A stretch of DNA of 64,000 bases from Methanocaldococcus lauensis. Its GTDB lineage: Archaea > AGJL01 > Methanococci > Methanococcales > Methanocaldococcaceae. The stretch spans positions 1,011,030 to 1,075,029 of the forward strand of contig NZ_LR792632.1 of the NCBI RefSeq assembly GCF_902827225.1, in the 5' to 3' direction. Numbering within the stretch: position 1 is the first letter of the stretch; each line of letters starts with the position of its first letter. Made by a program: the position numbers and the translations under genes. Positions 1 to 64,000 of the stretch are shown one piece after another. Under the pieces are notes generated by a model that worked only from the letters and a program-made list of their open reading frames with translations, was not told the DNA's origin and did not search any database.

Positions 1-827
1 ATTTAGTAAGTTCTCCAAAAGAAATTCCAAAGGAAGTTTTAGAAAAGTTTCCAACTGATGAAGACATATATAAAGAAGTCAAAAAGATTGTCTCTGAAAA
101 TCCAAATATTGATTACTTAACTTTTGCAGGAAGTGGTGAGCCAACATTATCTCCTTATTTAAAAGAATCTATTGAAAGATTGAGAGAATTCAATATACCA
201 ATTTGTGTTATAACTAACTCATCATTGATGAACTATAAATCTGTTATAGAGGCTTTAAAAAATGCTGATTTAGTTTCTGCAACTTTAACATCAACAAATC
301 AAGAAATGTTTGAAAAAATTCATAGGACTAAGATAAAACTTAAAGATGTTATTGAAGGATTGATTAAATTTAGAAGAGAGGCAGATGAAACTATCTTAAA
401 TATAGAGTTAATGGTTTTGAAAGGGATAAATGACGATGATGAAACAATATACAAACTCAAAGAGATATTTGATAAAATAAACCCAAACAATATTGAGATA
501 AACACTCCAATAAGACCTCCATGCGAAAAGTATGCAAAAAAAGTAAAGTATGAGAGGTTAAAAGAAATTAGAGAAATTCTCGGGGAAAAAGCATTTATAA
601 TAGGAGAAAAAAGTAAAAAGAAGTATAATGAATCGTTGAATTCTAATATTCTCGAAAGAATTTCATCAATATTAAAAATAAGACCATGCACAGTTGAAGA
701 TTTATCAAACGCTTTGGGATTGCATATTTCAGAGGTTGGAAAATATCTATATGCATTAAAAAATAGTAAAAATTTAAAATGCATAGAAATTGATGGAAAG
801 AAATATTACTTTATTGATATGCAGTAA
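1..827 (+). CDS. Radical SAM protein, 3' part only (5' end beyond window)
   Basis: The frame is open from base 3 to the stop at 827 with no stop codon, so this is the C-terminal part of a gene that begins before the window. It contains a radical SAM GGE-type motif (FAGSGEPTL, around bases 135-165) after which the barrel continues with the ITNSS and NIELMVLKGIND segments typical of COG0731-like Fe-S oxidoreductases. The last 60 residues look like a winged helix (RPCTVEDLSNALGLHISEVGKYLYALK), so a DNA- or RNA-binding tail is likely. The CxxxCxxC cluster motif must lie upstream of the window. The first ATG or TTG inside the window is not a real start. The substrate cannot be told from this fragment. 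Confidence 0.75.
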   Translation, partial: LVSSPKEIPKEVLEKFPTDEDIYKEVKKIVSENPNIDYLTFAGSGEPTLSPYLKESIERLREFNIPICVITNSSLMNYKSVIEALKNADLVSATLTSTNQEMFEKIHRTKIKLKDVIEGLIKFRREADETILNIELMVLKGINDDDETIYKLKEIFDKINPNNIEINTPIRPPCEKYAKKVKYERLKEIREILGEKAFIIGEKSKKKYNESLNSNILERISSILKIRPCTVEDLSNALGLHISEVGKYLYALKNSKNLKCIEIDGKKYYFIDMQ

Positions 828-933
828 TTTTTATTCTTTATTTTGTTAAAGTTCGATAATAACTATCCACTTCGGACTTCAATTTACTCCTGTATTTAGA
901 ACAGTATATAATTTTTTAATATATAAGATGAAC

Positions 934-1818
934 CTATCTTGTTGTTATAATTACATCATTTTCAGTTATTAATATTGTATGCTCCGCTTGACTAACTATG
1001 CCATTTTTTCTTTCTTTTAATATTGGATAACTATATAGGCAAGAAGATCTTACTAATGAATTTAACGCCAATCTTTCACTCTCATTTTTTATAACCCATC
1101 TTTCAGCAAATGGTAAATAAGCATAGTTTTTTGCTATAACTTCTAAGAGTTTCCTTGCTTGAGGTAATCTAATAGGTCTTTTAGCTAAAAATTTATATAT
1201 ATTCCCTGGCTCTCCATCTTTAACCATACCAAAGCCATTAGTAGCAAATGGCTCTATTGCCACTAAATCTCCAACATCAATAACTTTATTTGTTCTTTCA
1301 TAAACATTTGGAATACTAATTCCAGTATGTAATTCATATCTATACATAACATGTCCAGATAGGTTGGATATTGGTTTAAATCCATAACTCTCAATAACTT
1401 CCTGTATTATCTTTCCCATCTCTCCAATGTTCATAGGTGGATTTATCTCCTTAATAACAGTATATAAAGCATCTTCAGAAGCCTTTACTAAATCTCTATA
1501 TGAGTTTGATAAATCTACTGTTATGGCTGTATCTGCAATATATCCATCAACATGAACTCCTAAGTCCAACTTAACAACATCTTCATCTTTAAACTCCAAA
1601 GAATCATTTAATTTTGGAGTATAATGTGCGGCTATATCATTAATTGATATATTACATGGAAATGCTGGCTCTCCTCCCAATTCTTTAGTTCTATTTTCAA
1701 CGAATTCTGCAACCTCTAATAACTTAACGCCAGGTTTTATTAATTTTACTGCTTCATCTCTTACTTTTGAAGCAATCTCTCCAGCTTTTATAATTTTTTC
1801 ATAACCTTCAATTTCCAT
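934..1818 (-). CDS. map: Methionine aminopeptidase, type II
   Basis: 294 aa, full length for an archaeal type II enzyme, which removes the initiator methionine from new proteins in the cytoplasm using two divalent metal ions. The metal ligands are visible: D85 (LDLG), D96 (ADTA), H156 (SGH), E189 (AIEPF) and E279 (QAEHT). The type II insert lies between the last two ligands. The gene follows the DRG-family GTPase on the minus strand with a 24-nt gap, so the two are probably cotranscribed, a sensible pairing of two translation-linked proteins. The ATG is preceded by an AGAGATGAA-like site. Confidence 0.96.
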   Translation of the reverse strand: MEIEGYEKIIKAGEIASKVRDEAVKLIKPGVKLLEVAEFVENRTKELGGEPAFPCNISINDIAAHYTPKLNDSLEFKDEDVVKLDLGVHVDGYIADTAITVDLSNSYRDLVKASEDALYTVIKEINPPMNIGEMGKIIQEVIESYGFKPISNLSGHVMYRYELHTGISIPNVYERTNKVIDVGDLVAIEPFATNGFGMVKDGEPGNIYKFLAKRPIRLPQARKLLEVIAKNYAYLPFAERWVIKNESERLALNSLVRSSCLYSYPILKERKNGIVSQAEHTILITENDVIITTR

Positions 1819-1842
1819 AATTTCATCTCTTTAATTTTTAAA

Positions 1843-2946
1843 TTATCTCTTTATAACAATTGTTAAAATATCTTCATCTTCTAATTTGTGATCTAATCCC
1901 ACTCTCTGCCCAGGATGCTTTGCTGACTTACCCCAAACTTGAGCATATCTGAAATTTCTAACAAAATCCTTATGTAGTTTTTCACAAACATCTCTTACAG
2001 TAGCCCCTCTTCTCATAATTAAAGGTTCGTCAAAGTCAGGTTTTTTTCCTTGTGGCTTTAAGTAAATCTTTATAAATCCTAACTTTTCATAAATTTTTTC
2101 TTTCAATAAATCTAAATTAATATTTTTATTTCCAGAAACTAAAACATAATCCTTTCCAAACTCTTCCAATTTCTGTTTTATGTATTTTAAATATTCCTCA
2201 TCTGCTAAATCTATCTTATTGACAACTACTAATGAGGGAATATATACTCTATTTCCTGCAACAACATCTATGAACTGCTCTAATGTTATATCCTCTCTTA
2301 TAACTACATCTGCGTTGTGTATTTTATACTCATTTAATATTGCCTCTATAGTGTCTTCATCTATATGAGTTAATGGAACAGTAGAACTTACATTAATTCC
2401 TCCTCTATCTTTAACTTTAATTTTAACATCTGGAGGTTTTTGATCCAATCTAATCCCTACATTGTAAAGCTCTTTTTCAATAACTGGAAGATGATCCAAT
2501 GTATAAATATCAACAGTCAATAATATTAAGTCAGCACTTCTAACAGCAGATAAAACCTCAGACCCTCTACCTTTTCCTGATGAGGCTCCAACAATAATAC
2601 CAGGAGCATCTAAAAGTTGAATTTTAGCCCCTTTATACTCTAAGACACCCGGAACAATAGTTAATGTTGTAAATGCATAGGCTCCAACTTCAGATTTAGC
2701 ATTAGTTAATTTATTTAATAGTGTGGATTTTCCAACTGAAGGAAATCCCACAAATGCGGCAGTAGCATCACCACTCTTTTTTACAGCATATCCTTTCCCT
2801 CCTCCACCTCCCCCTCTACTTTGAGCCATCTCCCTTAATTTTGCCAATTTTGCCTTTAATCTGCCAATGTGTTTTTGTGTCGCTTTATTATAAGGAGTTC
2901 TTTTTAACTCCTCTTCTATTCTTTTAATTTCTTCTTCAATTCCCAT
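1843..2946 (-). CDS. DRG-family (Obg-related) GTPase with TGS domain
   Basis: 367 aa, typical of archaeal and eukaryotic DRG proteins, which are ribosome-associated translational GTPases. Order of parts: a basic helical N-terminus, a glycine run at about residues 45-51, the P-loop GFPSVGKST at 67-75, switch II with LLDAPGI, the NKID specificity motif, and a C-terminal TGS domain (about 290-367, starting KIYLKPQGKKPD). The start ATG has a GGTGAGAGT site just upstream. It lies directly upstream of methionine aminopeptidase on the same strand. Confidence 0.95.
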   Translation of the reverse strand: MGIEEEIKRIEEELKRTPYNKATQKHIGRLKAKLAKLREMAQSRGGGGGGKGYAVKKSGDATAAFVGFPSVGKSTLLNKLTNAKSEVGAYAFTTLTIVPGVLEYKGAKIQLLDAPGIIVGASSGKGRGSEVLSAVRSADLILLTVDIYTLDHLPVIEKELYNVGIRLDQKPPDVKIKVKDRGGINVSSTVPLTHIDEDTIEAILNEYKIHNADVVIREDITLEQFIDVVAGNRVYIPSLVVVNKIDLADEEYLKYIKQKLEEFGKDYVLVSGNKNINLDLLKEKIYEKLGFIKIYLKPQGKKPDFDEPLIMRRGATVRDVCEKLHKDFVRNFRYAQVWGKSAKHPGQRVGLDHKLEDEDILTIVIKR

Positions 2947-3144
2947 ACTCTCACCAAAAAATAGAAATATTAACTAATAATATTTAACAATAGAAATTTT
3001 AATTAAAAAATTATCTAACAAATTTTTAAAGAATTAAAAATTGGAATAAATAGTTTTTATGAGTTACATTAAATCATTGAGTATTATAGTATTTTAAATT
3101 TAAGATTTTAACAAAAAAGAGATAAAAATAAAATTAAAAGAAAT

Positions 3145-3417
3145 TTATAATTCATCTACCAATTTAATTATCTCTTTAACTCTATCATTTACTATGTAGT
3201 AGAAGTTCCAAGTCCCTTCTTTTCTTGCTTTAACTATCCCAGCCTTCTTTAAAATATTTAAGTGGTGGGAGATTGTTGGCTGTGGCTTTTTCAACTCATT
3301 AATTATGTTGCAGACACACATGCTTCCATTGTCTGCCAACAACTTTAAAATCATTAACCTTGTTGGGTCTCCAAATGCTTTAAATATTTCTGCCGCTCTT
3401 TCATATTTTTCTTCCAT
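3145..3417 (-). CDS. ArsR/SmtB-family transcriptional repressor
   Basis: 90 aa winged-helix protein with the family pattern FKAFGDPTRLMILKLLADNGSMCVC at the start of the DNA-binding domain and the recognition helix QPTISHHLNILKKAGIV. C34 and C36 in the alpha-3 position (CVC) match the metal- or metalloid-sensing cysteines of ArsR proteins, so it may sense a soft metal, arsenite or redox state. A perfect 10-bp inverted repeat lies just upstream (see 3470-3493), suggesting autoregulation. It is downstream of the MobB-like gene on the same strand, with 161 nt between them, so it probably has its own promoter. Confidence 0.9.
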   Translation of the reverse strand: MEEKYERAAEIFKAFGDPTRLMILKLLADNGSMCVCNIINELKKPQPTISHHLNILKKAGIVKARKEGTWNFYYIVNDRVKEIIKLVDEL

Positions 3418-3469
3418 TTTTTCACCTTTATTTTAAATTATATTATATTTTTGTAATTTTGGAATTAGA

Positions 3470-3493
3470 AATATTAATATCTTTATTAATATT
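3470..3493. promoter_or_regulatory. Candidate ArsR operator (10-4-10 inverted repeat)
   Basis: AATATTAATA is followed after four bases (TCTT) by its exact reverse complement. The site is 53 bp upstream of the ArsR-family start and just upstream of a minus-strand TATA-like stretch at about 3437-3450. Position and symmetry fit binding by a dimeric winged-helix repressor; the assignment to this ArsR protein is inference. Confidence 0.5.
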
Positions 3494-3578
3494 GTCAAAT
3501 TCATATTTTTTTATATCGATGTTTAGTTGTAATCTAACTTTACTATAATACATTGATAGTATTTAAATATTTCGGTAT

Positions 3579-4283
3579 CTATTTTATCTTGGAGGGGTCA
3601 ATAATAATCTTAATATTTTTTGGGTTTTCTACACCCTTTAACGATTCAACCATTGCTTTAATTGTTTTACCTATAATCTTAGAAACAAAAGGCACAGTTG
3701 GAATTATTTTATCATCAACTATTATTCTTACTCCATTACTTAATATACAGTCATCCCACTTTGCCTCTCCTTTTGCCAGAGCTTTAACAAATGTTTTACA
3801 GTTGTATCCACAATATCCACAGTTTAAGTTCATTGTGGGAATAATAGATTTTTCTTTAATAATTTTTAGAATCTCCTCAATGTTATAGTTATAATCTTCA
3901 ATAACTTTTACTGTGTGGTCGTCTATTAACTCTGAACCTTCTTTATCTTTTATCATAACGATTTTTGGAATATTTAATCTTTTTAACTCTTCTTTAAAAC
4001 CTTCAATAATAACAAAATCTAAACCATAACCTACTAACTTTGATAAAATGTCTTCTAAACTCATATTTTTAGTAAAAAAAACTGTCTTATTTTGAGTAGA
4101 TAGAACTGCTATTTTAGCTCCAGATGTGAAAAATCTATATGTATCTTTACCTATCATATCAATCTCTACATCCTTATCAGTATGTTTAATAACTCCAATT
4201 TTTTCATTGGAATGTTTTAAAATATCTTCAATCAATGAAGTTTTTCCAGAATTTTTATATCCAATAATTCCAATTACTCTCAT
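3579..4283 (-). CDS. mobB: MobB-like P-loop GTPase with C-terminal Fe-S domain
   Basis: 234 aa. The first 145 residues match MobB, the GTP-binding partner of molybdopterin guanine dinucleotide synthesis (Walker A GYKNSGKTS, K14). The last 85 residues carry a four-cysteine cluster, C155, C158, C162 and C179, in the spacing CGYCGYNC followed by DDC, typical of a [4Fe-4S] site found fused to MobB in methanogens. A role in molybdenum or tungsten pterin cofactor maturation (for example for formylmethanofuran dehydrogenase) is likely; what the cluster does is unknown. It is divergent from herA across about 100 bp. Confidence 0.85.
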   Translation of the reverse strand: MRVIGIIGYKNSGKTSLIEDILKHSNEKIGVIKHTDKDVEIDMIGKDTYRFFTSGAKIAVLSTQNKTVFFTKNMSLEDILSKLVGYGLDFVIIEGFKEELKRLNIPKIVMIKDKEGSELIDDHTVKVIEDYNYNIEEILKIIKEKSIIPTMNLNCGYCGYNCKTFVKALAKGEAKWDDCILSNGVRIIVDDKIIPTVPFVSKIIGKTIKAMVESLKGVENPKNIKIIIDPSKIK

Positions 4284-4338
4284 AATTTCACCCTTATAAT
4301 TGATTTTGCTATAATCTTTTCATCTATTATTTGATAAA

Positions 4339-4354
4339 GATTTATATATATATT
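4339..4354 (+). promoter_or_regulatory. TATA box of the herA-mre11-rad50-nurA operon
   Basis: AGATTTATATATATAT lies about 30-40 bp upstream of the herA ATG at 4382 in the herA/mobB divergent gap. It has the form of an archaeal TATA element and is the only clear one in front of the operon. Confidence 0.5.
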
Positions 4355-4381
4355 AGAGTAACTATATTAAAGGTGATATTT

Positions 4382-6115
4382 ATGAATATTATTGAGGATG
4401 TTGTTGGTATAGTCAAAGGAGAGGCAACAGTTACAAATTTTAAATTTTCTGCTCATCCAGACGCTGAATTACGATTTGGAGAATTTGTTGTAGCTCAAAA
4501 TAGAGAGGATGAATGGGTTATTGGCAATATTAGAAAACTTGAAAATATAAACTGGCTTCTCAGTGGAGGAAAAAGCACATATTATGCTCTTCAAATAGAT
4601 TTAGAACAATATGGAGATAGTATTGAATCCAATGAAGAAATTATAGCTACTGTAAGAATTCTTGGAAAAATTAAAATTAATGGAGAAAGAGTTGAGGTTT
4701 TGCCAAATAGAGTGCCTATTCCTAATGGTAGAAAGGTTTATCGTTTAAGTGATGATATTTTAAAGGCAATATTCAATCCCGGAATTGGATATATAGAAAT
4801 AGGAAATCTCCTTTTGAGAGAAAGTGTTCCAATTTATTTAAATGCTGATGAACTCGTTTCAAGACATTTTGCAGTTTTAGCTGTTACTGGGGCTGGAAAA
4901 TCTAATACCGTATCTGTGATGATTAGTCAAATTGTTGAAAAACTTAGAGGGACTGTTGTAGTTCTTGACCCTCATGGAGATTATATTAAGTTAAGACTTC
5001 CAAATACCGGAAAAGAATATGTGAAAATAATTGAAGCCAAAATAAAACCAGAAGAAATGGATAGTGAAGAATTAGCTGATTTAATTGAAATTGCCAAAAA
5101 TGCAACAATTCAGAGAGAGTTTTTAGCCAAGGCATGGGAAACTGTTAAACATGAAAATCCAAATGTTGGGGGAAGAGAGATTATTGAAAAACTCATGGAA
5201 AAAATAAACGATTGGATAAGGAATAAAATAGCAGAATATTGGGATGAGGGAAAGAAGAATTACTTTACTGAGGAACTCAAAGCAGAGAGAGTTGAAACTT
5301 TAAGAGGCGTAGTTCTAAGAATTAGAAGATTTCTAAGAAACTATGGATCTTTATTGACAAGTGAAGATTTAATCTCTCAGATTGAGCCGGGTAAAGCCAA
5401 TGTCATTGATTTAGGTCATTTAGATGAGAGCCAAATGAAGGTTGTTGTTGGTAAGCTTTTGTATGCCATATTTGAGGCAAGGGTAGATTATGAAAAAGCA
5501 AGAAAGAAACTTGAACGAATAAAAGAAGAATTGAGAGAAAGTAGAGTAGTTAGAACTTCAAAACTTGAAAATGAAATAAAAGAACTTGAAAAAACTATGA
5601 AGGATATTAAAAGTAAGAGTAAAGCCCTTGCTGAGCCAATCCTTCTTATTGTAGAAGAGGCACATATCTTTGCTCCACAAGGAGAAAATAACGATGCTGT
5701 AAGAATTTTAAGTAGAATTGCAAGAGAAGGTAGAAAATTTGGAGTAGGATTGGGAATAGTTTCACAAAGACCAAATAAACTGAATGAAGATGTTTTAAGT
5801 CAAACAAACACGAAGATAATTTTAAGAATTGTAAATCCAAAAGATCAGGATTATGTTCTCAAAGCGAGTGAGCAACTGAGTTCTGATTTACTCTCAGATA
5901 TCGCCTCTCTTGGTAAGGGTGAGGCTGTAATAGTTGGTCAAGCAATTTCTCTTCCAGCGTTGGTTAAAATACACAACTTTAAATCTATGGGTGGGGATTA
6001 CGGTGGTGAAGATATAGGAGTTGTTTCAAGATGGCTCAATAGAGAGGTTGAAGAAAAAAAAGAGAAGGAAATTCAAAAAATTTATGAAGATGAGGGGATA
6101 AGTTATGACTTTTAA
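4382..6115 (+). CDS. herA: HerA bipolar DNA translocase/helicase
   Basis: 577 aa hexameric FtsK/HerA ATPase that works with NurA, Mre11 and Rad50 in resecting double-strand breaks to 3' tails. An N-terminal HAS-barrel (about 1-110) is followed by Walker A TGAGKSN (K173), Walker [11 protein letters not shown] (around 420-429) and the SQRP sensor region. A coiled helical insert (about 375-410) precedes Walker B. The open frame extends further upstream, but the ATG at 4382 is preceded by AAAGGTGAT with good spacing, so it is chosen. The stop overlaps the mre11 start by 11 bp, indicating translational coupling. Confidence 0.95.
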
Positions 6116-7430
6116 ATTTGCTCATATTGCAGATGTTCATCTTGGATTTGAGCAATATAGATTACCTTATAGATCTGAAGAATTTAAAAATGCCTTTGAA
6201 ACGGCTATAAAAAAGGCTGTTGATAAAAAAGTTGATTTTATCTTAATATCTGGGGATTTATTCCACAGGAGTAATCCAAGTCCTCAAACAATTAAAGAGG
6301 CTATAGATATATTATCAATACCTAAAGAAAATGATATTCCAGTTTTTGCTATAGAAGGAAATCACGACAGAACTCAGAAGAAGATTTCTGTTTATCATCT
6401 CCTTGAATCTTTGGGATTAATATATCTTATAGGATTCAGTGAGGAAAAAAAGGAAAATGAATATCAAATTACAGAAAATGTTAATGGAAAATTAATTGTT
6501 AAAGGCATTTTTGAGAAGGGTAATAATAGTATTGAAATTTACGGAATGAAATATATGAGTGCCGCGTGGTTTGAGAGAAATAATTTAAGTGATTACTTCA
6601 AACCAAATGGAGATGCAATATTAATGCTACATCAAGGAATAAAGGAAATTATGGACAATTTATATCTTGAAACTCAGAGAGATTACTTTGAAATAAGCCT
6701 TAAAGATTTACCAGATGAATTTCTCTATTATGCAATGGGACATATACACAAGATGTGGCAAACAAATAAAGGATATGGAATTGTTGCATATCCCGGTTCA
6801 TTGCAAAGATGGGATTTTGGAGATTATGAGATAAGATATAGATGGGATGGAAATAGATTTCTGCAACAATCTGGATGTGATAAGGGCTTTTTTATAGTTG
6901 AAGACTTTAAGCCTAAATTTATAAAATTAAATGTAAGACCTTTCTATGATGTTAAGATAAAGGCAGATGAAAATGTTGTTAAAAGTGAATTAAAGAGGTT
7001 AGTAAATTATATTCCAAGTGAAGCATTTTTAAGAATTAATGTCGAATGGGAAAAACCTTTTGATGTCTCTTTCCTTCATGATATTTTTAAGGTTAAACAT
7101 CTACACATAAAGACAAAGTTTGGTAAACAAAGAACAATATCTACAAAAGGAACTACTGAGAGTGAGTTCTTTACTCCTATAGAACTTAAAATAATTGAAA
7201 GAGTTGGAGAGAAGGACTTTGAAGAATTCGATGATATAATAAATCTTATTTTAGAGGAGTTAAATAAACCAATTAATATTGAAAAAGAGGAAGAAAAAAC
7301 TGAAAAAAATGAAAATCTTCAAAAAACTGAATTAAAATTGGAAGAAAATATAAAAGTTCAAAAAACTGAGGAAAATATTAAAAAAATTACTCCAAATAAA
7401 AAATATACGCTTTTAGATTGGTTGAAATAA
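6105..7430 (+). CDS. mre11: Mre11 DNA double-strand break repair nuclease
   Basis: 441 aa calcineurin-like phosphoesterase, the nuclease of the Mre11-Rad50 complex. Phosphoesterase motifs in order: D10-x-H12 (DVHLG), D51 (SGDLF), N86-H87-D88 (GNHD), then LMLHQG and GHIH, all intact. The capping and Rad50-binding region follows (about 250-380). The final 60 residues are a low-complexity Lys/Glu/Asn stretch ending in a hydrophobic tip (YTLLDWLK), possibly a flexible tether for Rad50 or HerA. Second gene of the operon; 20 bp separates it from rad50. Confidence 0.96.
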
Positions 7431-7450
7431 TTTAAATATGGTGAGAAGAA

Positions 7451-10105
7451 ATGAAAATAGAAAAAATCATTGTGAGGGACTTTCGTTCCCATGAATTTAC
7501 TAAGGTAACTTTTACATCTGGAATAAATCTTATAATTGGACAAAATGGTTCTGGAAAAAGTTCTCTACTTGACGCTATTCTTGTTGGATTATACTGGCCC
7601 ACAAGACCTAAAGACCTTAAAAAAGATAACTTCCTCCGAGTTAATGGGAAGAGTACAGAAATAACGATATTCTTCGAAAAAGATGGAGTAAAGTATCAAG
7701 TTCATAGAAACATAACAAGGAATATCGCCTTTGCTAAATACTATGATAATGGCACTTGGCACCATCTAACTGAGGCAAATCACATTTCTGTTAAAAATTG
7801 GGTAGAGAAACTAATTCCTTATGACATTTTTGTCAATGCTATTTATATAAGGCAGGGAGAAATTGATGCAATTCTTGAAAGTGATGAAAGTAGAGAAAAA
7901 GTTGTGAGAAAGGTGTTAGGGCTTGATAAATATGAAAATGCATATAAAAATCTCCTTGAAGTAAGAAAAGTGATTGAATCAAAAATTAAAGGAATTGAAG
8001 AATATTTAAATGCTATGAAAAACATAGATGATATGATTAAAGAGTATAAAAATAATTTAAATAATGTTATTAAAGAGATAGAAGAAATTTCCCCTCAAAT
8101 TCCAAAAATTAGAAATGAAATTGATGCCCTTAGAAAAAAATTAGAAAAACTTGATAAAATTGCCAAAGATATTGAAAACTTAAAAGAAAAGAAATCTGAA
8201 ATTGAGAAAACACTTGAAAGAATAGATACAAGGATAAAATCCCTCACTACTTCCATAGCTGAGAGAGAGTCAAAAGTTAAAGACCTTGAAGAAAAAGTTA
8301 AAGAACTTGAGAAAATTAAGGATGATGCAGAAAAGTATATAGAACTTGAAAAATTTTATAAAGAATACAGTGAAATAAAATCTAAGGCAGATAAAGAGAT
8401 TAGAGGTTATGAGGGACAAATATCTCAAATTAAAGAACGACTTAATGAGTTGGAGAGAAAGGCTAATGAACTTAAAGAATTACAAGAGAAAATATCAGAA
8501 ATTGATAAAGAGATTAAAGAACTGGAAGAATATGTTAAACAGTATGAGGAATATTTAAGAATTAAAAATACTATTGAATCTCTTAGAAAACGGCTTAGTT
8601 TAGATGAAGATAATCTAAAAGAACTCAAATCTGAAATTGAAAAAGCCAAATTAAGAAAAGAAGAGATTCTTAATGAAATTAGAGAAATTGAAAAGAGAAA
8701 AGGGGAGTTAGAAAATGCTATAAGAGAGAAAAGAAAAGCGATTCTTGAACTTAGAAAAGCCAAAGGTAAATGTCCAGTTTGTGGTTCTGAACTAACAGAG
8801 GAACATAGACAAGAGTTAATTAAAAAATACAATTTAGAAATAGAAAATTATGAAAAAGAATTGAAACATCTACATAATAGAGAACAAAACCTTAGAGCAG
8901 AACAAGTAAGAATTGAAAAAATTTTAAAGAAAGAGAAGATTGTTATAGCCAATGAAGAGATTCTCAATCAAATAAAAGAAAACGAAGAGAAACTTTCTAA
9001 ATATAATCTTGAAGAACTTGAAAAAAAATTTAATAAATATAATAATCTTTCAACTGAGAAAAACAAACTCGAAGGTAGATTAAAGAGTATTCATGATGAA
9101 TTAAGGAATAAAAATATATTAGAGGAAAGAAAAACCAATTTAGAGAGAAAAATTTATGAAATTAAAAATAATTTACAAAAATATGATGTTAAACTTAAAA
9201 ATCTTGGATTTGAAAATATAGAAACTTTAAAAGATGAGATTGAGAGATTAAAATCAATTTATGAAAAATATATAAAACTCTCTGATTCAGTTAAAGAATT
9301 AATAAAAGAAAAAAATCTACTTGAAAATGAAATAAATGAATTAAATTCCCTCAAAAAGAAAAAATTTGATGTAGAAAATGAATTAAATGAGGTAAAAGAA
9401 AAGTTAGAAAATCTTGAAAATAGTTATAGCAAAGAAGAACATGAAAAAGTTAGAAGTGAATATATTGAAAAGAGGGAATCCCTTAGAGAGGCAGAAACTG
9501 AACTTAAAAATCTTGAAAAGAGGAAAGGAGAACTTACTAAAAACTTAGATAAATTGAAAAATGAGAAGAAAAATGTTGAAATTAAGAAAAAAGAACTTGA
9601 AAACTTAAAAAAAGTTAAAGAAAAAGTTCAAGAATTAAGGGAAAAAGTTAGAAAGTTTAAAAATATCCTCAAAGAAGATGCCTTGGCAAAAGTTGGAGAA
9701 TATGCAAGTGAAATTTTTGAAGAACTGACAGAGGAAAAGTATTCCAATGTAACTGTAAAAGCTAAAGATAATAAAGTTGTTCTTGGAATTGTTTATGATG
9801 GAAAAGAGAGAGATTTATCCTTCCTTAGTTGTGGAGAGAGAATAGCACTTGGATTAGCATTTAGACTCGCTCTATCTTTATACCTTGCTGGAGAAATCCC
9901 ATTACTAATAATGGACGAGCCAACACCATATCTTGATGATGAAAGAAGGAGAAGGCTCGTTGATATAATGGAGCGCTACCTTAAAAAAATTCCTCAAGTG
10001 ATAATAGTTTCTCACGATGAGGAATTAAAAGATGCCGCAGATAAAGTAGTTAGAATTAGACTTGAGAATGGTGTCTCGAAAGTGGAAGAGGTTGAGGTGT
10101 GTTAA
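7451..10105 (+). CDS. rad50: Rad50 SMC-like ATPase
   Basis: 884 aa. The N-terminal lobe has Walker A GQNGSGKSS (G30-S38). Long antiparallel coiled coils flank the zinc hook CPVC (C441 and C444), almost exactly central. The C-terminal lobe has the ABC signature LSCGERIALGL (about 792-802), Walker B LLIMDEP (about 816-822) and the VSHDEE switch histidine. It bridges and activates Mre11 at DNA ends. The ATG follows GGTGAGAAG. The end overlaps the Shine-Dalgarno region of nurA, so the two are coupled. Confidence 0.97.
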   Translation: MKIEKIIVRDFRSHEFTKVTFTSGINLIIGQNGSGKSSLLDAILVGLYWPTRPKDLKKDNFLRVNGKSTEITIFFEKDGVKYQVHRNITRNIAFAKYYDNGTWHHLTEANHISVKNWVEKLIPYDIFVNAIYIRQGEIDAILESDESREKVVRKVLGLDKYENAYKNLLEVRKVIESKIKGIEEYLNAMKNIDDMIKEYKNNLNNVIKEIEEISPQIPKIRNEIDALRKKLEKLDKIAKDIENLKEKKSEIEKTLERIDTRIKSLTTSIAERESKVKDLEEKVKELEKIKDDAEKYIELEKFYKEYSEIKSKADKEIRGYEGQISQIKERLNELERKANELKELQEKISEIDKEIKELEEYVKQYEEYLRIKNTIESLRKRLSLDEDNLKELKSEIEKAKLRKEEILNEIREIEKRKGELENAIREKRKAILELRKAKGKCPVCGSELTEEHRQELIKKYNLEIENYEKELKHLHNREQNLRAEQVRIEKILKKEKIVIANEEILNQIKENEEKLSKYNLEELEKKFNKYNNLSTEKNKLEGRLKSIHDELRNKNILEERKTNLERKIYEIKNNLQKYDVKLKNLGFENIETLKDEIERLKSIYEKYIKLSDSVKELIKEKNLLENEINELNSLKKKKFDVENELNEVKEKLENLENSYSKEEHEKVRSEYIEKRESLREAETELKNLEKRKGELTKNLDKLKNEKKNVEIKKKELENLKKVKEKVQELREKVRKFKNILKEDALAKVGEYASEIFEELTEEKYSNVTVKAKDNKVVLGIVYDGKERDLSFLSCGERIALGLAFRLALSLYLAGEIPLLIMDEPTPYLDDERRRRLVDIMERYLKKIPQVIIVSHDEELKDAADKVVRIRLENGVSKVEEVEVC

Positions 10106-10107
10106 AA

Positions 10108-11451
10108 ATGTATCGTCTAATTTCAAAAAATCACGCTGATAAAATTTTAAAAATGCTCACCGATGAACTTAAAGAGGTAGAAAAAATTTTAAATGAAAAA
10201 ATTGATTGGAAACCTCTACCAGAAAAGAAAGAAAGTAAGGTTTATGCCATTGATGGTAGTCAAGGAAAGTCAAGGCTTAGTGGAACTATTATATATACTG
10301 TTGCATCTTATGCCTTTGGTAATGGAAAAAATGCTCGTTTTGTTTATACTAACGCTATGACATACAATCATGGAATTTCCGACCAAATTATTAGGTTGCA
10401 GATGGAAACACTTGAAAATATGCTTGGCTCTATAGTTGGAAATAATGAATATACTATATTAATGGATGGAACTCTTACAGGTTCTTTGACGAGACCTCCA
10501 GTTTATCCAGAGAGCGTTAGAGGAATAACTACCGTAATGAATGCTTTAGGTGAGAAATGTTTAAAAAAACTTATTGATGATTTTATCAATAGACTTAATT
10601 GTCACTATGAAGAACTTGAAAAAAATCTTGAAGAAAAAAGAGAAATATATGATTCTGTAATATTGGCAGATGATGTTGTAGAAGAATATTCAGAATTTTA
10701 TAATGCTATGGAAGGTTATTCATATAGAGACGCTCCAATTCCAAGTAATCTTAAAAAACTGAAAGTTTCATTAGAAACTCTGATGGAATCTGCTGAAAAA
10801 GGGGAGACGATTGAAGATGTTATATATCACTATCTTTCTGAATATGGAGAAGAAAAAACACTAACTATTGAAGATGCTAAAAACACTATCCATGTAGTTT
10901 TGAGTTACCTTGAATATCTCTACTCCCTTGAAAGACTTCTCCAAAGAGAACTTATATACATTGCAAAGAGCTTCTACAGTAGGAAAATTACTTCAAAACT
11001 TGGCATCAATACAGTTGATGTTCCATTCCTTGATGCATATTTATTAAAAATTTACGGTGAAGAAATTCCGGGATACTATGTTATTTACGACCCAGAAAGA
11101 GATTATGAGAAAAAGAATATATCCCACTGCTTACCAAGGGTTTTAAGAAACTACTTTCCAACAGTTCAGGAGTTCATAGAAAAAGGAGTTCCCTCAGCAT
11201 ACATCAGGACGATGAAGGGGGGAGTAATATATTTACTTCAATCTAATAACATAATCAACGATGAACTAATAGGAAAACTTCTATGGCACGAAAATAGTGG
11301 TTATATAAGACCTCTTCAGAAGGCTCATGAGGGAGTAAAGATTGAACAACAGACTTTTAAGATAGAACTCGATGCCCTAATGAATTACTTAAAGAGAAAA
11401 AATAAAGAGTTGAGAGTTTTCATAAAATATGGTAGGTCTCCTTTGGAGTGA
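10108..11451 (+). CDS. nurA: NurA 5'-3' nuclease
   Basis: 447 aa NurA-domain nuclease, partner of HerA in end resection. The two metal-binding acidic motifs are present: YAIDGSQG (D about residue 48) and ILMDGT (D about 119), with an RNase H-like fold between them and the C-terminal GYIRPLQKAHE segment. A GTG at 10099 opens the frame, but GAGGTG at 10094-10099 is the ribosome binding site and stands 8 nt before the ATG at 10108, so that ATG is chosen. It begins 3 bp after the rad50 stop. Confidence 0.92.
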   Translation: MYRLISKNHADKILKMLTDELKEVEKILNEKIDWKPLPEKKESKVYAIDGSQGKSRLSGTIIYTVASYAFGNGKNARFVYTNAMTYNHGISDQIIRLQMETLENMLGSIVGNNEYTILMDGTLTGSLTRPPVYPESVRGITTVMNALGEKCLKKLIDDFINRLNCHYEELEKNLEEKREIYDSVILADDVVEEYSEFYNAMEGYSYRDAPIPSNLKKLKVSLETLMESAEKGETIEDVIYHYLSEYGEEKTLTIEDAKNTIHVVLSYLEYLYSLERLLQRELIYIAKSFYSRKITSKLGINTVDVPFLDAYLLKIYGEEIPGYYVIYDPERDYEKKNISHCLPRVLRNYFPTVQEFIEKGVPSAYIRTMKGGVIYLLQSNNIINDELIGKLLWHENSGYIRPLQKAHEGVKIEQQTFKIELDALMNYLKRKNKELRVFIKYGRSPLE

Positions 11452-11485
11452 TAATTTCTAAATAAAAAATAAAAGAGGGTGATTA

Positions 11486-11887
11486 ATTATATACAAAATA
11501 GTTCCAGACACAAACTTTCTAATCTATGTTTTTAAACATAAGATTAACTTTGACTATGAAATAGAGAGGGCTATAAACTCAAAATTTGAAATTGTTATAT
11601 TATCTCCAGTAAAGGAAGAGTTAGAAAAGTTATTAAATAACCCTAATTTAAAAGGTAAAGAAAGATTAGCTATAAGATTGGCTCTTAATAAAATAAAAAA
11701 TTATAAAATAGTTAATACTAACTCTGAGAATTATGCAGACGAAGCTATTTTAAAGTATGCCCTACAAAATAAAAATGTTATCGTGGCTACGAATGATAAA
11801 GAACTTAAAGAGAAATTGATAGAAAATAATATCCCAGTTATGGTGGTTAGGCAGAAAAAATACTTTGAAGTTTTTGGAATGCTATAA
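11486..11887 (+). CDS. PIN-domain nuclease-like protein, non-standard start codon
   Basis: 133 codons with a complete PIN fold: D8 (VPDTNFLIY), E44/E45, D85 (YADEAIL) and D104 (ATNDKEL), the four acidic residues of a PIN ribonuclease of the FCF1/VapC9-like type. The in-frame stop TGA at 11480-11482 is followed by TTA ATT ATA TAC, with no ATG, GTG or TTG before the essential D8. GAGGGTGAT at about 11475-11482 points to ATT at 11486 (or ATA at 11489) as the initiator. The next standard start, TTG 11678, would remove the first catalytic Asp and half of the fold. It follows nurA by 34 bp and may be part of the repair operon. No antitoxin gene is next to it. Confidence 0.72.
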   Translation: MIYKIVPDTNFLIYVFKHKINFDYEIERAINSKFEIVILSPVKEELEKLLNNPNLKGKERLAIRLALNKIKNYKIVNTNSENYADEAILKYALQNKNVIVATNDKELKEKLIENNIPVMVVRQKKYFEVFGML

Positions 11888-11908
11888 AAAATAGTTTGGT
11901 GATTAAAT

Positions 11909-12733
11909 ATGAGATTTGGAGTTTCATCATTGGTTTTTTTACCAGAGAGTTTAACATCCTCATTGGAAAAGATTGCTGAGCACAACTTTGACGCTTGGGA
12001 GATTGTTTGCGAAGGAACTCATTATTTATCTCCAAAAAACATAAAGTATCTTATGGAGTTAAAAAACAAATATGAAGTTGATATTGTAGTTCATGCTCCT
12101 TTTGCTGACTTAAATCCAGCATCTATGAATGAAAGAGTTAGAAGATTAACTGTTGATTGTATAAGAGATGCCATTGAAGGGGCTTTTGAATTAGATTCTG
12201 AAGTTGTCGTAGTTCATCCTGGATACATTCCAGAACTTTGGAGTAACTATGTAAATGACATCTTAGATAACAACTTTTCAACTCTCTCAGAAATCGTAGA
12301 AATAGCAGAAGATTATGGAATAAAAATTGGCCTGGAAAATATGCCAAATTATAAAGGGCTCTTAGGAACTACTCCTGAGTCTTTATTAGAAATTGTTAAG
12401 GACATTGATTCAAAAAATTTAGGAATAACTTTTGATATAGGGCATGCAAATACTGTTGGAAATCCATCAGAATTCGTTGAAAAACTTCAAAACATTGGAA
12501 TTGGGATAATTCATATTCATGCCCATGACAATAATGGATATGAAGATGAACATTTAAAGCTTGGAGAAGGAAATATTAACTTTATTGAAGTATTGGAAAA
12601 ATTAAAAGAAATTAAGTATGATGGAATTATTACCATTGAAAATAAAAATATAAGAGACGCTGTAAAAAGTAAGGACATTTTAAAGGAATATTTAGAAATT
12701 GCTAATGAAAGATTGTTTGAAAAAATAAAATAA
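11909..12733 (+). CDS. AP endonuclease 2/xylose isomerase-like TIM-barrel protein
   Basis: 274 aa COG1082-type barrel. Metal-ligand positions are visible at strand ends: VVHAPF, VVVHPG, LENMP, FDIGHA, IHAHDN and TIENK, with Glu, Asp and His as in endonuclease IV and sugar phosphate isomerases. An isomerase/epimerase or an AP-endonuclease role are both possible; proximity to repair genes is weak evidence for the latter. The ATG has GGTGATTAAAT before it, 21 bp after the PIN gene. Confidence 0.8.
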   Translation: MRFGVSSLVFLPESLTSSLEKIAEHNFDAWEIVCEGTHYLSPKNIKYLMELKNKYEVDIVVHAPFADLNPASMNERVRRLTVDCIRDAIEGAFELDSEVVVVHPGYIPELWSNYVNDILDNNFSTLSEIVEIAEDYGIKIGLENMPNYKGLLGTTPESLLEIVKDIDSKNLGITFDIGHANTVGNPSEFVEKLQNIGIGIIHIHAHDNNGYEDEHLKLGEGNINFIEVLEKLKEIKYDGIITIENKNIRDAVKSKDILKEYLEIANERLFEKIK

Positions 12734-12758
12734 AGGAGTAATTTATTATTTTATTTTT

Positions 12759-12806
12759 TTGGTTAAATTATTTTTATTTTAATTCTAAAGTTTGGTTATT
12801 TTAACC
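12759..12806. promoter_or_regulatory. Repeated TTGGTTA and GGTTA/TAACC inverted repeat upstream of the AcnX-type gene
   Basis: TTGGTTA occurs at 12759-12765 and 12792-12798; the second copy forms GGTTA-TTT-TAACC (12794-12806). It lies 24-70 bp before the ATG at 12830 in a 96-bp intergenic gap. Operator function is inferred from symmetry and position only. Confidence 0.3.
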
Positions 12807-12829
12807 TAAAAAAGATTTTGGTGGAATAA

Positions 12830-14038
12830 ATGTATCTTACAAAAGAGGAGGAAAAAATTTTAGATGGAGAATATGGAGAAATTTTAAGAAAATGTATGAA
12901 TTTGTTGGTTTCTTTGGGGGACATATATGGGGCTGAAAGATTAATTCCAATAAAATCTGCTCAAATTTCTGGGGTTTCATATAAAACAATAGGAGACATT
13001 GGATTAGAATTTTTAGAGGATTTTTCTAAAGAAAATGTTAAAGTTAAGGTTCATTCTACATTAAACCCGGCTGGAATGGATTTAGATATATGGAGAGAAT
13101 TAGGCATAAGTGAAGAATTTGCTAAAAAACAGTTAAGAATAATAGAGGCGTTTAAAAAAATGGGTGTTGAAATTGGTTGCACTTGCACTCCTTATTTAAC
13201 TGGAAACCTACCTAAATTTGGAGAACATATAAGTTGGGCTGAAAGTTCAGCTGTGAGTTTTGCAAATTCAGTTATTGGAGCACGAACAAATAGAGAAGGA
13301 GGACCTTCAGCATTAGCATCAGCAATTATTGGAAAAACGCCATACTATGGTTATCACTTAGATGAAAATAGAAAAGCAAATTATGTTATAGAGTTAGATA
13401 TTCAATTAATAAAAAATATTGACAAAGAAGAGAGTTTTTATGGTGCCTTAGGTTACTTAGTTGGAAAAATTGTAAAAAATGGAGTTCCTTATTTTGAAAA
13501 TTTATACAAACTAAATCCCAATAATGATGACTTAAAATCCTTAGGGGCGGCAATGGCGGCGAGTGGTGGAGTAGCATTATATCACGCTAAAAATTTGACA
13601 GCAGAGTGCAAAGTTAAAAATGTTATTGATGACAAAGTTGAAAAGATAACTATTGGAATTGATGATATAAAAGAGAGTTATGAAAAATTAAATACAACAA
13701 ACGAAGAGCCTGATTTAATTTGTATTGGCTGTCCCCACTGCTCTCTAATGGAAATTAAAAAAATTGCTGAAATGTTAAAGGATAAGAAATTAAAATCTGA
13801 TTTATGGGTTTGTAGCTCTCTACATATTAAAGCAATAGCAGATAGAATGGGATATACAAAGATAATTAAAAAGGCAGGAGGAAAAATAATTAAAGATACT
13901 TGTATGGTTGTCTCTCCAATAGAGGATTTAGGTTATAAAGTTGTTGCTACAAACTCTGGAAAGGCATCTGTTTATTTGCCAAGTTTTTGTAAAAGTGAGG
14001 TAATTTTTGATGATTTAAAAAATATAATAGGGAAATAA
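12830..14038 (+). CDS. Phosphomevalonate dehydratase large subunit (aconitase X catalytic subunit)
   Basis: 402 aa AcnX catalytic (DUF521) subunit. In archaea this protein with the small swivelling subunit dehydrates (R)-5-phosphomevalonate to trans-anhydromevalonate 5-phosphate in the archaeal mevalonate pathway. Seen here: the substrate region with KVHSTLNPAGMD, the cysteine-rich segments GCTCTP, GCPHCSLME and WVCSSLHIKAIA that can hold the Fe-S cluster, and the IGARTNREGG motif. The partner small subunit is not adjacent but at 22332-22724 on the other strand. The start follows a GGTGGAATAA site. The stop overlaps the cbiB ATG by one base (TAATG). Confidence 0.9.
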   Translation: MYLTKEEEKILDGEYGEILRKCMNLLVSLGDIYGAERLIPIKSAQISGVSYKTIGDIGLEFLEDFSKENVKVKVHSTLNPAGMDLDIWRELGISEEFAKKQLRIIEAFKKMGVEIGCTCTPYLTGNLPKFGEHISWAESSAVSFANSVIGARTNREGGPSALASAIIGKTPYYGYHLDENRKANYVIELDIQLIKNIDKEESFYGALGYLVGKIVKNGVPYFENLYKLNPNNDDLKSLGAAMAASGGVALYHAKNLTAECKVKNVIDDKVEKITIGIDDIKESYEKLNTTNEEPDLICIGCPHCSLMEIKKIAEMLKDKKLKSDLWVCSSLHIKAIADRMGYTKIIKKAGGKIIKDTCMVVSPIEDLGYKVVATNSGKASVYLPSFCKSEVIFDDLKNIIGK

Positions 14039-14961
14039 TGTTAAATCCAATAATATTAATTTTAGCAGTTATTTTTGATAAAATAATTGGAGAACTTCCT
14101 GAAAAAATTCATCCAACTGTTTGGATAGGTAAATTAATATATTCCTTAGAAAAAATATTTAAATCTACAAATAGCAAAAATAGATATAAGGATTTTTTAT
14201 TTGGTTTTATAATTACTTTAATAACAATATCTGTTGTTGCTATTATATCAATCTATGTAGAAAAAATTGTTTTATCTCTATATTTTCCTTTAAACTATAT
14301 AGTATATGCTTTTTTACTATCAACAACTATTGGATATAAATCTTTATTCGATTTTTGTAAAAAGCCAATTTTGTATATTAAAGAGGGCAACATTGAAAAA
14401 GCAAGAGAGGCTGTTCAGCATATTGTAAGTAGGGATGCATCTAAGTTAGATAAGGAGCATATTCTCTCTGCCACTATAGAAAGTTTGTCTGAAAACATAA
14501 CTGACAGTATAATTGGAGCTTTATTTTATGCAATTATTTTTGGATTGCCTGGGGCTTTTGTTTATAGAGCAATAAATACATTAGATGCTATGATAGGTTA
14601 TAAAAATAAAAAATATCTATGGTATGGAAAAATTGCCGCGAGATTGGATGACATAGTAAATTTTATCCCTTCAAGAATATCTGGACTATTATTAATAATA
14701 ACTGCTCCATTTTACAAAGGAAATATAAGAAAGGCAATATATGGATTTTTAAAGGAATCTAATAAGGTAAGTTCTCCAAACTCTGGCTATACAATGGCTA
14801 CATTGGCTAATGCTTTAAATATAACATTAGAAAAAATAGGATATTATAAATTGGGTTCTGGAAAAATAGACATTGAAAAATCTCTAATGGCTTTTAAGGC
14901 AGTTGATTTTACAGTAATTACATTTTTAATAATTTACAGTTTAATCTGGTGGATACTATGA
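14038..14961 (+). CDS. cbiB: Adenosylcobinamide-phosphate synthase CbiB/CobD
   Basis: 307 aa integral membrane protein that joins aminopropanol (phosphate) to adenosylcobyric acid in cobamide synthesis, needed for corrinoid methyltransferases. Family signatures: KIHPTVWIGKLI near the N-terminus, IVSRDASKLDKEHILSATIESLSENITDS, and RAINTLDAMIGYKN; about five hydrophobic helices. Start and stop are fused to the neighbours (TAATG upstream, ATGA downstream), so it is in one operon with the AcnX-type gene and the Clp1-like gene. Confidence 0.94.
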   Translation: MLNPIILILAVIFDKIIGELPEKIHPTVWIGKLIYSLEKIFKSTNSKNRYKDFLFGFIITLITISVVAIISIYVEKIVLSLYFPLNYIVYAFLLSTTIGYKSLFDFCKKPILYIKEGNIEKAREAVQHIVSRDASKLDKEHILSATIESLSENITDSIIGALFYAIIFGLPGAFVYRAINTLDAMIGYKNKKYLWYGKIAARLDDIVNFIPSRISGLLLIITAPFYKGNIRKAIYGFLKESNKVSSPNSGYTMATLANALNITLEKIGYYKLGSGKIDIEKSLMAFKAVDFTVITFLIIYSLIWWIL

Positions 14962-16031
14962 TGAATAAATCTCTTTATCCATCAGAAGTTCCAGATGATA
15001 GATTTGAGGTTTTAAATAATCTTAAAGATAGTCAAAAGCCTATTAAAATTTTAATACTTGGAGGATTAAACAGTGGTAAAACTACTCTAACTACTTTTTT
15101 AGCTAATGAACTTTTAAATTTAAATTATAGAGTGGCTATAATTGATTGTGATATTGGACAAAAAAGTATTTTACCACCAGCAACTATAAGCTTATCATTT
15201 CCAAAAACAAATTTTAGCAATTTGTATGAACTTAAACCTTATAAAAGTTACTTTGTTGGTTCAACTACTCCAATTCAATTTTTTGGAGATATAGTTGTAG
15301 GAACTAAGTTGCTGTGTGATTATGCAGAGGATAAGGCAGATGTTGTTATAGTTGATACCACTGGATTAATAACGGGCTCTGGAGCTGATTTAAAGAGGAT
15401 GAAAATAGAAATGATTAAGCCAGATATTATAATAGCTCTGCAAAAAAGAAATGAACTTAAATCTATATTAAAGCCTTTTGAAAATAAAATTAGAATTTTT
15501 TACTTAAAAGTTTATGAAAATGCAAAATCATTTAGTAGGGAAGAGAGGAAAGAAATTAGAGCAGAAAAATGGAAAGAATACTTTAAAACTTCAAAAATTT
15601 ATAATATTGGTTTTAATGATGTAATTATTAGTGGAAGTAGGATATTTCAAGGAGAGAAGATTTTGAAGGATGAAAAATACCTATTAGAATCTCTTTTTAA
15701 ATGGAAAATACTCTATGGAGTTAAATGTGAGGGAAGATATACAATAGTAAAAAGAGATTTGGCAAATATGGTAAGACAGATTGATAAAAACATTCTATAC
15801 TACATTGAGCCTGAAAGATTTAACAACTTAATAGTTGGATTAATTGATGAAGAGGGCTTTTGCATTGGATTGGGTATATTAAAAAATATAAATTTTGAGA
15901 ATGAAACATTAGAGATACTATCCCCCATTAATGAAGATGAAATTAAAAATCTTAAAGAAATAAGGTTTGGAAGAATAAAAGTTAATGAAAATGGAGAAGA
16001 ACTTGGTTTATTAGATAGAGATTTAATATAA
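14958..16031 (+). CDS. Clp1/Grc3-family polynucleotide 5'-hydroxyl kinase
   Basis: 357 aa. Walker A GGLNSGKTT, then IIDCDIGQKSILPPATISL, which is the Clp1/Grc3 Walker A-B layout with the DxGQ-like element, VDTTGLI, and a C-terminal GLIDEEGFCIGLGIL segment typical of this family. Archaeal members phosphorylate 5'-OH ends of RNA and DNA and are linked to tRNA splicing and RNA repair. The ATG at 14958 overlaps the cbiB stop (ATGA) and sits 6 nt after GGTG; ATG 14961 is also possible, while the GTG at 14949 lies inside the ribosome binding site. Followed 19 bp later by the MJ1316-type gene. Confidence 0.85.
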   Translation: MMNKSLYPSEVPDDRFEVLNNLKDSQKPIKILILGGLNSGKTTLTTFLANELLNLNYRVAIIDCDIGQKSILPPATISLSFPKTNFSNLYELKPYKSYFVGSTTPIQFFGDIVVGTKLLCDYAEDKADVVIVDTTGLITGSGADLKRMKIEMIKPDIIIALQKRNELKSILKPFENKIRIFYLKVYENAKSFSREERKEIRAEKWKEYFKTSKIYNIGFNDVIISGSRIFQGEKILKDEKYLLESLFKWKILYGVKCEGRYTIVKRDLANMVRQIDKNILYYIEPERFNNLIVGLIDEEGFCIGLGILKNINFENETLEILSPINEDEIKNLKEIRFGRIKVNENGEELGLLDRDLI

Positions 16032-16050
16032 TACTTATAGATGTGGAATT

Positions 16051-16299
16051 ATGCTCAAGGAAATATTAAATAAACTCTTTTGGCATCCAAATTATAAGGA
16101 TAACATAGATAATTTTGAGATTGTTATAATCCATAGAGGAGGTAAAGATAATAAAAAAGTAATTCCATTAAGTGAGGTTAAAATTAAAGGAAATTATTTG
16201 TATTTGATATATGAAGATACTTACATTCCACTACATAGAATATTAGAGATTAGAAACAAAAAGACTGGTGAAATTTTGTATAAGAAATTAGGTTTTTAA
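16051..16299 (+). CDS. MJ1316-type RNA end-recognition domain protein (DUF504/UPF0248)
   Basis: 82 aa single-domain protein of family PF04457, with the conserved FWHP at the N-terminus, IIHRGG in the middle and IPLHRILEIRNKKTGE near the end. The family is predicted, from fusion and neighbourhood evidence, to bind RNA ends bearing cyclic phosphate. Its place right after a Clp1-like 5'-kinase supports an RNA processing or repair role. It ends tail to tail with the MFS gene, overlapping it by 12 bp. Confidence 0.88.
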   Translation: MLKEILNKLFWHPNYKDNIDNFEIVIIHRGGKDNKKVIPLSEVKIKGNYLYLIYEDTYIPLHRILEIRNKKTGEILYKKLGF

Positions 16300-17472
16300 A
16301 AATAACAACAACAAACCTGAAAATATTGCTAAGAAACTTCCATATAAAAATGTTATTTCTGGATTTATTTTCCATAGATAGCCAGCTATCAAACTTGCAG
16401 GTAAGCTCGTTAATCCTACTACAGTATAAAACAATCCTAAAGCAGTGGCTCTAATATCTTCTGACGATAAATCAGATACATAAGCTTTCTGATTTCCAGC
16501 AAATGAGGCATAGGCAATTCCATATAAAGCAAACAACAATATTAAGCTTTTTTGAGAAATAAAGTAAGCAAATCCTAATGAGGTAATTCCATAAAGTATA
16601 TATCCTAAGGTTAAAACACTTTTTCTTCCAATTTTATCTGATAAAATTCCAAATGGAATTGAAAATGTGGCATAAAAGATGTTATATAAAATATAAAGAG
16701 CTATAGGAATTACAACAGCCATCTTTTCATCCACTATCATTAAAAATTCCTGAGCTCTCAAAATATAAAACATATAGCTAAAATTACTTAGAGTAAATAT
16801 GGCTGAGATTAGAATAAATAGCTTTAACTCTTTTGACAAGTTTTTAATTCCAACTCTAAATCTTATTTTGTTATTATTAGAAACAATCTTTTTTTCTTTA
16901 ACAAAATATAAAGGAATAATAGAAAAAAATCCAATAACTGCTGCTATTAAAATTATCTGATTAAACTTATATTGAAAAAACAATATAAACAATAGCGAAA
17001 TAGTAGAGCCTAATATTGCCCCAGCAGTATCAAAAGCTCTCTGTATTCCAAAACCTTTACCCAAAGTTTTAGGCATACTTTCAGATATTATTGCATCTCT
17101 TGGAGCAGTTCTTATTCCTTTTCCCATTCTTTCAAGGGATGAAAATATAATTGCCTTTAACCAGCTTTTTGATAAACCTAAGAGGAGTTTAAATATTGAG
17201 GATGTTAAGTAACCTAAAATGACAAAAATCTTTCTTTTTCTTATTTTATCTGAATAATAACCAACTAAAACCATCAAAATATTTGAGATAAGCTCCCTCA
17301 ATCCTCCAACTAAGCCAATTGATAAACTACCTCCTCCTAAACTTGTAATAAGCATTGGTAAAATTGGCATTATCATCTCACTACTCATATCATTCAAAAA
17401 GCTTGTAAATCCTAACAAATAGACATTTTTAGATAATTCCTTAGTATTCTTTTGTAAATTTTGTTTTTCCAC
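16288..17472 (-). CDS. Major facilitator superfamily transporter
   Basis: About 394 aa with some 12 hydrophobic segments. The first cytoplasmic loop carries the MFS motif (VGYYSDKIRKRK) and the second half repeats it (FGILSDKIGRKS). The segment RMGKGIRTAPRDAIISES resembles drug/proton antiporters and archaeal arabinose/drug-efflux-like proteins. Substrate unknown. The frame opens at 17484, but GGTGAG directly precedes the GTG at 17472 with normal spacing and would lie inside the gene if 17484 were used. Single-gene unit. Confidence 0.87.
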   Translation of the reverse strand: MEKQNLQKNTKELSKNVYLLGFTSFLNDMSSEMIMPILPMLITSLGGGSLSIGLVGGLRELISNILMVLVGYYSDKIRKRKIFVILGYLTSSIFKLLLGLSKSWLKAIIFSSLERMGKGIRTAPRDAIISESMPKTLGKGFGIQRAFDTAGAILGSTISLLFILFFQYKFNQIILIAAVIGFFSIIPLYFVKEKKIVSNNNKIRFRVGIKNLSKELKLFILISAIFTLSNFSYMFYILRAQEFLMIVDEKMAVVIPIALYILYNIFYATFSIPFGILSDKIGRKSVLTLGYILYGITSLGFAYFISQKSLILLFALYGIAYASFAGNQKAYVSDLSSEDIRATALGLFYTVVGLTSLPASLIAGYLWKINPEITFLYGSFLAIFSGLLLLFLKT

Positions 17473-17573
17473 ATTTCTCACCATAAAATAATGATGAAAA
17501 AGTTAAATAAAATTTTTTCAGTTTATATTCTTAATTATAAAATTAAAAAATAGTAATTTTTGTGAGAGTCTTA

Positions 17574-19394
17574 TTAAGTAGAAACTTTTTTTGCAATATA
17601 TCCTCCTACAAACCCTATTAATCCTCCAACTATTGCAGATATGATAATGGCAATATTATTATTTTCTTTTGTAGATTCTTCAGCATTAACAATGTTCTCA
17701 TTTGTATTAATTATGTTAATTTCATTATCAAAACTCTCTTTGATTCCTTTATTATCTTTATTCAACTCTTTTACTATATCTATATCCATTTGAGCATAGT
17801 AAGAGCTATATTTATAGTACATAATCTTTAATAAACTATCATTTAAACTATTAGCATATTCATAATAACCAAGGGCTGATATTGGATTTATTCCTATAGT
17901 TTCAGCCATATTTATTTTATTCTTTGAAAAACTGTCTAAGTAATTTAAATAATCTTTATCCTCAAATATAACCAATGGAATCTCTGCCTCTACACATGTA
18001 TCTATACTTTTAGCAATTGTTAATACATAATCTCCTTCATTGTATGCTTTTTTAGCAGATTCTAAATCATCTAAAACGTCGTCACTTACTAAATTTGGAT
18101 ATAATGTCTCAACATATGTTGTAATTGTCTCAGCATTATCTAAATATTGCTGAGCCAAAGATTTTAGAGAGGATTCATTTATTATTTTATTGTTGCTATC
18201 ATTACAATTAATTTCACATAGTGTAACCCACCAAATTGCACTTTCTCCTCTCAATTTTGCAAAACTACCATATTTTATTGCATCTTCATAGTTTCCTAAG
18301 TAGTAAGATTTCCATGCCTTATCTAATAAACTCTCAGCCTCAGATATTCTAACCCTTCCAGATAAAATTTCTTCAAAGTTATTTAAAGTTAAATTTTTTG
18401 AATAAACTACTTTTTTATCATAATCTATTTGATTCTGAACATTGTTAAGATATGTTTTAATATCTTCTTCTCCTGTAAGATATTTTATTGTATGGTCGAT
18501 TGTTTCTAATTTAATTAGTGCGTTAAATGCTGAACATGTTGCAGAATAATATTTTTCATCCATATATTCATCGTTTGCCTTATCTAATAATTTTTTAGCT
18601 TCTTTTAATTCAGATGATAGTTTATTTTGATAATTGTAACCAAAATATTCGTTATTTAATTCATTGGAGATATTATCATATTTCTCATTTGCTGTTTTTA
18701 ATATCTTATCACATAAATCTTTCATTATTTTTTGATATTTTTCTTCAATAATTGGATTTTCAGGATATTTCTTCATAGTAATCTTTTTATTTGTAAAGTA
18801 TGGAAGTGCTTCATAAATACTTCCAACCTCTATAACTTTAACTCCTAACTTTTCTCCAAATTTAACAGCGTCTATTTTCATATTATTTTCAGTAACATAT
18901 CTTTGCCCTTTTGGGATTAACATAATTGTACAGTTTGCCTTTTTAGCGGCTTCTATTTTTTCTAATATTCCTCCTACTGGACCAATACTTCCATCTGGGT
19001 TTATAGTCCCAGTCATCATAACATTGTGGTTAATGCTCCAATTCATTAATGCACAGATAATTCCAATAGTCATTGTTGCTCCTGCTGATGGTCCTCCAAC
19101 TACTGGAACATCACTTCTTACAGTAATATAGACATTATATTTATTCATATCCTTTCCAGTAATCTCTCCAGCAACTTTTGCCGCAATTCTTGCTGAACCT
19201 TGCATATCTAACTGTGTTAATGGTAAAGTATCCATAAAAACATGTCCATTTCCTTTACTCACATTTATTTGTATACTTATAGGGACCCCTTCTGGACCCA
19301 TATCAGTTAAAGAAACTGCTGGAGCCTTTATAATTACAGCAAAAGTAGTATTTAATAATATAAATAAGAATAGCAATGTTAGTAGTTTTTTCAT
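17574..19394 (-). CDS. Exported S16 (Lon-like) serine protease with helical C-terminus and membrane anchor
   Basis: 606 aa. A signal peptide or anchor covers residues 1-19 ([19 protein letters not shown]). A Lon protease domain follows (about 22-215) with catalytic S103 in GGPSAGAT and K146 in [11 protein letters not shown]. There is no AAA+ domain, so this is not cytoplasmic LonB. Residues about 230-560 are helical and rich in Tyr/Ala pairs such as YYSATCSAF and [14 protein letters not shown], resembling TPR-like repeats. A C-terminal TM helix (about 577-600) ends in KK. Probably an ATP-independent cell-surface protease. The ATG at 19394 follows AGGTGAAATT; six further upstream codons are ignored. 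Monocistronic. Confidence 0.85.
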
Positions 19395-19496
19395 AATTTC
19401 ACCTAAGTCCAATTATTTTAAAATTATTTTTAAAGACACTATTGAGTTATATTATTATATATTATTTTTCCTACATTCCACATTATGATTTCAAAA

Positions 19497-19513
19497 CGAA
19501 AAATATATATATG
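19497..19513 (+). promoter_or_regulatory. BRE/TATA promoter of the tRNA-Ser gene
   Basis: CGAAAAATATATATATG lies 33-49 bp upstream of the mature tRNA 5' end, the usual distance for archaeal tRNA genes with a short leader. Confidence 0.7.
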
Positions 19514-19545
19514 TCTTATACCCAAATACTGTTTGCTTTCTTAGT

Positions 19546-19630
19546 GCGGGGGTGGCCCAGCCTGGTACGGCGCGGGACTGCTAATCCCGTTGGGCATCGC
19601 CCAGCCCGGGTTCAAATCCCGGCCCCCGCG
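19546..19630 (+). tRNA. tRNA-Ser (anticodon GCU)
   Basis: 85 nt class II tRNA. The acceptor stem GCGGGGG pairs with CCCCCGC at 19623-19629, with discriminator G. The anticodon stem CGGGA/TCCCG encloses loop CTGCTAA, giving anticodon GCU for AGC/AGU serine codons. A long variable arm (TGGGC ATC GCCCA) is characteristic of tRNA-Ser. The T arm CCGGG-TTCAAAT-CCCGG is intact. CCA is not encoded. No intron. GC content is far above the surroundings, as expected in a hyperthermophile. Confidence 0.98.
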
Positions 19631-19632
19631 TC

Positions 19633-19649
19633 ATGCTTTTTCTCTTTTA
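19633..19649 (+). terminator. T-rich terminator after tRNA-Ser
   Basis: ATGCTTTTTCTCTTTTA directly follows the tRNA 3' end. Oligo-T stretches are the usual archaeal termination signal. Confidence 0.5.
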
Positions 19650-19840
19650 TTTGGGATTATTTGCTTAAGTCCTACAATATTTTACTCTCCTTTTATGTAA
19701 TATCTCAATGAATCTTTGAAAGGACTATATTTTGATATTTTTGATATAGTAGATATTATATAGTTATAAGATTTTAAATATGGGTATATATAAATATTTC
19801 TATAAATTAAATTATGTAAAATTAAGCAAAATGTGAAACT

Positions 19841-20320
19841 ATGAAATTTAGAAAATTAAAAAAAAGAGAAATTGATTTGATAAAAGAGGAGTTATGTAGT
19901 TATACTGAAAAAAGTTACGCTAATAATTTCAAATATGAAAATTTAGTTGTTTTAGAGGGATATTGGTTAACTGTTTGCTACACCAATGAAGAAACAATAA
20001 AAAATTTAAATAAGTTTGAGGAGATATTTTCAGTAGGAAATATATTTGGTGAAATTAAAAGAAAATTTAGATTATCTTTAGAGGGCTTTACATTAATATC
20101 TCCCTATATAATAAATAACTATGCAGTTGTAAATAAAAGAGGTGAAACATTATTTTTATATGGAAGAGATATATTTAAAGAGTCAATTATAGAGGTTAAG
20201 GGCTCTGGGAGAATAGTTGTCTTTAATGAAAATAAAGAAGTTTTAGGTATAGGATTTTTAGAAAATAATATTATTAAAAATATAAAAGATAAAGGATGGT
20301 ATTTAAGAGAAGGAGGATAA
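19841..20320 (+). CDS. PUA-domain protein (pre-PUA/NIP7-like, probable ribosome biogenesis)
   Basis: 159 aa. The N-terminal half (to about 85) is a small alpha-beta domain; the C-terminal half is a PUA fold beginning [22 protein letters not shown] and containing [17 protein letters not shown] domains bind structured rRNA or tRNA; this architecture (COG3270-like) is found in archaeal proteins related to rRNA modification. It is 36 bp upstream of the next gene on the same strand, which is uncharacterised. Confidence 0.72.
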
Positions 20321-20356
20321 TTTATAGATACCATATAACTAATTTAGGTGAAATTA

Positions 20357-21160
20357 ATGAAGTCTAAGGAATTAGCTCAAAAAATTTTATATGATATTTA
20401 CAAAAATTTAGATGAATTTTCAAAGGACATAATTAGAGGAGATCTTGCTGAAATTGAATTTAAAGGATTTTACATAAAAGGAAAAAATGGGGAGAAAGTT
20501 TATATTAGAAATTTAGAAGATTTTAAAAACTTGGAAGATTTTGAAGTAGAAATGAGAAAGTATAAATTAAAAAGTATTAATTTAAAAAACTTAGACGATG
20601 GTTTAATGATTATTAATTTATCTTCGAGAGTTAGTAAAAACTACAAATTTGAAGGGAATAATTACTCAATAGTTTATCCTTCAAATAACAACACAACAAT
20701 AGAACTTAAAGAGAGAATGTTAAAATGGATGGAGTTAAATGATGAAGAATTAGATGAAAAGATTATTGAATTTGATACTAAAATTAACAATATACTTGAA
20801 GATTTATTGGAAAATATAAACATAAAAGAAGAAATATCAGTTTATGTAGATGTGTTTATGGATATAAATAAAATAGAGAACTTTGTAGAAAAATATGATG
20901 ATGACAAAATAATAATTTGGATACATCCTGTATTTTTATTCTCAAATGATGATGTTTTAAGAGGACTTTTGGCTTATGAACTTTCAAAATTTAAAAGTAA
21001 AGTGTTAGAGATAGGATATAGAGATGTTATAAAATACTGTAAGGAGTTGAAAAAATTAACTAACAAAAAGCCAAAGATTCTCGAAAAAATCAAAAATATT
21101 GCTAACAAATATGGAGACACAGATTCATTAAACTTAATTAACGAAATTGAAAATGAATAA
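20357..21160 (+). CDS. Conserved hypothetical protein
   Basis: 267 aa soluble protein I do not recognise. The N-terminal part is acidic and mixed; near residues 165-215 a hydrophobic strand-helix unit (IIIWIHPVFLFS, then LRGLLAYELSKF) looks like the place where metalloproteases carry HExxH, but the sequence is AYELSK, so the zinc motif is absent. No signal peptide or membrane helix. Start moved from GTG 20348 to ATG 20357, which follows TTAGGTGAAATTA. It ends 11 bp from the convergent NOG1-type gene. Confidence 0.7.
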   Translation: MKSKELAQKILYDIYKNLDEFSKDIIRGDLAEIEFKGFYIKGKNGEKVYIRNLEDFKNLEDFEVEMRKYKLKSINLKNLDDGLMIINLSSRVSKNYKFEGNNYSIVYPSNNNTTIELKERMLKWMELNDEELDEKIIEFDTKINNILEDLLENINIKEEISVYVDVFMDINKIENFVEKYDDDKIIIWIHPVFLFSNDDVLRGLLAYELSKFKSKVLEIGYRDVIKYCKELKKLTNKKPKILEKIKNIANKYGDTDSLNLINEIENE

Positions 21161-21171
21161 AAAATAAAAAA

Positions 21172-22227
21172 TTAGTTGTTATTCTCATTCGCCAACTCTT
21201 TTATATTTTCTCTATTGGTAAATAAAAGTTTTTTAAAGAAATATTCTTTTAACTCCTCCAAACCAATTCCTTTATCAGCAGATATTTTAAATATTTTCTC
21301 CACTCCTATTTCTTTTAACTTTTCCTCTATATTTTTAATTTTTCCTTCATCCTCAACTAAATCAATTTTATTTATTGCTACAACAATAGGAACCTTAAAT
21401 AATTCTTTTATCTCTTTTAATAAATTTAATTGCTCTTCAATTGTATAGCCGCAAAACTCACTTGCATCTATAATAAACAAAATTAAATTTGCTAAATAGT
21501 TTAATGCCAATATTGCCTGCAACTCTATATCATTTCTTTCATATAATGGACGATCTAACAATCCAGGAGTATCTACAATCTGAATATCTTCCATATATCC
21601 CATATTTATTCCTTTAGTTGTAAATGGATAGTTGTTTATTTCAACATCCGCCCCTGTCAATTTTTTTAACAATGTGGATTTTCCAACATTTGGATAGCCA
21701 GCGATTACAACAGTTGGAAGATTTTTGAATGTCGGTAAATTTTTCAATTTTTCTCTTGCAACTGCCACAAAAGCCATTTCTGGGTGAATTTGATTTAATA
21801 TTGACTTTACTCTCCCAACGAATTCTTTTCTTAATTTTCCTGCCTGTTGTGGAGTTCTTGCTTTTCTAATCTTTTTAGCATACTCATTACCTAATTTTCT
21901 AACTAATTCAGATGCCCACTTAAATGCACCCAATGACTTTTTAAATTCATCTACTCCTACTAAAACTTCAACCATTTCCTGATAAAATTTAGGTAGTTTT
22001 CTTACTGGGGGAGTTTTATCTATAACTTTTTGTAAATTGTCTGCCACAACTGACGCAATAGTTCTCACTTTATGCTCCTCTACATATCTCGCCTTTAACA
22101 ACCAAGGTAATTCTTTTTTTCTCATTTCATTGGCTACTTTTTCTCCCCTTCTTAATGCCTTAGCCATTAATTCATCAGGCATCAATATAGTAGGCATTTT
22201 TTTAAAAGGATTTTCTTCTTTACTCAT
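21172..22227 (-). CDS. NOG1-family GTPase
   Basis: 351 aa. The N-terminal helical NOG1 domain (about 1-165; FKKMPTILMPDELMAKALRR, ASELVRKLGNEYAKKIRKA) is followed by a circular G domain: P-loop GYPNVGKST (177-185), TTKGI switch I, DTPGLLDRP switch II, NKIDLV and SADKGIG. Members bind the large ribosomal subunit during its assembly. Shorter than eukaryotic NOG1, as is normal in archaea. The ATG at 22227 follows GGTGAAATCT. Last gene of the CBS-pyrI-dehydratase group. Confidence 0.93.
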   Translation of the reverse strand: MSKEENPFKKMPTILMPDELMAKALRRGEKVANEMRKKELPWLLKARYVEEHKVRTIASVVADNLQKVIDKTPPVRKLPKFYQEMVEVLVGVDEFKKSLGAFKWASELVRKLGNEYAKKIRKARTPQQAGKLRKEFVGRVKSILNQIHPEMAFVAVAREKLKNLPTFKNLPTVVIAGYPNVGKSTLLKKLTGADVEINNYPFTTKGINMGYMEDIQIVDTPGLLDRPLYERNDIELQAILALNYLANLILFIIDASEFCGYTIEEQLNLLKEIKELFKVPIVVAINKIDLVEDEGKIKNIEEKLKEIGVEKIFKISADKGIGLEELKEYFFKKLLFTNRENIKELANENNN

Positions 22228-22331
22228 AGATTTCACCACATTTTAGTTTAAAATTTTAAAAATTCAAAAAATTTAATATAAATTATATCAAAATCATTAA
22301 AAACTAAAACAACAAACCTAATAAAAATAAA

Positions 22332-22724
22332 TTACTCTTTGTTTAAAATTTTTACAACTCCTCTATTTCCATCAACTATTATTATATCTCCTGTTTTTAT
22401 TTTTTCTATATCTACTTTATCAACCAATGGAATTCCTCCTAAAATAGCACCTGTGGCTACAATAGGCTCACATTCTTTATTAACTATCCCTTTTAAAATT
22501 CCTCTTTTTGCCAAACCATATATAACATAAGAACCAACAGTGCTTCCTTTCCCATAAGGAAATACAAAAATTTTTCCTTTCAATGATTGTCCATATATGT
22601 CGCTATCTTTATCTATAACATTTCCCTCCTTATCAACTCCTCCCAAAAAAGAGAAGGGTTTGTTTGAGACAATTGCAATTCCCTTAACAACTCCTTTTGA
22701 TATACTTCTACCTTTTAATTCCAT
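22332..22724 (-). CDS. Phosphomevalonate dehydratase small subunit (aconitase X swivel domain, DUF126)
   Basis: 130 aa swivelling beta-alpha domain with the family motifs KGRSISKGVVKG, YGQSLKGKIFVFPYGKGSTVGSYVIYGL and IPLVDKVD. It pairs with the large subunit at 12830-14038 to form the archaeal mevalonate pathway dehydratase. The frame opens at a TTG at 22745 that overlaps the pyrI end, but ATG 22724 gives the family's usual N-terminus (MELKGRSISKG) and is chosen. It sits between pyrI and the NOG1 gene on the minus strand. Confidence 0.9.
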   Translation of the reverse strand: MELKGRSISKGVVKGIAIVSNKPFSFLGGVDKEGNVIDKDSDIYGQSLKGKIFVFPYGKGSTVGSYVIYGLAKRGILKGIVNKECEPIVATGAILGGIPLVDKVDIEKIKTGDIIIVDGNRGVVKILNKE

Positions 22725-22737
22725 AAAAATCCCTAAT

Positions 22738-23178
22738 TTATTCAAAAACTATTTTATTTAAAACTTTTTCACAATAGTAACATCTAATTTTTAATGGATT
22801 TTTATTTTCAATTATAAATTTTCCTTTAATATTTTCTTTATTTGTTATACAGTTTGGATTTGTACATTTTAGTGTTCCCTCTATATTGTCAGGTATTTGT
22901 GGTTTAAGTTTCTTAACAACATTTCCATTTCTTATGATATTTATAGTTACATCAGGAGAAATTAAAGATATTTTATCAACATCCTTCTTTTTTAATTCAA
23001 TTCCTTCAATTTTTAGAATATCTTTTTTACCCTTCTTTTTTGAAGGAACATTTATTGCTATCATTACAGAGGTTTCATTAGGAATGTTTAAAATTTTATA
23101 TACCATTAACGCTTTTCCTGCATCTATGTGATCAATTACAGTTCCATTTCTAATTTTTTTTACTTTGAGTTCACTCAA
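22738..23178 (-). CDS. pyrI: Aspartate carbamoyltransferase regulatory subunit
   Basis: 146 aa. The N-terminal nucleotide effector domain (about 1-100) is followed by the zinc domain with C105, C110, C133 and C136, matching the four-cysteine spacing of E. coli PyrI. It gives the pyrB catalytic trimer allosteric control by CTP/ATP in pyrimidine synthesis. The start is TTG at 23178, supported by GGTGAT five bases before it; no ATG is available. It begins 16 bp after the CBS gene. pyrB is not in the window; pyrC is at 41801. Confidence 0.95.
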   Translation of the reverse strand: MSELKVKKIRNGTVIDHIDAGKALMVYKILNIPNETSVMIAINVPSKKKGKKDILKIEGIELKKKDVDKISLISPDVTINIIRNGNVVKKLKPQIPDNIEGTLKCTNPNCITNKENIKGKFIIENKNPLKIRCYYCEKVLNKIVFE

Positions 23179-23193
23179 AAGATCACCAAGGTG

Positions 23194-24477
23194 TTATTTT
23201 TCTTCATTTTGTTCTATATTTTCATTTTCTTTGGTATATTCTTCGGGAACATATTCTTCATATAGTTGCTCTTTAATTTCTCTTCCTATATGTTTTGGAT
23301 GATATTTATCAAAATCAGCCTCCAACTGTCTTAACACTGAGTCTAATGATTCCTTTAATATATCTATAAATTCCCATCTTTCGTGCTCTGAAATATATGC
23401 GATATCTTCTCCTTCTGCTTCTAATTTATTAGGTAATGAAGCTTTTGGTCTACCTTCTCCAACATACAACTTATTTGGAGTTTTTACATATGTTGTAATT
23501 CTATAATATGGAACTCCTCCCTTATCTCTATCTTTTTTAATATTTATCTTTATCCAGTGAATTTTTCCTGCCTGTTTAACCATCTTTTTGACTTCTGTTG
23601 CAATAATTCTTTCTGCAAGATCTTTAACTTCTGGATCTAACATTCCATGAATTTCTACTTCAATCATTGCCCCTTTCTTCAAATCAGCTATATACTTTAT
23701 AATGTCTAACCTTGTAACAATTCCCTTTAAAGACTTACCTTTTACAACAGGAACTCCCCTAATATCATACTCTTGCATAACTCTTGCCGCATCTGCTGCA
23801 CTTGCATCTACATCAACAGTTATTAATGGGGTATTCATAATTAACTTAACTGGCTGTCCCATTCTTGGAACTTTTTCTCCTTTTACTTCTCCATAAGTCA
23901 TTCTTCTTTTTGGTTTGTAAATCTTTTTGATAATATCTACCTCAGTAACCATTCCAACAGGATTTCCTTCATCATCAACAACTACCAACCTACCAATGTT
24001 ATTATCTCTCATTAATGCTCTTGCCTTACCAATAGAATCATTTTCATTGATTGTTATTACATTTCTCGTCATTATCTTTGTAATTTTAGTATCTTTCATT
24101 ATCTTTGATCTTGCGGCTCTTGCCATAATGTCATAGTCAGTAATTATCCCTACTAATTTTCCTTCATCATTTACTATTGGTGCTGCTCTTTGCCCACTTT
24201 CAAGCATTTCACATACAGCGTCTAAAACAGGAGTATCTTCGTGTATGTAGTGTGGCTTATACATTAATGTTCTAACTTCTTCCTGAACTGATGATGCTAA
24301 TAACAAATCTCTTATACTTATTAAATAGTATTCCTCTTTATCATCTTTCTTATCAACTACAATTAAATGGTGAAAGCCATTCTCTTCCATTATACCTATT
24401 GCTTTTGATATTGGAGTTTCAGGAGTTACTGTAACTACATCTCTTGTCATTATTTCCTTTACTGGCTCTGTAAACAT
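23194..24477 (-). CDS. Four-CBS-domain protein with C-terminal HPF/S30AE-like domain
   Basis: 427 aa. Four CBS motifs (starting near residues 1, 69, 130 and 205: VKEIMTRDVVTV, YKPHYIHEDTP, ITKIMTRNVITI, VKLIMNTPLITV) form two Bateman modules that probably bind adenine nucleotides. Residues about 270-400 (MIEVEIHGMLDPEVKDLAERII, then KINIKKDRDKGG, YVGEGRPKASLPNKLEAEG, SVLRQLEADFDKY) resemble a ribosome hibernation factor-like alpha-beta domain. The tail is acidic. First gene of the minus-strand group with pyrI. An energy-sensing role at the ribosome is inference. Confidence 0.82.
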   Translation of the reverse strand: MFTEPVKEIMTRDVVTVTPETPISKAIGIMEENGFHHLIVVDKKDDKEEYYLISIRDLLLASSVQEEVRTLMYKPHYIHEDTPVLDAVCEMLESGQRAAPIVNDEGKLVGIITDYDIMARAARSKIMKDTKITKIMTRNVITINENDSIGKARALMRDNNIGRLVVVDDEGNPVGMVTEVDIIKKIYKPKRRMTYGEVKGEKVPRMGQPVKLIMNTPLITVDVDASAADAARVMQEYDIRGVPVVKGKSLKGIVTRLDIIKYIADLKKGAMIEVEIHGMLDPEVKDLAERIIATEVKKMVKQAGKIHWIKINIKKDRDKGGVPYYRITTYVKTPNKLYVGEGRPKASLPNKLEAEGEDIAYISEHERWEFIDILKESLDSVLRQLEADFDKYHPKHIGREIKEQLYEEYVPEEYTKENENIEQNEEK

Positions 24478-24602
24478 TTATCCCACCTTATGTGACTGTC
24501 TTTTCCAATGTTTTTCTATTTACTTACAATTTAAATTAAGATAATTAGCATTTATAAAACTATCTATCAGAGGCTATAATTTATATAAGTTCCCATACCT
24601 AA

Positions 24603-25460
24603 TTAAATGGTTATTTCATCTATTTTTACTTTTTTATATGCTTTTCTATCCGCCCAGCATTGAATGCAAATTCCTACTGGTAATGAGGCAGTATGACATC
24701 CAGATATTTCAATAAATACATCTAAGGCAGTTATTTTGCCTCCCAAACCCATAGCCCCAATACCCAATTTATTTATATCTTCTAAAAGTTCCTTTTCCAA
24801 TTTTGCTATATTTTCATCTTTATGTCTCTCTCCTATATTTCTTAACAATGCTTTTTTAGCTAATTTTAACGCTACATCAGATGTTCCTCCAATACCTATA
24901 CCAACAACTATTGGAGGGCATGGCTTTCCTCCAGCATTTGCAACAGTTTCAAGGACAAATTTCTTTATTCCTTTAATTCCCTCTGAAGGAGTAAGCATCT
25001 TTAAAGCACTCATATTTTCGCTACCAGCACCTTTTGGGAAAACAGTTATTTCTATCTCCCTATCTAAGTTTTTATCAAACTCAATATTTATAAATGGAGC
25101 ATTTAAACCAACATTAGTGCCAAAATTTTCTCTCGTCAATGGATGAACTACATTAGGTCTTAATGGAATTTCCTTTGTTGCTCTTTCTACTCCTTTTTTA
25201 ATTTCTTCAATAATTTTCATAATTTCTGATGAATTTATGTTTTTCCCAATTTTTAAAAATATTATTGGAACACCAGTATCTTGACATAGTGGAATCTCTT
25301 TTTCCTCTGCAATTTTGTTGTTTTCTATGATTGCTTTTAAAATGTTTTTTGATATGCCTTCTTCTTTATTATAGGCATCTTCAATAGCTTTTTTAACATC
25401 ATCTGGAAGATATATAACAGCCTCCTTAAACAATTCAACAACAATATCAGAGATTTTCAT
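24603..25460 (-). CDS. fumA: Fumarate hydratase class I, alpha subunit
   Basis: 285 aa, the N-terminal half of the two-subunit [4Fe-4S] fumarase/tartrate dehydratase. Family motifs: [58 protein letters not shown] and the final cysteine segment [19 protein letters not shown]. It interconverts malate and fumarate, feeding the thiol:fumarate reductase whose A subunit is at 61479. The beta subunit gene is not in this window. AGGTGAAAGA precedes the ATG. Confidence 0.93.
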
Positions 25461-25500
25461 TCTTTCACCTAATTTTGAGTTTTTTATTTTTTTGCTTATA

Positions 25501-26154
25501 TTAAATTCTCTTCAATAACTCTTTTGGATAATGTAATAAAGTATTTTCCAATTCTTTATGTGTTAATCCTGCTCCTAAACCAACTTTTTTTGCAAACTCA
25601 ACATCAATTAAATCATCTGGTGAATGTGCATCAGTATTTATTAAAGTTTTTAATCCAAATTCTCTTGCAATATTGGCAACAAAACCATTTGTTATATTAT
25701 GCCCTCTTCTTGAAGTAATTTCAACAAATATATCATTTCCTTTTAAATTTTCAGCAGTTTCTTTATCAATAAATCCTGGATGAGCTAAGATATCAACATC
25801 TTCAGATATTGATGCATAATAATTAGTTTTTTCTTCAACCGGCTCAACTACTGTCTCTCCATGAACAACAACAATCTCAGCCCCCAAATCTTTAGCTTTT
25901 TTTGCCAACTTTGGAATAGATTTTGGAGGAATGTGAGTTAGCTCTACACCAACAATAACTATAATATCCCAGTATTTTTTTAATTCTTCTTTTGTAATAG
26001 TAGTTTTTTCAATTAATTCCTTATAGTTGCTAAAATCAGCGTGGTCAGTTATTGCTATTGCCTTATGCTTTAAAACCATAGCCCTTCTAACCAATTCAGA
26101 AGGAATTAATTCTCCATCGCTAAATACAGTATGTGTATGAAAATCATACCTCAT
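25501..26154 (-). CDS. PHP-domain phosphoesterase
   Basis: 217 aa PHP barrel: DFHTHTVFSDGEL metal motif, AITDHADF, VGVELTHI, VVVHGETVVEP, ILAHPGF and NTDAHSPDD, all catalytic His/Asp positions in place. It resembles histidinol phosphatase-like PHP proteins but no pathway partner is adjacent; it lies 40 bp upstream of fumA on the same strand. Substrate unknown. Confidence 0.87.
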   Translation of the reverse strand: MRYDFHTHTVFSDGELIPSELVRRAMVLKHKAIAITDHADFSNYKELIEKTTITKEELKKYWDIIVIVGVELTHIPPKSIPKLAKKAKDLGAEIVVVHGETVVEPVEEKTNYYASISEDVDILAHPGFIDKETAENLKGNDIFVEITSRRGHNITNGFVANIAREFGLKTLINTDAHSPDDLIDVEFAKKVGLGAGLTHKELENTLLHYPKELLKRI

Positions 26155-26279
26155 CTTATCACCAATTGTTTGATATAGAATTTAGATTAAATATCTTTAT
26201 TAAGATTTTTCAACATAATCTGGCTTAATTATATTAATATTTTTTAATTGATAATTAGTCCTAAATGGTGAGTTTTATT

Positions 26280-27032
26280 ATGAACAGTGAAAAAATAGAG
26301 AAACTAAAATCAATATTAAAAGAACTTGGGATAGATACTGCAAGAGAATTAGAGGAAAATGTTGATTTGCAGTATTTGTATTTAAAAAATCTCCAAAAAA
26401 ATCTTAAAGATGATGAATTATTTATTAAATTGGTTATTCTCAATGCATTGGTTAGTTATCAACTATCGTCAACAGGAGAACTCTGGTGGAAAGAATTTTC
26501 AAATTATTGGTCGAATAAAGAGATTATAGATGATATTTTTAAAGAATATAAGGATTTTTTATTAAATTGTAAAAGTAATAGAAGACTTTTAAATATAAAA
26601 ATGAAGAGAATTGATAAGATAAAACCTTTCTTAGAAAATCTAAATATTGAAGATATTAAAAAATATTACAAAAATATGAATATTTTTAGGAATCATATAG
26701 CAAACCAGTTAAAAACAAAAAAAGAATCTAAGACAGTAGTATTTACAGTTAAAATGTTTGGATACGCATCAAGGATCTCGTTTAATAACTTCATCCAATA
26801 CCCTATGGAAATAGAAATACCAAAAGATAGCAGAATTGAAAAATATACAAAAAAATTCACTAACGAAGAACCAATAAAATTTTGGAAAAAAATTGGTAAG
26901 GAAACTAATATTCCTCCACTACATATAGATTCTATTCTTTGGCCTGTTCTTGGAAAATCTTATGAAGTTAGGGAAAGATTAAAAAAATACTGTAATAAAT
27001 CAGATTTAATTTTTAAGTTGGTGGAGTTGTAA
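26280..27032 (+). CDS. Archaeal GO glycosylase/AP lyase (AGOG), 8-oxoguanine repair
   Basis: 250 aa. Matches the AGOG family along its length: LVILNALVSYQLSSTGELWWKEF, KTVVFTVKMFGY with catalytic K158, PKDSRIEKYT with D183, and the IPPLHIDSILW segment. AGOG excises 8-oxoguanine and cleaves the strand by a helix-hairpin-helix GPD-type mechanism. The ATG at 26280 follows GGTGAG with 7-nt spacing; five upstream codons are discarded. The gene is alone on the plus strand, divergent from the PHP gene. Confidence 0.88.
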   Translation: MNSEKIEKLKSILKELGIDTARELEENVDLQYLYLKNLQKNLKDDELFIKLVILNALVSYQLSSTGELWWKEFSNYWSNKEIIDDIFKEYKDFLLNCKSNRRLLNIKMKRIDKIKPFLENLNIEDIKKYYKNMNIFRNHIANQLKTKKESKTVVFTVKMFGYASRISFNNFIQYPMEIEIPKDSRIEKYTKKFTNEEPIKFWKKIGKETNIPPLHIDSILWPVLGKSYEVRERLKKYCNKSDLIFKLVEL

Positions 27033-27062
27033 AACCTTAAAAAAATGAGTTATTTATTTTAT

Positions 27063-27851
27063 TTATTTTTTTGGATGATTGATACAAACACCTCTAACTT
27101 TGATATTATTACTTTTTATAATTTCAATAACATCTTTTATATACTTCTCAGCTTTAACTTTATCAGAGAGTACTTCATAGCTTTCTGGATAATTTTGTTT
27201 TAGCCATTTTCTAAACTCTTTACCGCTTGCCCTTAAGTTTAAAAACTCAAACCAGTAAAAATCTGTAAAATTTTTCGTTTCTTTGATTAATTCTCCAACA
27301 TCAACTAAATTTGGAATTATTGGTGAGATAAAAGCATAGTTCTTAATACCATTTTCATGAAGTATTTTTAAAGCATCCATCCTTTTTTCAGTTGTGGGAT
27401 AGAAGGGTTCTATTTTCTTTTTAATATATTTATTAAATCCATTTATTGTTAAACCTACTTCTATATCTTTAAACTCTTTAAAAACATCTATATCTCTTAA
27501 AACTAAATCAGATTTTGTTAAAATTCCTAATTTAATGTTTTTATTCATACTCTTTAAAATATCTCTTGTAAGTTCTAATTTTTTCTCAATTGGTTGATAT
27601 GGATCGCTAACACTACTCATATAGACTTTTCCTTTTACATTTTCTTTCTTAACGAGTTCTGGAAGATTTTCTTTAACAACAATCCACTCTCCCCATTTCC
27701 CATATTTATACCATCTACACATAAATTTAGCATAGCAATACATACAACTATACTGACAACCAACATATTGATTTATAACATAATCTGCTCCTGGAATCTT
27801 GGTTGGAGTGAAAGATTTTTTAGCTTTTATTTTAATGAGTTTTAGTTTCAT
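27063..27851 (-). CDS. Radical SAM protein, SPL (COG1533) family
   Basis: About 262 aa. The cluster motif is CQYSCMYC (CxxxCxxC) in GADYVINQYVGC, followed by VYMSSVSDPYQPIE and EVGLTINGF, the hallmarks of the spore photoproduct lyase-like Rv2578c/MJ0683 group. Members have no firmly known substrate in archaea; nucleic acid repair or modification is possible. Start chosen at ATG 27851, 7 nt after GGGT; ATG 27863 is the alternative. Convergent with AGOG. Confidence 0.85.
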   Translation of the reverse strand: MKLKLIKIKAKKSFTPTKIPGADYVINQYVGCQYSCMYCYAKFMCRWYKYGKWGEWIVVKENLPELVKKENVKGKVYMSSVSDPYQPIEKKLELTRDILKSMNKNIKLGILTKSDLVLRDIDVFKEFKDIEVGLTINGFNKYIKKKIEPFYPTTEKRMDALKILHENGIKNYAFISPIIPNLVDVGELIKETKNFTDFYWFEFLNLRASGKEFRKWLKQNYPESYEVLSDKVKAEKYIKDVIEIIKSNNIKVRGVCINHPKK

Positions 27852-27929
27852 ACTAATACCCATATAAATTTAGAATCTTCAAAATAATAATTAAGCTTTA
27901 CTTTATATAAAAAAGATTAAAGATAGGAC

Positions 27930-30668
27930 TTAAAACCATCCATGTTTTGGACCAAAGAGAATATAGAAATCATTCCCAGCCCAAGCATATATATACTGCT
28001 CATATTTATGGACATGACAATAGCATTCATCTTCTCCATATACAAATTCTGGAGTAAATGGAACATTAAATGTCATGTCATAAGTTAAATTAAGATACAG
28101 TTTTTCATTACCATTCTCATCATATAATGTAACTTTAGATACATTATAGATATCTACTTTTCCGTCATATCCTATTATAAGTTGCTCATCATAAGTGTTA
28201 TACATTGGTGAGAATGCTACAACATTTGGAAATGTTTTGTCTGACTTATAAACTAAAGCAATTGGAACATTTTTGTCATTTTCGTCATATTTACTAAATA
28301 TCTCTATCCAGTAGAACTTATCATCATTGTATATTACAAGATTGCCATTATAATCTACACCATTATATTCTTCAATGACTGTTTTTCCTGGGAAATTTTT
28401 AAGTAAGGTATATAATTTTCCAGGTCCATAATCATAATAGCCATCTGTATCATAGAGATAAAGACCGCTATCAGTTCTTATGAGCATTCTACCATAAGGT
28501 AATCTATAGACTGCAGTTATACTCTCTGGTAACGAAATAACTGATGGCTCTACTTTAGGAATCTCGTTATTTTCTGCCCCAAGTTGATCAGCAGTATATG
28601 TGAATATATACAACTTGTCTCCTTTCCATGCTACGAGATAGTAGTTATCTCCACTATATGAACTAATCCAATTTACACCATCTGCGTCTATATTCCAAGT
28701 TATATATTTAGGATATTCAGTATAATATATACTTTCATCGTTTAACTCTAATTCACAGCTTTTCCCATAATCATATGGAAGGAGATAAAGATTTCCATCT
28801 TTGCCCGCCATAAATATATTATATGAAGAGTAAAAACCTATAGTAAAATCCTTTGGAGTAGTTGGGAGTATATAAATATTGCTTATTACATCATACTTAT
28901 TTATTGGTTCCTTATCTTCACCCAATACTTTTAAACTCTCTCCAACTTCACTAATTCCTATTAAACAATTTCCATATGCTAAATAAAGTCCTGGTAAGCC
29001 ACATGGCTCATACGTTCTTGTTTGTAACCAATCGTGAATATTTTTATAATCAGGAGTTTTTTTAAGATGAACTCTAACTCCCCAAAGGTCTTCAATTTGA
29101 GTATTTTCTATATCAAAGTTATCAAAGACTTCTTTAACCTCGCTTTCAATAGGATTTTTTTCAATTTCATTTTTTGAATTTGTTTCTGTCTCAAAACTTT
29201 GCTCTGAACGTTCACTTTCATAGGTTTGTGTTTCAGATTCTTCATAAGATTTGTCTTCATTATAAGTATTGGTTTGTTCATATTCATTTGTTTCATAAAC
29301 ATAATTTGAGGTTTCATCAATTTCTGAAGTAGTTTCAACATTTACAGCGGGTTCTGTATTTTCATTTATCTCCCCAACTAATGCATAGTATTTACCATCA
29401 ACTCCCCAGAAATATGTATATACTTTACCTGTACCTACGTCAATAAAGGCATAACCTATTTTGACTTTTTCAGGCAATGATAAACTACCTTCATATTCTG
29501 TTGTCATAGAATCAACATCATACACATCATATACATCAATTTTATTATCCTTAAATCCAAAGAGTTTAAATTCTTTTGAGTCATATCCTACGAAATCATA
29601 TCCTTTTAAATTTAATTCCCCTGTCTCATCTATTTTACCATTTTTTATAAATAGAATCTTCCCATTTTTACCATTATAGATAGATAATGTATCTTTATCA
29701 TAACCTGGATCTACATAGAGACGAGCATTTGTAGGGATTTCTGTAGTTGAGGTTTCCTTAATGTTCTCAAACCCTTGGGTAATATCAAAAATATATAATT
29801 TATTTTCAGTTAGAACATAAATTGCATGCCCTCCAACAACTACATTTTTTATTTCAGAATCAAATGTAAATGTTTTTGGTTCTGGCTTTATTCCATTATT
29901 CTCAAAAAGTTCATTTAGTTCATGAGCACTTAGCCCTATTATCCAAACTTTGTGTTTATCCCATGTTACATAATATGCATAGTTATCATCATAATCTGTC
30001 CCTGTGGCTAAGTTGTTTCCCCCAACATTCCACGAAATATCATTTTTAATTTTTCCAAAGTATATGATTTTTTTATTTAAAAGACTTTTATCTTCTTCAT
30101 CTTTTTCATTAGGCCACATCATGATATTATCACTATCATATTGAACTAAGTGAAGATTTCTATTACTATCTAAAATGGCTATGGACTCTCCCCCCGTAGC
30201 AAAATCTACTACATTATTGTATGGTATTCTAAACACAAACCATGGATATGGATTTTTTTCATCTTCCTCAGCGTAGGAATATAACACATCCCCAGCACGG
30301 TCATACATATACAAATAACCATTTTTATAAAACCATACTCTATCATATACATCATAAAGAAGATCTTCAGAATCAGATTTCCATTGGGCATTATCTACCC
30401 ACAAATATAGTCCTTTTATATAATCATTTGATATAAACCCTAAATGAGTATTTTTATAGAGATTTTCAAGGTCTGATATTGAAGATATTTCATTTTTCGT
30501 AGATTCCTCTATATTTTTTATGTTATGCTCCTCATGCCCAGACACTGAGGTTGATGATGCAGATTCAGTAGATTGTTCATTTACTTCTGACTCACTTACA
30601 CAACCACTCATAACAACTATTACACCTATAAATAATATAAAAAACGCAGTTATTACTTTATTACTCAT
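27930..30668 (-). CDS. Large surface lipoprotein, two beta-propeller-like halves
   Basis: 912 aa. Signal peptide with lipobox-like VVMSGC (C23), so probably lipid-anchored outside the cell. A Ser/Thr/Glu spacer follows (23-65). Residues about 75-425 and 520-905 each contain repeated strands with aromatic/Asp-rich turns (NLYLLPYD, KLYIFTYTADQL, KHKVWIIGLSAHEL), suggesting two beta-propellers. Residues about 430-515 are a Glu/Ser/Thr/Tyr-rich linker. No catalytic motif seen. It ends in a Trp-Phe-rich segment. Function unknown; a structural or binding role at the cell surface is inference. Confidence 0.75.
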   Translation of the reverse strand: MSNKVITAFFILFIGVIVVMSGCVSESEVNEQSTESASSTSVSGHEEHNIKNIEESTKNEISSISDLENLYKNTHLGFISNDYIKGLYLWVDNAQWKSDSEDLLYDVYDRVWFYKNGYLYMYDRAGDVLYSYAEEDEKNPYPWFVFRIPYNNVVDFATGGESIAILDSNRNLHLVQYDSDNIMMWPNEKDEEDKSLLNKKIIYFGKIKNDISWNVGGNNLATGTDYDDNYAYYVTWDKHKVWIIGLSAHELNELFENNGIKPEPKTFTFDSEIKNVVVGGHAIYVLTENKLYIFDITQGFENIKETSTTEIPTNARLYVDPGYDKDTLSIYNGKNGKILFIKNGKIDETGELNLKGYDFVGYDSKEFKLFGFKDNKIDVYDVYDVDSMTTEYEGSLSLPEKVKIGYAFIDVGTGKVYTYFWGVDGKYYALVGEINENTEPAVNVETTSEIDETSNYVYETNEYEQTNTYNEDKSYEESETQTYESERSEQSFETETNSKNEIEKNPIESEVKEVFDNFDIENTQIEDLWGVRVHLKKTPDYKNIHDWLQTRTYEPCGLPGLYLAYGNCLIGISEVGESLKVLGEDKEPINKYDVISNIYILPTTPKDFTIGFYSSYNIFMAGKDGNLYLLPYDYGKSCELELNDESIYYTEYPKYITWNIDADGVNWISSYSGDNYYLVAWKGDKLYIFTYTADQLGAENNEIPKVEPSVISLPESITAVYRLPYGRMLIRTDSGLYLYDTDGYYDYGPGKLYTLLKNFPGKTVIEEYNGVDYNGNLVIYNDDKFYWIEIFSKYDENDKNVPIALVYKSDKTFPNVVAFSPMYNTYDEQLIIGYDGKVDIYNVSKVTLYDENGNEKLYLNLTYDMTFNVPFTPEFVYGEDECYCHVHKYEQYIYAWAGNDFYILFGPKHGWF

Positions 30669-30690
30669 AATTTACACCCCATAAATCCCA

Positions 30691-30700
30691 TAGGCGCCTA
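30691..30700. promoter_or_regulatory. GC-rich 10-bp palindrome upstream of the lipoprotein gene
   Basis: TAGGCGCCTA is a perfect palindrome 23 bp before the lipoprotein start, GC-rich within very AT-rich DNA. It could be an operator; no further copy was seen in the window. Confidence 0.25.
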
Positions 30701-30911
30701 AAACGCTATTTACAATTTTAGAGTTTCCATTTTAGTATATAAATATTTTTCTCTTTACAATTTTAGATAATAAAAATTATAAAAATTAATGAATGATTTA
30801 TAATATAAATAATAAAAATAAATTTTAATTTATATTTTAGTTTATATGAATATAATAATTAAATACTTTTTAAATCTTTGTTTAACTATAATTAGAATTG
30901 GAGGTGATAAT

Positions 30912-31361
30912 GTGATTATAATACTCGACTTAAATGGAACAATAGCAACAGATGGAGTTATAAAGGATTCAACGAAAGAAAAAATAAAAGAATTATGTAA
31001 AAATTATCAAATTTTTATATTATCTGCTGATACATTTGGAACATTGAAATATATAGAAAGAGAGTTAGGAGTAAAAGGAATAAAAATCGACAAAGAAAAG
31101 TTTAAAAGTGAAAAAATAGCAAAAAATGAAATTTTGAAGGAGATTAGAGAAAAATATAAAAATGAAAAAATTGTAGCCTTTGGAAATGGGGCTAATGATG
31201 AATTATTATTAAAAAATGCTGATTTAGGAATATGTGTTTTGGGAGATGAAGGGGCTTGGACTAAAACTCTATTAAATGCTGACATTGTTGTTAAAGATAT
31301 TGATAACGGTTTAGATTTAATTTTAAAGGAAAAAAGATTGAAGGCTACAATGAGAGATTAA
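30912..31361 (+). CDS. HAD-family phosphatase-like protein (soluble P-type ATPase-like, COG4087)
   Basis: 149 aa. Motif I is DLNGT (nucleophile Asp kept, second Asp replaced by Asn), motif II ILSAD, and motif III/IV region [23 protein letters not shown], like the P domain of P-type ATPases. Start is GTG at 30912, five bases after a perfect GGAGGTGA; the longer frame from 30846 is rejected. It precedes bioW by 16 bp on the same strand, so it may be cotranscribed with the biotin genes. Substrate unknown. Confidence 0.82.
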
Positions 31362-31377
31362 ACTAAAATGGGAGAAT

Positions 31378-32079
31378 ATGTATAGCATAAAAATGAGGGC
31401 ATCAAAAGATGGAAAACACATTTCTGGGGCTGAAAGAATTGTAAATAAGGAAGAGATTGAAGAAGTAGCAAAAGAATTAATAAGAAGAGCTTTAACACAT
31501 GAAAATGGAACACCTGATTTTATAAATCTAAAAATTGAGGAGATTAAGGAAAATATAACTTATATCAACCACTTGCCAATAAAAACAATAGAATGTAAAA
31601 ATAAAGAAGAGGCAAGAGAAAAGGCAAGAGAGTTATTAAGAAATGAGGGCATTCCAGATGAATTAATAGATTATGCATTTGAGATTATTGATAAGGGAGG
31701 AATGAGGGGGGCGGCAATTTTAAATTTAAGAGGGGAGAGGTTAGAGCCAGATAAAGAAAGGGGAGTTAGAGTAAAAAATATTGATACAACTAAAGAACTA
31801 AAAGAGAAGATTTTAAAAGAAAATTTAGGAACAGAAAGGACTGTTGATGCCATTGCAATAGCATCTAAGGTTATTCATTTGGGAGTTATAGCTGAGTTAT
31901 GCACCTCAGATAATAAAAGTTACACAACTGGTTATGTTGCAACTAAAAAGGGCTATTTTAGGATTACAAATTTAAAAGAATATGGAGAGAATGGAGGAAG
32001 AGTATTTTTTGTTAAAAATGATGTTGATATAGATGATTTGATATATAAATTAGAAAACAAGCCATTTATTATAAAATAA
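31378..32079 (+). CDS. bioW: 6-carboxyhexanoate-CoA ligase (pimeloyl-CoA synthetase)
   Basis: 233 aa BioW, which makes pimeloyl-CoA from pimelate, ATP and CoA for the first committed step of biotin synthesis. It begins [20 protein letters not shown], the family's start, and has the [30 protein letters not shown] segment. GGGAG lies just before the ATG. bioF follows 12 bp later. Confidence 0.94.
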
Positions 32080-32091
32080 AAAGGGATTTTT

Positions 32092-33201
32092 ATGTTTAGA
32101 GAAAAATTAAAGAGAGAGATTGAAGTCATAAAAAACAATGGATTGTATAGATTTTTGAGAGAAAAAGGAGATAATATTTTAGATTTTTCTTCAAATGATT
32201 ATCTATGCCTATCAAAACATCCAGAGGTTATTGAAGCTGTGAAAGAAGGGCTAAAATATGGTGCTGGTTCAACTGGCTCAAGATTAACATCTGGAAATAT
32301 AAACCATCAAAGATTGGAAGATAAAATAGCGGAGTTTAAAGAAACAGAGAGATCTTTGGTTTATTCATCTGGATATGCTACAAATGTTGGAGTTATCTCT
32401 GCATTATGCAAAAAAGAGGATTTAATTTTAAGTGATAAACTTAATCATGCATCTATCATTGATGGTTGTAGGTTGAGTAAAGCTGATGTTTTGATTTACA
32501 ATCATTGTGATGTAAATCATTTATACAATTTAATTGAAGAGAATTGGAAAAAATATAATAATTTATTCATCATAACTGACGGCGTTTTTAGTATGGATGG
32601 AGATATAGCCCCACTTAAAGATTTAAAGAAGATAACGGATGAATTTAATGCCATTTTAATTATTGATGATGCACATGGGACAGGAGTTTTGGGAAATGGG
32701 AAAGGAAGTTTAAAACATTTTAATTTAAAACCTTCTGATAATATTATACAAATTGGGACGTTATCAAAGGCAATTGGTGGTTTGGGAGGATTTGTTTGTG
32801 GAATTGAGGAAGTTATAGAGTATTTAATAAACACTTCGAGGAGTTTTATTTTTTCAACCGCTCTTCCCCCTCATGTTGTTGAAGGTTGCATTAAGGCATT
32901 TGAGATTATTGAGAGGGGAGAGGTTGTTAAAAAACTTCAAAAAAACATAAAAATAGCAAATGAGATTTTTAAGAAAAATGGATTTATTAAGAAGGATAAT
33001 TTAACTCCAATTTATCCATTCATTTTTAAAGAAAAAACTATGGAGATAGCAGAGCATTTAATAAAAAATAACATCTTTTGTGTTGGAATTAGATATCCCA
33101 CAGTTCCTAAAGGTTCAGAGAGGATAAGGATAAGTATAAATGTTGGACATAAAAAGGAGGATTTTAAGTTGTTGTGTGAGAAGATTAAAGAAGTTTATTA
33201 A
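32092..33201 (+). CDS. bioF: 8-amino-7-oxononanoate synthase
   Basis: 369 aa PLP enzyme that condenses pimeloyl-CoA with L-alanine. Visible: NDYLCLSKHPEV, GSTGSRLTSGN, the DDAHGTGVLG pyridine-binding Asp, and the PLP lysine in IGTLSKAIGGLGGF. AAGGGA precedes the ATG. Its 3' end overlaps the convergent ATPase gene by 17 bp, which marks the edge of the insertion that separates it from bioD. Confidence 0.95.
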   Translation: MFREKLKREIEVIKNNGLYRFLREKGDNILDFSSNDYLCLSKHPEVIEAVKEGLKYGAGSTGSRLTSGNINHQRLEDKIAEFKETERSLVYSSGYATNVGVISALCKKEDLILSDKLNHASIIDGCRLSKADVLIYNHCDVNHLYNLIEENWKKYNNLFIITDGVFSMDGDIAPLKDLKKITDEFNAILIIDDAHGTGVLGNGKGSLKHFNLKPSDNIIQIGTLSKAIGGLGGFVCGIEEVIEYLINTSRSFIFSTALPPHVVEGCIKAFEIIERGEVVKKLQKNIKIANEIFKKNGFIKKDNLTPIYPFIFKEKTMEIAEHLIKNNIFCVGIRYPTVPKGSERIRISINVGHKKEDFKLLCEKIKEVY

Positions 33202-34567
33202 AATCTTCCAAATCAAACACTAAATAATCTTTAAGATTTTCTTTGTTTTTAATTTCTTTTCCTATGATGGCATAGTATATTTCATAATCACTCAATCCAA
33301 CGAGTTCTGATTTTCTTTCTAAATTATTGAGTATTTTTTTAACTTCCTTATTATTCAAGTTCTTCCATTTAACTTCAACAAATAATGCCTTTTTCTCATT
33401 TTTATTTAAAGCAATTAAATCAATTTCTTCTCCTTTTTTCCACCATCTTCCAATGTTTAAAAATTTAAATGGCAATTTGTTCATTTTATTTAACTCAATC
33501 AAAAATTCCTTAGCAACTTTTTCAAAAACATTAGACGAAATGCTTCGCATTTCGTTGCTCTCCGCTTCGCTCCGAAAGCCTAAATATTGATTATAGTCAG
33601 CTTTTATTTCATCAATCTCAAAAATTCCCTCTTCAATTGCAGATAGGTTTGGAAAAATGTATCTAAAATAAAATGTAATAAAATTATCCTTAATGTAGTA
33701 TCTTCCTTTTTTTGTTTTTGGACTTTCAGTTATAGGGATTTCTCTCTCTACAAATTCAACTTCAATCAAGTTTTTTAAATACGGTGTTAAATCTGAATGC
33801 TTAATGCCTAAATAATTCTTTATCTCTCCAAGTGTATGATTACCAAATGCAATTGCCTCAAGTATTTTTTTGTAAGTTGTTGGCTCTTCAAACTCATACT
33901 TCATCAAAAAATCAACCTCATATCTCAAAAAACTATCAACTCTCTTAATCTCCTCATTTAAATATCTCCAAAATGGAAGTTCTATTTTCTCAAGATAATA
34001 TGGAATACCATCGGCAAATCCATAAATCTCAACTAACTCTTCCCAAGTAGCGTTAGGGAAAAATTCCTTTAAATGCTTAAACTTTAACGGTCTGATTTTT
34101 AAAACGCCTGTTTTTCTTCCATAAAGTGGGGATTTATAACTTAAAACTTTCTCTCCCATCATAGACAGTGAAGAGCCAAGAATAATAAGTTTTGTTTTTG
34201 TATTCTTTAAATGAACATCTACTATTCTTTGGAATAGTGATAGAATATTTGGATTTTCTTTAATTAAATTTGGAAATTCATCAATAATTATGATTTTATC
34301 ATTTAAAATTAAAAAATTAAAATATGCCTCCCAATCTTCTTTGGCATACTCTATTGTTGGAACTACCTTTGATGCATATCTTTTAAAATGCTTTAAATTA
34401 TCCCCCTCAACTGCTAAATAATAAATATGTTCTATATTTTCTACACTTTTTAATGCTAATTTTGTTTTTCCTATCCTTCTTCTCCCATAAATAACTACAA
34501 ATTCAAACTTATTACTGTTAAGTTTCTCATTTAGTGCTTTTAGTTCTTCCTCTCTGTTGATGAACAT
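33185..34567 (-). CDS. Archaeal ATPase with DUF234 nuclease-like C-terminus, carrying a palindromic insert
   Basis: 460 aa. Walker A YGRRRIGKTK and Walker B IIIIDEFPNLI with the LGSSLSMM sensor mark an archaeal STAND-like ATPase. A winged helix (about 225-290) is followed by a DUF234 region with EIDLIALNKNEKKALFVEVKWK, the D...EVK pattern of a PD-(D/E)xK nuclease. About 16 residues near 330-345 (RSEAESNEMRSISS) are encoded by a GC-rich hairpin that looks inserted in frame. The ATG at 34567 follows AAGTGGT. Members of this family are numerous, mobile and of unknown role in Methanocaldococcus. Confidence 0.85.
   Translation of the reverse strand: MFINREEELKALNEKLNSNKFEFVVIYGRRRIGKTKLALKSVENIEHIYYLAVEGDNLKHFKRYASKVVPTIEYAKEDWEAYFNFLILNDKIIIIDEFPNLIKENPNILSLFQRIVDVHLKNTKTKLIILGSSLSMMGEKVLSYKSPLYGRKTGVLKIRPLKFKHLKEFFPNATWEELVEIYGFADGIPYYLEKIELPFWRYLNEEIKRVDSFLRYEVDFLMKYEFEEPTTYKKILEAIAFGNHTLGEIKNYLGIKHSDLTPYLKNLIEVEFVEREIPITESPKTKKGRYYIKDNFITFYFRYIFPNLSAIEEGIFEIDEIKADYNQYLGFRSEAESNEMRSISSNVFEKVAKEFLIELNKMNKLPFKFLNIGRWWKKGEEIDLIALNKNEKKALFVEVKWKNLNNKEVKKILNNLERKSELVGLSDYEIYYAIIGKEIKNKENLKDYLVFDLEDFNKLL
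33534..33581. repeat. GC-rich palindromic element inserted in frame in the ATPase gene
   Basis: ACGAAATGC-TTC-GCATTTCGT (33535-33555) is a perfect 9-bp hairpin, followed by a second imperfect hairpin GCTCTC...GAAAGC (33557-33579). Base composition is far more GC-rich than the flanking gene. It encodes a hydrophilic peptide between the flanking ATPase residues YLG and VFEKVAKEF. No second copy was found in this window. Confidence 0.6.
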
Positions 34568-34672
34568 AATAACCACTTAATGATAATTATAATTATAATA
34601 ATTGAGATTATCATTTTTATATGTTCGTGTAAAAATATATCATTAAAAACTTAAATATAATGAGGTAAAAAT

Positions 34673-34700
34673 AGAATACAGAAAGTATTCTAGTATTCTG
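34673..34700. promoter_or_regulatory. Repeat cluster upstream of the KAP NTPase gene
   Basis: AGAATAC (34673-34679) and GTATTCT (34685-34691) form a perfect 7-bp inverted repeat with a 5-bp spacer, and GTATTCT is repeated at 34693-34699. The cluster ends 13 bp before the ATG, where a repressor would block transcription or translation. Confidence 0.4.
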
Positions 34701-34713
34701 TTAAAGTGATAGT

Positions 34714-37700
34714 ATGGTATTTAATGTTAAAATTAATGTTAAAAATATTGTGGAGAGATATGGGTATATTAGGATTTTTTTAGGAATATTTGGAGTTTTA
34801 TTATTTATATTGACAATATATGGGTTAAATGTATTGAATATAATGTATAAATTAGTGGAAAGTATATTAAATTATTGGGATGAAATATCAAGATTAGGCA
34901 TTGGTTTTTTAACTATTGCAATTATAACCTATTACTTGAAAGCAATTAATATAATGTTCAATATTAGAACTTATCTAAAAAATATGGATACAATAAAATC
35001 TACTGAAAATATAAGCGATAAATTAGATAAATTAGAATATAAATATATGCAGTCATTATTTATTTTTAGTATGTCATCAATATTTTTATATTTTATATAT
35101 AGTTCAATAAATTTACCGATTTCCAATTTTATAATGTTATTATTCATTTTTATAGTACCAACGGTATTTCTAATATTCTTGCAAACATTTAAATTTTATA
35201 AATATGCTAAAATTTCTAAAATTATATCTATCTTAGTTTTTATAGGGATTGTAGGCGTATCAATAAAATATTTTCAATATTCGTCGGCATCTTATACATT
35301 ATTACATTTTTGTTATCTTGGTGGTTTGTTTATAGGGATTGCATATTATTGGAATAATTTAATTTATGAGCTTGGAAAATTTAATTGTTTTATTCAATTT
35401 CTGTTAAGAGAGTATAATGAACTAAGAAATAATGCTAAATATTACTTTAAGTTACTTAAAAACCATGTTATTGAAAATTACAACCATTATAAAGATGAAG
35501 ATATAGAAATAAATCCTAAAACAGACTGTTTTGGAACTTTAAATAAAATAATTACAATTGAAGAAGGATTTAAAAATAAAATCTTACAGAATCATAAAAT
35601 TATAGCATTATATGGAAATTGGGGTAGTGGTAAGAGTAGTATAATTAGAACATTAATTGAAAGACTTGATGAATCTCGAAATTTTGATGAAATTACTGAA
35701 ATTAAGAGATTATGGGAATCGTTTAAAGATTTTATTCATATATTAAAACCACCAAAAGAAAAACATGAATCTATAATATGTATTAAATTTGATGCTTGGG
35801 AATATGAAAATGAAGAAAACATAGCTTACGCTTTATTATGCCACATTATTAATGAATTAGAAAAAAATGCTGATATTAAATTTGGAATTCGAAGTATAAA
35901 AAATAATCTTTTAAAATCTGGTGCAGTAGTTTTAAAATCTGTTGACATCAATATGGGTATTTTCAATATAAATCTTGGGTGCGATATTGAAAAACAATAT
36001 AAAGAAGTAGAAAATTTAAAAAATGGACTTAATAAAATTTCTGAAATTCTTAGCGAAAATAATAAACGGCTTATAGTTTTCATTGATGAATTAGATAGAT
36101 GTGAAAGAGAAAATATCTTAAAATTTTTGGCATCTCTTAAATTATTTTTTACCAGTGGGGATAACATAAATTATATCTGTGCGGTAGATAAAGACGCAGT
36201 AAAAGAGGCACTTGAACATAAATACAACAATGGGGAAAAAGCAGAGGAATATTTAGAAAAAATTTTTAACTTTTCATTTAATATGCCTAAAAAATTTAAT
36301 GTGGAAAAATTTATTATGCAATATGAGTTTTTTAATGATGAGGAAATTGCTAAAAAACTTGCAAAATTCTTTGAAGCAATTAATTTTACAAATCCAAGGC
36401 ATTTAAAGAAAGTTTTGAACAAATATGATTATTTAGTTAAAATTAAAACATCCGATAAAATCAGTGAGAAGTTAAAAAATTTAATTCCAGACATAATTTG
36501 TATTGATTTAGAATGTATGCTTCCTACTTCAGAATACTACCTTAAAAAATATTATCCAAACCAAAATCTCATTAAAAATATAGTAAAAATATTAAAAAGC
36601 GGTAATAGTAAAAACTACTTATTTGACACAATTTTTGTTTTATATTTTATAATTCTCTATGAGTTTTATCCTGAAAAATATTTGGAAATAAAAAATTGTG
36701 AAGATAAATTAAATAATTATGTAAATCATTTTAAATATATCGGATGGAATGATGAATTTTATATGGATGTAGAAGAAAATGAGGAATACATACGAAATAA
36801 AAAAAATATGGTAAGATACTACGTAAATTACGATTTGCTAAACTTACAATCAATATATTTATCCTATAAAATATTATCCAAGATTGACAATCCTAAAGAA
36901 CTAAATAAGTATTTATTATTAGAAATATTATCAGAAAATGAAGTGTATATAAAATATATTGAAAACTATATAAAATTATATCCTAAATTGTATAAATTAA
37001 AGGATATACGTGAATCAAATTATAAAAAAATTCAATCTATAAGACTTAATGAAATAGATTCATATTTAGTCAATGCAATAAAAAACGGTTATTATTTCGA
37101 TAGTTTAGCAGATAAACTACTATATCCTAAAGATGACGGTTATTTCGCAAGCCGAGTATTGACATCTATAATTAATATCAAAAAAGAAAAACCTGAGGAT
37201 GTGGATAGATTATTGTCTGAATTAGAGGAGAGTGACCTTCATAATCTAAGTAAGTATTTATTGAGATTATTATATGGATATAATAAGAAAGATATTGAAA
37301 AAATTAATGAAAAAATGTCTGAATTATTATCAGAGTTAGAAAAAACACATGTTAAAAAATTAAATGAAGAACTATTTGATAAATTAAATAATTTAAAGGA
37401 TTGCAAAACTAAAGAAGATTTACAAAAGATAGCATCAAAACTAATGAATATTACTAATATAAATAGGAATTTATCAAGCTTAATAAAAGATGATCATTAT
37501 GACAAATATATTTGGATATTTAACAGACATCTGCTAAATTTAATCAATGTATTTACACCAATAATTAAAAACAAAATTGATTATTCTATATGGGATGCTT
37601 CATTATTAAAAAAGGAATATAAAAGTGGGTTATATCATATAGAAGAGAATGACGTATTAATCCCTGATTCTCGGTTACTTGATATATACAGTTATAACAG

Positions 37701-37959
37701 TTATAGTTATAGCGAAATTAAAAACACAATTAAAGAAGATATTCTATCGAATATAAGAAAATATATTGAACAATTTGAATACAAAAACAACGAAATTCTT
37801 ATAGATTTTTGTAAATATTTAATATCCGATGAATTTTTTGAAATAATTAAAAAAGAAAATAGAACATACAACAAGAAAGAGAATAAAGATAATAAAAATG
37901 AAGATAATGAAGATTACAAATTTAAAACATTATTCGATATGGTTGAAACATTACTTTAA
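34714..37959 (+). CDS. KAP-family P-loop NTPase with six N-terminal membrane helices
   Basis: 1081 aa. Six hydrophobic segments lie in the first 215 residues (about 19-43, 62-85, 115-135, 138-157, 168-185, 195-213). The NTPase follows with Walker A LYGNWGSGKSS (about 300-311), the KAP-typical KFDAWEYENEENIAYALL, and Walker B RLIVFIDELDRCE (about 452-464), then NYICAVDKDAV and NPRHLKKVLNKYD. The remaining 450 residues are helical, of no known family, and end in a Lys/Asn/Glu tail. KAP NTPases include the phage-exclusion protein PifA of plasmid F, so membrane-linked defence is possible. Very AT-rich and placed in an interruption of the biotin genes. Confidence 0.85.
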   Translation: MVFNVKINVKNIVERYGYIRIFLGIFGVLLFILTIYGLNVLNIMYKLVESILNYWDEISRLGIGFLTIAIITYYLKAINIMFNIRTYLKNMDTIKSTENISDKLDKLEYKYMQSLFIFSMSSIFLYFIYSSINLPISNFIMLLFIFIVPTVFLIFLQTFKFYKYAKISKIISILVFIGIVGVSIKYFQYSSASYTLLHFCYLGGLFIGIAYYWNNLIYELGKFNCFIQFLLREYNELRNNAKYYFKLLKNHVIENYNHYKDEDIEINPKTDCFGTLNKIITIEEGFKNKILQNHKIIALYGNWGSGKSSIIRTLIERLDESRNFDEITEIKRLWESFKDFIHILKPPKEKHESIICIKFDAWEYENEENIAYALLCHIINELEKNADIKFGIRSIKNNLLKSGAVVLKSVDINMGIFNINLGCDIEKQYKEVENLKNGLNKISEILSENNKRLIVFIDELDRCERENILKFLASLKLFFTSGDNINYICAVDKDAVKEALEHKYNNGEKAEEYLEKIFNFSFNMPKKFNVEKFIMQYEFFNDEEIAKKLAKFFEAINFTNPRHLKKVLNKYDYLVKIKTSDKISEKLKNLIPDIICIDLECMLPTSEYYLKKYYPNQNLIKNIVKILKSGNSKNYLFDTIFVLYFIILYEFYPEKYLEIKNCEDKLNNYVNHFKYIGWNDEFYMDVEENEEYIRNKKNMVRYYVNYDLLNLQSIYLSYKILSKIDNPKELNKYLLLEILSENEVYIKYIENYIKLYPKLYKLKDIRESNYKKIQSIRLNEIDSYLVNAIKNGYYFDSLADKLLYPKDDGYFASRVLTSIINIKKEKPEDVDRLLSELEESDLHNLSKYLLRLLYGYNKKDIEKINEKMSELLSELEKTHVKKLNEELFDKLNNLKDCKTKEDLQKIASKLMNITNINRNLSSLIKDDHYDKYIWIFNRHLLNLINVFTPIIKNKIDYSIWDASLLKKEYKSGLYHIEENDVLIPDSRLLDIYSYNSYSYSEIKNTIKEDILSNIRKYIEQFEYKNNEILIDFCKYLISDEFFEIIKKENRTYNKKENKDNKNEDNEDYKFKTLFDMVETLL

Positions 37960-38050
37960 TTTTCATTATCAAAAAAGTAAAAAAGAATTATTTAAAATTC
38001 TCTTATTTTTTTATAACGAACAAAAGTATATATGAGCATAGTATAAAATA

Positions 38051-38287
38051 ATGAAAATCCAATTAATGCATTGGGAAAATATGGATTTAGATACAATATT
38101 AAAACGAATCTCAAAAATTGAAGAGAAGTTATTAAAATTAAAAATAGAGATATTGCCAGAAGAAATCCCAAAAGATGAGGGATTTGGAGAAATTTCTGAA
38201 GAAGAAATAGATAAATATTATAAAGAACTTAAAAATAAAGATTTTTGGGGAACAGAAGAGGAATTATTTAAATTGTTAGATGAGTAA
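38051..38287 (+). CDS. Small acidic hypothetical protein, antitoxin-like
   Basis: 78 aa, with an N-terminal coiled helix (DLDTILKRISKIEEKLLKLKIEIL) and an acidic second half (EISEEEIDKYYKELK, EEELFKLLDE). Size, charge and helix-plus-acidic-tail layout resemble archaeal antitoxins, but no toxin gene follows. A TATA-like AGTATATATGAG lies at about 38025-38036, so the mRNA may be leaderless or start at an internal ATG (38066 or 38081). Function uncertain. Confidence 0.55.
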   Translation: MKIQLMHWENMDLDTILKRISKIEEKLLKLKIEILPEEIPKDEGFGEISEEEIDKYYKELKNKDFWGTEEELFKLLDE

Positions 38288-38343
38288 TCTAAATTAGATA
38301 AAAAAATTAGTTTATTATATTTGTCTTCTTTTTTTAATATTAG

Positions 38344-39018
<675 letters not shown>

Positions 39019-39019
39019 A

Positions 39020-40423
39020 ATGGATATTGATAAAAATTTACTTGAAAAATGGGATAAGGAGTATATTTGGCATCCATATACACAAATGAAAGAATATAGG
39101 GAATCAAAAAACTTAATTATAGAGAGAGGGGAAGGGAATTATTTAATTGATATTTATGGAAATAAATATTTAGATGCTGTTTCATCTATATGGTGCAATC
39201 TATTTGGACATAGTAGAAGAGAAATTATTGAAGCAATAAAAAATCAGGCTGAAAAGATTTGCCACTCAACACTCTTAGGTTGTGGAAACGTCCCTTCTAT
39301 TTTATTGGCAAAAAAATTAATAGACATTACTCCAAAGCATTTAATAAAGGTGTTTTATTCTGAGGATGGGGCAGAGGCTGTTGAGATTGCAGTTAAAATG
39401 GCATATCAATATTATGTTTTAAGAGGAGATAAAGGAAGAACTAAATTCATTTCAGTTAAAGAGGGTTATCATGGAGACACTTTTGGAGCAATGAGTGTTG
39501 GAGGAAGCGAATTATTCCATGGAGTATTTAAACCTCTTTTGTTTAAAGGCTATCATGCAAATCCTCCATACTGTTATAGATGCAAATACTATAACTTTAA
39601 AGATACTGATGAGAGAAATGAAAAAGGCTGTAATATGGAATGTTTAAATGAAATGCTTGAGTTAATTGAAAAGCATGCTGATGAAGTATTTTGTGTTATA
39701 CTTGAAGGAGGAGTTATGGGCTCTGCTGGAATGATACCATTTCCAGATGGATATATTGAGGAAGTAGCAAAGGCGTGTAAGGAGAATGATATAATCTTTA
39801 TTCTTGATGAAGTAGCAACTGGATTTGGAAGAACTGGAAAGATGTTCTTTTGTGATAATGAGAAATTAAAAAAATTAGAAAAGCCAGATATTCTCTGCTT
39901 AGGTAAAGGAATAACTGGAGGTTATCTACCTTTAGCTGCAACTCTAACAACTGATGAAATATACAATCAATTCTTAGGAGAGTTTGGAGAGAGCAAACAA
40001 CTATATCATGGACACACATATACTGGAAATCAACTTCTATGCTCTGCTGCTTTAGCAACATTGGAAATTTTTGAAAAAGAGAATGTAATAGAAAATATCC
40101 AACCAAAAATAAAGCTTTTCCACGAAGAGCTTAGAAAATTAAAAGAACTTGAACATGTTGGAGATATTAGAGGAAAAGGCTTTATGGTTGGTATAGAGCT
40201 TGTAAAAAACAAAGAAACAAAAGAGCCATATCCTTATGGTTATAAAGCTGGCTATAGAGTTGCTGAAAAATTGCTTGAAAAAGGTATCTATATGAGACCT
40301 ATAGGTAATGTTATTATCTTATGTCCTCCTCTATCAATTACTGAAGAAGAGATTAAATATTTATGCAACGCTTTATACGAGGCAATAAAAGAGGCAGATT
40401 TAAACAGTTTCTCATTTCCATAA
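39020..40423 (+). CDS. bioA: Adenosylmethionine-8-amino-7-oxononanoate aminotransferase
   Basis: 467 aa class III aminotransferase that makes 7,8-diaminononanoate. WHPYTQMKEY near the N-terminus is typical of BioA. FILDEVATGFGRTG carries the pyridine-ring Asp, and LGKGITGGYLPLAA holds the PLP lysine. A cysteine-bearing insert (PPYCYRCKYYNF, EKGCNMEC) is usual in this branch. The start ATG at 39020 follows AGGTGAATAAA, which overlaps the bioD stop, showing coupling. No biotin synthase gene (bioB) is in the window. Confidence 0.95.
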   Translation: MDIDKNLLEKWDKEYIWHPYTQMKEYRESKNLIIERGEGNYLIDIYGNKYLDAVSSIWCNLFGHSRREIIEAIKNQAEKICHSTLLGCGNVPSILLAKKLIDITPKHLIKVFYSEDGAEAVEIAVKMAYQYYVLRGDKGRTKFISVKEGYHGDTFGAMSVGGSELFHGVFKPLLFKGYHANPPYCYRCKYYNFKDTDERNEKGCNMECLNEMLELIEKHADEVFCVILEGGVMGSAGMIPFPDGYIEEVAKACKENDIIFILDEVATGFGRTGKMFFCDNEKLKKLEKPDILCLGKGITGGYLPLAATLTTDEIYNQFLGEFGESKQLYHGHTYTGNQLLCSAALATLEIFEKENVIENIQPKIKLFHEELRKLKELEHVGDIRGKGFMVGIELVKNKETKEPYPYGYKAGYRVAEKLLEKGIYMRPIGNVIILCPPLSITEEEIKYLCNALYEAIKEADLNSFSFP

Positions 40424-40439
40424 GCATATCATAGAGTAT

Positions 40440-40600
40440 GAAAATAAGAGTCTGTCCAATATGGACAAATATAGACAAATACCCATATTTAGACTTGGGC
40501 ATCATCAACCTCGTCTCTTATAGGTTCGGTCTCTGCCCCTGTCGAGGTTTTAGTTTTCCTCCCATCAATTGTTAGAGGGTTCGAAACAGTTTCTTAATTT
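40440..40600. ncRNA. Structured GC-rich segment, possible second RNA (strand undetermined)
   Basis: Contains the hairpins TGTCCA/TGGACA (40453-40458, 40462-40467) and AACCTCG/CGAGGTT (40507-40513, 40543-40549), and AGTCT/AGACT around the first. The TATA element at 40613-40626 reads as TATA on the minus strand too, so a leftward transcript from about 40590 is conceivable. It could also be a structured bioA 3' end. Confidence 0.35.
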
Positions 40601-40612
40601 CTGTAACACACC

Positions 40613-40626
40613 ACAATATATAAATA
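40613..40626 (+). promoter_or_regulatory. TATA box of the 40.65-kb RNA candidate
   Basis: ACAATATATAAATA lies about 25-30 bp upstream of the first helix of the RNA candidate; the spacing fits an archaeal promoter. The element is nearly symmetrical and could serve both strands. Confidence 0.55.
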
Positions 40627-40644
40627 CTTAATGTAGATATTACC

Positions 40645-40812
40645 AATTAACCGATGAGATGGCTCTGCCTTCGGGTCGATATACCTTTGATAAAAAGGTT
40701 TATGGGGCTGTTTCCGTTCAGCCCGAAGTCCAATGAACTCACAGGGGAGAGATTGGTATTTCCGATGAAGCTATGAGTTAATGACAACCCATTTCCATAG
40801 ATATCGGTTTGT
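40645..40812 (+). ncRNA. Candidate structured noncoding RNA, about 165 nt
   Basis: The ends pair: AACCGAT (40649-40655) with ATCGGTT (40803-40809). Inside are CTTCGGG/CCCGAAG (40669-40675, 40722-40728), ACCTTT/AAAGGT with a 5-nt loop (40683-40699), GGGCTG/CAGCCC (40705-40710, 40719-40724, sharing three C with the CTTCGGG helix), CCAAT/ATTGG (40730-40734, 40752-40756) and CTATG/CATAG (40771-40775, 40796-40800). No ORF, no tRNA, SRP or RNase P signature that I recognise, and no paired C and D boxes. Downstream DNA returns to AT-rich sequence. Identity unknown. Confidence 0.6.
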
Positions 40813-40879
40813 ATAATATGTGTTGTATAAATGCTATTATATGTTATAGTAATGGAAAACAGAATCATTATCTCTTACC

Positions 40880-41368
40880 TTACTCTAAATATTTTTTTGA
40901 TAGTATTTTTAAAAATATTGGCAATATATAATAGACTACTACAAAACCAGCAATAAATCCAGTTATAAATCTCAATTCGTTAAAACTTTCTCTCAATCCA
41001 ATTAATTGTGTAGTTCCATCAATTACCATAGGAATTAGAGATATAATTAAATATTTTTTATGTGGGAGTTTAAAGTCATTTAGTTTTTTTACAAAGGGAT
41101 AAATTATCATTCCTGCTAAAAATCCAGTATAAATACCAAAACATCTTGCACATACTGCCATCTTATAACCAAAAATAAAATAGCTTCTTTGTGGTAGTTG
41201 ATGACATATTGGAGAATATATAGTATATAAATATATAGATATTAATCTAAAAATCTTAGAATTTTCTCCTAAGTATGCAGTATATGGTGCTAAAAAGATT
41301 CCTATATAAAAGATTATAAAAGAAAAAGTAATTAGTGCATAAATATTTTTTATTAATTTCCATTTCAT
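40880..41368 (-). CDS. DUF2085 membrane protein
   Basis: 162 aa with four or five membrane helices. The family motif is clear: SPICHQLPQRSYFIFGYKMAVCARCFGIYTGFLAG, with conserved Cys and His residues that could hold a metal. Function of the family is unknown. It is separated by 7 bp from the upstream DUF5518-like gene on the same strand. Confidence 0.82.
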   Translation of the reverse strand: MKWKLIKNIYALITFSFIIFYIGIFLAPYTAYLGENSKIFRLISIYLYTIYSPICHQLPQRSYFIFGYKMAVCARCFGIYTGFLAGMIIYPFVKKLNDFKLPHKKYLIISLIPMVIDGTTQLIGLRESFNELRFITGFIAGFVVVYYILPIFLKILSKKYLE

Positions 41369-41375
41369 TATATCA

Positions 41376-41753
41376 TTATCTATTTTTTATAACTACATAC
41401 AAAATTCCACCAATAGCTCCAAGAATTGCTCCAAATATAATCCCACTAATTAATCCAATTATTATTGAGGTTCCTGCTAAAAACGCATATGACTTAAATT
41501 CCATCATTGGCATAATTGAGGCTAATATTAAAAAGCTTAATATTGTTGCAATAATTCCTCCAATAACACCACTAATTGCCCCAACAACACCGCAATTTTC
41601 ATAATCTAAACTACCACCAGCATTTACATAAAGATGAGCAGCAACTGCTCCCCCAACAATATAACCTAAGCAACAAATAGCCCCCAAAACACCATTAACA
41701 ATACCTCCAATAATAGAAGGATTTAACATTTTTTCTGTGTCAAAATTTACCAT
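41376..41753 (-). CDS. Glycine-rich four-helix membrane protein (DUF5518-like)
   Basis: 125 aa, with four Gly/Ala/Ile-rich helices (IIGGIVNGVLGAICCLGYIVGGAVAA, VVGAISGVIGGIIATILSFLIL, AFLAGTSIIIGLISGIIFGAILG, AIGGILYVVI). The pattern GGxVxAyL-like in helix 1 is shared with archaeal DUF5518 proteins. ATG 41753 follows GAGGTGAT and is preferred to the upstream GTG. Function unknown. Confidence 0.72.
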   Translation of the reverse strand: MVNFDTEKMLNPSIIGGIVNGVLGAICCLGYIVGGAVAAHLYVNAGGSLDYENCGVVGAISGVIGGIIATILSFLILASIMPMMEFKSYAFLAGTSIIIGLISGIIFGAILGAIGGILYVVIKNR

Positions 41754-41800
41754 TGGCATCACCTCTAAATTGCACTATTATATTTTTATTATTATCACAT

Positions 41801-43069
41801 TTAAATATTTTTTCCAATTGCATCATATAATTTCCCATTTACTACTGTATAAATTGGAAATCCTTTAACTAAAAATTTATCAAAAGGACTAAATTTTGCC
41901 TTAGATTTGAATAATTCAGTATTAATTTTTCCTTCCTTTTTCAAATCAACAATAGTTAAATTTGCCAAATTACCCTCTTCAATTTTGTTATTTATATTAA
42001 ATATTTTAGCTGGATTCTCTGATAATATCCTTACAGCGTCAAATAGTGTTATTAATTTTTTATTAACCAAATTTAAGGTTAATGGGACAAGAGTTTCAAT
42101 CCCCGGAATTCCAGAAGGACAGTTTTTAACATCTTTAAGTTTCTCTTCCAATAAATGTGGAGCGTGATCAGAGGCGATTATATCAACATCTTTATTTATA
42201 ATACCTTTAATTAACGCAATGTTATCTTCCTTACTCCTCAAGGGTGGATTAAATTTTCCAAAACCTTTTAATTCCTCAGCCACATCTTTATTTAAATAAA
42301 TGTGGTGGGGAGTAACTTCAACAGTTATCTTAACATTTTTTAATCTTTGTTTTGCATCTTTTATTATCTCTAATGATTTTTTTGTAGATATATGACAAAA
42401 ATGAATATGTGGCTTATATTTCCCAACTTTATCAATAAATTGTAGGGTTTTTATAACTTCTTTAACAGCCTCAACCTCTGATTTTTCATCTCTTATTTTA
42501 CAGTGGTCTATCCACCTCTCTAACTTATAAATTTTCATATTTTTATTAATTATATCTTTATGCTCCGCGTGAATACAAAAACGCTTATTTTGATTTAAAA
42601 TATCCTTCAACTTAGAATAATCTTCAATATATAAATCCCCCACAGATTTAACCATAAATATTTTATAAGCCATAGCTTCCTTTATATTCTCAAGATAATT
42701 TTTTTCTGTAACGCCAAAATTTAAAAATATGTTTATTTTACTCTCTTTTTTACAGTCTTCAAGTTTTTTATAAAAAAGTTCTTTTGTAGTTATTGGAGGC
42801 TTATTGTTAGGCATATCTATGGCAAAACACACTCCTCCATTTATCCCTGCCAAACTACCACTTAAAAAATCCTCCTTTTCACTTTCTCCCCATCTAAAAT
42901 GGACATGAGCATCAATAACTCCTGGAATGACAATATAATTTTTTAAATTAACTTTTTCATCATCTATATTTATATTCTTAGAGATTTTTTTAATTCTACC
43001 ATTTTCAATTAAAATATCACATTCAACAATCTTATTATCTCTAACTACTTTGCAGTTTTTAAGTAACAT
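41801..43069 (-). CDS. pyrC: Dihydroorotase
   Basis: 422 aa amidohydrolase of pyrimidine synthesis, cyclising carbamoyl-aspartate. Zinc ligands: DAHVHFRWG (His-x-His), HAEH, HFCHIST and [23 protein letters not shown] is the substrate loop of class I dihydroorotases. The carbamylated Lys position is in the [10 protein letters not shown] segment. Immediately downstream of the glycosyltransferase gene (11-bp gap) on the minus strand. Confidence 0.94.
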
Positions 43070-43080
43070 ACTCTCACTAA

Positions 43081-43794
43081 TTAAATTAATTTCTGCATAA
43101 TCAACTTAAATAAAATCTTAAATCCTGTCTTAACATTGGTTCCTCTTGACATTGAGTATTCAGTATATATTGTTTTTATTGGCACTTCCTTAATTTTTAA
43201 ATTAAATTTTTTTGCTAAAATTATAAATTCTGACGAAACTTCGTATTTATCACTCTTTAACTCCTTAACAATTTTTTTTGCCGCTTCATAAGAAAATGCC
43301 CTTAAACCACTTTGGCTGTCAGTTACTAAATAACCACCCATCAAGTAAGTTATAAAATTTAATCCAAAGTTTCCAATTCTTTTAACTAATGGCATATTCT
43401 TTAACTCATTTTTGTCCATCATCCTACTACCTATAATAAAATCATATCCCTCAAATATTGGCTTTACTACTTTTTCAACATCCTTAGGATGATGTTGTCC
43501 ATCAGCGTCAAAAGTAACAATAACCTTTGGTTTATATAATAAGGCACACTTAATTCCAGTTCCTAATGCTCCTCCTAATCCCCTATTTAATATATGCCTA
43601 CACACAATAACATCCTCTTTTTTTGCCAATTCATAAGTTTTATCTTTTGAACCATCATCAACAACAATTATGTTTTTATATCCTTCTTTTTTCAAATTTT
43701 TTAAAGTTGTTGAAATCATTTTCTCTTCATTATATGCTGGAATTACAATAAATATATCTTCTTTATTAATTTGGATGTTTTGCCTTTGATCCAT
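43081..43794 (-). CDS. Family 2 glycosyltransferase, dolichyl-phosphate mannosyltransferase-like
   Basis: 237 aa GT-A enzyme: [47 protein letters not shown] (DxD) and [17 protein letters not shown]. This is the DPM1/Ppm1 pattern, which loads a sugar on a polyprenyl phosphate at the membrane for glycoprotein or surface glycan synthesis. The ATG at 43794 follows AGGTGAAAATA, and the end of the MrpF-like gene overlaps its start by 29 bp. Sugar and acceptor unknown. Confidence 0.88.
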
Positions 43795-44047
43795 TATTTT
43801 CACCTATTACCTTGCAGAATGCAAATGCACCAACAACACCACATATAAATATAGCCAATGCTATATTATTGGCAAAGGCAATATTGTATTTTTGAGAAAT
43901 TACTACAAGTAAAGTTCCAATAACTGCTGTTAATAAAGATTCACCAATTAAAACATTGGCTGTTCCTTTTTTAAATGCTAATCTTAAACCTACCAATGCT
44001 GAGAAACTTAATGCAATAATTGCAAACAGCCAAACTATGAAATTCAT
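43766..44047 (-). CDS. Small membrane protein resembling MrpF/Ehb subunits
   Basis: 93 aa, three hydrophobic helices with LRLAFKKGTANVLIGESLLTAVIGTLLVV and NNIALAIFICGVVGAFAFCKVIG, which follows the MrpF pattern (R..KGPT, then D/N-IALxxxxxGFxG). Methanogen Ehb hydrogenases contain such subunits and their genes are scattered in Methanocaldococcus, so an Ehb link is possible but unproven. GGTGATAAA precedes the ATG. It overlaps the glycosyltransferase gene. Confidence 0.65.
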   Translation of the reverse strand: MNFIVWLFAIIALSFSALVGLRLAFKKGTANVLIGESLLTAVIGTLLVVISQKYNIAFANNIALAIFICGVVGAFAFCKVIGENNGSKAKHPN

Positions 44048-44069
44048 TTTATCACCATTATAATTAATT

Positions 44070-44237
44070 TCAAATAAAATAATATTTTACCATCAAAAAT
44101 ATAAATATAATTGCTCCAATAAATACAGATAGCCAAACCCATAGATTCATAATAAATAAAACTTTAAAGATTTGTTCTCTTTTTTCATATAAAAGTCTTT
44201 TTATTGGATCTTTTCCATAATATTTTTTTCTTTTCAT
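44070..44237 (-). CDS. Small single-helix membrane protein (55 aa)
   Basis: Short gene in the gap between the MrpF-like and UPF0216 genes: a basic N-terminus (MKRKKYYGKDPIKRLLYEKREQ, positions 1-22) then one membrane helix (VLFIMNLWVWLSVFIGAIIF), 55 codons and TGA at 44070. AAGTGATAATT stands just before the ATG, and the gaps of 17 and 22 bp to its neighbours make it part of the same operon. No family recognised; it may be a partner subunit of the MrpF-like protein. Confidence 0.65.
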   Translation of the reverse strand: MKRKKYYGKDPIKRLLYEKREQIFKVLFIMNLWVWLSVFIGAIIFIFLMVKYYFI

Positions 44238-44254
44238 AATTATCACTTACTAAT

Positions 44255-44662
44255 TTAATCGTATAAAGAAAATTTAAATATAATTTGAGTTGTTGTTGGT
44301 AGTTCTCTTCTAACGATCCTCAACTCTGGTTTATATATGTATAATACATCTTCCTCTGAGAACATATTTATATCTCTCCCTAATATTTTTGAGATTACTT
44401 TAACCTCTTCTTTACCACTAACTTTTATAGCCCCACCTAATGAAGGATCTACTTCTAAAACTATTGGAATTTTTAAATCCTCACTACTACCTATCTCTCT
44501 TAGAAGTTCAAGCTCTCTCCTCTTTATTCTATGCCTCTTACCGTTGATTATTATATGCGGTTTCTCTTCATTTAATAAATCTTTTAATCTTTTTCTTTTA
44601 AATGATACTTTAAATTCTCTTATTATTCCTTTAATAATTCTATCTAAGTTTTTGTCTTCCAT
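44255..44662 (-). CDS. UPF0216/DUF61 family protein
   Basis: 135 aa. Family features: KPHIIINGKRHRIKRRELELL, then IPIVLEVDPSLGGAIKVSGKEEVKVISKIL and a C-terminal Arg-rich strand pair. The archaeal family is uncharacterised. The ATG at 44662 follows GTGATATTC; the longer frame to 44698 starts with a hydrophobic stretch without a ribosome site. Divergent from the CBS gene at 44820. Confidence 0.8.
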   Translation of the reverse strand: MEDKNLDRIIKGIIREFKVSFKRKRLKDLLNEEKPHIIINGKRHRIKRRELELLREIGSSEDLKIPIVLEVDPSLGGAIKVSGKEEVKVISKILGRDINMFSEEDVLYIYKPELRIVRRELPTTTQIIFKFSLYD

Positions 44663-44819
44663 GAATATCACATTTATAGTATTTGATAAAAATAGCAAAA
44701 TATTTTATAAGGTATTTAATAAATATATATATATTGGTTATAATACTTTAATAATACTTTATAAATATTAATTTAATTTCTGAATTTTTGCATTAAAAAG
44801 GTTTTGCGAGGGCGAGATT

Positions 44820-45659
44820 GTGAAAGTAATGAAAGTTGTTCAAAATAAAGAAATAATTTACATATATCCAACTACTACAATAAGAAAGGCTTTAATGACA
44901 ATGAACGAAAATAAATACAGAAGATTACCAATAGTAAATCCTGGAAATAACAAACTTGTTGGAATATTAACAAGTATGGATATTGTAGATTTTATGGGAG
45001 GGGGCTCAAAATACAATTTAACGAGAGAAAAGCATAATAGAAATTTATATGCCGCAATAAATGAGCCTGTTAGAGAAATAATGGAAGAAAATGTTATTAC
45101 ACTTAAAGAAAATGCTGATTTGGATGACGCAATAGAAACCTTCTTAACGAAAAACGTTGGTGGAGTTCCAATAGTCAATGATGATTATCAACTAATATCA
45201 ATGATTACTGAAAGGGATGTAATAAAAGTGTTGTTAGATAAAATAGATGAAAATGAAGTTATAGATGATTACATAACGAGAAACGTTATTTTTGCTACGC
45301 CAGGGGAGAGATTAAAAGATGTTGCGAGAACTATGGTTAGAAATAAGTTTAGAAGATTACCAGTTGTTAGTGAAGAGAAATTGGTTGGAATTATAACATC
45401 AACTGACTTTATTAGACTTTTAGGTAGTGATTGGGCATTTAATCACTTACAGACTGGAAATGTTAGAGAAATAACAAATGTGAGAATGGAGGAAATAATG
45501 ATAAGAGATGTTATAACTGCAAAAGAAGGGGACAAATTGAAAGATGTGGCTAAAATTATGGTAACCAATGATATAGGGGCTTTGCCTGTGGTTGATGAAA
45601 ATATGAGAATAAAGGGAATTATTACAGAAAAGGATGTTTTAAAATACTTTGCTAAATAA
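44820..45659 (+). CDS. Four-CBS-domain adenine-nucleotide sensor protein
   Basis: 279 aa, made only of four CBS motifs in two Bateman modules (YPTTTIRKAL, IMEENVITLKENA, YITRNVIFATPGE, EIMIRDVITAKEGD, each followed by RRLPIVN or similar). It is closely similar to M. jannaschii MJ1225, which binds AMP, ADP and ATP like the AMPK gamma subunit. Partner protein unknown. Start GTG at 44820 after GAGGGCGAGATT matches that protein's N-terminal length; ATG 44829 is the alternative. Confidence 0.9.
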   Translation: MKVMKVVQNKEIIYIYPTTTIRKALMTMNENKYRRLPIVNPGNNKLVGILTSMDIVDFMGGGSKYNLTREKHNRNLYAAINEPVREIMEENVITLKENADLDDAIETFLTKNVGGVPIVNDDYQLISMITERDVIKVLLDKIDENEVIDDYITRNVIFATPGERLKDVARTMVRNKFRRLPVVSEEKLVGIITSTDFIRLLGSDWAFNHLQTGNVREITNVRMEEIMIRDVITAKEGDKLKDVAKIMVTNDIGALPVVDENMRIKGIITEKDVLKYFAK

Positions 45660-45852
45660 TGATTTTATTTTTTTATATTTATAATAATATTAATTTACTT
45701 TTTTAAAGTATTTACTATTATACATTGCTAGGTAGTGTATTTTATTGGAAGAATCATAAATAACTTAGTAATGTATAAATATTTAAAAACTAAAATAATT
45801 CTATCGTAAAATTGGAAAATATAACTTTACAAAAATAAAGTGGCGATGAATC

Positions 45853-45864
45853 TTCTATATAGAA
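45853..45864. promoter_or_regulatory. 12-bp perfect palindrome upstream of the surface propeller gene
   Basis: TTCTATATAGAA, next to the TATA-like TTTATAAATATTA (about 45872-45884) and 33-44 bp before the ATG. A binding site for a dimeric regulator is plausible. Confidence 0.35.
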
Positions 45865-45896
45865 TCTGAGCTTTATAAATATTAGGGGATAATATA

Positions 45897-47705
45897 ATGA
45901 AGAAGATATTTGCTTTAATATTTGGGCTATTAGTAATATGTTCCACTTTGGCTTCTGTAAGTGCTATGAACGTGAGTTATCAGAATATTCAATACTCAGA
46001 TATGAGCAATAAAATAAAATTAATAAATAAAGAGTTAGAGGTATTAACTGCTAAATTAAAAGAAATTGAAAATAAGAATCCAAAGGACGATAGTATATCA
46101 CAATACAAGGAAAAAATAATAAAACTACTTAATAAAAGACATGAATTAAAATTAAAAGATCCAAAATATAAAAAGGAATTAGACTACATTAATAGTAAAG
46201 AACATCAAAAAATGATATGGGAAGAGGGCAAATATGAAAAAATGAAAATGATAATGGAAACTTATAAAAATACTAAAAATAATAAAATGAATATATCTTG
46301 GATTTCTATTCAATCAACATCGAACAGTTGGATTATAATCTATAATAATAACATTTATTTATACAATGAAACTCTGAAAAATATAACTCCAAAGTATATA
46401 TACCTTGCCTATTTGCATAAAACATACTCTAATGAAGAGATTAACAGACATTTTGGATATTTATATTATAAGGATAGTTTTATCTTGGGAAATCGAACTT
46501 TTATCGTATGTAATGCTTGGGATGGTTATAGTATTGGTAAATTGGATATTAACGATAGAACACTATATTTATATAGTTTTAATTTAGGAGAATTTTACAA
46601 TCTAAAAAGTAATAATAATGATGCTTTAGGAAGTTTTAATGATAAAGAAGGTATGGGAGCAGAGCCAATATTGGTTGAATTAAAATATAACTCAACTACA
46701 AATAACCTAATATGGATTGGAGATAATTTTTATGGTTTAAACTTAAATTTGAGTAAGTATTTGTTTAAATATATAAATCACTCTAAGAATTATTATTTTT
46801 ATGAATTTACGCCAATAAATTATTGTTTTGATTACAATTCAAAAGGAAAATATTGGCTTATTTATGGTAATGGGATTTTTTCAGTCGTTTATATGAAAAA
46901 TGATACCAGTTTAAAGTATGTAGGTAATTATTTAAAATACTTAGTGAAATACAACGGCACATTTTACGATTTTAAATATTTTAATAATTCATTATGTCAA
47001 ATAGTTTATAATAAATATGGAAATTACTGGATTTGTGTAGGAGAAAATAAATTATATCTTTTAGATAATGACTTAAATTTAATAAAAACTATTAGTGTAA
47101 ATAAGAGTATATACAAAATTTTTCCAATAGATAAAGATAATATTTATTTAGTTTATCCAAAAAAGGCAGTTATTGAAATTTGGAAAATAGAAAAGGTTAA
47201 AGTTAAAAATAATATTACTAAAGAAATCATAGAGAAATATAGAGAGTATAATAAGACCCCTCAAATTTATATTACGGAATATAAGGAAGTAAAGGTTGGA
47301 GAAAAGGTTGTAGAGATTAAAGATTTACCAAAGTTAGAAAGCAATATAGAAGAAAATAAAAATTATACCTATGATATTAAAACCTACCTCTATGGAATTG
47401 AAAAAATTAACTTAAAAAATAATAAAGTTGTTGAAATAGATATAGACAATTTAAATTCAATAGATGTTGGTTATAATGGAAGATACTTTATTTTAATTGG
47501 AAATGATTCATCATTATATATCTTTAACAATGGAACGTATAAAAAAATTGCTAATTTGAATAAATTAAGTGAAAATATTCAAAAGTCTTCTAATAACAAA
47601 ATAATTACTGATAAATCTAAAAATAATCTGATAAATTATTACTTACTTGGAATTGTTATAGCAATAATTTTAATTTTTGGCTATATATTATTGAAGAAAA
47701 ATTAA
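45897..47705 (+). CDS. Secreted, C-terminally anchored surface protein, propeller-like
   Basis: 602 aa. Signal peptide (MKKIFALIFGLLVICSTLAS, cleavage near SA-MN). A coiled-coil segment (about 33-125) is followed by repeated beta motifs with Trp/Tyr/Asn (YNNNIYLYNETLKNI, IYLVYPKKAVIEIWKIEKV, SLYIFNNGTYKKIANL) suggesting a propeller. A C-terminal TM helix (LGIVIAIILIFGYILL) ends in KKN. There are many N-x-S/T glycosylation sites. AGGGGATAATATA precedes the ATG. Function unknown; same general design as the lipoprotein at 27930 but with a different anchor. Confidence 0.75.
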   Translation: MKKIFALIFGLLVICSTLASVSAMNVSYQNIQYSDMSNKIKLINKELEVLTAKLKEIENKNPKDDSISQYKEKIIKLLNKRHELKLKDPKYKKELDYINSKEHQKMIWEEGKYEKMKMIMETYKNTKNNKMNISWISIQSTSNSWIIIYNNNIYLYNETLKNITPKYIYLAYLHKTYSNEEINRHFGYLYYKDSFILGNRTFIVCNAWDGYSIGKLDINDRTLYLYSFNLGEFYNLKSNNNDALGSFNDKEGMGAEPILVELKYNSTTNNLIWIGDNFYGLNLNLSKYLFKYINHSKNYYFYEFTPINYCFDYNSKGKYWLIYGNGIFSVVYMKNDTSLKYVGNYLKYLVKYNGTFYDFKYFNNSLCQIVYNKYGNYWICVGENKLYLLDNDLNLIKTISVNKSIYKIFPIDKDNIYLVYPKKAVIEIWKIEKVKVKNNITKEIIEKYREYNKTPQIYITEYKEVKVGEKVVEIKDLPKLESNIEENKNYTYDIKTYLYGIEKINLKNNKVVEIDIDNLNSIDVGYNGRYFILIGNDSSLYIFNNGTYKKIANLNKLSENIQKSSNNKIITDKSKNNLINYYLLGIVIAIILIFGYILLKKN

Positions 47706-47869
47706 ATTAATTTTATATTTTTTATTCTTCAATTATCTTACTTTTTATTTACATTAATATTTTTACTAAACTTTCATTATACACTAATATAGAAAATTTT
47801 AAATATATTGAAAGAAAATTTATTCTTATAAAATTATAAAGGTGAATAGTATTTTAAACGTTCTAATAT

Positions 47870-48322
47870 ATGGAGTTTTATTTATCATCTCATCTATATT
47901 ATATATTAGTTAAAAAGGATAAGTCGTTCTTAATACTGTCTATATTATGTTTTATAGTGTTAATTTTACAATTCTTAAGTATAAATCCATATTTATACAT
48001 ATTAGAATTATTTTTGGTTATGGGTATAATTATAACTACACTGTATATTTTAAGAAAAGATAAATTTTTGTTATTTTTAGCAGTTTTTGGATTAATAATT
48101 CCTTTTTTACAATTTGACATTCCAAAATTTCCATATAATATTTTATCATTTCCTTTATTTATCTATGTTAAATTATTTGTTCCTAAAAATATGGGAGGAA
48201 GTTATTATTACAGTCCTTTTGTAGTAATTCCTCTATCTATGTATGGTTGGATATTGATTGGTTTAATAATAAAGATAATTTATAAATATTTAAATAAATT
48301 AAAAATAGATTATAATTCATAA
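47870..48322 (+). CDS. Small polytopic membrane protein, probable N-terminal frameshift
   Basis: 150 codons in the main frame, with three or four hydrophobic helices (FLILSILCFIVLILQFL, YILELFLVMGIIITTLYIL, FLLFLAVFGLIIPFL, VVIPLSMYGWILIGLIIKII). The ATG at 47870 has no ribosome site, whereas AAAGGTGA at 47838-47845 leads into another frame that encodes a TM-like segment (LNVLIYGVLFIISSILYI) up to 47910 and then stops. Joining the frames by one base near 47895-47906, in a TA-rich run, would give a full-length protein. Family unknown. Confidence 0.6.
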   Translation: MEFYLSSHLYYILVKKDKSFLILSILCFIVLILQFLSINPYLYILELFLVMGIIITTLYILRKDKFLLFLAVFGLIIPFLQFDIPKFPYNILSFPLFIYVKLFVPKNMGGSYYYSPFVVIPLSMYGWILIGLIIKIIYKYLNKLKIDYNS

Positions 48323-48338
48323 TTAGGGAGGGACATTT

Positions 48339-48803
48339 ATGACAAAAAATATAAATATGGAGTATGTTTTGGCATCTTTAACTTATATATCCTTCATAAT
48401 ACTTCCAGTTTTAGTTCCTTTGATATTTGCTATTATTTTTAGGAAAAATAAATTTATATTATTCCATTCAATTCAGGCAATGTTTATTCACATAATTTTA
48501 TTGGAATTTATATCCCTATCAATCCCATTCTTTAAATCTATTTGTAAATATATTTTTATTTTATCCATAAACACTCAAAATCCTATGATTGATAATTTAG
48601 AGATTGTTTTTGGAATATTGTATCTATTAGTTGTTATAACACCAATTTTATTAGGAACATATTATTCCTCTGGTGGAAAATGGTTTAGATTTCCATTGAT
48701 TGGGTTTATTTCTGAAAAGATTGTATATTATTTAGACAAAATAAATATTTATTATTTATTATTTGGTTTGATTATAGTAGTTCCAATATTTTACACAAAA
48801 TAA
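48339..48803 (+). CDS. Four-helix membrane protein, DUF4870-like
   Basis: 154 aa: LASLTYISFIILPVLVPLIFAIIF, then NKFILFHSIQAMFIHIILLEFI with the HSIQA motif of DUF4870-like proteins, LEIVFGILYLLVVITPILLG and a final helix. GGGAGGGAC precedes the ATG, 16 bp after the previous gene, so it is cotranscribed with it. Function unknown. Confidence 0.72.
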   Translation: MTKNINMEYVLASLTYISFIILPVLVPLIFAIIFRKNKFILFHSIQAMFIHIILLEFISLSIPFFKSICKYIFILSINTQNPMIDNLEIVFGILYLLVVITPILLGTYYSSGGKWFRFPLIGFISEKIVYYLDKINIYYLLFGLIIVVPIFYTK

Positions 48804-48859
48804 CAATATATAAATATTTATAGATTAAAATAAACTTTAACAAAAATTAAGTGATAGTT

Positions 48860-49273
48860 ATGGATATAAATGAAATGCAAAATAAAAAACTGAAAAATAA
48901 AAGATTGGGGCTTATAATTGGTAGTATTATTTGGTTTGGAATATTATTCTTATCAGTTATTGTTAGTTTCTATCTACTAATCATACAATTTAAATGTACT
49001 GATGAAATTAGTTATTTGTTGTATGTCCTTACTACTCTTTTATTTTCAACCTGTATCTTAATTGGGATTTATTGGTTTAATGAAGGAAATCCAGTAATTA
49101 AAAAATTACTAAAAATAGATGGAACATTTTTAATAGTCGGAATTATAATAGCTATATTCGAGATTATATTAAATCAACCTTATCATCATTATAATGAATA
49201 TTTACCTTTAACAATCTATATGATTAGGTTAATGCTTGTCTATATGTCAATTGATGAGTTAGTATTATATTAA
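48860..49273 (+). CDS. Small four-helix membrane protein
   Basis: 137 aa: a basic start (NEMQNKKLKNKRLG), then four hydrophobic helices (LIIGSIIWFGILFLSVIVSF, LLYVLTTLLFSTCILIGIYW, TFLIVGIIIAIFEIIL, YLPLTIYMIRLMLVYMSI). The ATG at 48860 follows AAGTGATAGTT. No family recognised; third of three small membrane genes in a row. Confidence 0.65.
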   Translation: MDINEMQNKKLKNKRLGLIIGSIIWFGILFLSVIVSFYLLIIQFKCTDEISYLLYVLTTLLFSTCILIGIYWFNEGNPVIKKLLKIDGTFLIVGIIIAIFEIILNQPYHHYNEYLPLTIYMIRLMLVYMSIDELVLY

Positions 49274-49315
49274 CATTTTCAAATTGATAATAATAAAAAT
49301 TGATATGGTGAAAAT

Positions 49316-50038
49316 ATGAAAGTTCTCGTTTCTGGAATTGTAGATTTATCAACAATTGACTATCCAAAAAAATGCTCTTCTGTTATATTTTTGTATGGTT
49401 GTAATATGAGATGTCCATACTGTCACAATTTAAAATATATCTTAGAGCATAAAAATGAAATGACTGTGGATGAGTTATTTAAAAATATAGATTTTTTCTT
49501 CTCTGAGGCAATAGTTATAAGTGGGGGAGAACCTACTCTACAAAAAGATGCAGTAATTGAAATAGCAAGATATTCTAAAAAAAATGGATTTCCAGTGAAA
49601 ATTGACACTAATGGAACTAATCCAGAAGTTATTGAATATTTAATAAATCACAATCTTATTGATTATGTTGCAGTTGATGTAAAATGTAGATTTGATAAAT
49701 ATAAAGAATTTACAAAATGTAAGGAGGATGGAGAAGAAATTAAAAAGAAGATATTAAAAATTATTGATTTATGTAAAAAAAATAACGTCTTTGTTGAATG
49801 TAGAACTACATATGTTCCAAAGGTTATGGATAAAAGTGATATTGAGGAAATAGCAAAAACTGTTAAAAATTGTGATTTATATGTTATTCAACAATTTGAA
49901 CCAAAAGATGCTTACGATAAAGAATTTAGAAAACTACCCTCTCCAAAAGAAAAAGAACTAAGAGAATTGGGAAAAATAGCAAAGAAATATATAAATAATG
50001 TCAATATAAGAACTGTAAATGGTGTTTTTGAAATTTAA
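49316..50038 (+). CDS. Glycyl-radical enzyme activating protein (radical SAM)
   Basis: 240 aa. CNMRCPYC gives the CxxxCxxC cluster site at the FLYGCNM position, with VISGGEPTL and DTNGTNPEV next. This is the pyruvate formate-lyase/anaerobic ribonucleotide reductase activase type. The glycyl-radical partner is not in the window; anaerobic ribonucleotide reductase is the likeliest target. GGTGAAAAT precedes the ATG. Confidence 0.87.
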   Translation: MKVLVSGIVDLSTIDYPKKCSSVIFLYGCNMRCPYCHNLKYILEHKNEMTVDELFKNIDFFFSEAIVISGGEPTLQKDAVIEIARYSKKNGFPVKIDTNGTNPEVIEYLINHNLIDYVAVDVKCRFDKYKEFTKCKEDGEEIKKKILKIIDLCKKNNVFVECRTTYVPKVMDKSDIEEIAKTVKNCDLYVIQQFEPKDAYDKEFRKLPSPKEKELRELGKIAKKYINNVNIRTVNGVFEI

Positions 50039-50043
50039 ATAAT

Positions 50044-50445
50044 TTATTTATTTCCTCCAAGAACTCTTGCTATTTTATACTGACCAACTGCCTCTATATA
50101 CTCTACTTCACATCCTGGTTCTAAACCTTCAATACCTTCTGGAATTGGTAATTCTAAGGTTTCATAAGTTTGTAAGTCCATTATTTGTACCATATCTCCC
50201 ATAATTGCTAAAACTTGCCCTTTTCTTCTGTCAATTATTGGTACTTCTACTTTACTTGATGTTGGAGCAACGAATTCTTTTTTAACTTTTTCAAATAGTC
50301 CAATTCCCACTACTCTTGCCTTAGCTCCTCCGTGTTTTCCTGGCTTTGAAACACTGATATCTACAATTTCACATGGGATTCCATCTATCATAACATACTG
50401 TCCTACTTTCAATGAACCAACATTAACTTGCTTAGTTCCTGGCAT
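50044..50445 (-). CDS. eif5a: Translation initiation factor 5A
   Basis: 133 aa, full length for archaeal aIF5A: SH3-like N-domain, the hypusine loop [12 protein letters not shown] with the modified lysine at K37, and a C-terminal OB fold ([16 protein letters not shown]). The ATG at 50445 follows AAAGGTGATAAA; eight upstream codons are ignored. It is convergent with the activase gene, 5 bp apart. Confidence 0.96.
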
Positions 50446-50511
50446 TTTATCACCTTTAACTAATTTCATTAAAGAGGTTTTTTATAACTATTTCTTTATG
50501 TTATATAAATA

Positions 50512-52017
50512 TTACTCTCCTTTATATTCTTGATTATTTTCTTTTATTATAAGGTTAATATGCATTGATATACCACCAATTGCTGCAGCAATCTTTTTGT
50601 TTTTTTCAAAGACTTTTTCTGAAACAACACTATATAGATCTCTTGATTCTAAAGCATATTTGACCATCAATTTCTTTAATTTAGGCATATTTTGTTCAAC
50701 ATAGTGTGTTGATATATTCCCTTTTAAGAAGTTTTCCTCCTCTAAAACAGCTCTATGAAATGGAATGTTTGTAGTAACACCAACAATAACATATTCTTTT
50801 AAAGCCCTTCTCATCCTTGCTATTGCCTCCTCTCTACTATTTCCATATGTTATTAATTTTGCAATCATTGGATCATAATATGGAGGAATCTCCGCCCCTC
50901 CGCAGACTCCACTATCTATTCTAACTCCTGGCCCTCCAGGAGATCTATAAAGTTTTATTTTTCCAGGGCATGGAACGAAGTCATTTAAAGGATCTTCCGC
51001 GTTAATTCTACACTCAATAGCATGTCCTCTTATCTTAACATCTTCCTGCTTTATACTTAACTCCTCTCCTGCCGCTATTCTAATCATAGCCTTAACTAAA
51101 TCAATTCCAGTAACTTGTTCTGTAACTGTATGCTCAACCTGAATCCTTGTATTCATCTCTAAGAAGTAAAAGTTACCATTTTCATATAAGAATTCAACAG
51201 TCCCTGCACTATCGTAATTTATTGCCTTTCCTGCTTTGATTGCAGCCTCCCCCATCCTTTCTCTTAACTCTTCAGTCATTATTGGAGACGGAGCCTCCTC
51301 TATCAACTTTTGATGTCTTCTTTGAATTGAACACTCTCTATCTCCTAAATGAATAATATTTCCATGCTTATCTCCTAATAACTGTATCTCTATATGTCTT
51401 GGATTCTCTAAGTATTTTTCAATGAATACCGTTGGATCTCCAAATGCACTCTTTGCAATATTTCTTGCTGACTCAATAACTTCTTTTAACTCCTCTTTAT
51501 TATAGGCAACACTCATTCCCATTCCGCCACCGCCAGCGGAGGCCTTAACAACCACAGGAAACCCTATCTGTTCCGCAATTTCTATTGCCTCATCAATATC
51601 TTCAACAGCCCCTTCACTTCCGGGTATTAAAGGAACTCCTGCCTTTCTCATAATTTTTTTAGCATTAATTTTACTACCCATAGCCTCTATAGCATCAGGA
51701 TTAGGTCCTATAAACTCAAAACCAGCCTTTTTTACAGCCCTTGCAAATTCAGCATTTTCTGCTAAGAATCCATATCCTGGATGAATTGCATCAACTTTTG
51801 CCTTTTCAGCAACATTGAGGATTGCGTCAATATTTAAATAACTCTTTGCCGCTGGAGGTTCCCCTATACAGTATGCTTCATCTGCCAAAGAAACATGTAA
51901 AGATTTTTTATCTGCCTTAGAATATACAGCAACAGTTTTTATTCCAAGTTCCCAACAAGCTCTTATAATTCTAATGGCAATTTCTCCCCTATTTGCAATT
52001 AAAACCTTGTTAAACAT
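50512..52017 (-). CDS. pycA: Pyruvate carboxylase subunit A (biotin carboxylase)
   Basis: 501 aa ATP-grasp enzyme: N-terminal [18 protein letters not shown], the glycine loop [20 protein letters not shown]-type [35 protein letters not shown] and a C-terminal domain. It carboxylates the biotin of PycB; together they make oxaloacetate from pyruvate, the anaplerotic entry into the reductive TCA steps. The ATG at 52017 follows GGGTGAAAAG. It is 43 bp downstream of pycB. Confidence 0.96.
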
Positions 52018-52060
52018 ACTTTTCACCCTAACATAAAAAAGATTAATTGAATTATTTAGG

Positions 52061-53764
52061 TTATTTTATAATCATAATTACATCTCCTACATTTACGGCA
52101 TCTCCTTCGTCAATTAATATCTTCTCAACAGTTCCTTCAACAGGGCTTTCTATTGGATGTTCCATCTTCATAGCCTCTAATACTACAATAACATCTCCTT
52201 TTTTAACTCTATCTCCTTCTTTAACTTTAATTTTTGTTACAATTCCTCTAAATGGAGATGTTACTGCTCCTTCAATTTCAGCAGTAATAATTTCTTTCTT
52301 TCTTTTCAATTCAGTTCCTATCTTTGGCTCAATTTTAACTTCAAACTTTTCTCCATCAACTTCTACAATATACTCTGTTGGAATTTCTAAAATCTTTCCT
52401 ATATCTTTCTCTTTTGGTATTGGTTCAGGTTTTAACTCTCCTCTTAAGAATTTAACTGCTATTTGTGGATATAGTGCGTATGTTAAAATATCTTCTTCTT
52501 TTTTCACAATGCCTTTTTCTTCTGCTTCTTTCTTTACCTTCTCCCATTCTGGCTCTAACAAGTCTGCAGGTCTGCAAGTAATTGGTCTCTCACCTTCATC
52601 TAAAACTCTCTTTAATAATTCTGGATTTATTGGTGCTGGTGGCTTTCCATAATATCCTTTTACATAATTAACAACTTCATTAGTGATAATTTTATATCTT
52701 TCCTCAGTTAAGACATTCAAAACTGCCTGAGTTCCAACAATTTGAGATGTAGGAGTAACCAATGGTGGATAACCTAAATCTTTTCTAACTCTTGGTATTT
52801 CTTTTAAGACATCTTCAAGTTTATCTAAGGCACCTTGCTCTTTAAGTTGTGAAATTAAGTTTGACAACATTCCCCCTGGAACTTGGTATATTAATACTCT
52901 TGCATCTACAATTTGGGATATTGGGGATATTAACATTTTGTATTTTTCTCTAACCTTCATAAAGTAATCTCTAATTTCATTTAATAATTTTAAGTCCAAT
53001 CCTGTATCGTATTTAGTTCCTTTTAACGCCGCCACGATACTCTCTGTTGGAGGTTGAGAAGTTCCCATAGCAAATGGAGATATTGCACAATCTACAATAT
53101 CTGCCCCTGCCTCAATAACCTTTATGTATGTCATTGGAGCCAATCCACTTGTACAGTGACTATGAACCCCAACAGGTACTGAAACTTCTTCTTTAAGTCT
53201 TTTAACTAACTCATAACCTTCATAAGGTGTTAATAATCCTGCCATATCTTTAATGTATATTGTATCACATCCCAATTCTTCCAACTTTTTTGCTAATTCT
53301 ACATACTGATCAATTGTATGGACTGGACTTATTGTGTAACATATCGCCCCTTGAACCTCTGCCCCTACTCTTTTAGCAGTCTTTATAGCAGTTATCATAT
53401 TTCTTACATCATTCAAAGCGTCAAAAATTCTAAATATATCAATTCCATTTTCGTATGCTTTAATTACAAATTTTTCAACTATATCGTCAGGGTAATGCCT
53501 ATAACCAACTAAATTCTGCCCCCTTAAAAGCATCTGTAGTGGAGTATTTTGAATCCTCTTTTTTAACTCTCTCAACCTCTCCCAAGGATCTTCATTTAAA
53601 TATCTAATACAGACATCAAAAGTAGCTCCTCCCCAGACTTCCATAGAATAGAATCCAACTTCATCCATCTTTTCGGCAATTGGCAACATATCTTCAGTTC
53701 TCATCCTTGTGGCTATTAACGATTGTTGTGCATCTCTAAAAGTAGTATCTGTTATTTTAACCAT
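52061..53764 (-). CDS. pycB: Pyruvate carboxylase subunit B (carboxyltransferase and biotin carrier)
   Basis: 567 aa. The HMGL-like carboxyltransferase barrel begins [20 protein letters not shown] and has the metal and substrate segments [24 protein letters not shown] and HSHCTSGLA. After a linker the biotinyl domain ends the protein, with [10 protein letters not shown] and biotin on K533. It depends on biotin, whose synthesis genes are in the same window. First gene of pycB-pycA. Confidence 0.96.
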
Positions 53765-53935
53765 TCTTATCCCTCATTATAGTTATATCCATTTTTAAAA
53801 ATAGAATAGAAAACAATATTTGTGGCATTTATATCAAAAATTGATAAATTGAATAGACTAAAAAGTGATTGATATTAAGTTTTATCGTGACATAAATATT
53901 GGGCGAAATAATATTTATGCTTTACTTAGAGAAAT

Positions 53936-54835
53936 CTATATTTTATTAACTACGAAATTTTCAGGAAATTTTCCGCTAATAATCTTCAATATATCTGTCC
54001 TTGTGATAATTCCAATGATTTTGTCATTTTCATCTACAATAACTAACCTACCCACATTGTTTTTATTCATAATAACCAGTGCATCATATATCTTTTCATC
54101 TTTATGAATTGTTATAACATTTCTGTTCATAACTTCCCCTACTTTTTTATCTACATTGTCTATATTCTCAGCAATATCGTGCAAACTGATTATTCCTACT
54201 AATTTATCATCATCGACAACAGGAGCCCCACTAATGTTTTTTTCTGCAAATAACTTGGCTGTCTCTCTTAAAGTATTTTCAGGAGATACAGTATAAACCT
54301 CCTTAATTCCCACATCTCCAACTCTAATATTTGGAATACTTGAAACTCCCAATACATCAATTAATAAAATTCTATGAATATCATCTCTTCCTATAATTCT
54401 ACCATTTATTATTATTTTATTATGATATGTAGGTCCAACCCTTATAAGGTCTCCAATGTTGAAATATTTCGTATCTCCTTCAATGTGTATCTTAGAGGAA
54501 CAACATTTTTCGTGAGTAACAGTATCAAATTCTATTTTTATTACTTTAACTCCTTCAACTTTTTTTCCTTCTTTGTATATTGGAACTATAATTTCTCCTT
54601 CATCTCCCAAACCTAAGGCTCTATACGCTTTACTTGTAGGGACATATCCCCCTTTTGGTCCGGGAACACCATCAACTAAATCTAATGCCCTTAACGCCTG
54701 CATTTGGTTTCTAATGGTTCCTGGATTTCTATTTAATCTGAGAGCTATTTCAGTTCCCTTAATTGGCCTATTTTTTTCTCTATAAAGATTTATAAGTTCC
54801 TGTAAAATCTCTCTTTGAATAACAGTTAGTTCCAT
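53936..54835 (-). CDS. Winged-helix and two-CBS-domain regulator
   Basis: 299 aa. The N-terminal winged helix (MELTVIQREILQELINLYREK, TIRNQMQALRALDLVDGVPGPKGGY) is HrcA-like; a middle domain (about 80-165) of beta strands carries EKCCSSKIHIEGD with a CC pair; then two CBS motifs (VYTVSPENTLRETAKLFAEKNISGAPVV and EVMNRNVITIHKDEKIYDALVIM). Probably a transcription factor that senses an adenine nucleotide or S-adenosyl compound. Target genes unknown; pycB lies downstream and the methyltransferase gene is divergent. Confidence 0.85.
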   Translation of the reverse strand: MELTVIQREILQELINLYREKNRPIKGTEIALRLNRNPGTIRNQMQALRALDLVDGVPGPKGGYVPTSKAYRALGLGDEGEIIVPIYKEGKKVEGVKVIKIEFDTVTHEKCCSSKIHIEGDTKYFNIGDLIRVGPTYHNKIIINGRIIGRDDIHRILLIDVLGVSSIPNIRVGDVGIKEVYTVSPENTLRETAKLFAEKNISGAPVVDDDKLVGIISLHDIAENIDNVDKKVGEVMNRNVITIHKDEKIYDALVIMNKNNVGRLVIVDENDKIIGIITRTDILKIISGKFPENFVVNKI

Positions 54836-54985
54836 AAAAATCCCCTAAACTCTTCATGATTATAAATGATGATAAATCATTGACATATATGATAAATATT
54901 ATGAAACTATATAAATATATAATTATCGATTTGATTTTAATTGAAATTTTATGATTATAATGAGAACAACTTTTTGGTGAAGATT

Positions 54986-55843
54986 ATGAATTATTTAACA
55001 TCAAAAATTGCTAAGGAAATTTTAAACTCAAAATCTAATGAGATTTTTATAAATTTGGACTTAAATAAAACTGATAAAAAAGAAAAAATAATAATTGATA
55101 GAAAAAATGAAATAGTTAAGTTTCCTGAGGGAAATATTAATTTTGAAATTTTAAAGAAAATAGCTAAGGATGAAGGACATATATACTTTATAAAAGATGG
55201 AAATGTCTTTAAAGCGGCAATTTCTAATAATGGCTATTATAAGTTAGTTCCTACAATACCTCCAACAATTGAAATAAATGGAATAAGAATGCACAGAACT
55301 AAGGAAGTTGATCCATATCAAGATACTTTAAATAAAATCAACTCTGTAAAAGTTAAAAAAGGAGAGAAGGTTTTAGACACCTGTATGGGTTTGGGTTATA
55401 CGGCAATTGAAGCATATAAAAGAGGAGCAAAGGTTATAACGATAGAAAAAAATCCAAATGTTTTGGAGTTGGCTAAAATTAATCCATACAGTGAGGAGTT
55501 ATTTAAAGGAGATATAAAGATAATATTAGGGGATGCCTTTGATGTTATAAAGACCTTTGATAATGAAGAGTTTGATGTAGTTATCCACGACCCTCCAAGA
55601 TTTAGTTTAGCAGGACATCTATACAGTGAAGAATTTTACAAAGAAATTTTTAGAGTTTTAAAACCTGGGGGTAGATTGTTTCATTATGTAGGCAATCCAG
55701 GAAAAAAATATAGAGGAAAAGATTTACAAAAGGGAGTAATGGATAGATTGAGAAAAGTAGGTTTTATAAAAGTTAAAAGAGTTCCAGAGGCTTTGGGAGT
55801 TGTAGCTATAAAACCAAAAGAAAAAGAAACTGAAAAAATTTAA
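54986..55843 (+). CDS. SAM-dependent methyltransferase
   Basis: 285 aa. The C-terminal two thirds are a class I fold: LDTCMGLGYTAIEAYKRGAKVITIEKNP (motif I and II), GDAFDVI, and VVIHDPPRFSLAGHLYSEEFY, where DPPRF replaces the DPPY of N-methyltransferases. VPEALGVVAIKPK closes the fold. Substrate unknown. The ATG at 54986 follows GGTGAAGATT; the open frame starting at 54941 is rejected. Confidence 0.84.
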   Translation: MNYLTSKIAKEILNSKSNEIFINLDLNKTDKKEKIIIDRKNEIVKFPEGNINFEILKKIAKDEGHIYFIKDGNVFKAAISNNGYYKLVPTIPPTIEINGIRMHRTKEVDPYQDTLNKINSVKVKKGEKVLDTCMGLGYTAIEAYKRGAKVITIEKNPNVLELAKINPYSEELFKGDIKIILGDAFDVIKTFDNEEFDVVIHDPPRFSLAGHLYSEEFYKEIFRVLKPGGRLFHYVGNPGKKYRGKDLQKGVMDRLRKVGFIKVKRVPEALGVVAIKPKEKETEKI

Positions 55844-55863
55844 AAAATATAGGATAAAATTAT

Positions 55864-57141
55864 TTATTTCCAATATTCCAATGCTTTTTTTAGTTCTGGA
55901 ATCTCCTCAGCCTTCTCTTCCAATGGTTTATTTTCCATTACTGCCTCAATTGCCGCTCTCATAGCCTTAGCCCCTGCAACTGTTCCATCTGGATGTCCGT
56001 GAATCCCTCCCCCTGCCTGAATAATCAAATCTCTACCTAAAATTTCAACTATCTTAGGAACCAATCTTGGATGAACTCCACCAGAAGACACTGGAAACAT
56101 TGATTTTATATTTGCCCAATCTTGATCAAAGAATATATTTTCATCATCTTTTTTAACTTTACTATAAATTATTTCATCTCTTATTGCCTTAACTTCCTTT
56201 TCCCCTCCCTCCATTTTTCCAACAACTGTTCCTATATGTAGTTGATCAACTCCTAACAATCTATATATTTTAGCCAATACAAGCATTGAAATACCAAAAT
56301 CCTTACTCCTTGTAATTGCCGCATGCATTGCCCTATGTCCGTGTATTATAAAGTTAAAGTCTTCCTCTCTAAATGACTGAACTGCTGAAAATCCAGTAAC
56401 TACCACATCTACCATAACATACTCACTACCAGCATCTTCACATATTTCAGCTCTTTTTATCATTTCTCTATATGGAGCAGTTATATTTGGCATATATGCC
56501 TTCCTTTCTCCAGTCTCTTCCTCTGCCTTATCTCTCATCTCTAAGGTTTTATAAACTCTATCTTCAAACTTATTAAATTCCTGAGAGGTTAAATTTTCAT
56601 CATCTTTAACGAGATCAACTCCCCCAATCCATGCATCATAAGCTACTTTAGCATGTTCCTCTGTCTTTAAACCAACCTTTGGCTTAACTATAGTTCCTAA
56701 TAATGGTCTATCTTTAATCTTTAAAGTTTCTCTAACTCCTTCAATTCCATACCTTGGCCCTTTATATTCTTTAACAAACTTCTTTGGAAATCTATAATCT
56801 AATATTCTTAAACCTTTAAGTATCTTCATTCCAAATATATTTCCAGCAATTCCTGCTAAGACACCAGGCATGTTGTTTATTTCAAAATCATACAATGGAT
56901 ATGCAATTTTTACTAATCCTACTTTATATCCATTTTCTTCTTTTAACTCTTTAATTTCATATACATTTGGTTTTAATTTTTCATAAATTTCGCTTTTCAT
57001 TGTTTGAACTTTAGTCCAAGTCCCAATAGAACTTTCTCCAGCAATTTCATTTGCTAATTTTTTTAGGTTATCTCCTTTAATTATCATACAAGATAACAAA
57101 TCATCCTCTGTAGGAACATATTCTAAGTTTATATAATCCAT
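55864..57141 (-). CDS. rbcL: Ribulose bisphosphate carboxylase, form III
   Basis: 425 aa archaeal RuBisCO. Catalytic K153 (GTIVKPKVGL), carbamylated K179 with D181 and E182 in GGVDLVKDDENL, the GHRAMHAAI segment, HIGTVVGKMEGG (loop 6) and SSGGVHP. Form III enzymes act in the AMP salvage path, turning ribulose bisphosphate and CO2 into two 3-phosphoglycerate. The start codon follows GGGGGAATTGCA. Divergent from cofA over 96 bp. The other AMP-pathway genes are not in the window. Confidence 0.96.
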   Translation of the reverse strand: MDYINLEYVPTEDDLLSCMIIKGDNLKKLANEIAGESSIGTWTKVQTMKSEIYEKLKPNVYEIKELKEENGYKVGLVKIAYPLYDFEINNMPGVLAGIAGNIFGMKILKGLRILDYRFPKKFVKEYKGPRYGIEGVRETLKIKDRPLLGTIVKPKVGLKTEEHAKVAYDAWIGGVDLVKDDENLTSQEFNKFEDRVYKTLEMRDKAEEETGERKAYMPNITAPYREMIKRAEICEDAGSEYVMVDVVVTGFSAVQSFREEDFNFIIHGHRAMHAAITRSKDFGISMLVLAKIYRLLGVDQLHIGTVVGKMEGGEKEVKAIRDEIIYSKVKKDDENIFFDQDWANIKSMFPVSSGGVHPRLVPKIVEILGRDLIIQAGGGIHGHPDGTVAGAKAMRAAIEAVMENKPLEEKAEEIPELKKALEYWK

Positions 57142-57192
57142 TGCAATTCCCCCACATCAATTTTTAATTAATCACATAATTTTAAGTATCAG

Positions 57193-57205
57193 TTATTATA
57201 TAAAT
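57193..57205 (+). promoter_or_regulatory. TATA box upstream of cofA
   Basis: TTATTATATAAAT-like sequence about 33-45 bp before the cofA ATG in the rbcL/cofA divergent gap; the only clear TATA element there on this strand. Confidence 0.45.
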
Positions 57206-57237
57206 AGATTTAGTTAAACCCTTAGTGGTGAAAATTT

Positions 57238-58629
57238 ATGTTTATAGATGGAAAGTGGATAGATAGAGAGGATTTAGAAGTTATAAATCCCTACACCTTA
57301 GAAGTTATTAAAAAGATACCTGCATTGAGTAGAGAAGAAGTTAAAGAAACTATAGATAATGCTGAAAAATATAAGGATGTCATGAAAAATCTTTCCATTG
57401 CTAAGAGATACAACATTTTAATGAACATTGCTAAACAAATTAAAGAAAAAAAAGAAGAATTATCTAAAATATTGGCAATTGATGCAGGAAAGCCAATAAA
57501 ACAGGCAAGAGTTGAGGTTGAGAGAAGTATAGGAACCTTTAAATCAGCGGCTTTTTATGTTAAGGAGTTTAGAAATGAAGTAATTCCTTCAGATGATAAG
57601 TTAATTTTTACTCTCAGAGAACCTGTAGGAATTGTAGGGGCGATAACTCCATTTAACTTCCCTTTAAATTTATCAGCACATAAGATAGCTCCAGCAATTG
57701 CCACGGGAAATGTTATTGTTCATCATCCATCATCAAAAGCCCCTCTCGTTTGTATAGAGTTGGCAAAGATAATAGAAAACGCTTTAAAAAAGTATAATGT
57801 TCCCTTAGGGGTTTATAATTTACTTACTGGTAATGGAGAGATTGTTGGAGATGAAATAGTTGTTAATGAAAAGGTTAATATGATTTCATTTACTGGAAGT
57901 GTTAAAGTTGGGGAATTAATAACTAAAAAGGCAGGTTTTAAAAAGATTGCATTAGAGTTAGGAGGAGTTAATCCAAATATTGTTTTAAAGGATGCTGATT
58001 TAAAAAAGGCAGTAAATTCATTAATAAAAGGAAGTTTTATCTACGCTGGACAAGTTTGTATTTCAGTAGGAATGATTATAGTTGATGAAAGTATATCTGA
58101 CAAATTTATAGAGATGTTTGTAAATAAGGCTAAAGAGCTTAATGTAGGAAATCCATTAGATGAAAAAACTGATTTAGGACCATTAATAAGTTTAGAGCAC
58201 GCAGAGTGGGTTGAAGAAATTGTTAAAAAATCTATAAATGAGGGAGGAAAACTATTATTAGGAGGTAAAAGAGAAAAGGCAGTATTTTATCCAACAATAT
58301 TAGAGGTTGATAAAGATAATATTTTATGTAAAACTGAAACATTTGCTCCAGTAGTTCCAATAATTAGAGCTAAGGAGGAGGAGATGATAGATATAGCCAA
58401 TAGCACAGAGTATGGATTACATTCAGCAGTATTTACTAAAGATATTAATAAGGCATTATACTTTGCTGAAAACTTAAAGTTTGGTGGAGTTATTATAAAT
58501 GACTCCTCACTATTCAGGCAGGATAATATGCCATTTGGGGGAATTAAGAAGAGTGGGTTAGGTAGAGAAGGTGTTAAATATGCAATGGAAGAAATGAGTA
58601 ATATAAAAACGGTGATAATTACAAAATAA
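57238..58629 (+). CDS. cofA: Lactaldehyde dehydrogenase (coenzyme F420 biosynthesis)
   Basis: 463 aa aldehyde dehydrogenase. NAD(P) segment TPFNFPLNLSAHKIAPAIATGN, general base ELGGVNPNI, catalytic cysteine in IYAGQVCISVGM, and NMPFGGIKKSGLGREG near the end. The M. jannaschii orthologue (MJ1411, CofA) oxidises lactaldehyde to lactate, the precursor of the F420 phospholactate moiety; this length and context agree. GGTGAAAATTT precedes the ATG. It is followed 15 bp later by marker protein 3. Confidence 0.88.
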   Translation: MFIDGKWIDREDLEVINPYTLEVIKKIPALSREEVKETIDNAEKYKDVMKNLSIAKRYNILMNIAKQIKEKKEELSKILAIDAGKPIKQARVEVERSIGTFKSAAFYVKEFRNEVIPSDDKLIFTLREPVGIVGAITPFNFPLNLSAHKIAPAIATGNVIVHHPSSKAPLVCIELAKIIENALKKYNVPLGVYNLLTGNGEIVGDEIVVNEKVNMISFTGSVKVGELITKKAGFKKIALELGGVNPNIVLKDADLKKAVNSLIKGSFIYAGQVCISVGMIIVDESISDKFIEMFVNKAKELNVGNPLDEKTDLGPLISLEHAEWVEEIVKKSINEGGKLLLGGKREKAVFYPTILEVDKDNILCKTETFAPVVPIIRAKEEEMIDIANSTEYGLHSAVFTKDINKALYFAENLKFGGVIINDSSLFRQDNMPFGGIKKSGLGREGVKYAMEEMSNIKTVIITK

Positions 58630-58644
58630 CTATATGGTGAAAGC

Positions 58645-60141
58645 ATGGCTAAGGTTATAGTTAATGGAAAAGAAAAAGTAGGAGAAACTTTAAAAGATGT
58701 TATAAAGGATGAGTATTACAAAAAAGAGACAAATATTGTTATAATAAAAGGAGTTAAAAAAGAGGCAGAGAAAATTCCCAAAAAGTTCTTAATTAAAACT
58801 ACCAAGGGAAATATAACAATTGCGATAACTGAAAATAATGAAACTGCCAAATTTTTCATAAATAATTATAAAAACTTCGTAAAAAAACTTAGATGGGTTA
58901 GTGGAATAGATGTGGCATTTGGTTCTACAAGAATTGATTTAAACATATCTACAGAACCAAAAGAATTTAAAAAATGGGATGTTGTATTAAGTATATCTGG
59001 TTTGGATAAAGATGAGGGGCATATTGTATTTGTTAAGAGAAAAGGAGAGGCTGTTTATGGTTTAAAAGAACCAAAAATTGGAATTGTTGTTGGAGGTAAG
59101 TGGGTTATTGATAAACTAAATATTGGAGATGAAATTATTGATATAGAGCCAATTAGAGAGGAAAAAGAGGCAGTTGATTACTTTGTAACAACAGATTTAA
59201 ATACAAAATTGGAAGATGGTTGGAAAATTTATACTTACTTTACTGCTGAATTTGATGGAACTCCCTCAGCAGTTGAGCACTGTTTGGCACTTATGGAAGA
59301 TGGAATATTTGAAATTTCTGAAAATACTAACACTTATGCCGCAGATTGTAGATTACAAACCTTAAAAATTGAAGAGGGGAGTTTAATAGATAGAGATAGA
59401 GGAGTAATAACTGTAAGAAATTATGGAGTAGGAGAGGGGAAGGTTTATATTTATAGAGAAAGTAGAAGTTCCTCTCTATCTCATACAGTTGTTGGAAAAG
59501 TTAAAGAAGGAATTGAACTTATAGATTTCTCAGACTCTGGAATTTTGTCAGTAAAGACAGTTCCAGAAAGGTTATGTGCTATTGGTTTAACCATAGATGA
59601 GGCAGAGGAGTTATTTAAGAAGTATAACATAGAGGTAGAAAAAGAGGGAGATTTAGAAAATGCTATTGTTGTTGAACAAGAGCCTGAATATACATTGGAA
59701 GTATTAAAAAAGAAAAAAGTTAAAATCACTGGGCTAAATAAGAACAAAATAGTAGTTATAGAATTATTTGAAGATAAGGCTCCAATATCCTCATGGTATT
59801 TCAGAAAAACTACTGGATTAACTACTAAGAGAGTAGGAAAACTACATGTTTATTTCAAACACAAAGATGTTATTATGTTTAAAGGTAATCCTGACTATGC
59901 AAAAGGTTTATTGCCAGAAAATACTCCAAAAGAAAAAGTTGAAAAATACTACATTGGAGTAACTAATATGGTTAGTAGATACAAAGGGATGATAGGAGTT
60001 AGATTTAGTGACAGTGATAAATTTGGTCCTACTGGTGAAGGTTTTGAAAAAACCAACATTGTTGGAAGAATCGTTGAAAATGCCGAGTATTTAAAAAATG
60101 TTAAACATGGAGAAGATATCTATATACTATTAAAAAAGTAG
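58645..60141 (+). CDS. Methanogenesis marker protein 3 (UPF0288)
   Basis: 498 aa. A ubiquitin-like start ([21 protein letters not shown]) is followed by a long conserved region with [54 protein letters not shown] and [31 protein letters not shown], which has cyclophilin-like features. Found in all methanogens with methyl-coenzyme M reductase; linked to that enzyme's activation complex. In one operon with cofA. GGTGAAAGC precedes the ATG. Confidence 0.93.
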
Positions 60142-60270
60142 AATAACATCTAAATTTTTTTGCTTATTAGTATATAATTTCATTTTAAGTTTTTAAGTCT
60201 TATTTTAATTAAACTATTTTTATTTTAATCTAATAATTGTTAATTAGTTAGAAAATAAAAGGTGAGATGT

Positions 60271-61374
60271 ATGGAATTAACGCCATGGGAAACACCGACA
60301 ATTATAGATTATAGAAAAACAATGGAACAGTTTGGAATAAAACCAATAGAAGATATTTTAAAGGATTTAAAAGATGAACATCATTTTTTTAGAAGAAATA
60401 TTATACTCGGACATAGAGATTTTGAAAAAATAGTGGAATCTATAAAAAATAATAAAGAGTTTGCTGTAGTTAGTGGAATGATGCCCTCTGGAAAAATGCA
60501 CTTTGGGCATAAGATGGTTGTTGATTTATTAAAATATTATCAAAAATACACTGACAATATAAATATTCCTATAGCAGACTTAGAGGCATACTGGGCAAGA
60601 AACATGAGTTTTGAAAAAACTAAAAAACTTGCTTTAAATGAATATATAACCAACTATATTGCCCTTGGATTGGAACCAGAAAAAATAAATGTATATTTAC
60701 AGTCAAAATATCAAAAAGTTAAAGATTTGACTTTAATTTTATCTAAAAAAACAAATTGGAGCGAAATGAGTGCAATTTATGGATTTAAAGGAGAGACAAA
60801 TATAGGACATGTAATTGCTCCAATAGTTCAAGTTGCAGATATACTACATCCTCAACTCGACGAAAATTTAAATCCAGAACCAAAACCAGTTGTTGTTCCA
60901 GTAGGGATTGATCAAGATCCACACATTAGATTAACAAGGGATATAGCCAACAGAGCCAAAGAATTTAAATTTATTCCCCCCTCCTCAACATATCATAGAT
61001 TTATGACTGGATTATTAGGAGGAAAAATGAGTTCTTCAAAGCCAGAGACAGCAATATTTTTAACTGATGATGAAGAAACTGTTAAAAAGAAAATATTTTC
61101 AGCTAAAACTGGCGGTAGAAAAACTTTAGAAGAACATAAGAAATATGGAGGTATTCCAGAGGAATGTGTCATTTATGAGTTATTCTTATATCACTTAATT
61201 TTAGATGATAATGAACTTTTAGAAATTTATAGAAAATGTAAAAGTGGAGAATTAACATGTGGAAAGTGTAAAAAAATGGCTTATGAAATGGTTATAGAAT
61301 TTTTAAAGGATTTAAATGAAAAGAGGAAACAGGCAAAAGAAATTGCACTAAAAATATTAGAAGGAAAGTATTAA
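60271..61374 (+). CDS. trpS: Tryptophan-tRNA ligase
   Basis: 367 aa class I synthetase: the HIGH-like motif is SGKMHFGHKM and the KMSKS motif is GKMSSSKPE. GIDQDPHIRLTRDIA is the tryptophan-site region of the archaeal/eukaryotic type. The CKSGELTCGKCKK segment near the end carries a cysteine pair. The ATG at 60271 follows AGGTGAGATGT; the GTG at 60262 lies within that site. Monocistronic, with the sRNA 28 bp behind it. Confidence 0.96.
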   Translation: MELTPWETPTIIDYRKTMEQFGIKPIEDILKDLKDEHHFFRRNIILGHRDFEKIVESIKNNKEFAVVSGMMPSGKMHFGHKMVVDLLKYYQKYTDNINIPIADLEAYWARNMSFEKTKKLALNEYITNYIALGLEPEKINVYLQSKYQKVKDLTLILSKKTNWSEMSAIYGFKGETNIGHVIAPIVQVADILHPQLDENLNPEPKPVVVPVGIDQDPHIRLTRDIANRAKEFKFIPPSSTYHRFMTGLLGGKMSSSKPETAIFLTDDEETVKKKIFSAKTGGRKTLEEHKKYGGIPEECVIYELFLYHLILDDNELLEIYRKCKSGELTCGKCKKMAYEMVIEFLKDLNEKRKQAKEIALKILEGKY

Positions 61375-61402
61375 AAATTTAAAATTAAATTAATAAAAAA
61401 GA

Positions 61403-61471
61403 TTGGCGATGATGACAATTTCGCTATCTGATTTTTCAATATAATGATGACTACTCCCGCAGCTGAGCCAA
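61403..61471 (+). ncRNA. C/D box sRNA (2'-O-methylation guide)
   Basis: All four boxes are perfect: C ATGATGA (61409-61415), D' CTGA (61428-61431), C' ATGATGA (61444-61450), D CTGA (61463-61466). TTGGC (61403-61407) pairs with GCCAA (61467-61471) as terminal stem. Both guides are 12 nt. The D' guide CAATTTCGCTAT is complementary to TAGCGAAATT, a near-universal 23S rRNA domain IV sequence; the fifth-nucleotide rule puts the methyl group on the C of that sequence. The D guide CTACTCCCGCAG has no target I can name. A T6 run follows at 61475. Confidence 0.88.
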
Positions 61472-61474
61472 ACC

Positions 61475-61480
61475 TTTTTT
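61475..61480 (+). terminator. T6 run after the C/D box sRNA
   Basis: TTTTTT directly after the terminal stem of the sRNA, overlapping the last bases of the convergent tfrA gene. Typical archaeal oligo-T termination signal. Confidence 0.5.
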
Positions 61481-63101
61481 AAATTCTCTTTAAATATTCA
61501 TCAACATCATAATCTACCTTTTCAAACCATATTTTATTATCTTTTATAATTATATTTCCTCTCCATTCTTCTTTAGTTTCTGGATAATCTTCTCTATAAT
61601 GTGCTCCTCTACTTTCCTCTCTATACAAGGCTGACTTTGTAACTAATTTAGCAACGGTAATCATATTTTTTAGTTCAAAATATTTTTGCATGTCAATTAT
61701 TCCACTAACTTTAACATATTTTATATTTTTTTCAATTTCTTCAATTTTTTTTAGACCTTTTTTTAAACCTTCTTCACATCTAACAATAGATACATAATCC
61801 CACATTATTTTTTTTAAATCTTTAATTAAATTGTAAAGATTTAAATTTCCTTCTAAGTTATTTACTTCTTCTTTAATTTCTGTAATCAAATCCTCTACAT
61901 TAATATATTCAAATTCACAATTTTCAACGAATTCCTTTGCTGATTTTCCAGCTATGGCTCCAAAAACTTGAGTATCTGCCAAGGCATTTCCTCCTAATCT
62001 ATTAGCCCCATGAATTCCACCAGTAACTTCTCCACAAGCAAACAATCCCTCTATATTAGTTTCACATTTTTCATTAATTCTCAAACCTCCCATAAAATGA
62101 TGAGCGGTTGGAGAAACTATCATAGGCTCCTTTCTAATATCAATTCCAATCTTTAAAAATTGTTTAAGCATTGTCTCTAATTTTTTCTCAATAACTTCGT
62201 TAGGTAAGTGGGATACATCCAAATAAACTCCTCCATTAACTCCTCTACCTTCCTGAATCTCTTTATAAATAGCTCTTGCAACTATATCCCTTGTAGATAA
62301 CTCCATCCTTTCCTTGTCATATCTTGCCATAAATCTTTCTTTATTTTTGTTATATAGTATTCCTCCTTCTCCCCTTACCGCCTCTGTAACTAAGATTCCT
62401 GAACCTACTATACCAGTTGGATGAAATTGAACCATTTCCATATCTATAAGTTCAGCTCCTTCATTATATGCTATAGCAAATCCATCTCCAACCTTTTGAA
62501 TAGGATTTGATGTTACAGGATAGAGTTGTCCAGCTCCTCCAGTTGCCAATATTGTTGCCTTGGCAAATATTGGAAATATATCTCCAGTTTTCAAATCTAA
62601 AAAAATAGCTCCATAGCATCTATTATTATTTACAATTAACTTTATTGCCATAACATCCTCTAAGATTTTAATCCTTTCAAATTTTGATATATATTCCATC
62701 AAACCTCTCATTATTTCATGTCCAGTTCTATCTCCACAGTAACATGTTCTATTAAAACTCTGCCCTCCAAAAGGTCTCTGAGCTATAAAACCATTTTCAT
62801 CCCTATCAAATAGACAGCCAAACTTTTCTAAGTTTAAAAGTTCCTTAGGAGCATTTTTTACTAATATTTCTACCAACTTTGGATTATTTATAAATCCTCC
62901 ACCTTTTACTGTATCATAAAAATGCTTTTTAAAACTGTCCTTTGGATTAAATACTGCATTATAACCTCCTTCAGCCATTACTGTGCATCCACTTTTTCCA
63001 AATAATCCTTTTACTGCTATTATGACATCTTTATTTCTACATTCTATTGCCGCTCTAACTGCTGAACCTCCTCCACCTATAATTAGAATATCAGTTTTCA
63101 T
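61479..63101 (-). CDS. tfrA: Thiol:fumarate reductase subunit A
   Basis: 540 aa flavoprotein of the succinate dehydrogenase/fumarate reductase family: FAD-binding IIGGGGSAVRAAIE, the covalent-flavin region SGCTVMAEGGYNAVF (cysteine-glycine-serine neighbours, no His), RPFGGQSFNRTCYCGDRTGHEI, EGGILYNKNKERF, SPTAHHFMGGLRI, and REESRGAHYREDYP at the C-terminus. In methanogens TfrAB reduces fumarate with coenzymes M and B, giving succinate and heterodisulfide. TfrB is not in the window. GGTGATAAG precedes the ATG. Confidence 0.92.
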   Translation of the reverse strand: MKTDILIIGGGGSAVRAAIECRNKDVIIAVKGLFGKSGCTVMAEGGYNAVFNPKDSFKKHFYDTVKGGGFINNPKLVEILVKNAPKELLNLEKFGCLFDRDENGFIAQRPFGGQSFNRTCYCGDRTGHEIMRGLMEYISKFERIKILEDVMAIKLIVNNNRCYGAIFLDLKTGDIFPIFAKATILATGGAGQLYPVTSNPIQKVGDGFAIAYNEGAELIDMEMVQFHPTGIVGSGILVTEAVRGEGGILYNKNKERFMARYDKERMELSTRDIVARAIYKEIQEGRGVNGGVYLDVSHLPNEVIEKKLETMLKQFLKIGIDIRKEPMIVSPTAHHFMGGLRINEKCETNIEGLFACGEVTGGIHGANRLGGNALADTQVFGAIAGKSAKEFVENCEFEYINVEDLITEIKEEVNNLEGNLNLYNLIKDLKKIMWDYVSIVRCEEGLKKGLKKIEEIEKNIKYVKVSGIIDMQKYFELKNMITVAKLVTKSALYREESRGAHYREDYPETKEEWRGNIIIKDNKIWFEKVDYDVDEYLKRI

Positions 63102-63208
63102 CTTATCACCAACAATAAGATTAAGGATAAATAAACATAAATAAGTTATCTAAGTTTATATTTATCAAACAAAAAATAGAAAATAAATGAAATTTTTAGG
63201 GTGAAATA

Positions 63209-63673
63209 ATGGAAGTCATAATTAAAGCAAAGGTAAAGCCAACTGAAGATAAATATAAAGTTAAAAAGGCAATATTAAACATATTTCCAAAGGCAAAACT
63301 TAATTTTGTTAAAGGAGAGGATGAATTTGGTAAGTGGGAAGGAGTTACTAAGAATGTAGAGAAATTTAAAGAAATTTTGAGACGGCAGGCAATTTTAGAC
63401 ACCGCAAGAATGGTTTTAGAAAAAGGAATTATGGAAAGTTCAACTAAATTTTACTTAAATAAGCAAGCTGCCTATGTAGGGACGGTAAATTTTGACATAG
63501 ATACACATGGAGGGATTTTTGTAAAAATAGTTGCTGATAAAAATGAAGATATTATGAAAATTATAAAAGACATTGCTCCAAGAACAAAAGGAGGAGTTAT
63601 AATTAATGAGGATGAATTAGAAACTGTAGAAGAAACTAATAATACAGAAACTGAATTTAAAAAGAGTGAATAA
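63209..63673 (+). CDS. UPF0201 RNA-binding family protein
   Basis: 154 aa. Family pattern: VIIKAKVKPTEDKYKVKKAILNIFP at the start, RRQAILDTARMVLEKGI and FYLNKQAAYVGTVNFD. The fold resembles ribosomal protein L5 and is thought to bind RNA; the function is unknown. The tail (from about 135) is acidic. AGGGTGAAATA precedes the ATG. Convergent with the truncated gene at the right edge. Confidence 0.85.
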   Translation: MEVIIKAKVKPTEDKYKVKKAILNIFPKAKLNFVKGEDEFGKWEGVTKNVEKFKEILRRQAILDTARMVLEKGIMESSTKFYLNKQAAYVGTVNFDIDTHGGIFVKIVADKNEDIMKIIKDIAPRTKGGVIINEDELETVEETNNTETEFKKSE

Positions 63674-63702
63674 ATATTGAATCAAATTTTAAGATTATTG
63701 AT

Positions 63703-64000
63703 TTACTGTTTTAAAGCTTTCTTCTTCTTATATTCAATACATACTTTCCCAATGTATATTCCAAGAATTATAACAGATACCATTATCCAAAAATTTAGTG
63801 GAAATCCTAATATTTTAAAATGTTCTAAGATTTCCTCTTTTCCAGAAGTTATTAATAAGACATGAGTAGCCTCTAAGGCATAGACACCAAAGATTCCAAT
63901 TTCAAGAACTTCCATTGCCTCTCCTATAGCTACTTGATATTTTGTGTTTTCAGCTAATTGGTTTGCTATATTTCTCTCCAAATCTTCTGATATCGTTGTT
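63703..64000 (-). CDS. Membrane protein, C-terminal part only (5' end beyond window)
   Basis: The minus-strand frame is open to the window edge (99 codons including the stop), reading TISEDLERNIANQL before the first possible start at 63981, so the true start lies outside. Two hydrophobic segments (about EVLEIGIFGVYALEATHVLLI and FWIMVSVIILGIYIGKVCI) and a basic end (EYKKKKALKQ). The IGIFGVYALEATHV motif suggests an RMD1/YagE-like or DUF155-type tail, but the family is not certain. Confidence 0.55.
   Translation of the reverse strand, partial: TTISEDLERNIANQLAENTKYQVAIGEAMEVLEIGIFGVYALEATHVLLITSGKEEILEHFKILGFPLNFWIMVSVIILGIYIGKVCIEYKKKKALKQ

Follow-up and report, generated by a model that had tools for sequence, protein, structure and literature searches.

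Ktedonobacter is reported to contain standalone omega RNAs of IscB, and omega RNAs, the guides of IS607 TnpB proteins and miniatures derived from tnpB transposons are all kinds of element that are already known. Published IS607 elements target (G)GG, possess no terminal inverted repeats and create no target duplication (PMC6188088), and the TnpB of one such element, ISXfa1, requires a pseudoknot in its reRNA (PMC10711439). The locus considered here lies in a window of 64,000 nucleotides (the whole stretch of DNA that was analysed) from the archaeon Methanocaldococcus lauensis, where a first-pass annotation had placed, at positions 40645-40812, a structured RNA of no recognized family with its own promoter. 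We consider it very probable (about 0.92) that positions 40578-40862 on the + strand constitute a non-autonomous IS607-type element of Methanocaldococcus and its relatives, in which the left end (LE) and its TATA promoter have become joined to the omega RNA (reRNA) of a TnpB and to the right end (RE), because the locus exhibits homology to the 3' end of tnpB, relatives with the layout LE-tnpA-tnpB-RE exist, and the empty sites found are of (N)GG type and lack a target duplication. Hence, the RNA of the first-pass annotation is indeed structured, preceded by a promoter-like TATA box, supported by covariation and without a match in Rfam, but it corresponds to the omega RNA, with the right end, of a transposon miniature devoid of tnpB, and its promoter is that of the transposon's left end.

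The element is ∼285 bp long, from the GG core of its left end to the decayed core of its right end, and these boundaries are defined by sharp ends common to many copies, beyond which the flanks are unrelated. The left end of the family reads GGGTTYG.AACAGTTTC... and the right end ...CTATGGAAATGGGAAACGG. In the window copy the left end, GGTTCGAAACAGTTTCTTAATTTCTGTAACACACCACAA (40578-40616), is shared with the tnpB-bearing copies L084, L110, L106 and L111 and with the tnpA-bearing copy L108. It is followed by the TATA box TATATAAATA (40617-40626), which had rightly been noted about 25 nt ahead of 40645, the position near which transcription would be expected to start; most solo copies still have this box, as do the autonomous copies L084 and L108, and it is gone from own7, own8 and own11, three copies of the window's own genome. 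The omega RNA scaffold (40650-40862) is recognized by the covariation of seven helices and by its homology to the 3' end of tnpB together with the right end. As had been observed, the segment is GC-rich in AT-rich DNA (45-50% GC in 100-base windows versus about 20-35% around it), and GC content thus did pick out a structured RNA. Directly to the left lies a second, different GC-rich repeat (40450-40564; about 40448-40575), with a near copy elsewhere in the own genome (G000:C1:613709) and relatives in the genomes G005, G001 and G015; in G008 (L101) its left part is found upstream of a different tnpB-like gene, and it seems to be a piece of a miniature from another tnpB transposon family.

A search of the own genome with the segment yielded 18 matches at no fewer than 15 loci on both strands, mostly 70-91% identical, and copies were found in 6 of the 40 relatives searched, five from the same genus and one from a different family within the order. 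The number of copies differs between genomes, and many of the 40 relatives carry none. One copy in the own genome (L037; G000:C1:663214-663465) has apparently landed next to, or inside, a fragment of a second copy. Three of the four loci of the family in G008 (C1 near 268899, 1228094 and 1433745; L081, L082 and L083) are near-identical miniatures of ∼340 bp, one with a truncated left end.

The parentage of the repeat is apparent from several copies in which the DNA left of the RNA, together with an extra internal stretch, reads as the zinc-ribbon end of TnpB. In G001, two elements of 1483-1484 bp carry tnpB between the same left end with TATA box and the same RNA with right end, and their 422-residue protein scores above the cut-offs of NCBIfam guided_TnpB and Pfam Cas12f1-like_TNB. 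In G001, G005, G009 and G015 tnpB is present as open frames of 423-442 codons, and in each of the four, one copy matches all three RuvC motifs. As for the transposase, L108 shows, behind the same left end, an in-frame IS607-type TnpA that extends to the contig end and is 45% identical to a protein of the serine-recombinase TnpA family NF033518, while L106 exhibits the order tnpA remnant, tnpB, RNA and right end. The layout of intact relatives is LE-tnpA(IS607)-tnpB-RE, and the own genome contains a resolvase fragment fused to fragments of the family's tnpB. The scaffold thus extends over the 3' end of tnpB and the right end of the transposon, where a reRNA is located.

Searches with joined flanks located, in other species, uninterrupted sites of three related copies, that is, G001e and G001a, where the flanks are three nucleotides apart, in agreement with N-GG, and own6, where the gap is three to four nucleotides, with slippage. 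These empty sites, along with the end sequences, show neither target-site duplication nor terminal inverted repeats, and the family possesses the GG ends and (G)GG target of IS607 elements, the right core of the window copy having decayed to AG. The same searches in relatives found no empty site for the window copy itself, because a different repeat occupies its left flank and gene order differs. Synteny breaks at the element (40862-41368), with the downstream gene conserved in G005 (L127) and G009 (L145); in G005 this gene has as its neighbour an ORF for a membrane protein, starting ATGATGATGCAT, which had no match in the own genome in a search run without a positive control.

The structure of the RNA was assessed on 27 homologous copies, with shuffles and slid helices as controls. 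Seven helices, coordinates of which are given for the window copy, are paired in 91% of cells, and 17 of their pairs show compensatory changes (57 such cells); these values were reached by 0 of 500 shuffles, and the slid controls pair in only 31-46% of cells. The scaffold starts with a 5' domain (40650-40676) formed by H0 (40650-40652 with 40674-40676) and H1 (40658-40663 with 40667-40672), the bases of which code for ..ADERALPSR.. in tnpB copies. It continues with H2 (GGGCTG/CAGCCC, 40705-40724) and a region (40728-40785) made up of H3 (40728-40731 with 40782-40785), H4 (40736-40745 with 40770-40779) and H5 (40749-40754 with 40758-40763), each of these three with compensatory changes, and closes with the 3' hairpin H6 (40788-40856; 40788-40801 with 40843-40856), which is weakened to 10 of 14 pairs in the window copy. 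The loop of H2 contains CCGUU, complementary to the terminal AACGG of the family; both strands are almost invariant, so that a pseudoknot between CCGUU and the right-end terminus (40858-40862) is a proposal only.

Folding energies agree with a structured RNA, modestly better than shuffles for the window copy (z -2.2 for 40648-40810 and -2.4 for 40645-40862) and with z -5.7 for the well-kept miniature G001a. The alignment for compensatory changes that the first-pass annotation had called for supports the seven helices, among them its helix GGGCTG/CAGCCC (90% of cells paired over the 27 homologues), whereas most of the fold proposed there fails on the homologues. Its closing helix AACCGAT/ATCGGTT, of which the ATCGGTT strand is missing from several copies, and its helix CTTCGGG/CCCGAAG together show one pair changed on both sides, and 496 of 500 shuffles pair as well or better. 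Since neither helix has covariation support, the suggested switch between two folds falls as well. The boundaries 40645-40812 proved too short, in that the 3' hairpin and the right end at 40862 lie partly outside them. The impression that no known RNA family is matched was confirmed by Rfam, which returned nothing relevant at gathering or permissive thresholds: no tRNA, SRP, RNase P, snoRNA, RAGATH-18 or Hgc model scored above its gathering threshold. A mir-254 match at 40401-40456 on the - strand derives from a miRNA model, is far under the cut-off and lies outside the segment. Elsewhere in the window (61405-61468), the C/D box sRNA sR39, an ordinary guide RNA, exceeds its Rfam gathering score.

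TATA box, structure and compensatory changes would equally be expected of an independent cellular ncRNA gene kept for a host function. However, since the segment is a repeat, such a gene is refuted as its origin: the copies are dispersed and bear transposon ends, homology to tnpB and empty sites, they differ in number between genomes, and they are absent from many relatives, so that we regard this reading as highly improbable. The element is instead a miniature of MITE/PATE type, that is, too short to encode a transposase, derived from a known transposon by internal deletion and present in dispersed copies. The ancestor we envisage is an LE-tnpA-tnpB-RE element from which internal deletion removed tnpA and nearly all of tnpB, thereby joining the left end and TATA promoter to the omega RNA scaffold and right end. 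A serine transposase of IS607 may have moved the product in trans, by GG/GG exchange. The RNA would begin near 40645 and extend past the right end into host DNA, and, by analogy with the ISDra2 reRNA (PMC8612924), we infer that the first host bases 3' of the right end (40863-40879) would act as its guide. Loaded into a TnpB supplied in trans, such an RNA could have the emptied site cut and the copy thereby retained.

Most copies in the own genome lack tnpB; what they retain is both ends together with the 5' hairpin and the 3' domain of the RNA. Their internal junctions differ, G008b-d included, and in a tree of the 3' domain, several nodes of which are weak, the solo copies of G001 and G015 lie near tnpB-bearing copies and apart from the solo copies of the own genome and G005. 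Junctions and tree placement therefore suggest, without proving it, that miniatures arose more than once. G001a-c, which are 95-98% alike and share the same deletion at three sites, most likely moved after the loss of tnpB. It is tempting to speculate that miniatures repeatedly shrank to promoter, omega RNA and ends, as the guide of each copy would let the TnpB of other copies cut its empty site and so keep the copy. We hold this possible, at somewhat less than an even chance; if true, these transposons turn an RNA-guided nuclease to their own use with nothing but its guide on board. That only the ends matter to TnpA, the miniatures being passive MITEs with an RNA structure inherited from tnpB-bearing parents, comes close to an even bet. 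Transcription is indeed unnecessary for spread, since several copies have no TATA box, and some solo copies that share the deletion removing it at different loci may have transposed without being transcribed; the window copy, moreover, is decayed. Against passivity, solo copies pair as well as the others (90.8% versus 91.7%) and display double changes of their own (32 double-change cells among miniatures alone, 0 of 1000 shuffles, although shuffles do not control for shared descent). It is also of interest that miniatures with different internal deletions all retained the omega RNA along with the other parts.

The window copy itself, which preserves 39 of 49 pairs, is most likely an inactive relic, as judged from its sequence and that of its genome: no intact cognate tnpB and only a fragment of tnpA are found there, and its right-end core (AG instead of GG), its 3' hairpin and the strand of its predicted pseudoknot (AACAG versus AACGG in the family, mismatched to CCGUU) have decayed. 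The best cognate tnpB copy of the own genome lacks residues 160-286 and a single resolvase fragment is left of TnpA; because the assembly is 98.7% complete, the absence of intact cognate TnpB and TnpA is probable rather than certain. The own genome does contain three further TnpB-like genes, their open frames measuring 414-449 codons (G000:C1:1413308, 1266436 and 738430), and a solo omega RNA might have been exapted with one of these proteins as a TldR-like gene regulator. Yet only one of the three was detected with the cognate TnpB as query, being 29% identical over part of its length, none of the RNA's own-genome copies adjoins any of the three genes, and the guide of the window copy has no other exact site in the own genome and one site with two mismatches elsewhere in it, equal to the control count. 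We therefore consider exaptation extremely improbable.

The assignment settles the nature of a class of GC-rich structured loci in AT-rich methanogens, the four of G008 among them, which composition screens would otherwise keep reporting as orphan ncRNAs. It also provides a covariation-supported scaffold for the guide RNA of an archaeal IS607 TnpB, with open tnpB frames available in four related genomes, and a natural comparison between genomes with and without TnpB for asking if gene-less elements keep their guide RNA because TnpB acts in trans. The archaeal family appears not to have been described so far: a literature search found neither solo omega RNAs nor IS607 miniatures in Methanocaldococcus, and no prior account of this family or of IS607 miniatures that retain a promoter-driven omega RNA.

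Among described systems, the reRNA of the ISXfa1 TnpB (PMC10711439) likewise is a right-end guide RNA that runs into the flank, with stem-loops and GG exchange sites, and it contains a pseudoknot that for the present family is predicted only; its sequence is, as far as tested, unrelated, and the present family differs in its miniatures without tnpB. The RAGATH-18-derived reRNAs (PMC11061315) also guide IS607 TnpBs from beside the right end, but the RNA described here matches no Rfam family and its 5' domain overlaps tnpB coding sequence, whereas the RAGATH-18-derived RNAs are independent of that sequence. The ISDra2 reRNA (PMC8612924) resembles it in spanning the tnpB 3' end, with coding overlap, and the right end, and in taking its guide from flanking DNA, yet ISDra2 belongs to IS200/IS605 and is moved by a Y1 transposase, in contrast to the serine transposase of IS607. 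Finally, the PATEs of Haloquadratum (PMC3119063) are likewise transposase-free archaeal elements that arose by core deletion of tnpB transposons and lack terminal inverted repeats and target duplication. They derive from IS605-type transposons, however, are defined by palindromes at their ends and in one case measure only 52 bp, so that the present IS607-derived elements fall outside the original definition of a PATE, and it is these elements that retain an omega RNA of ∼210 nt together with its promoter.
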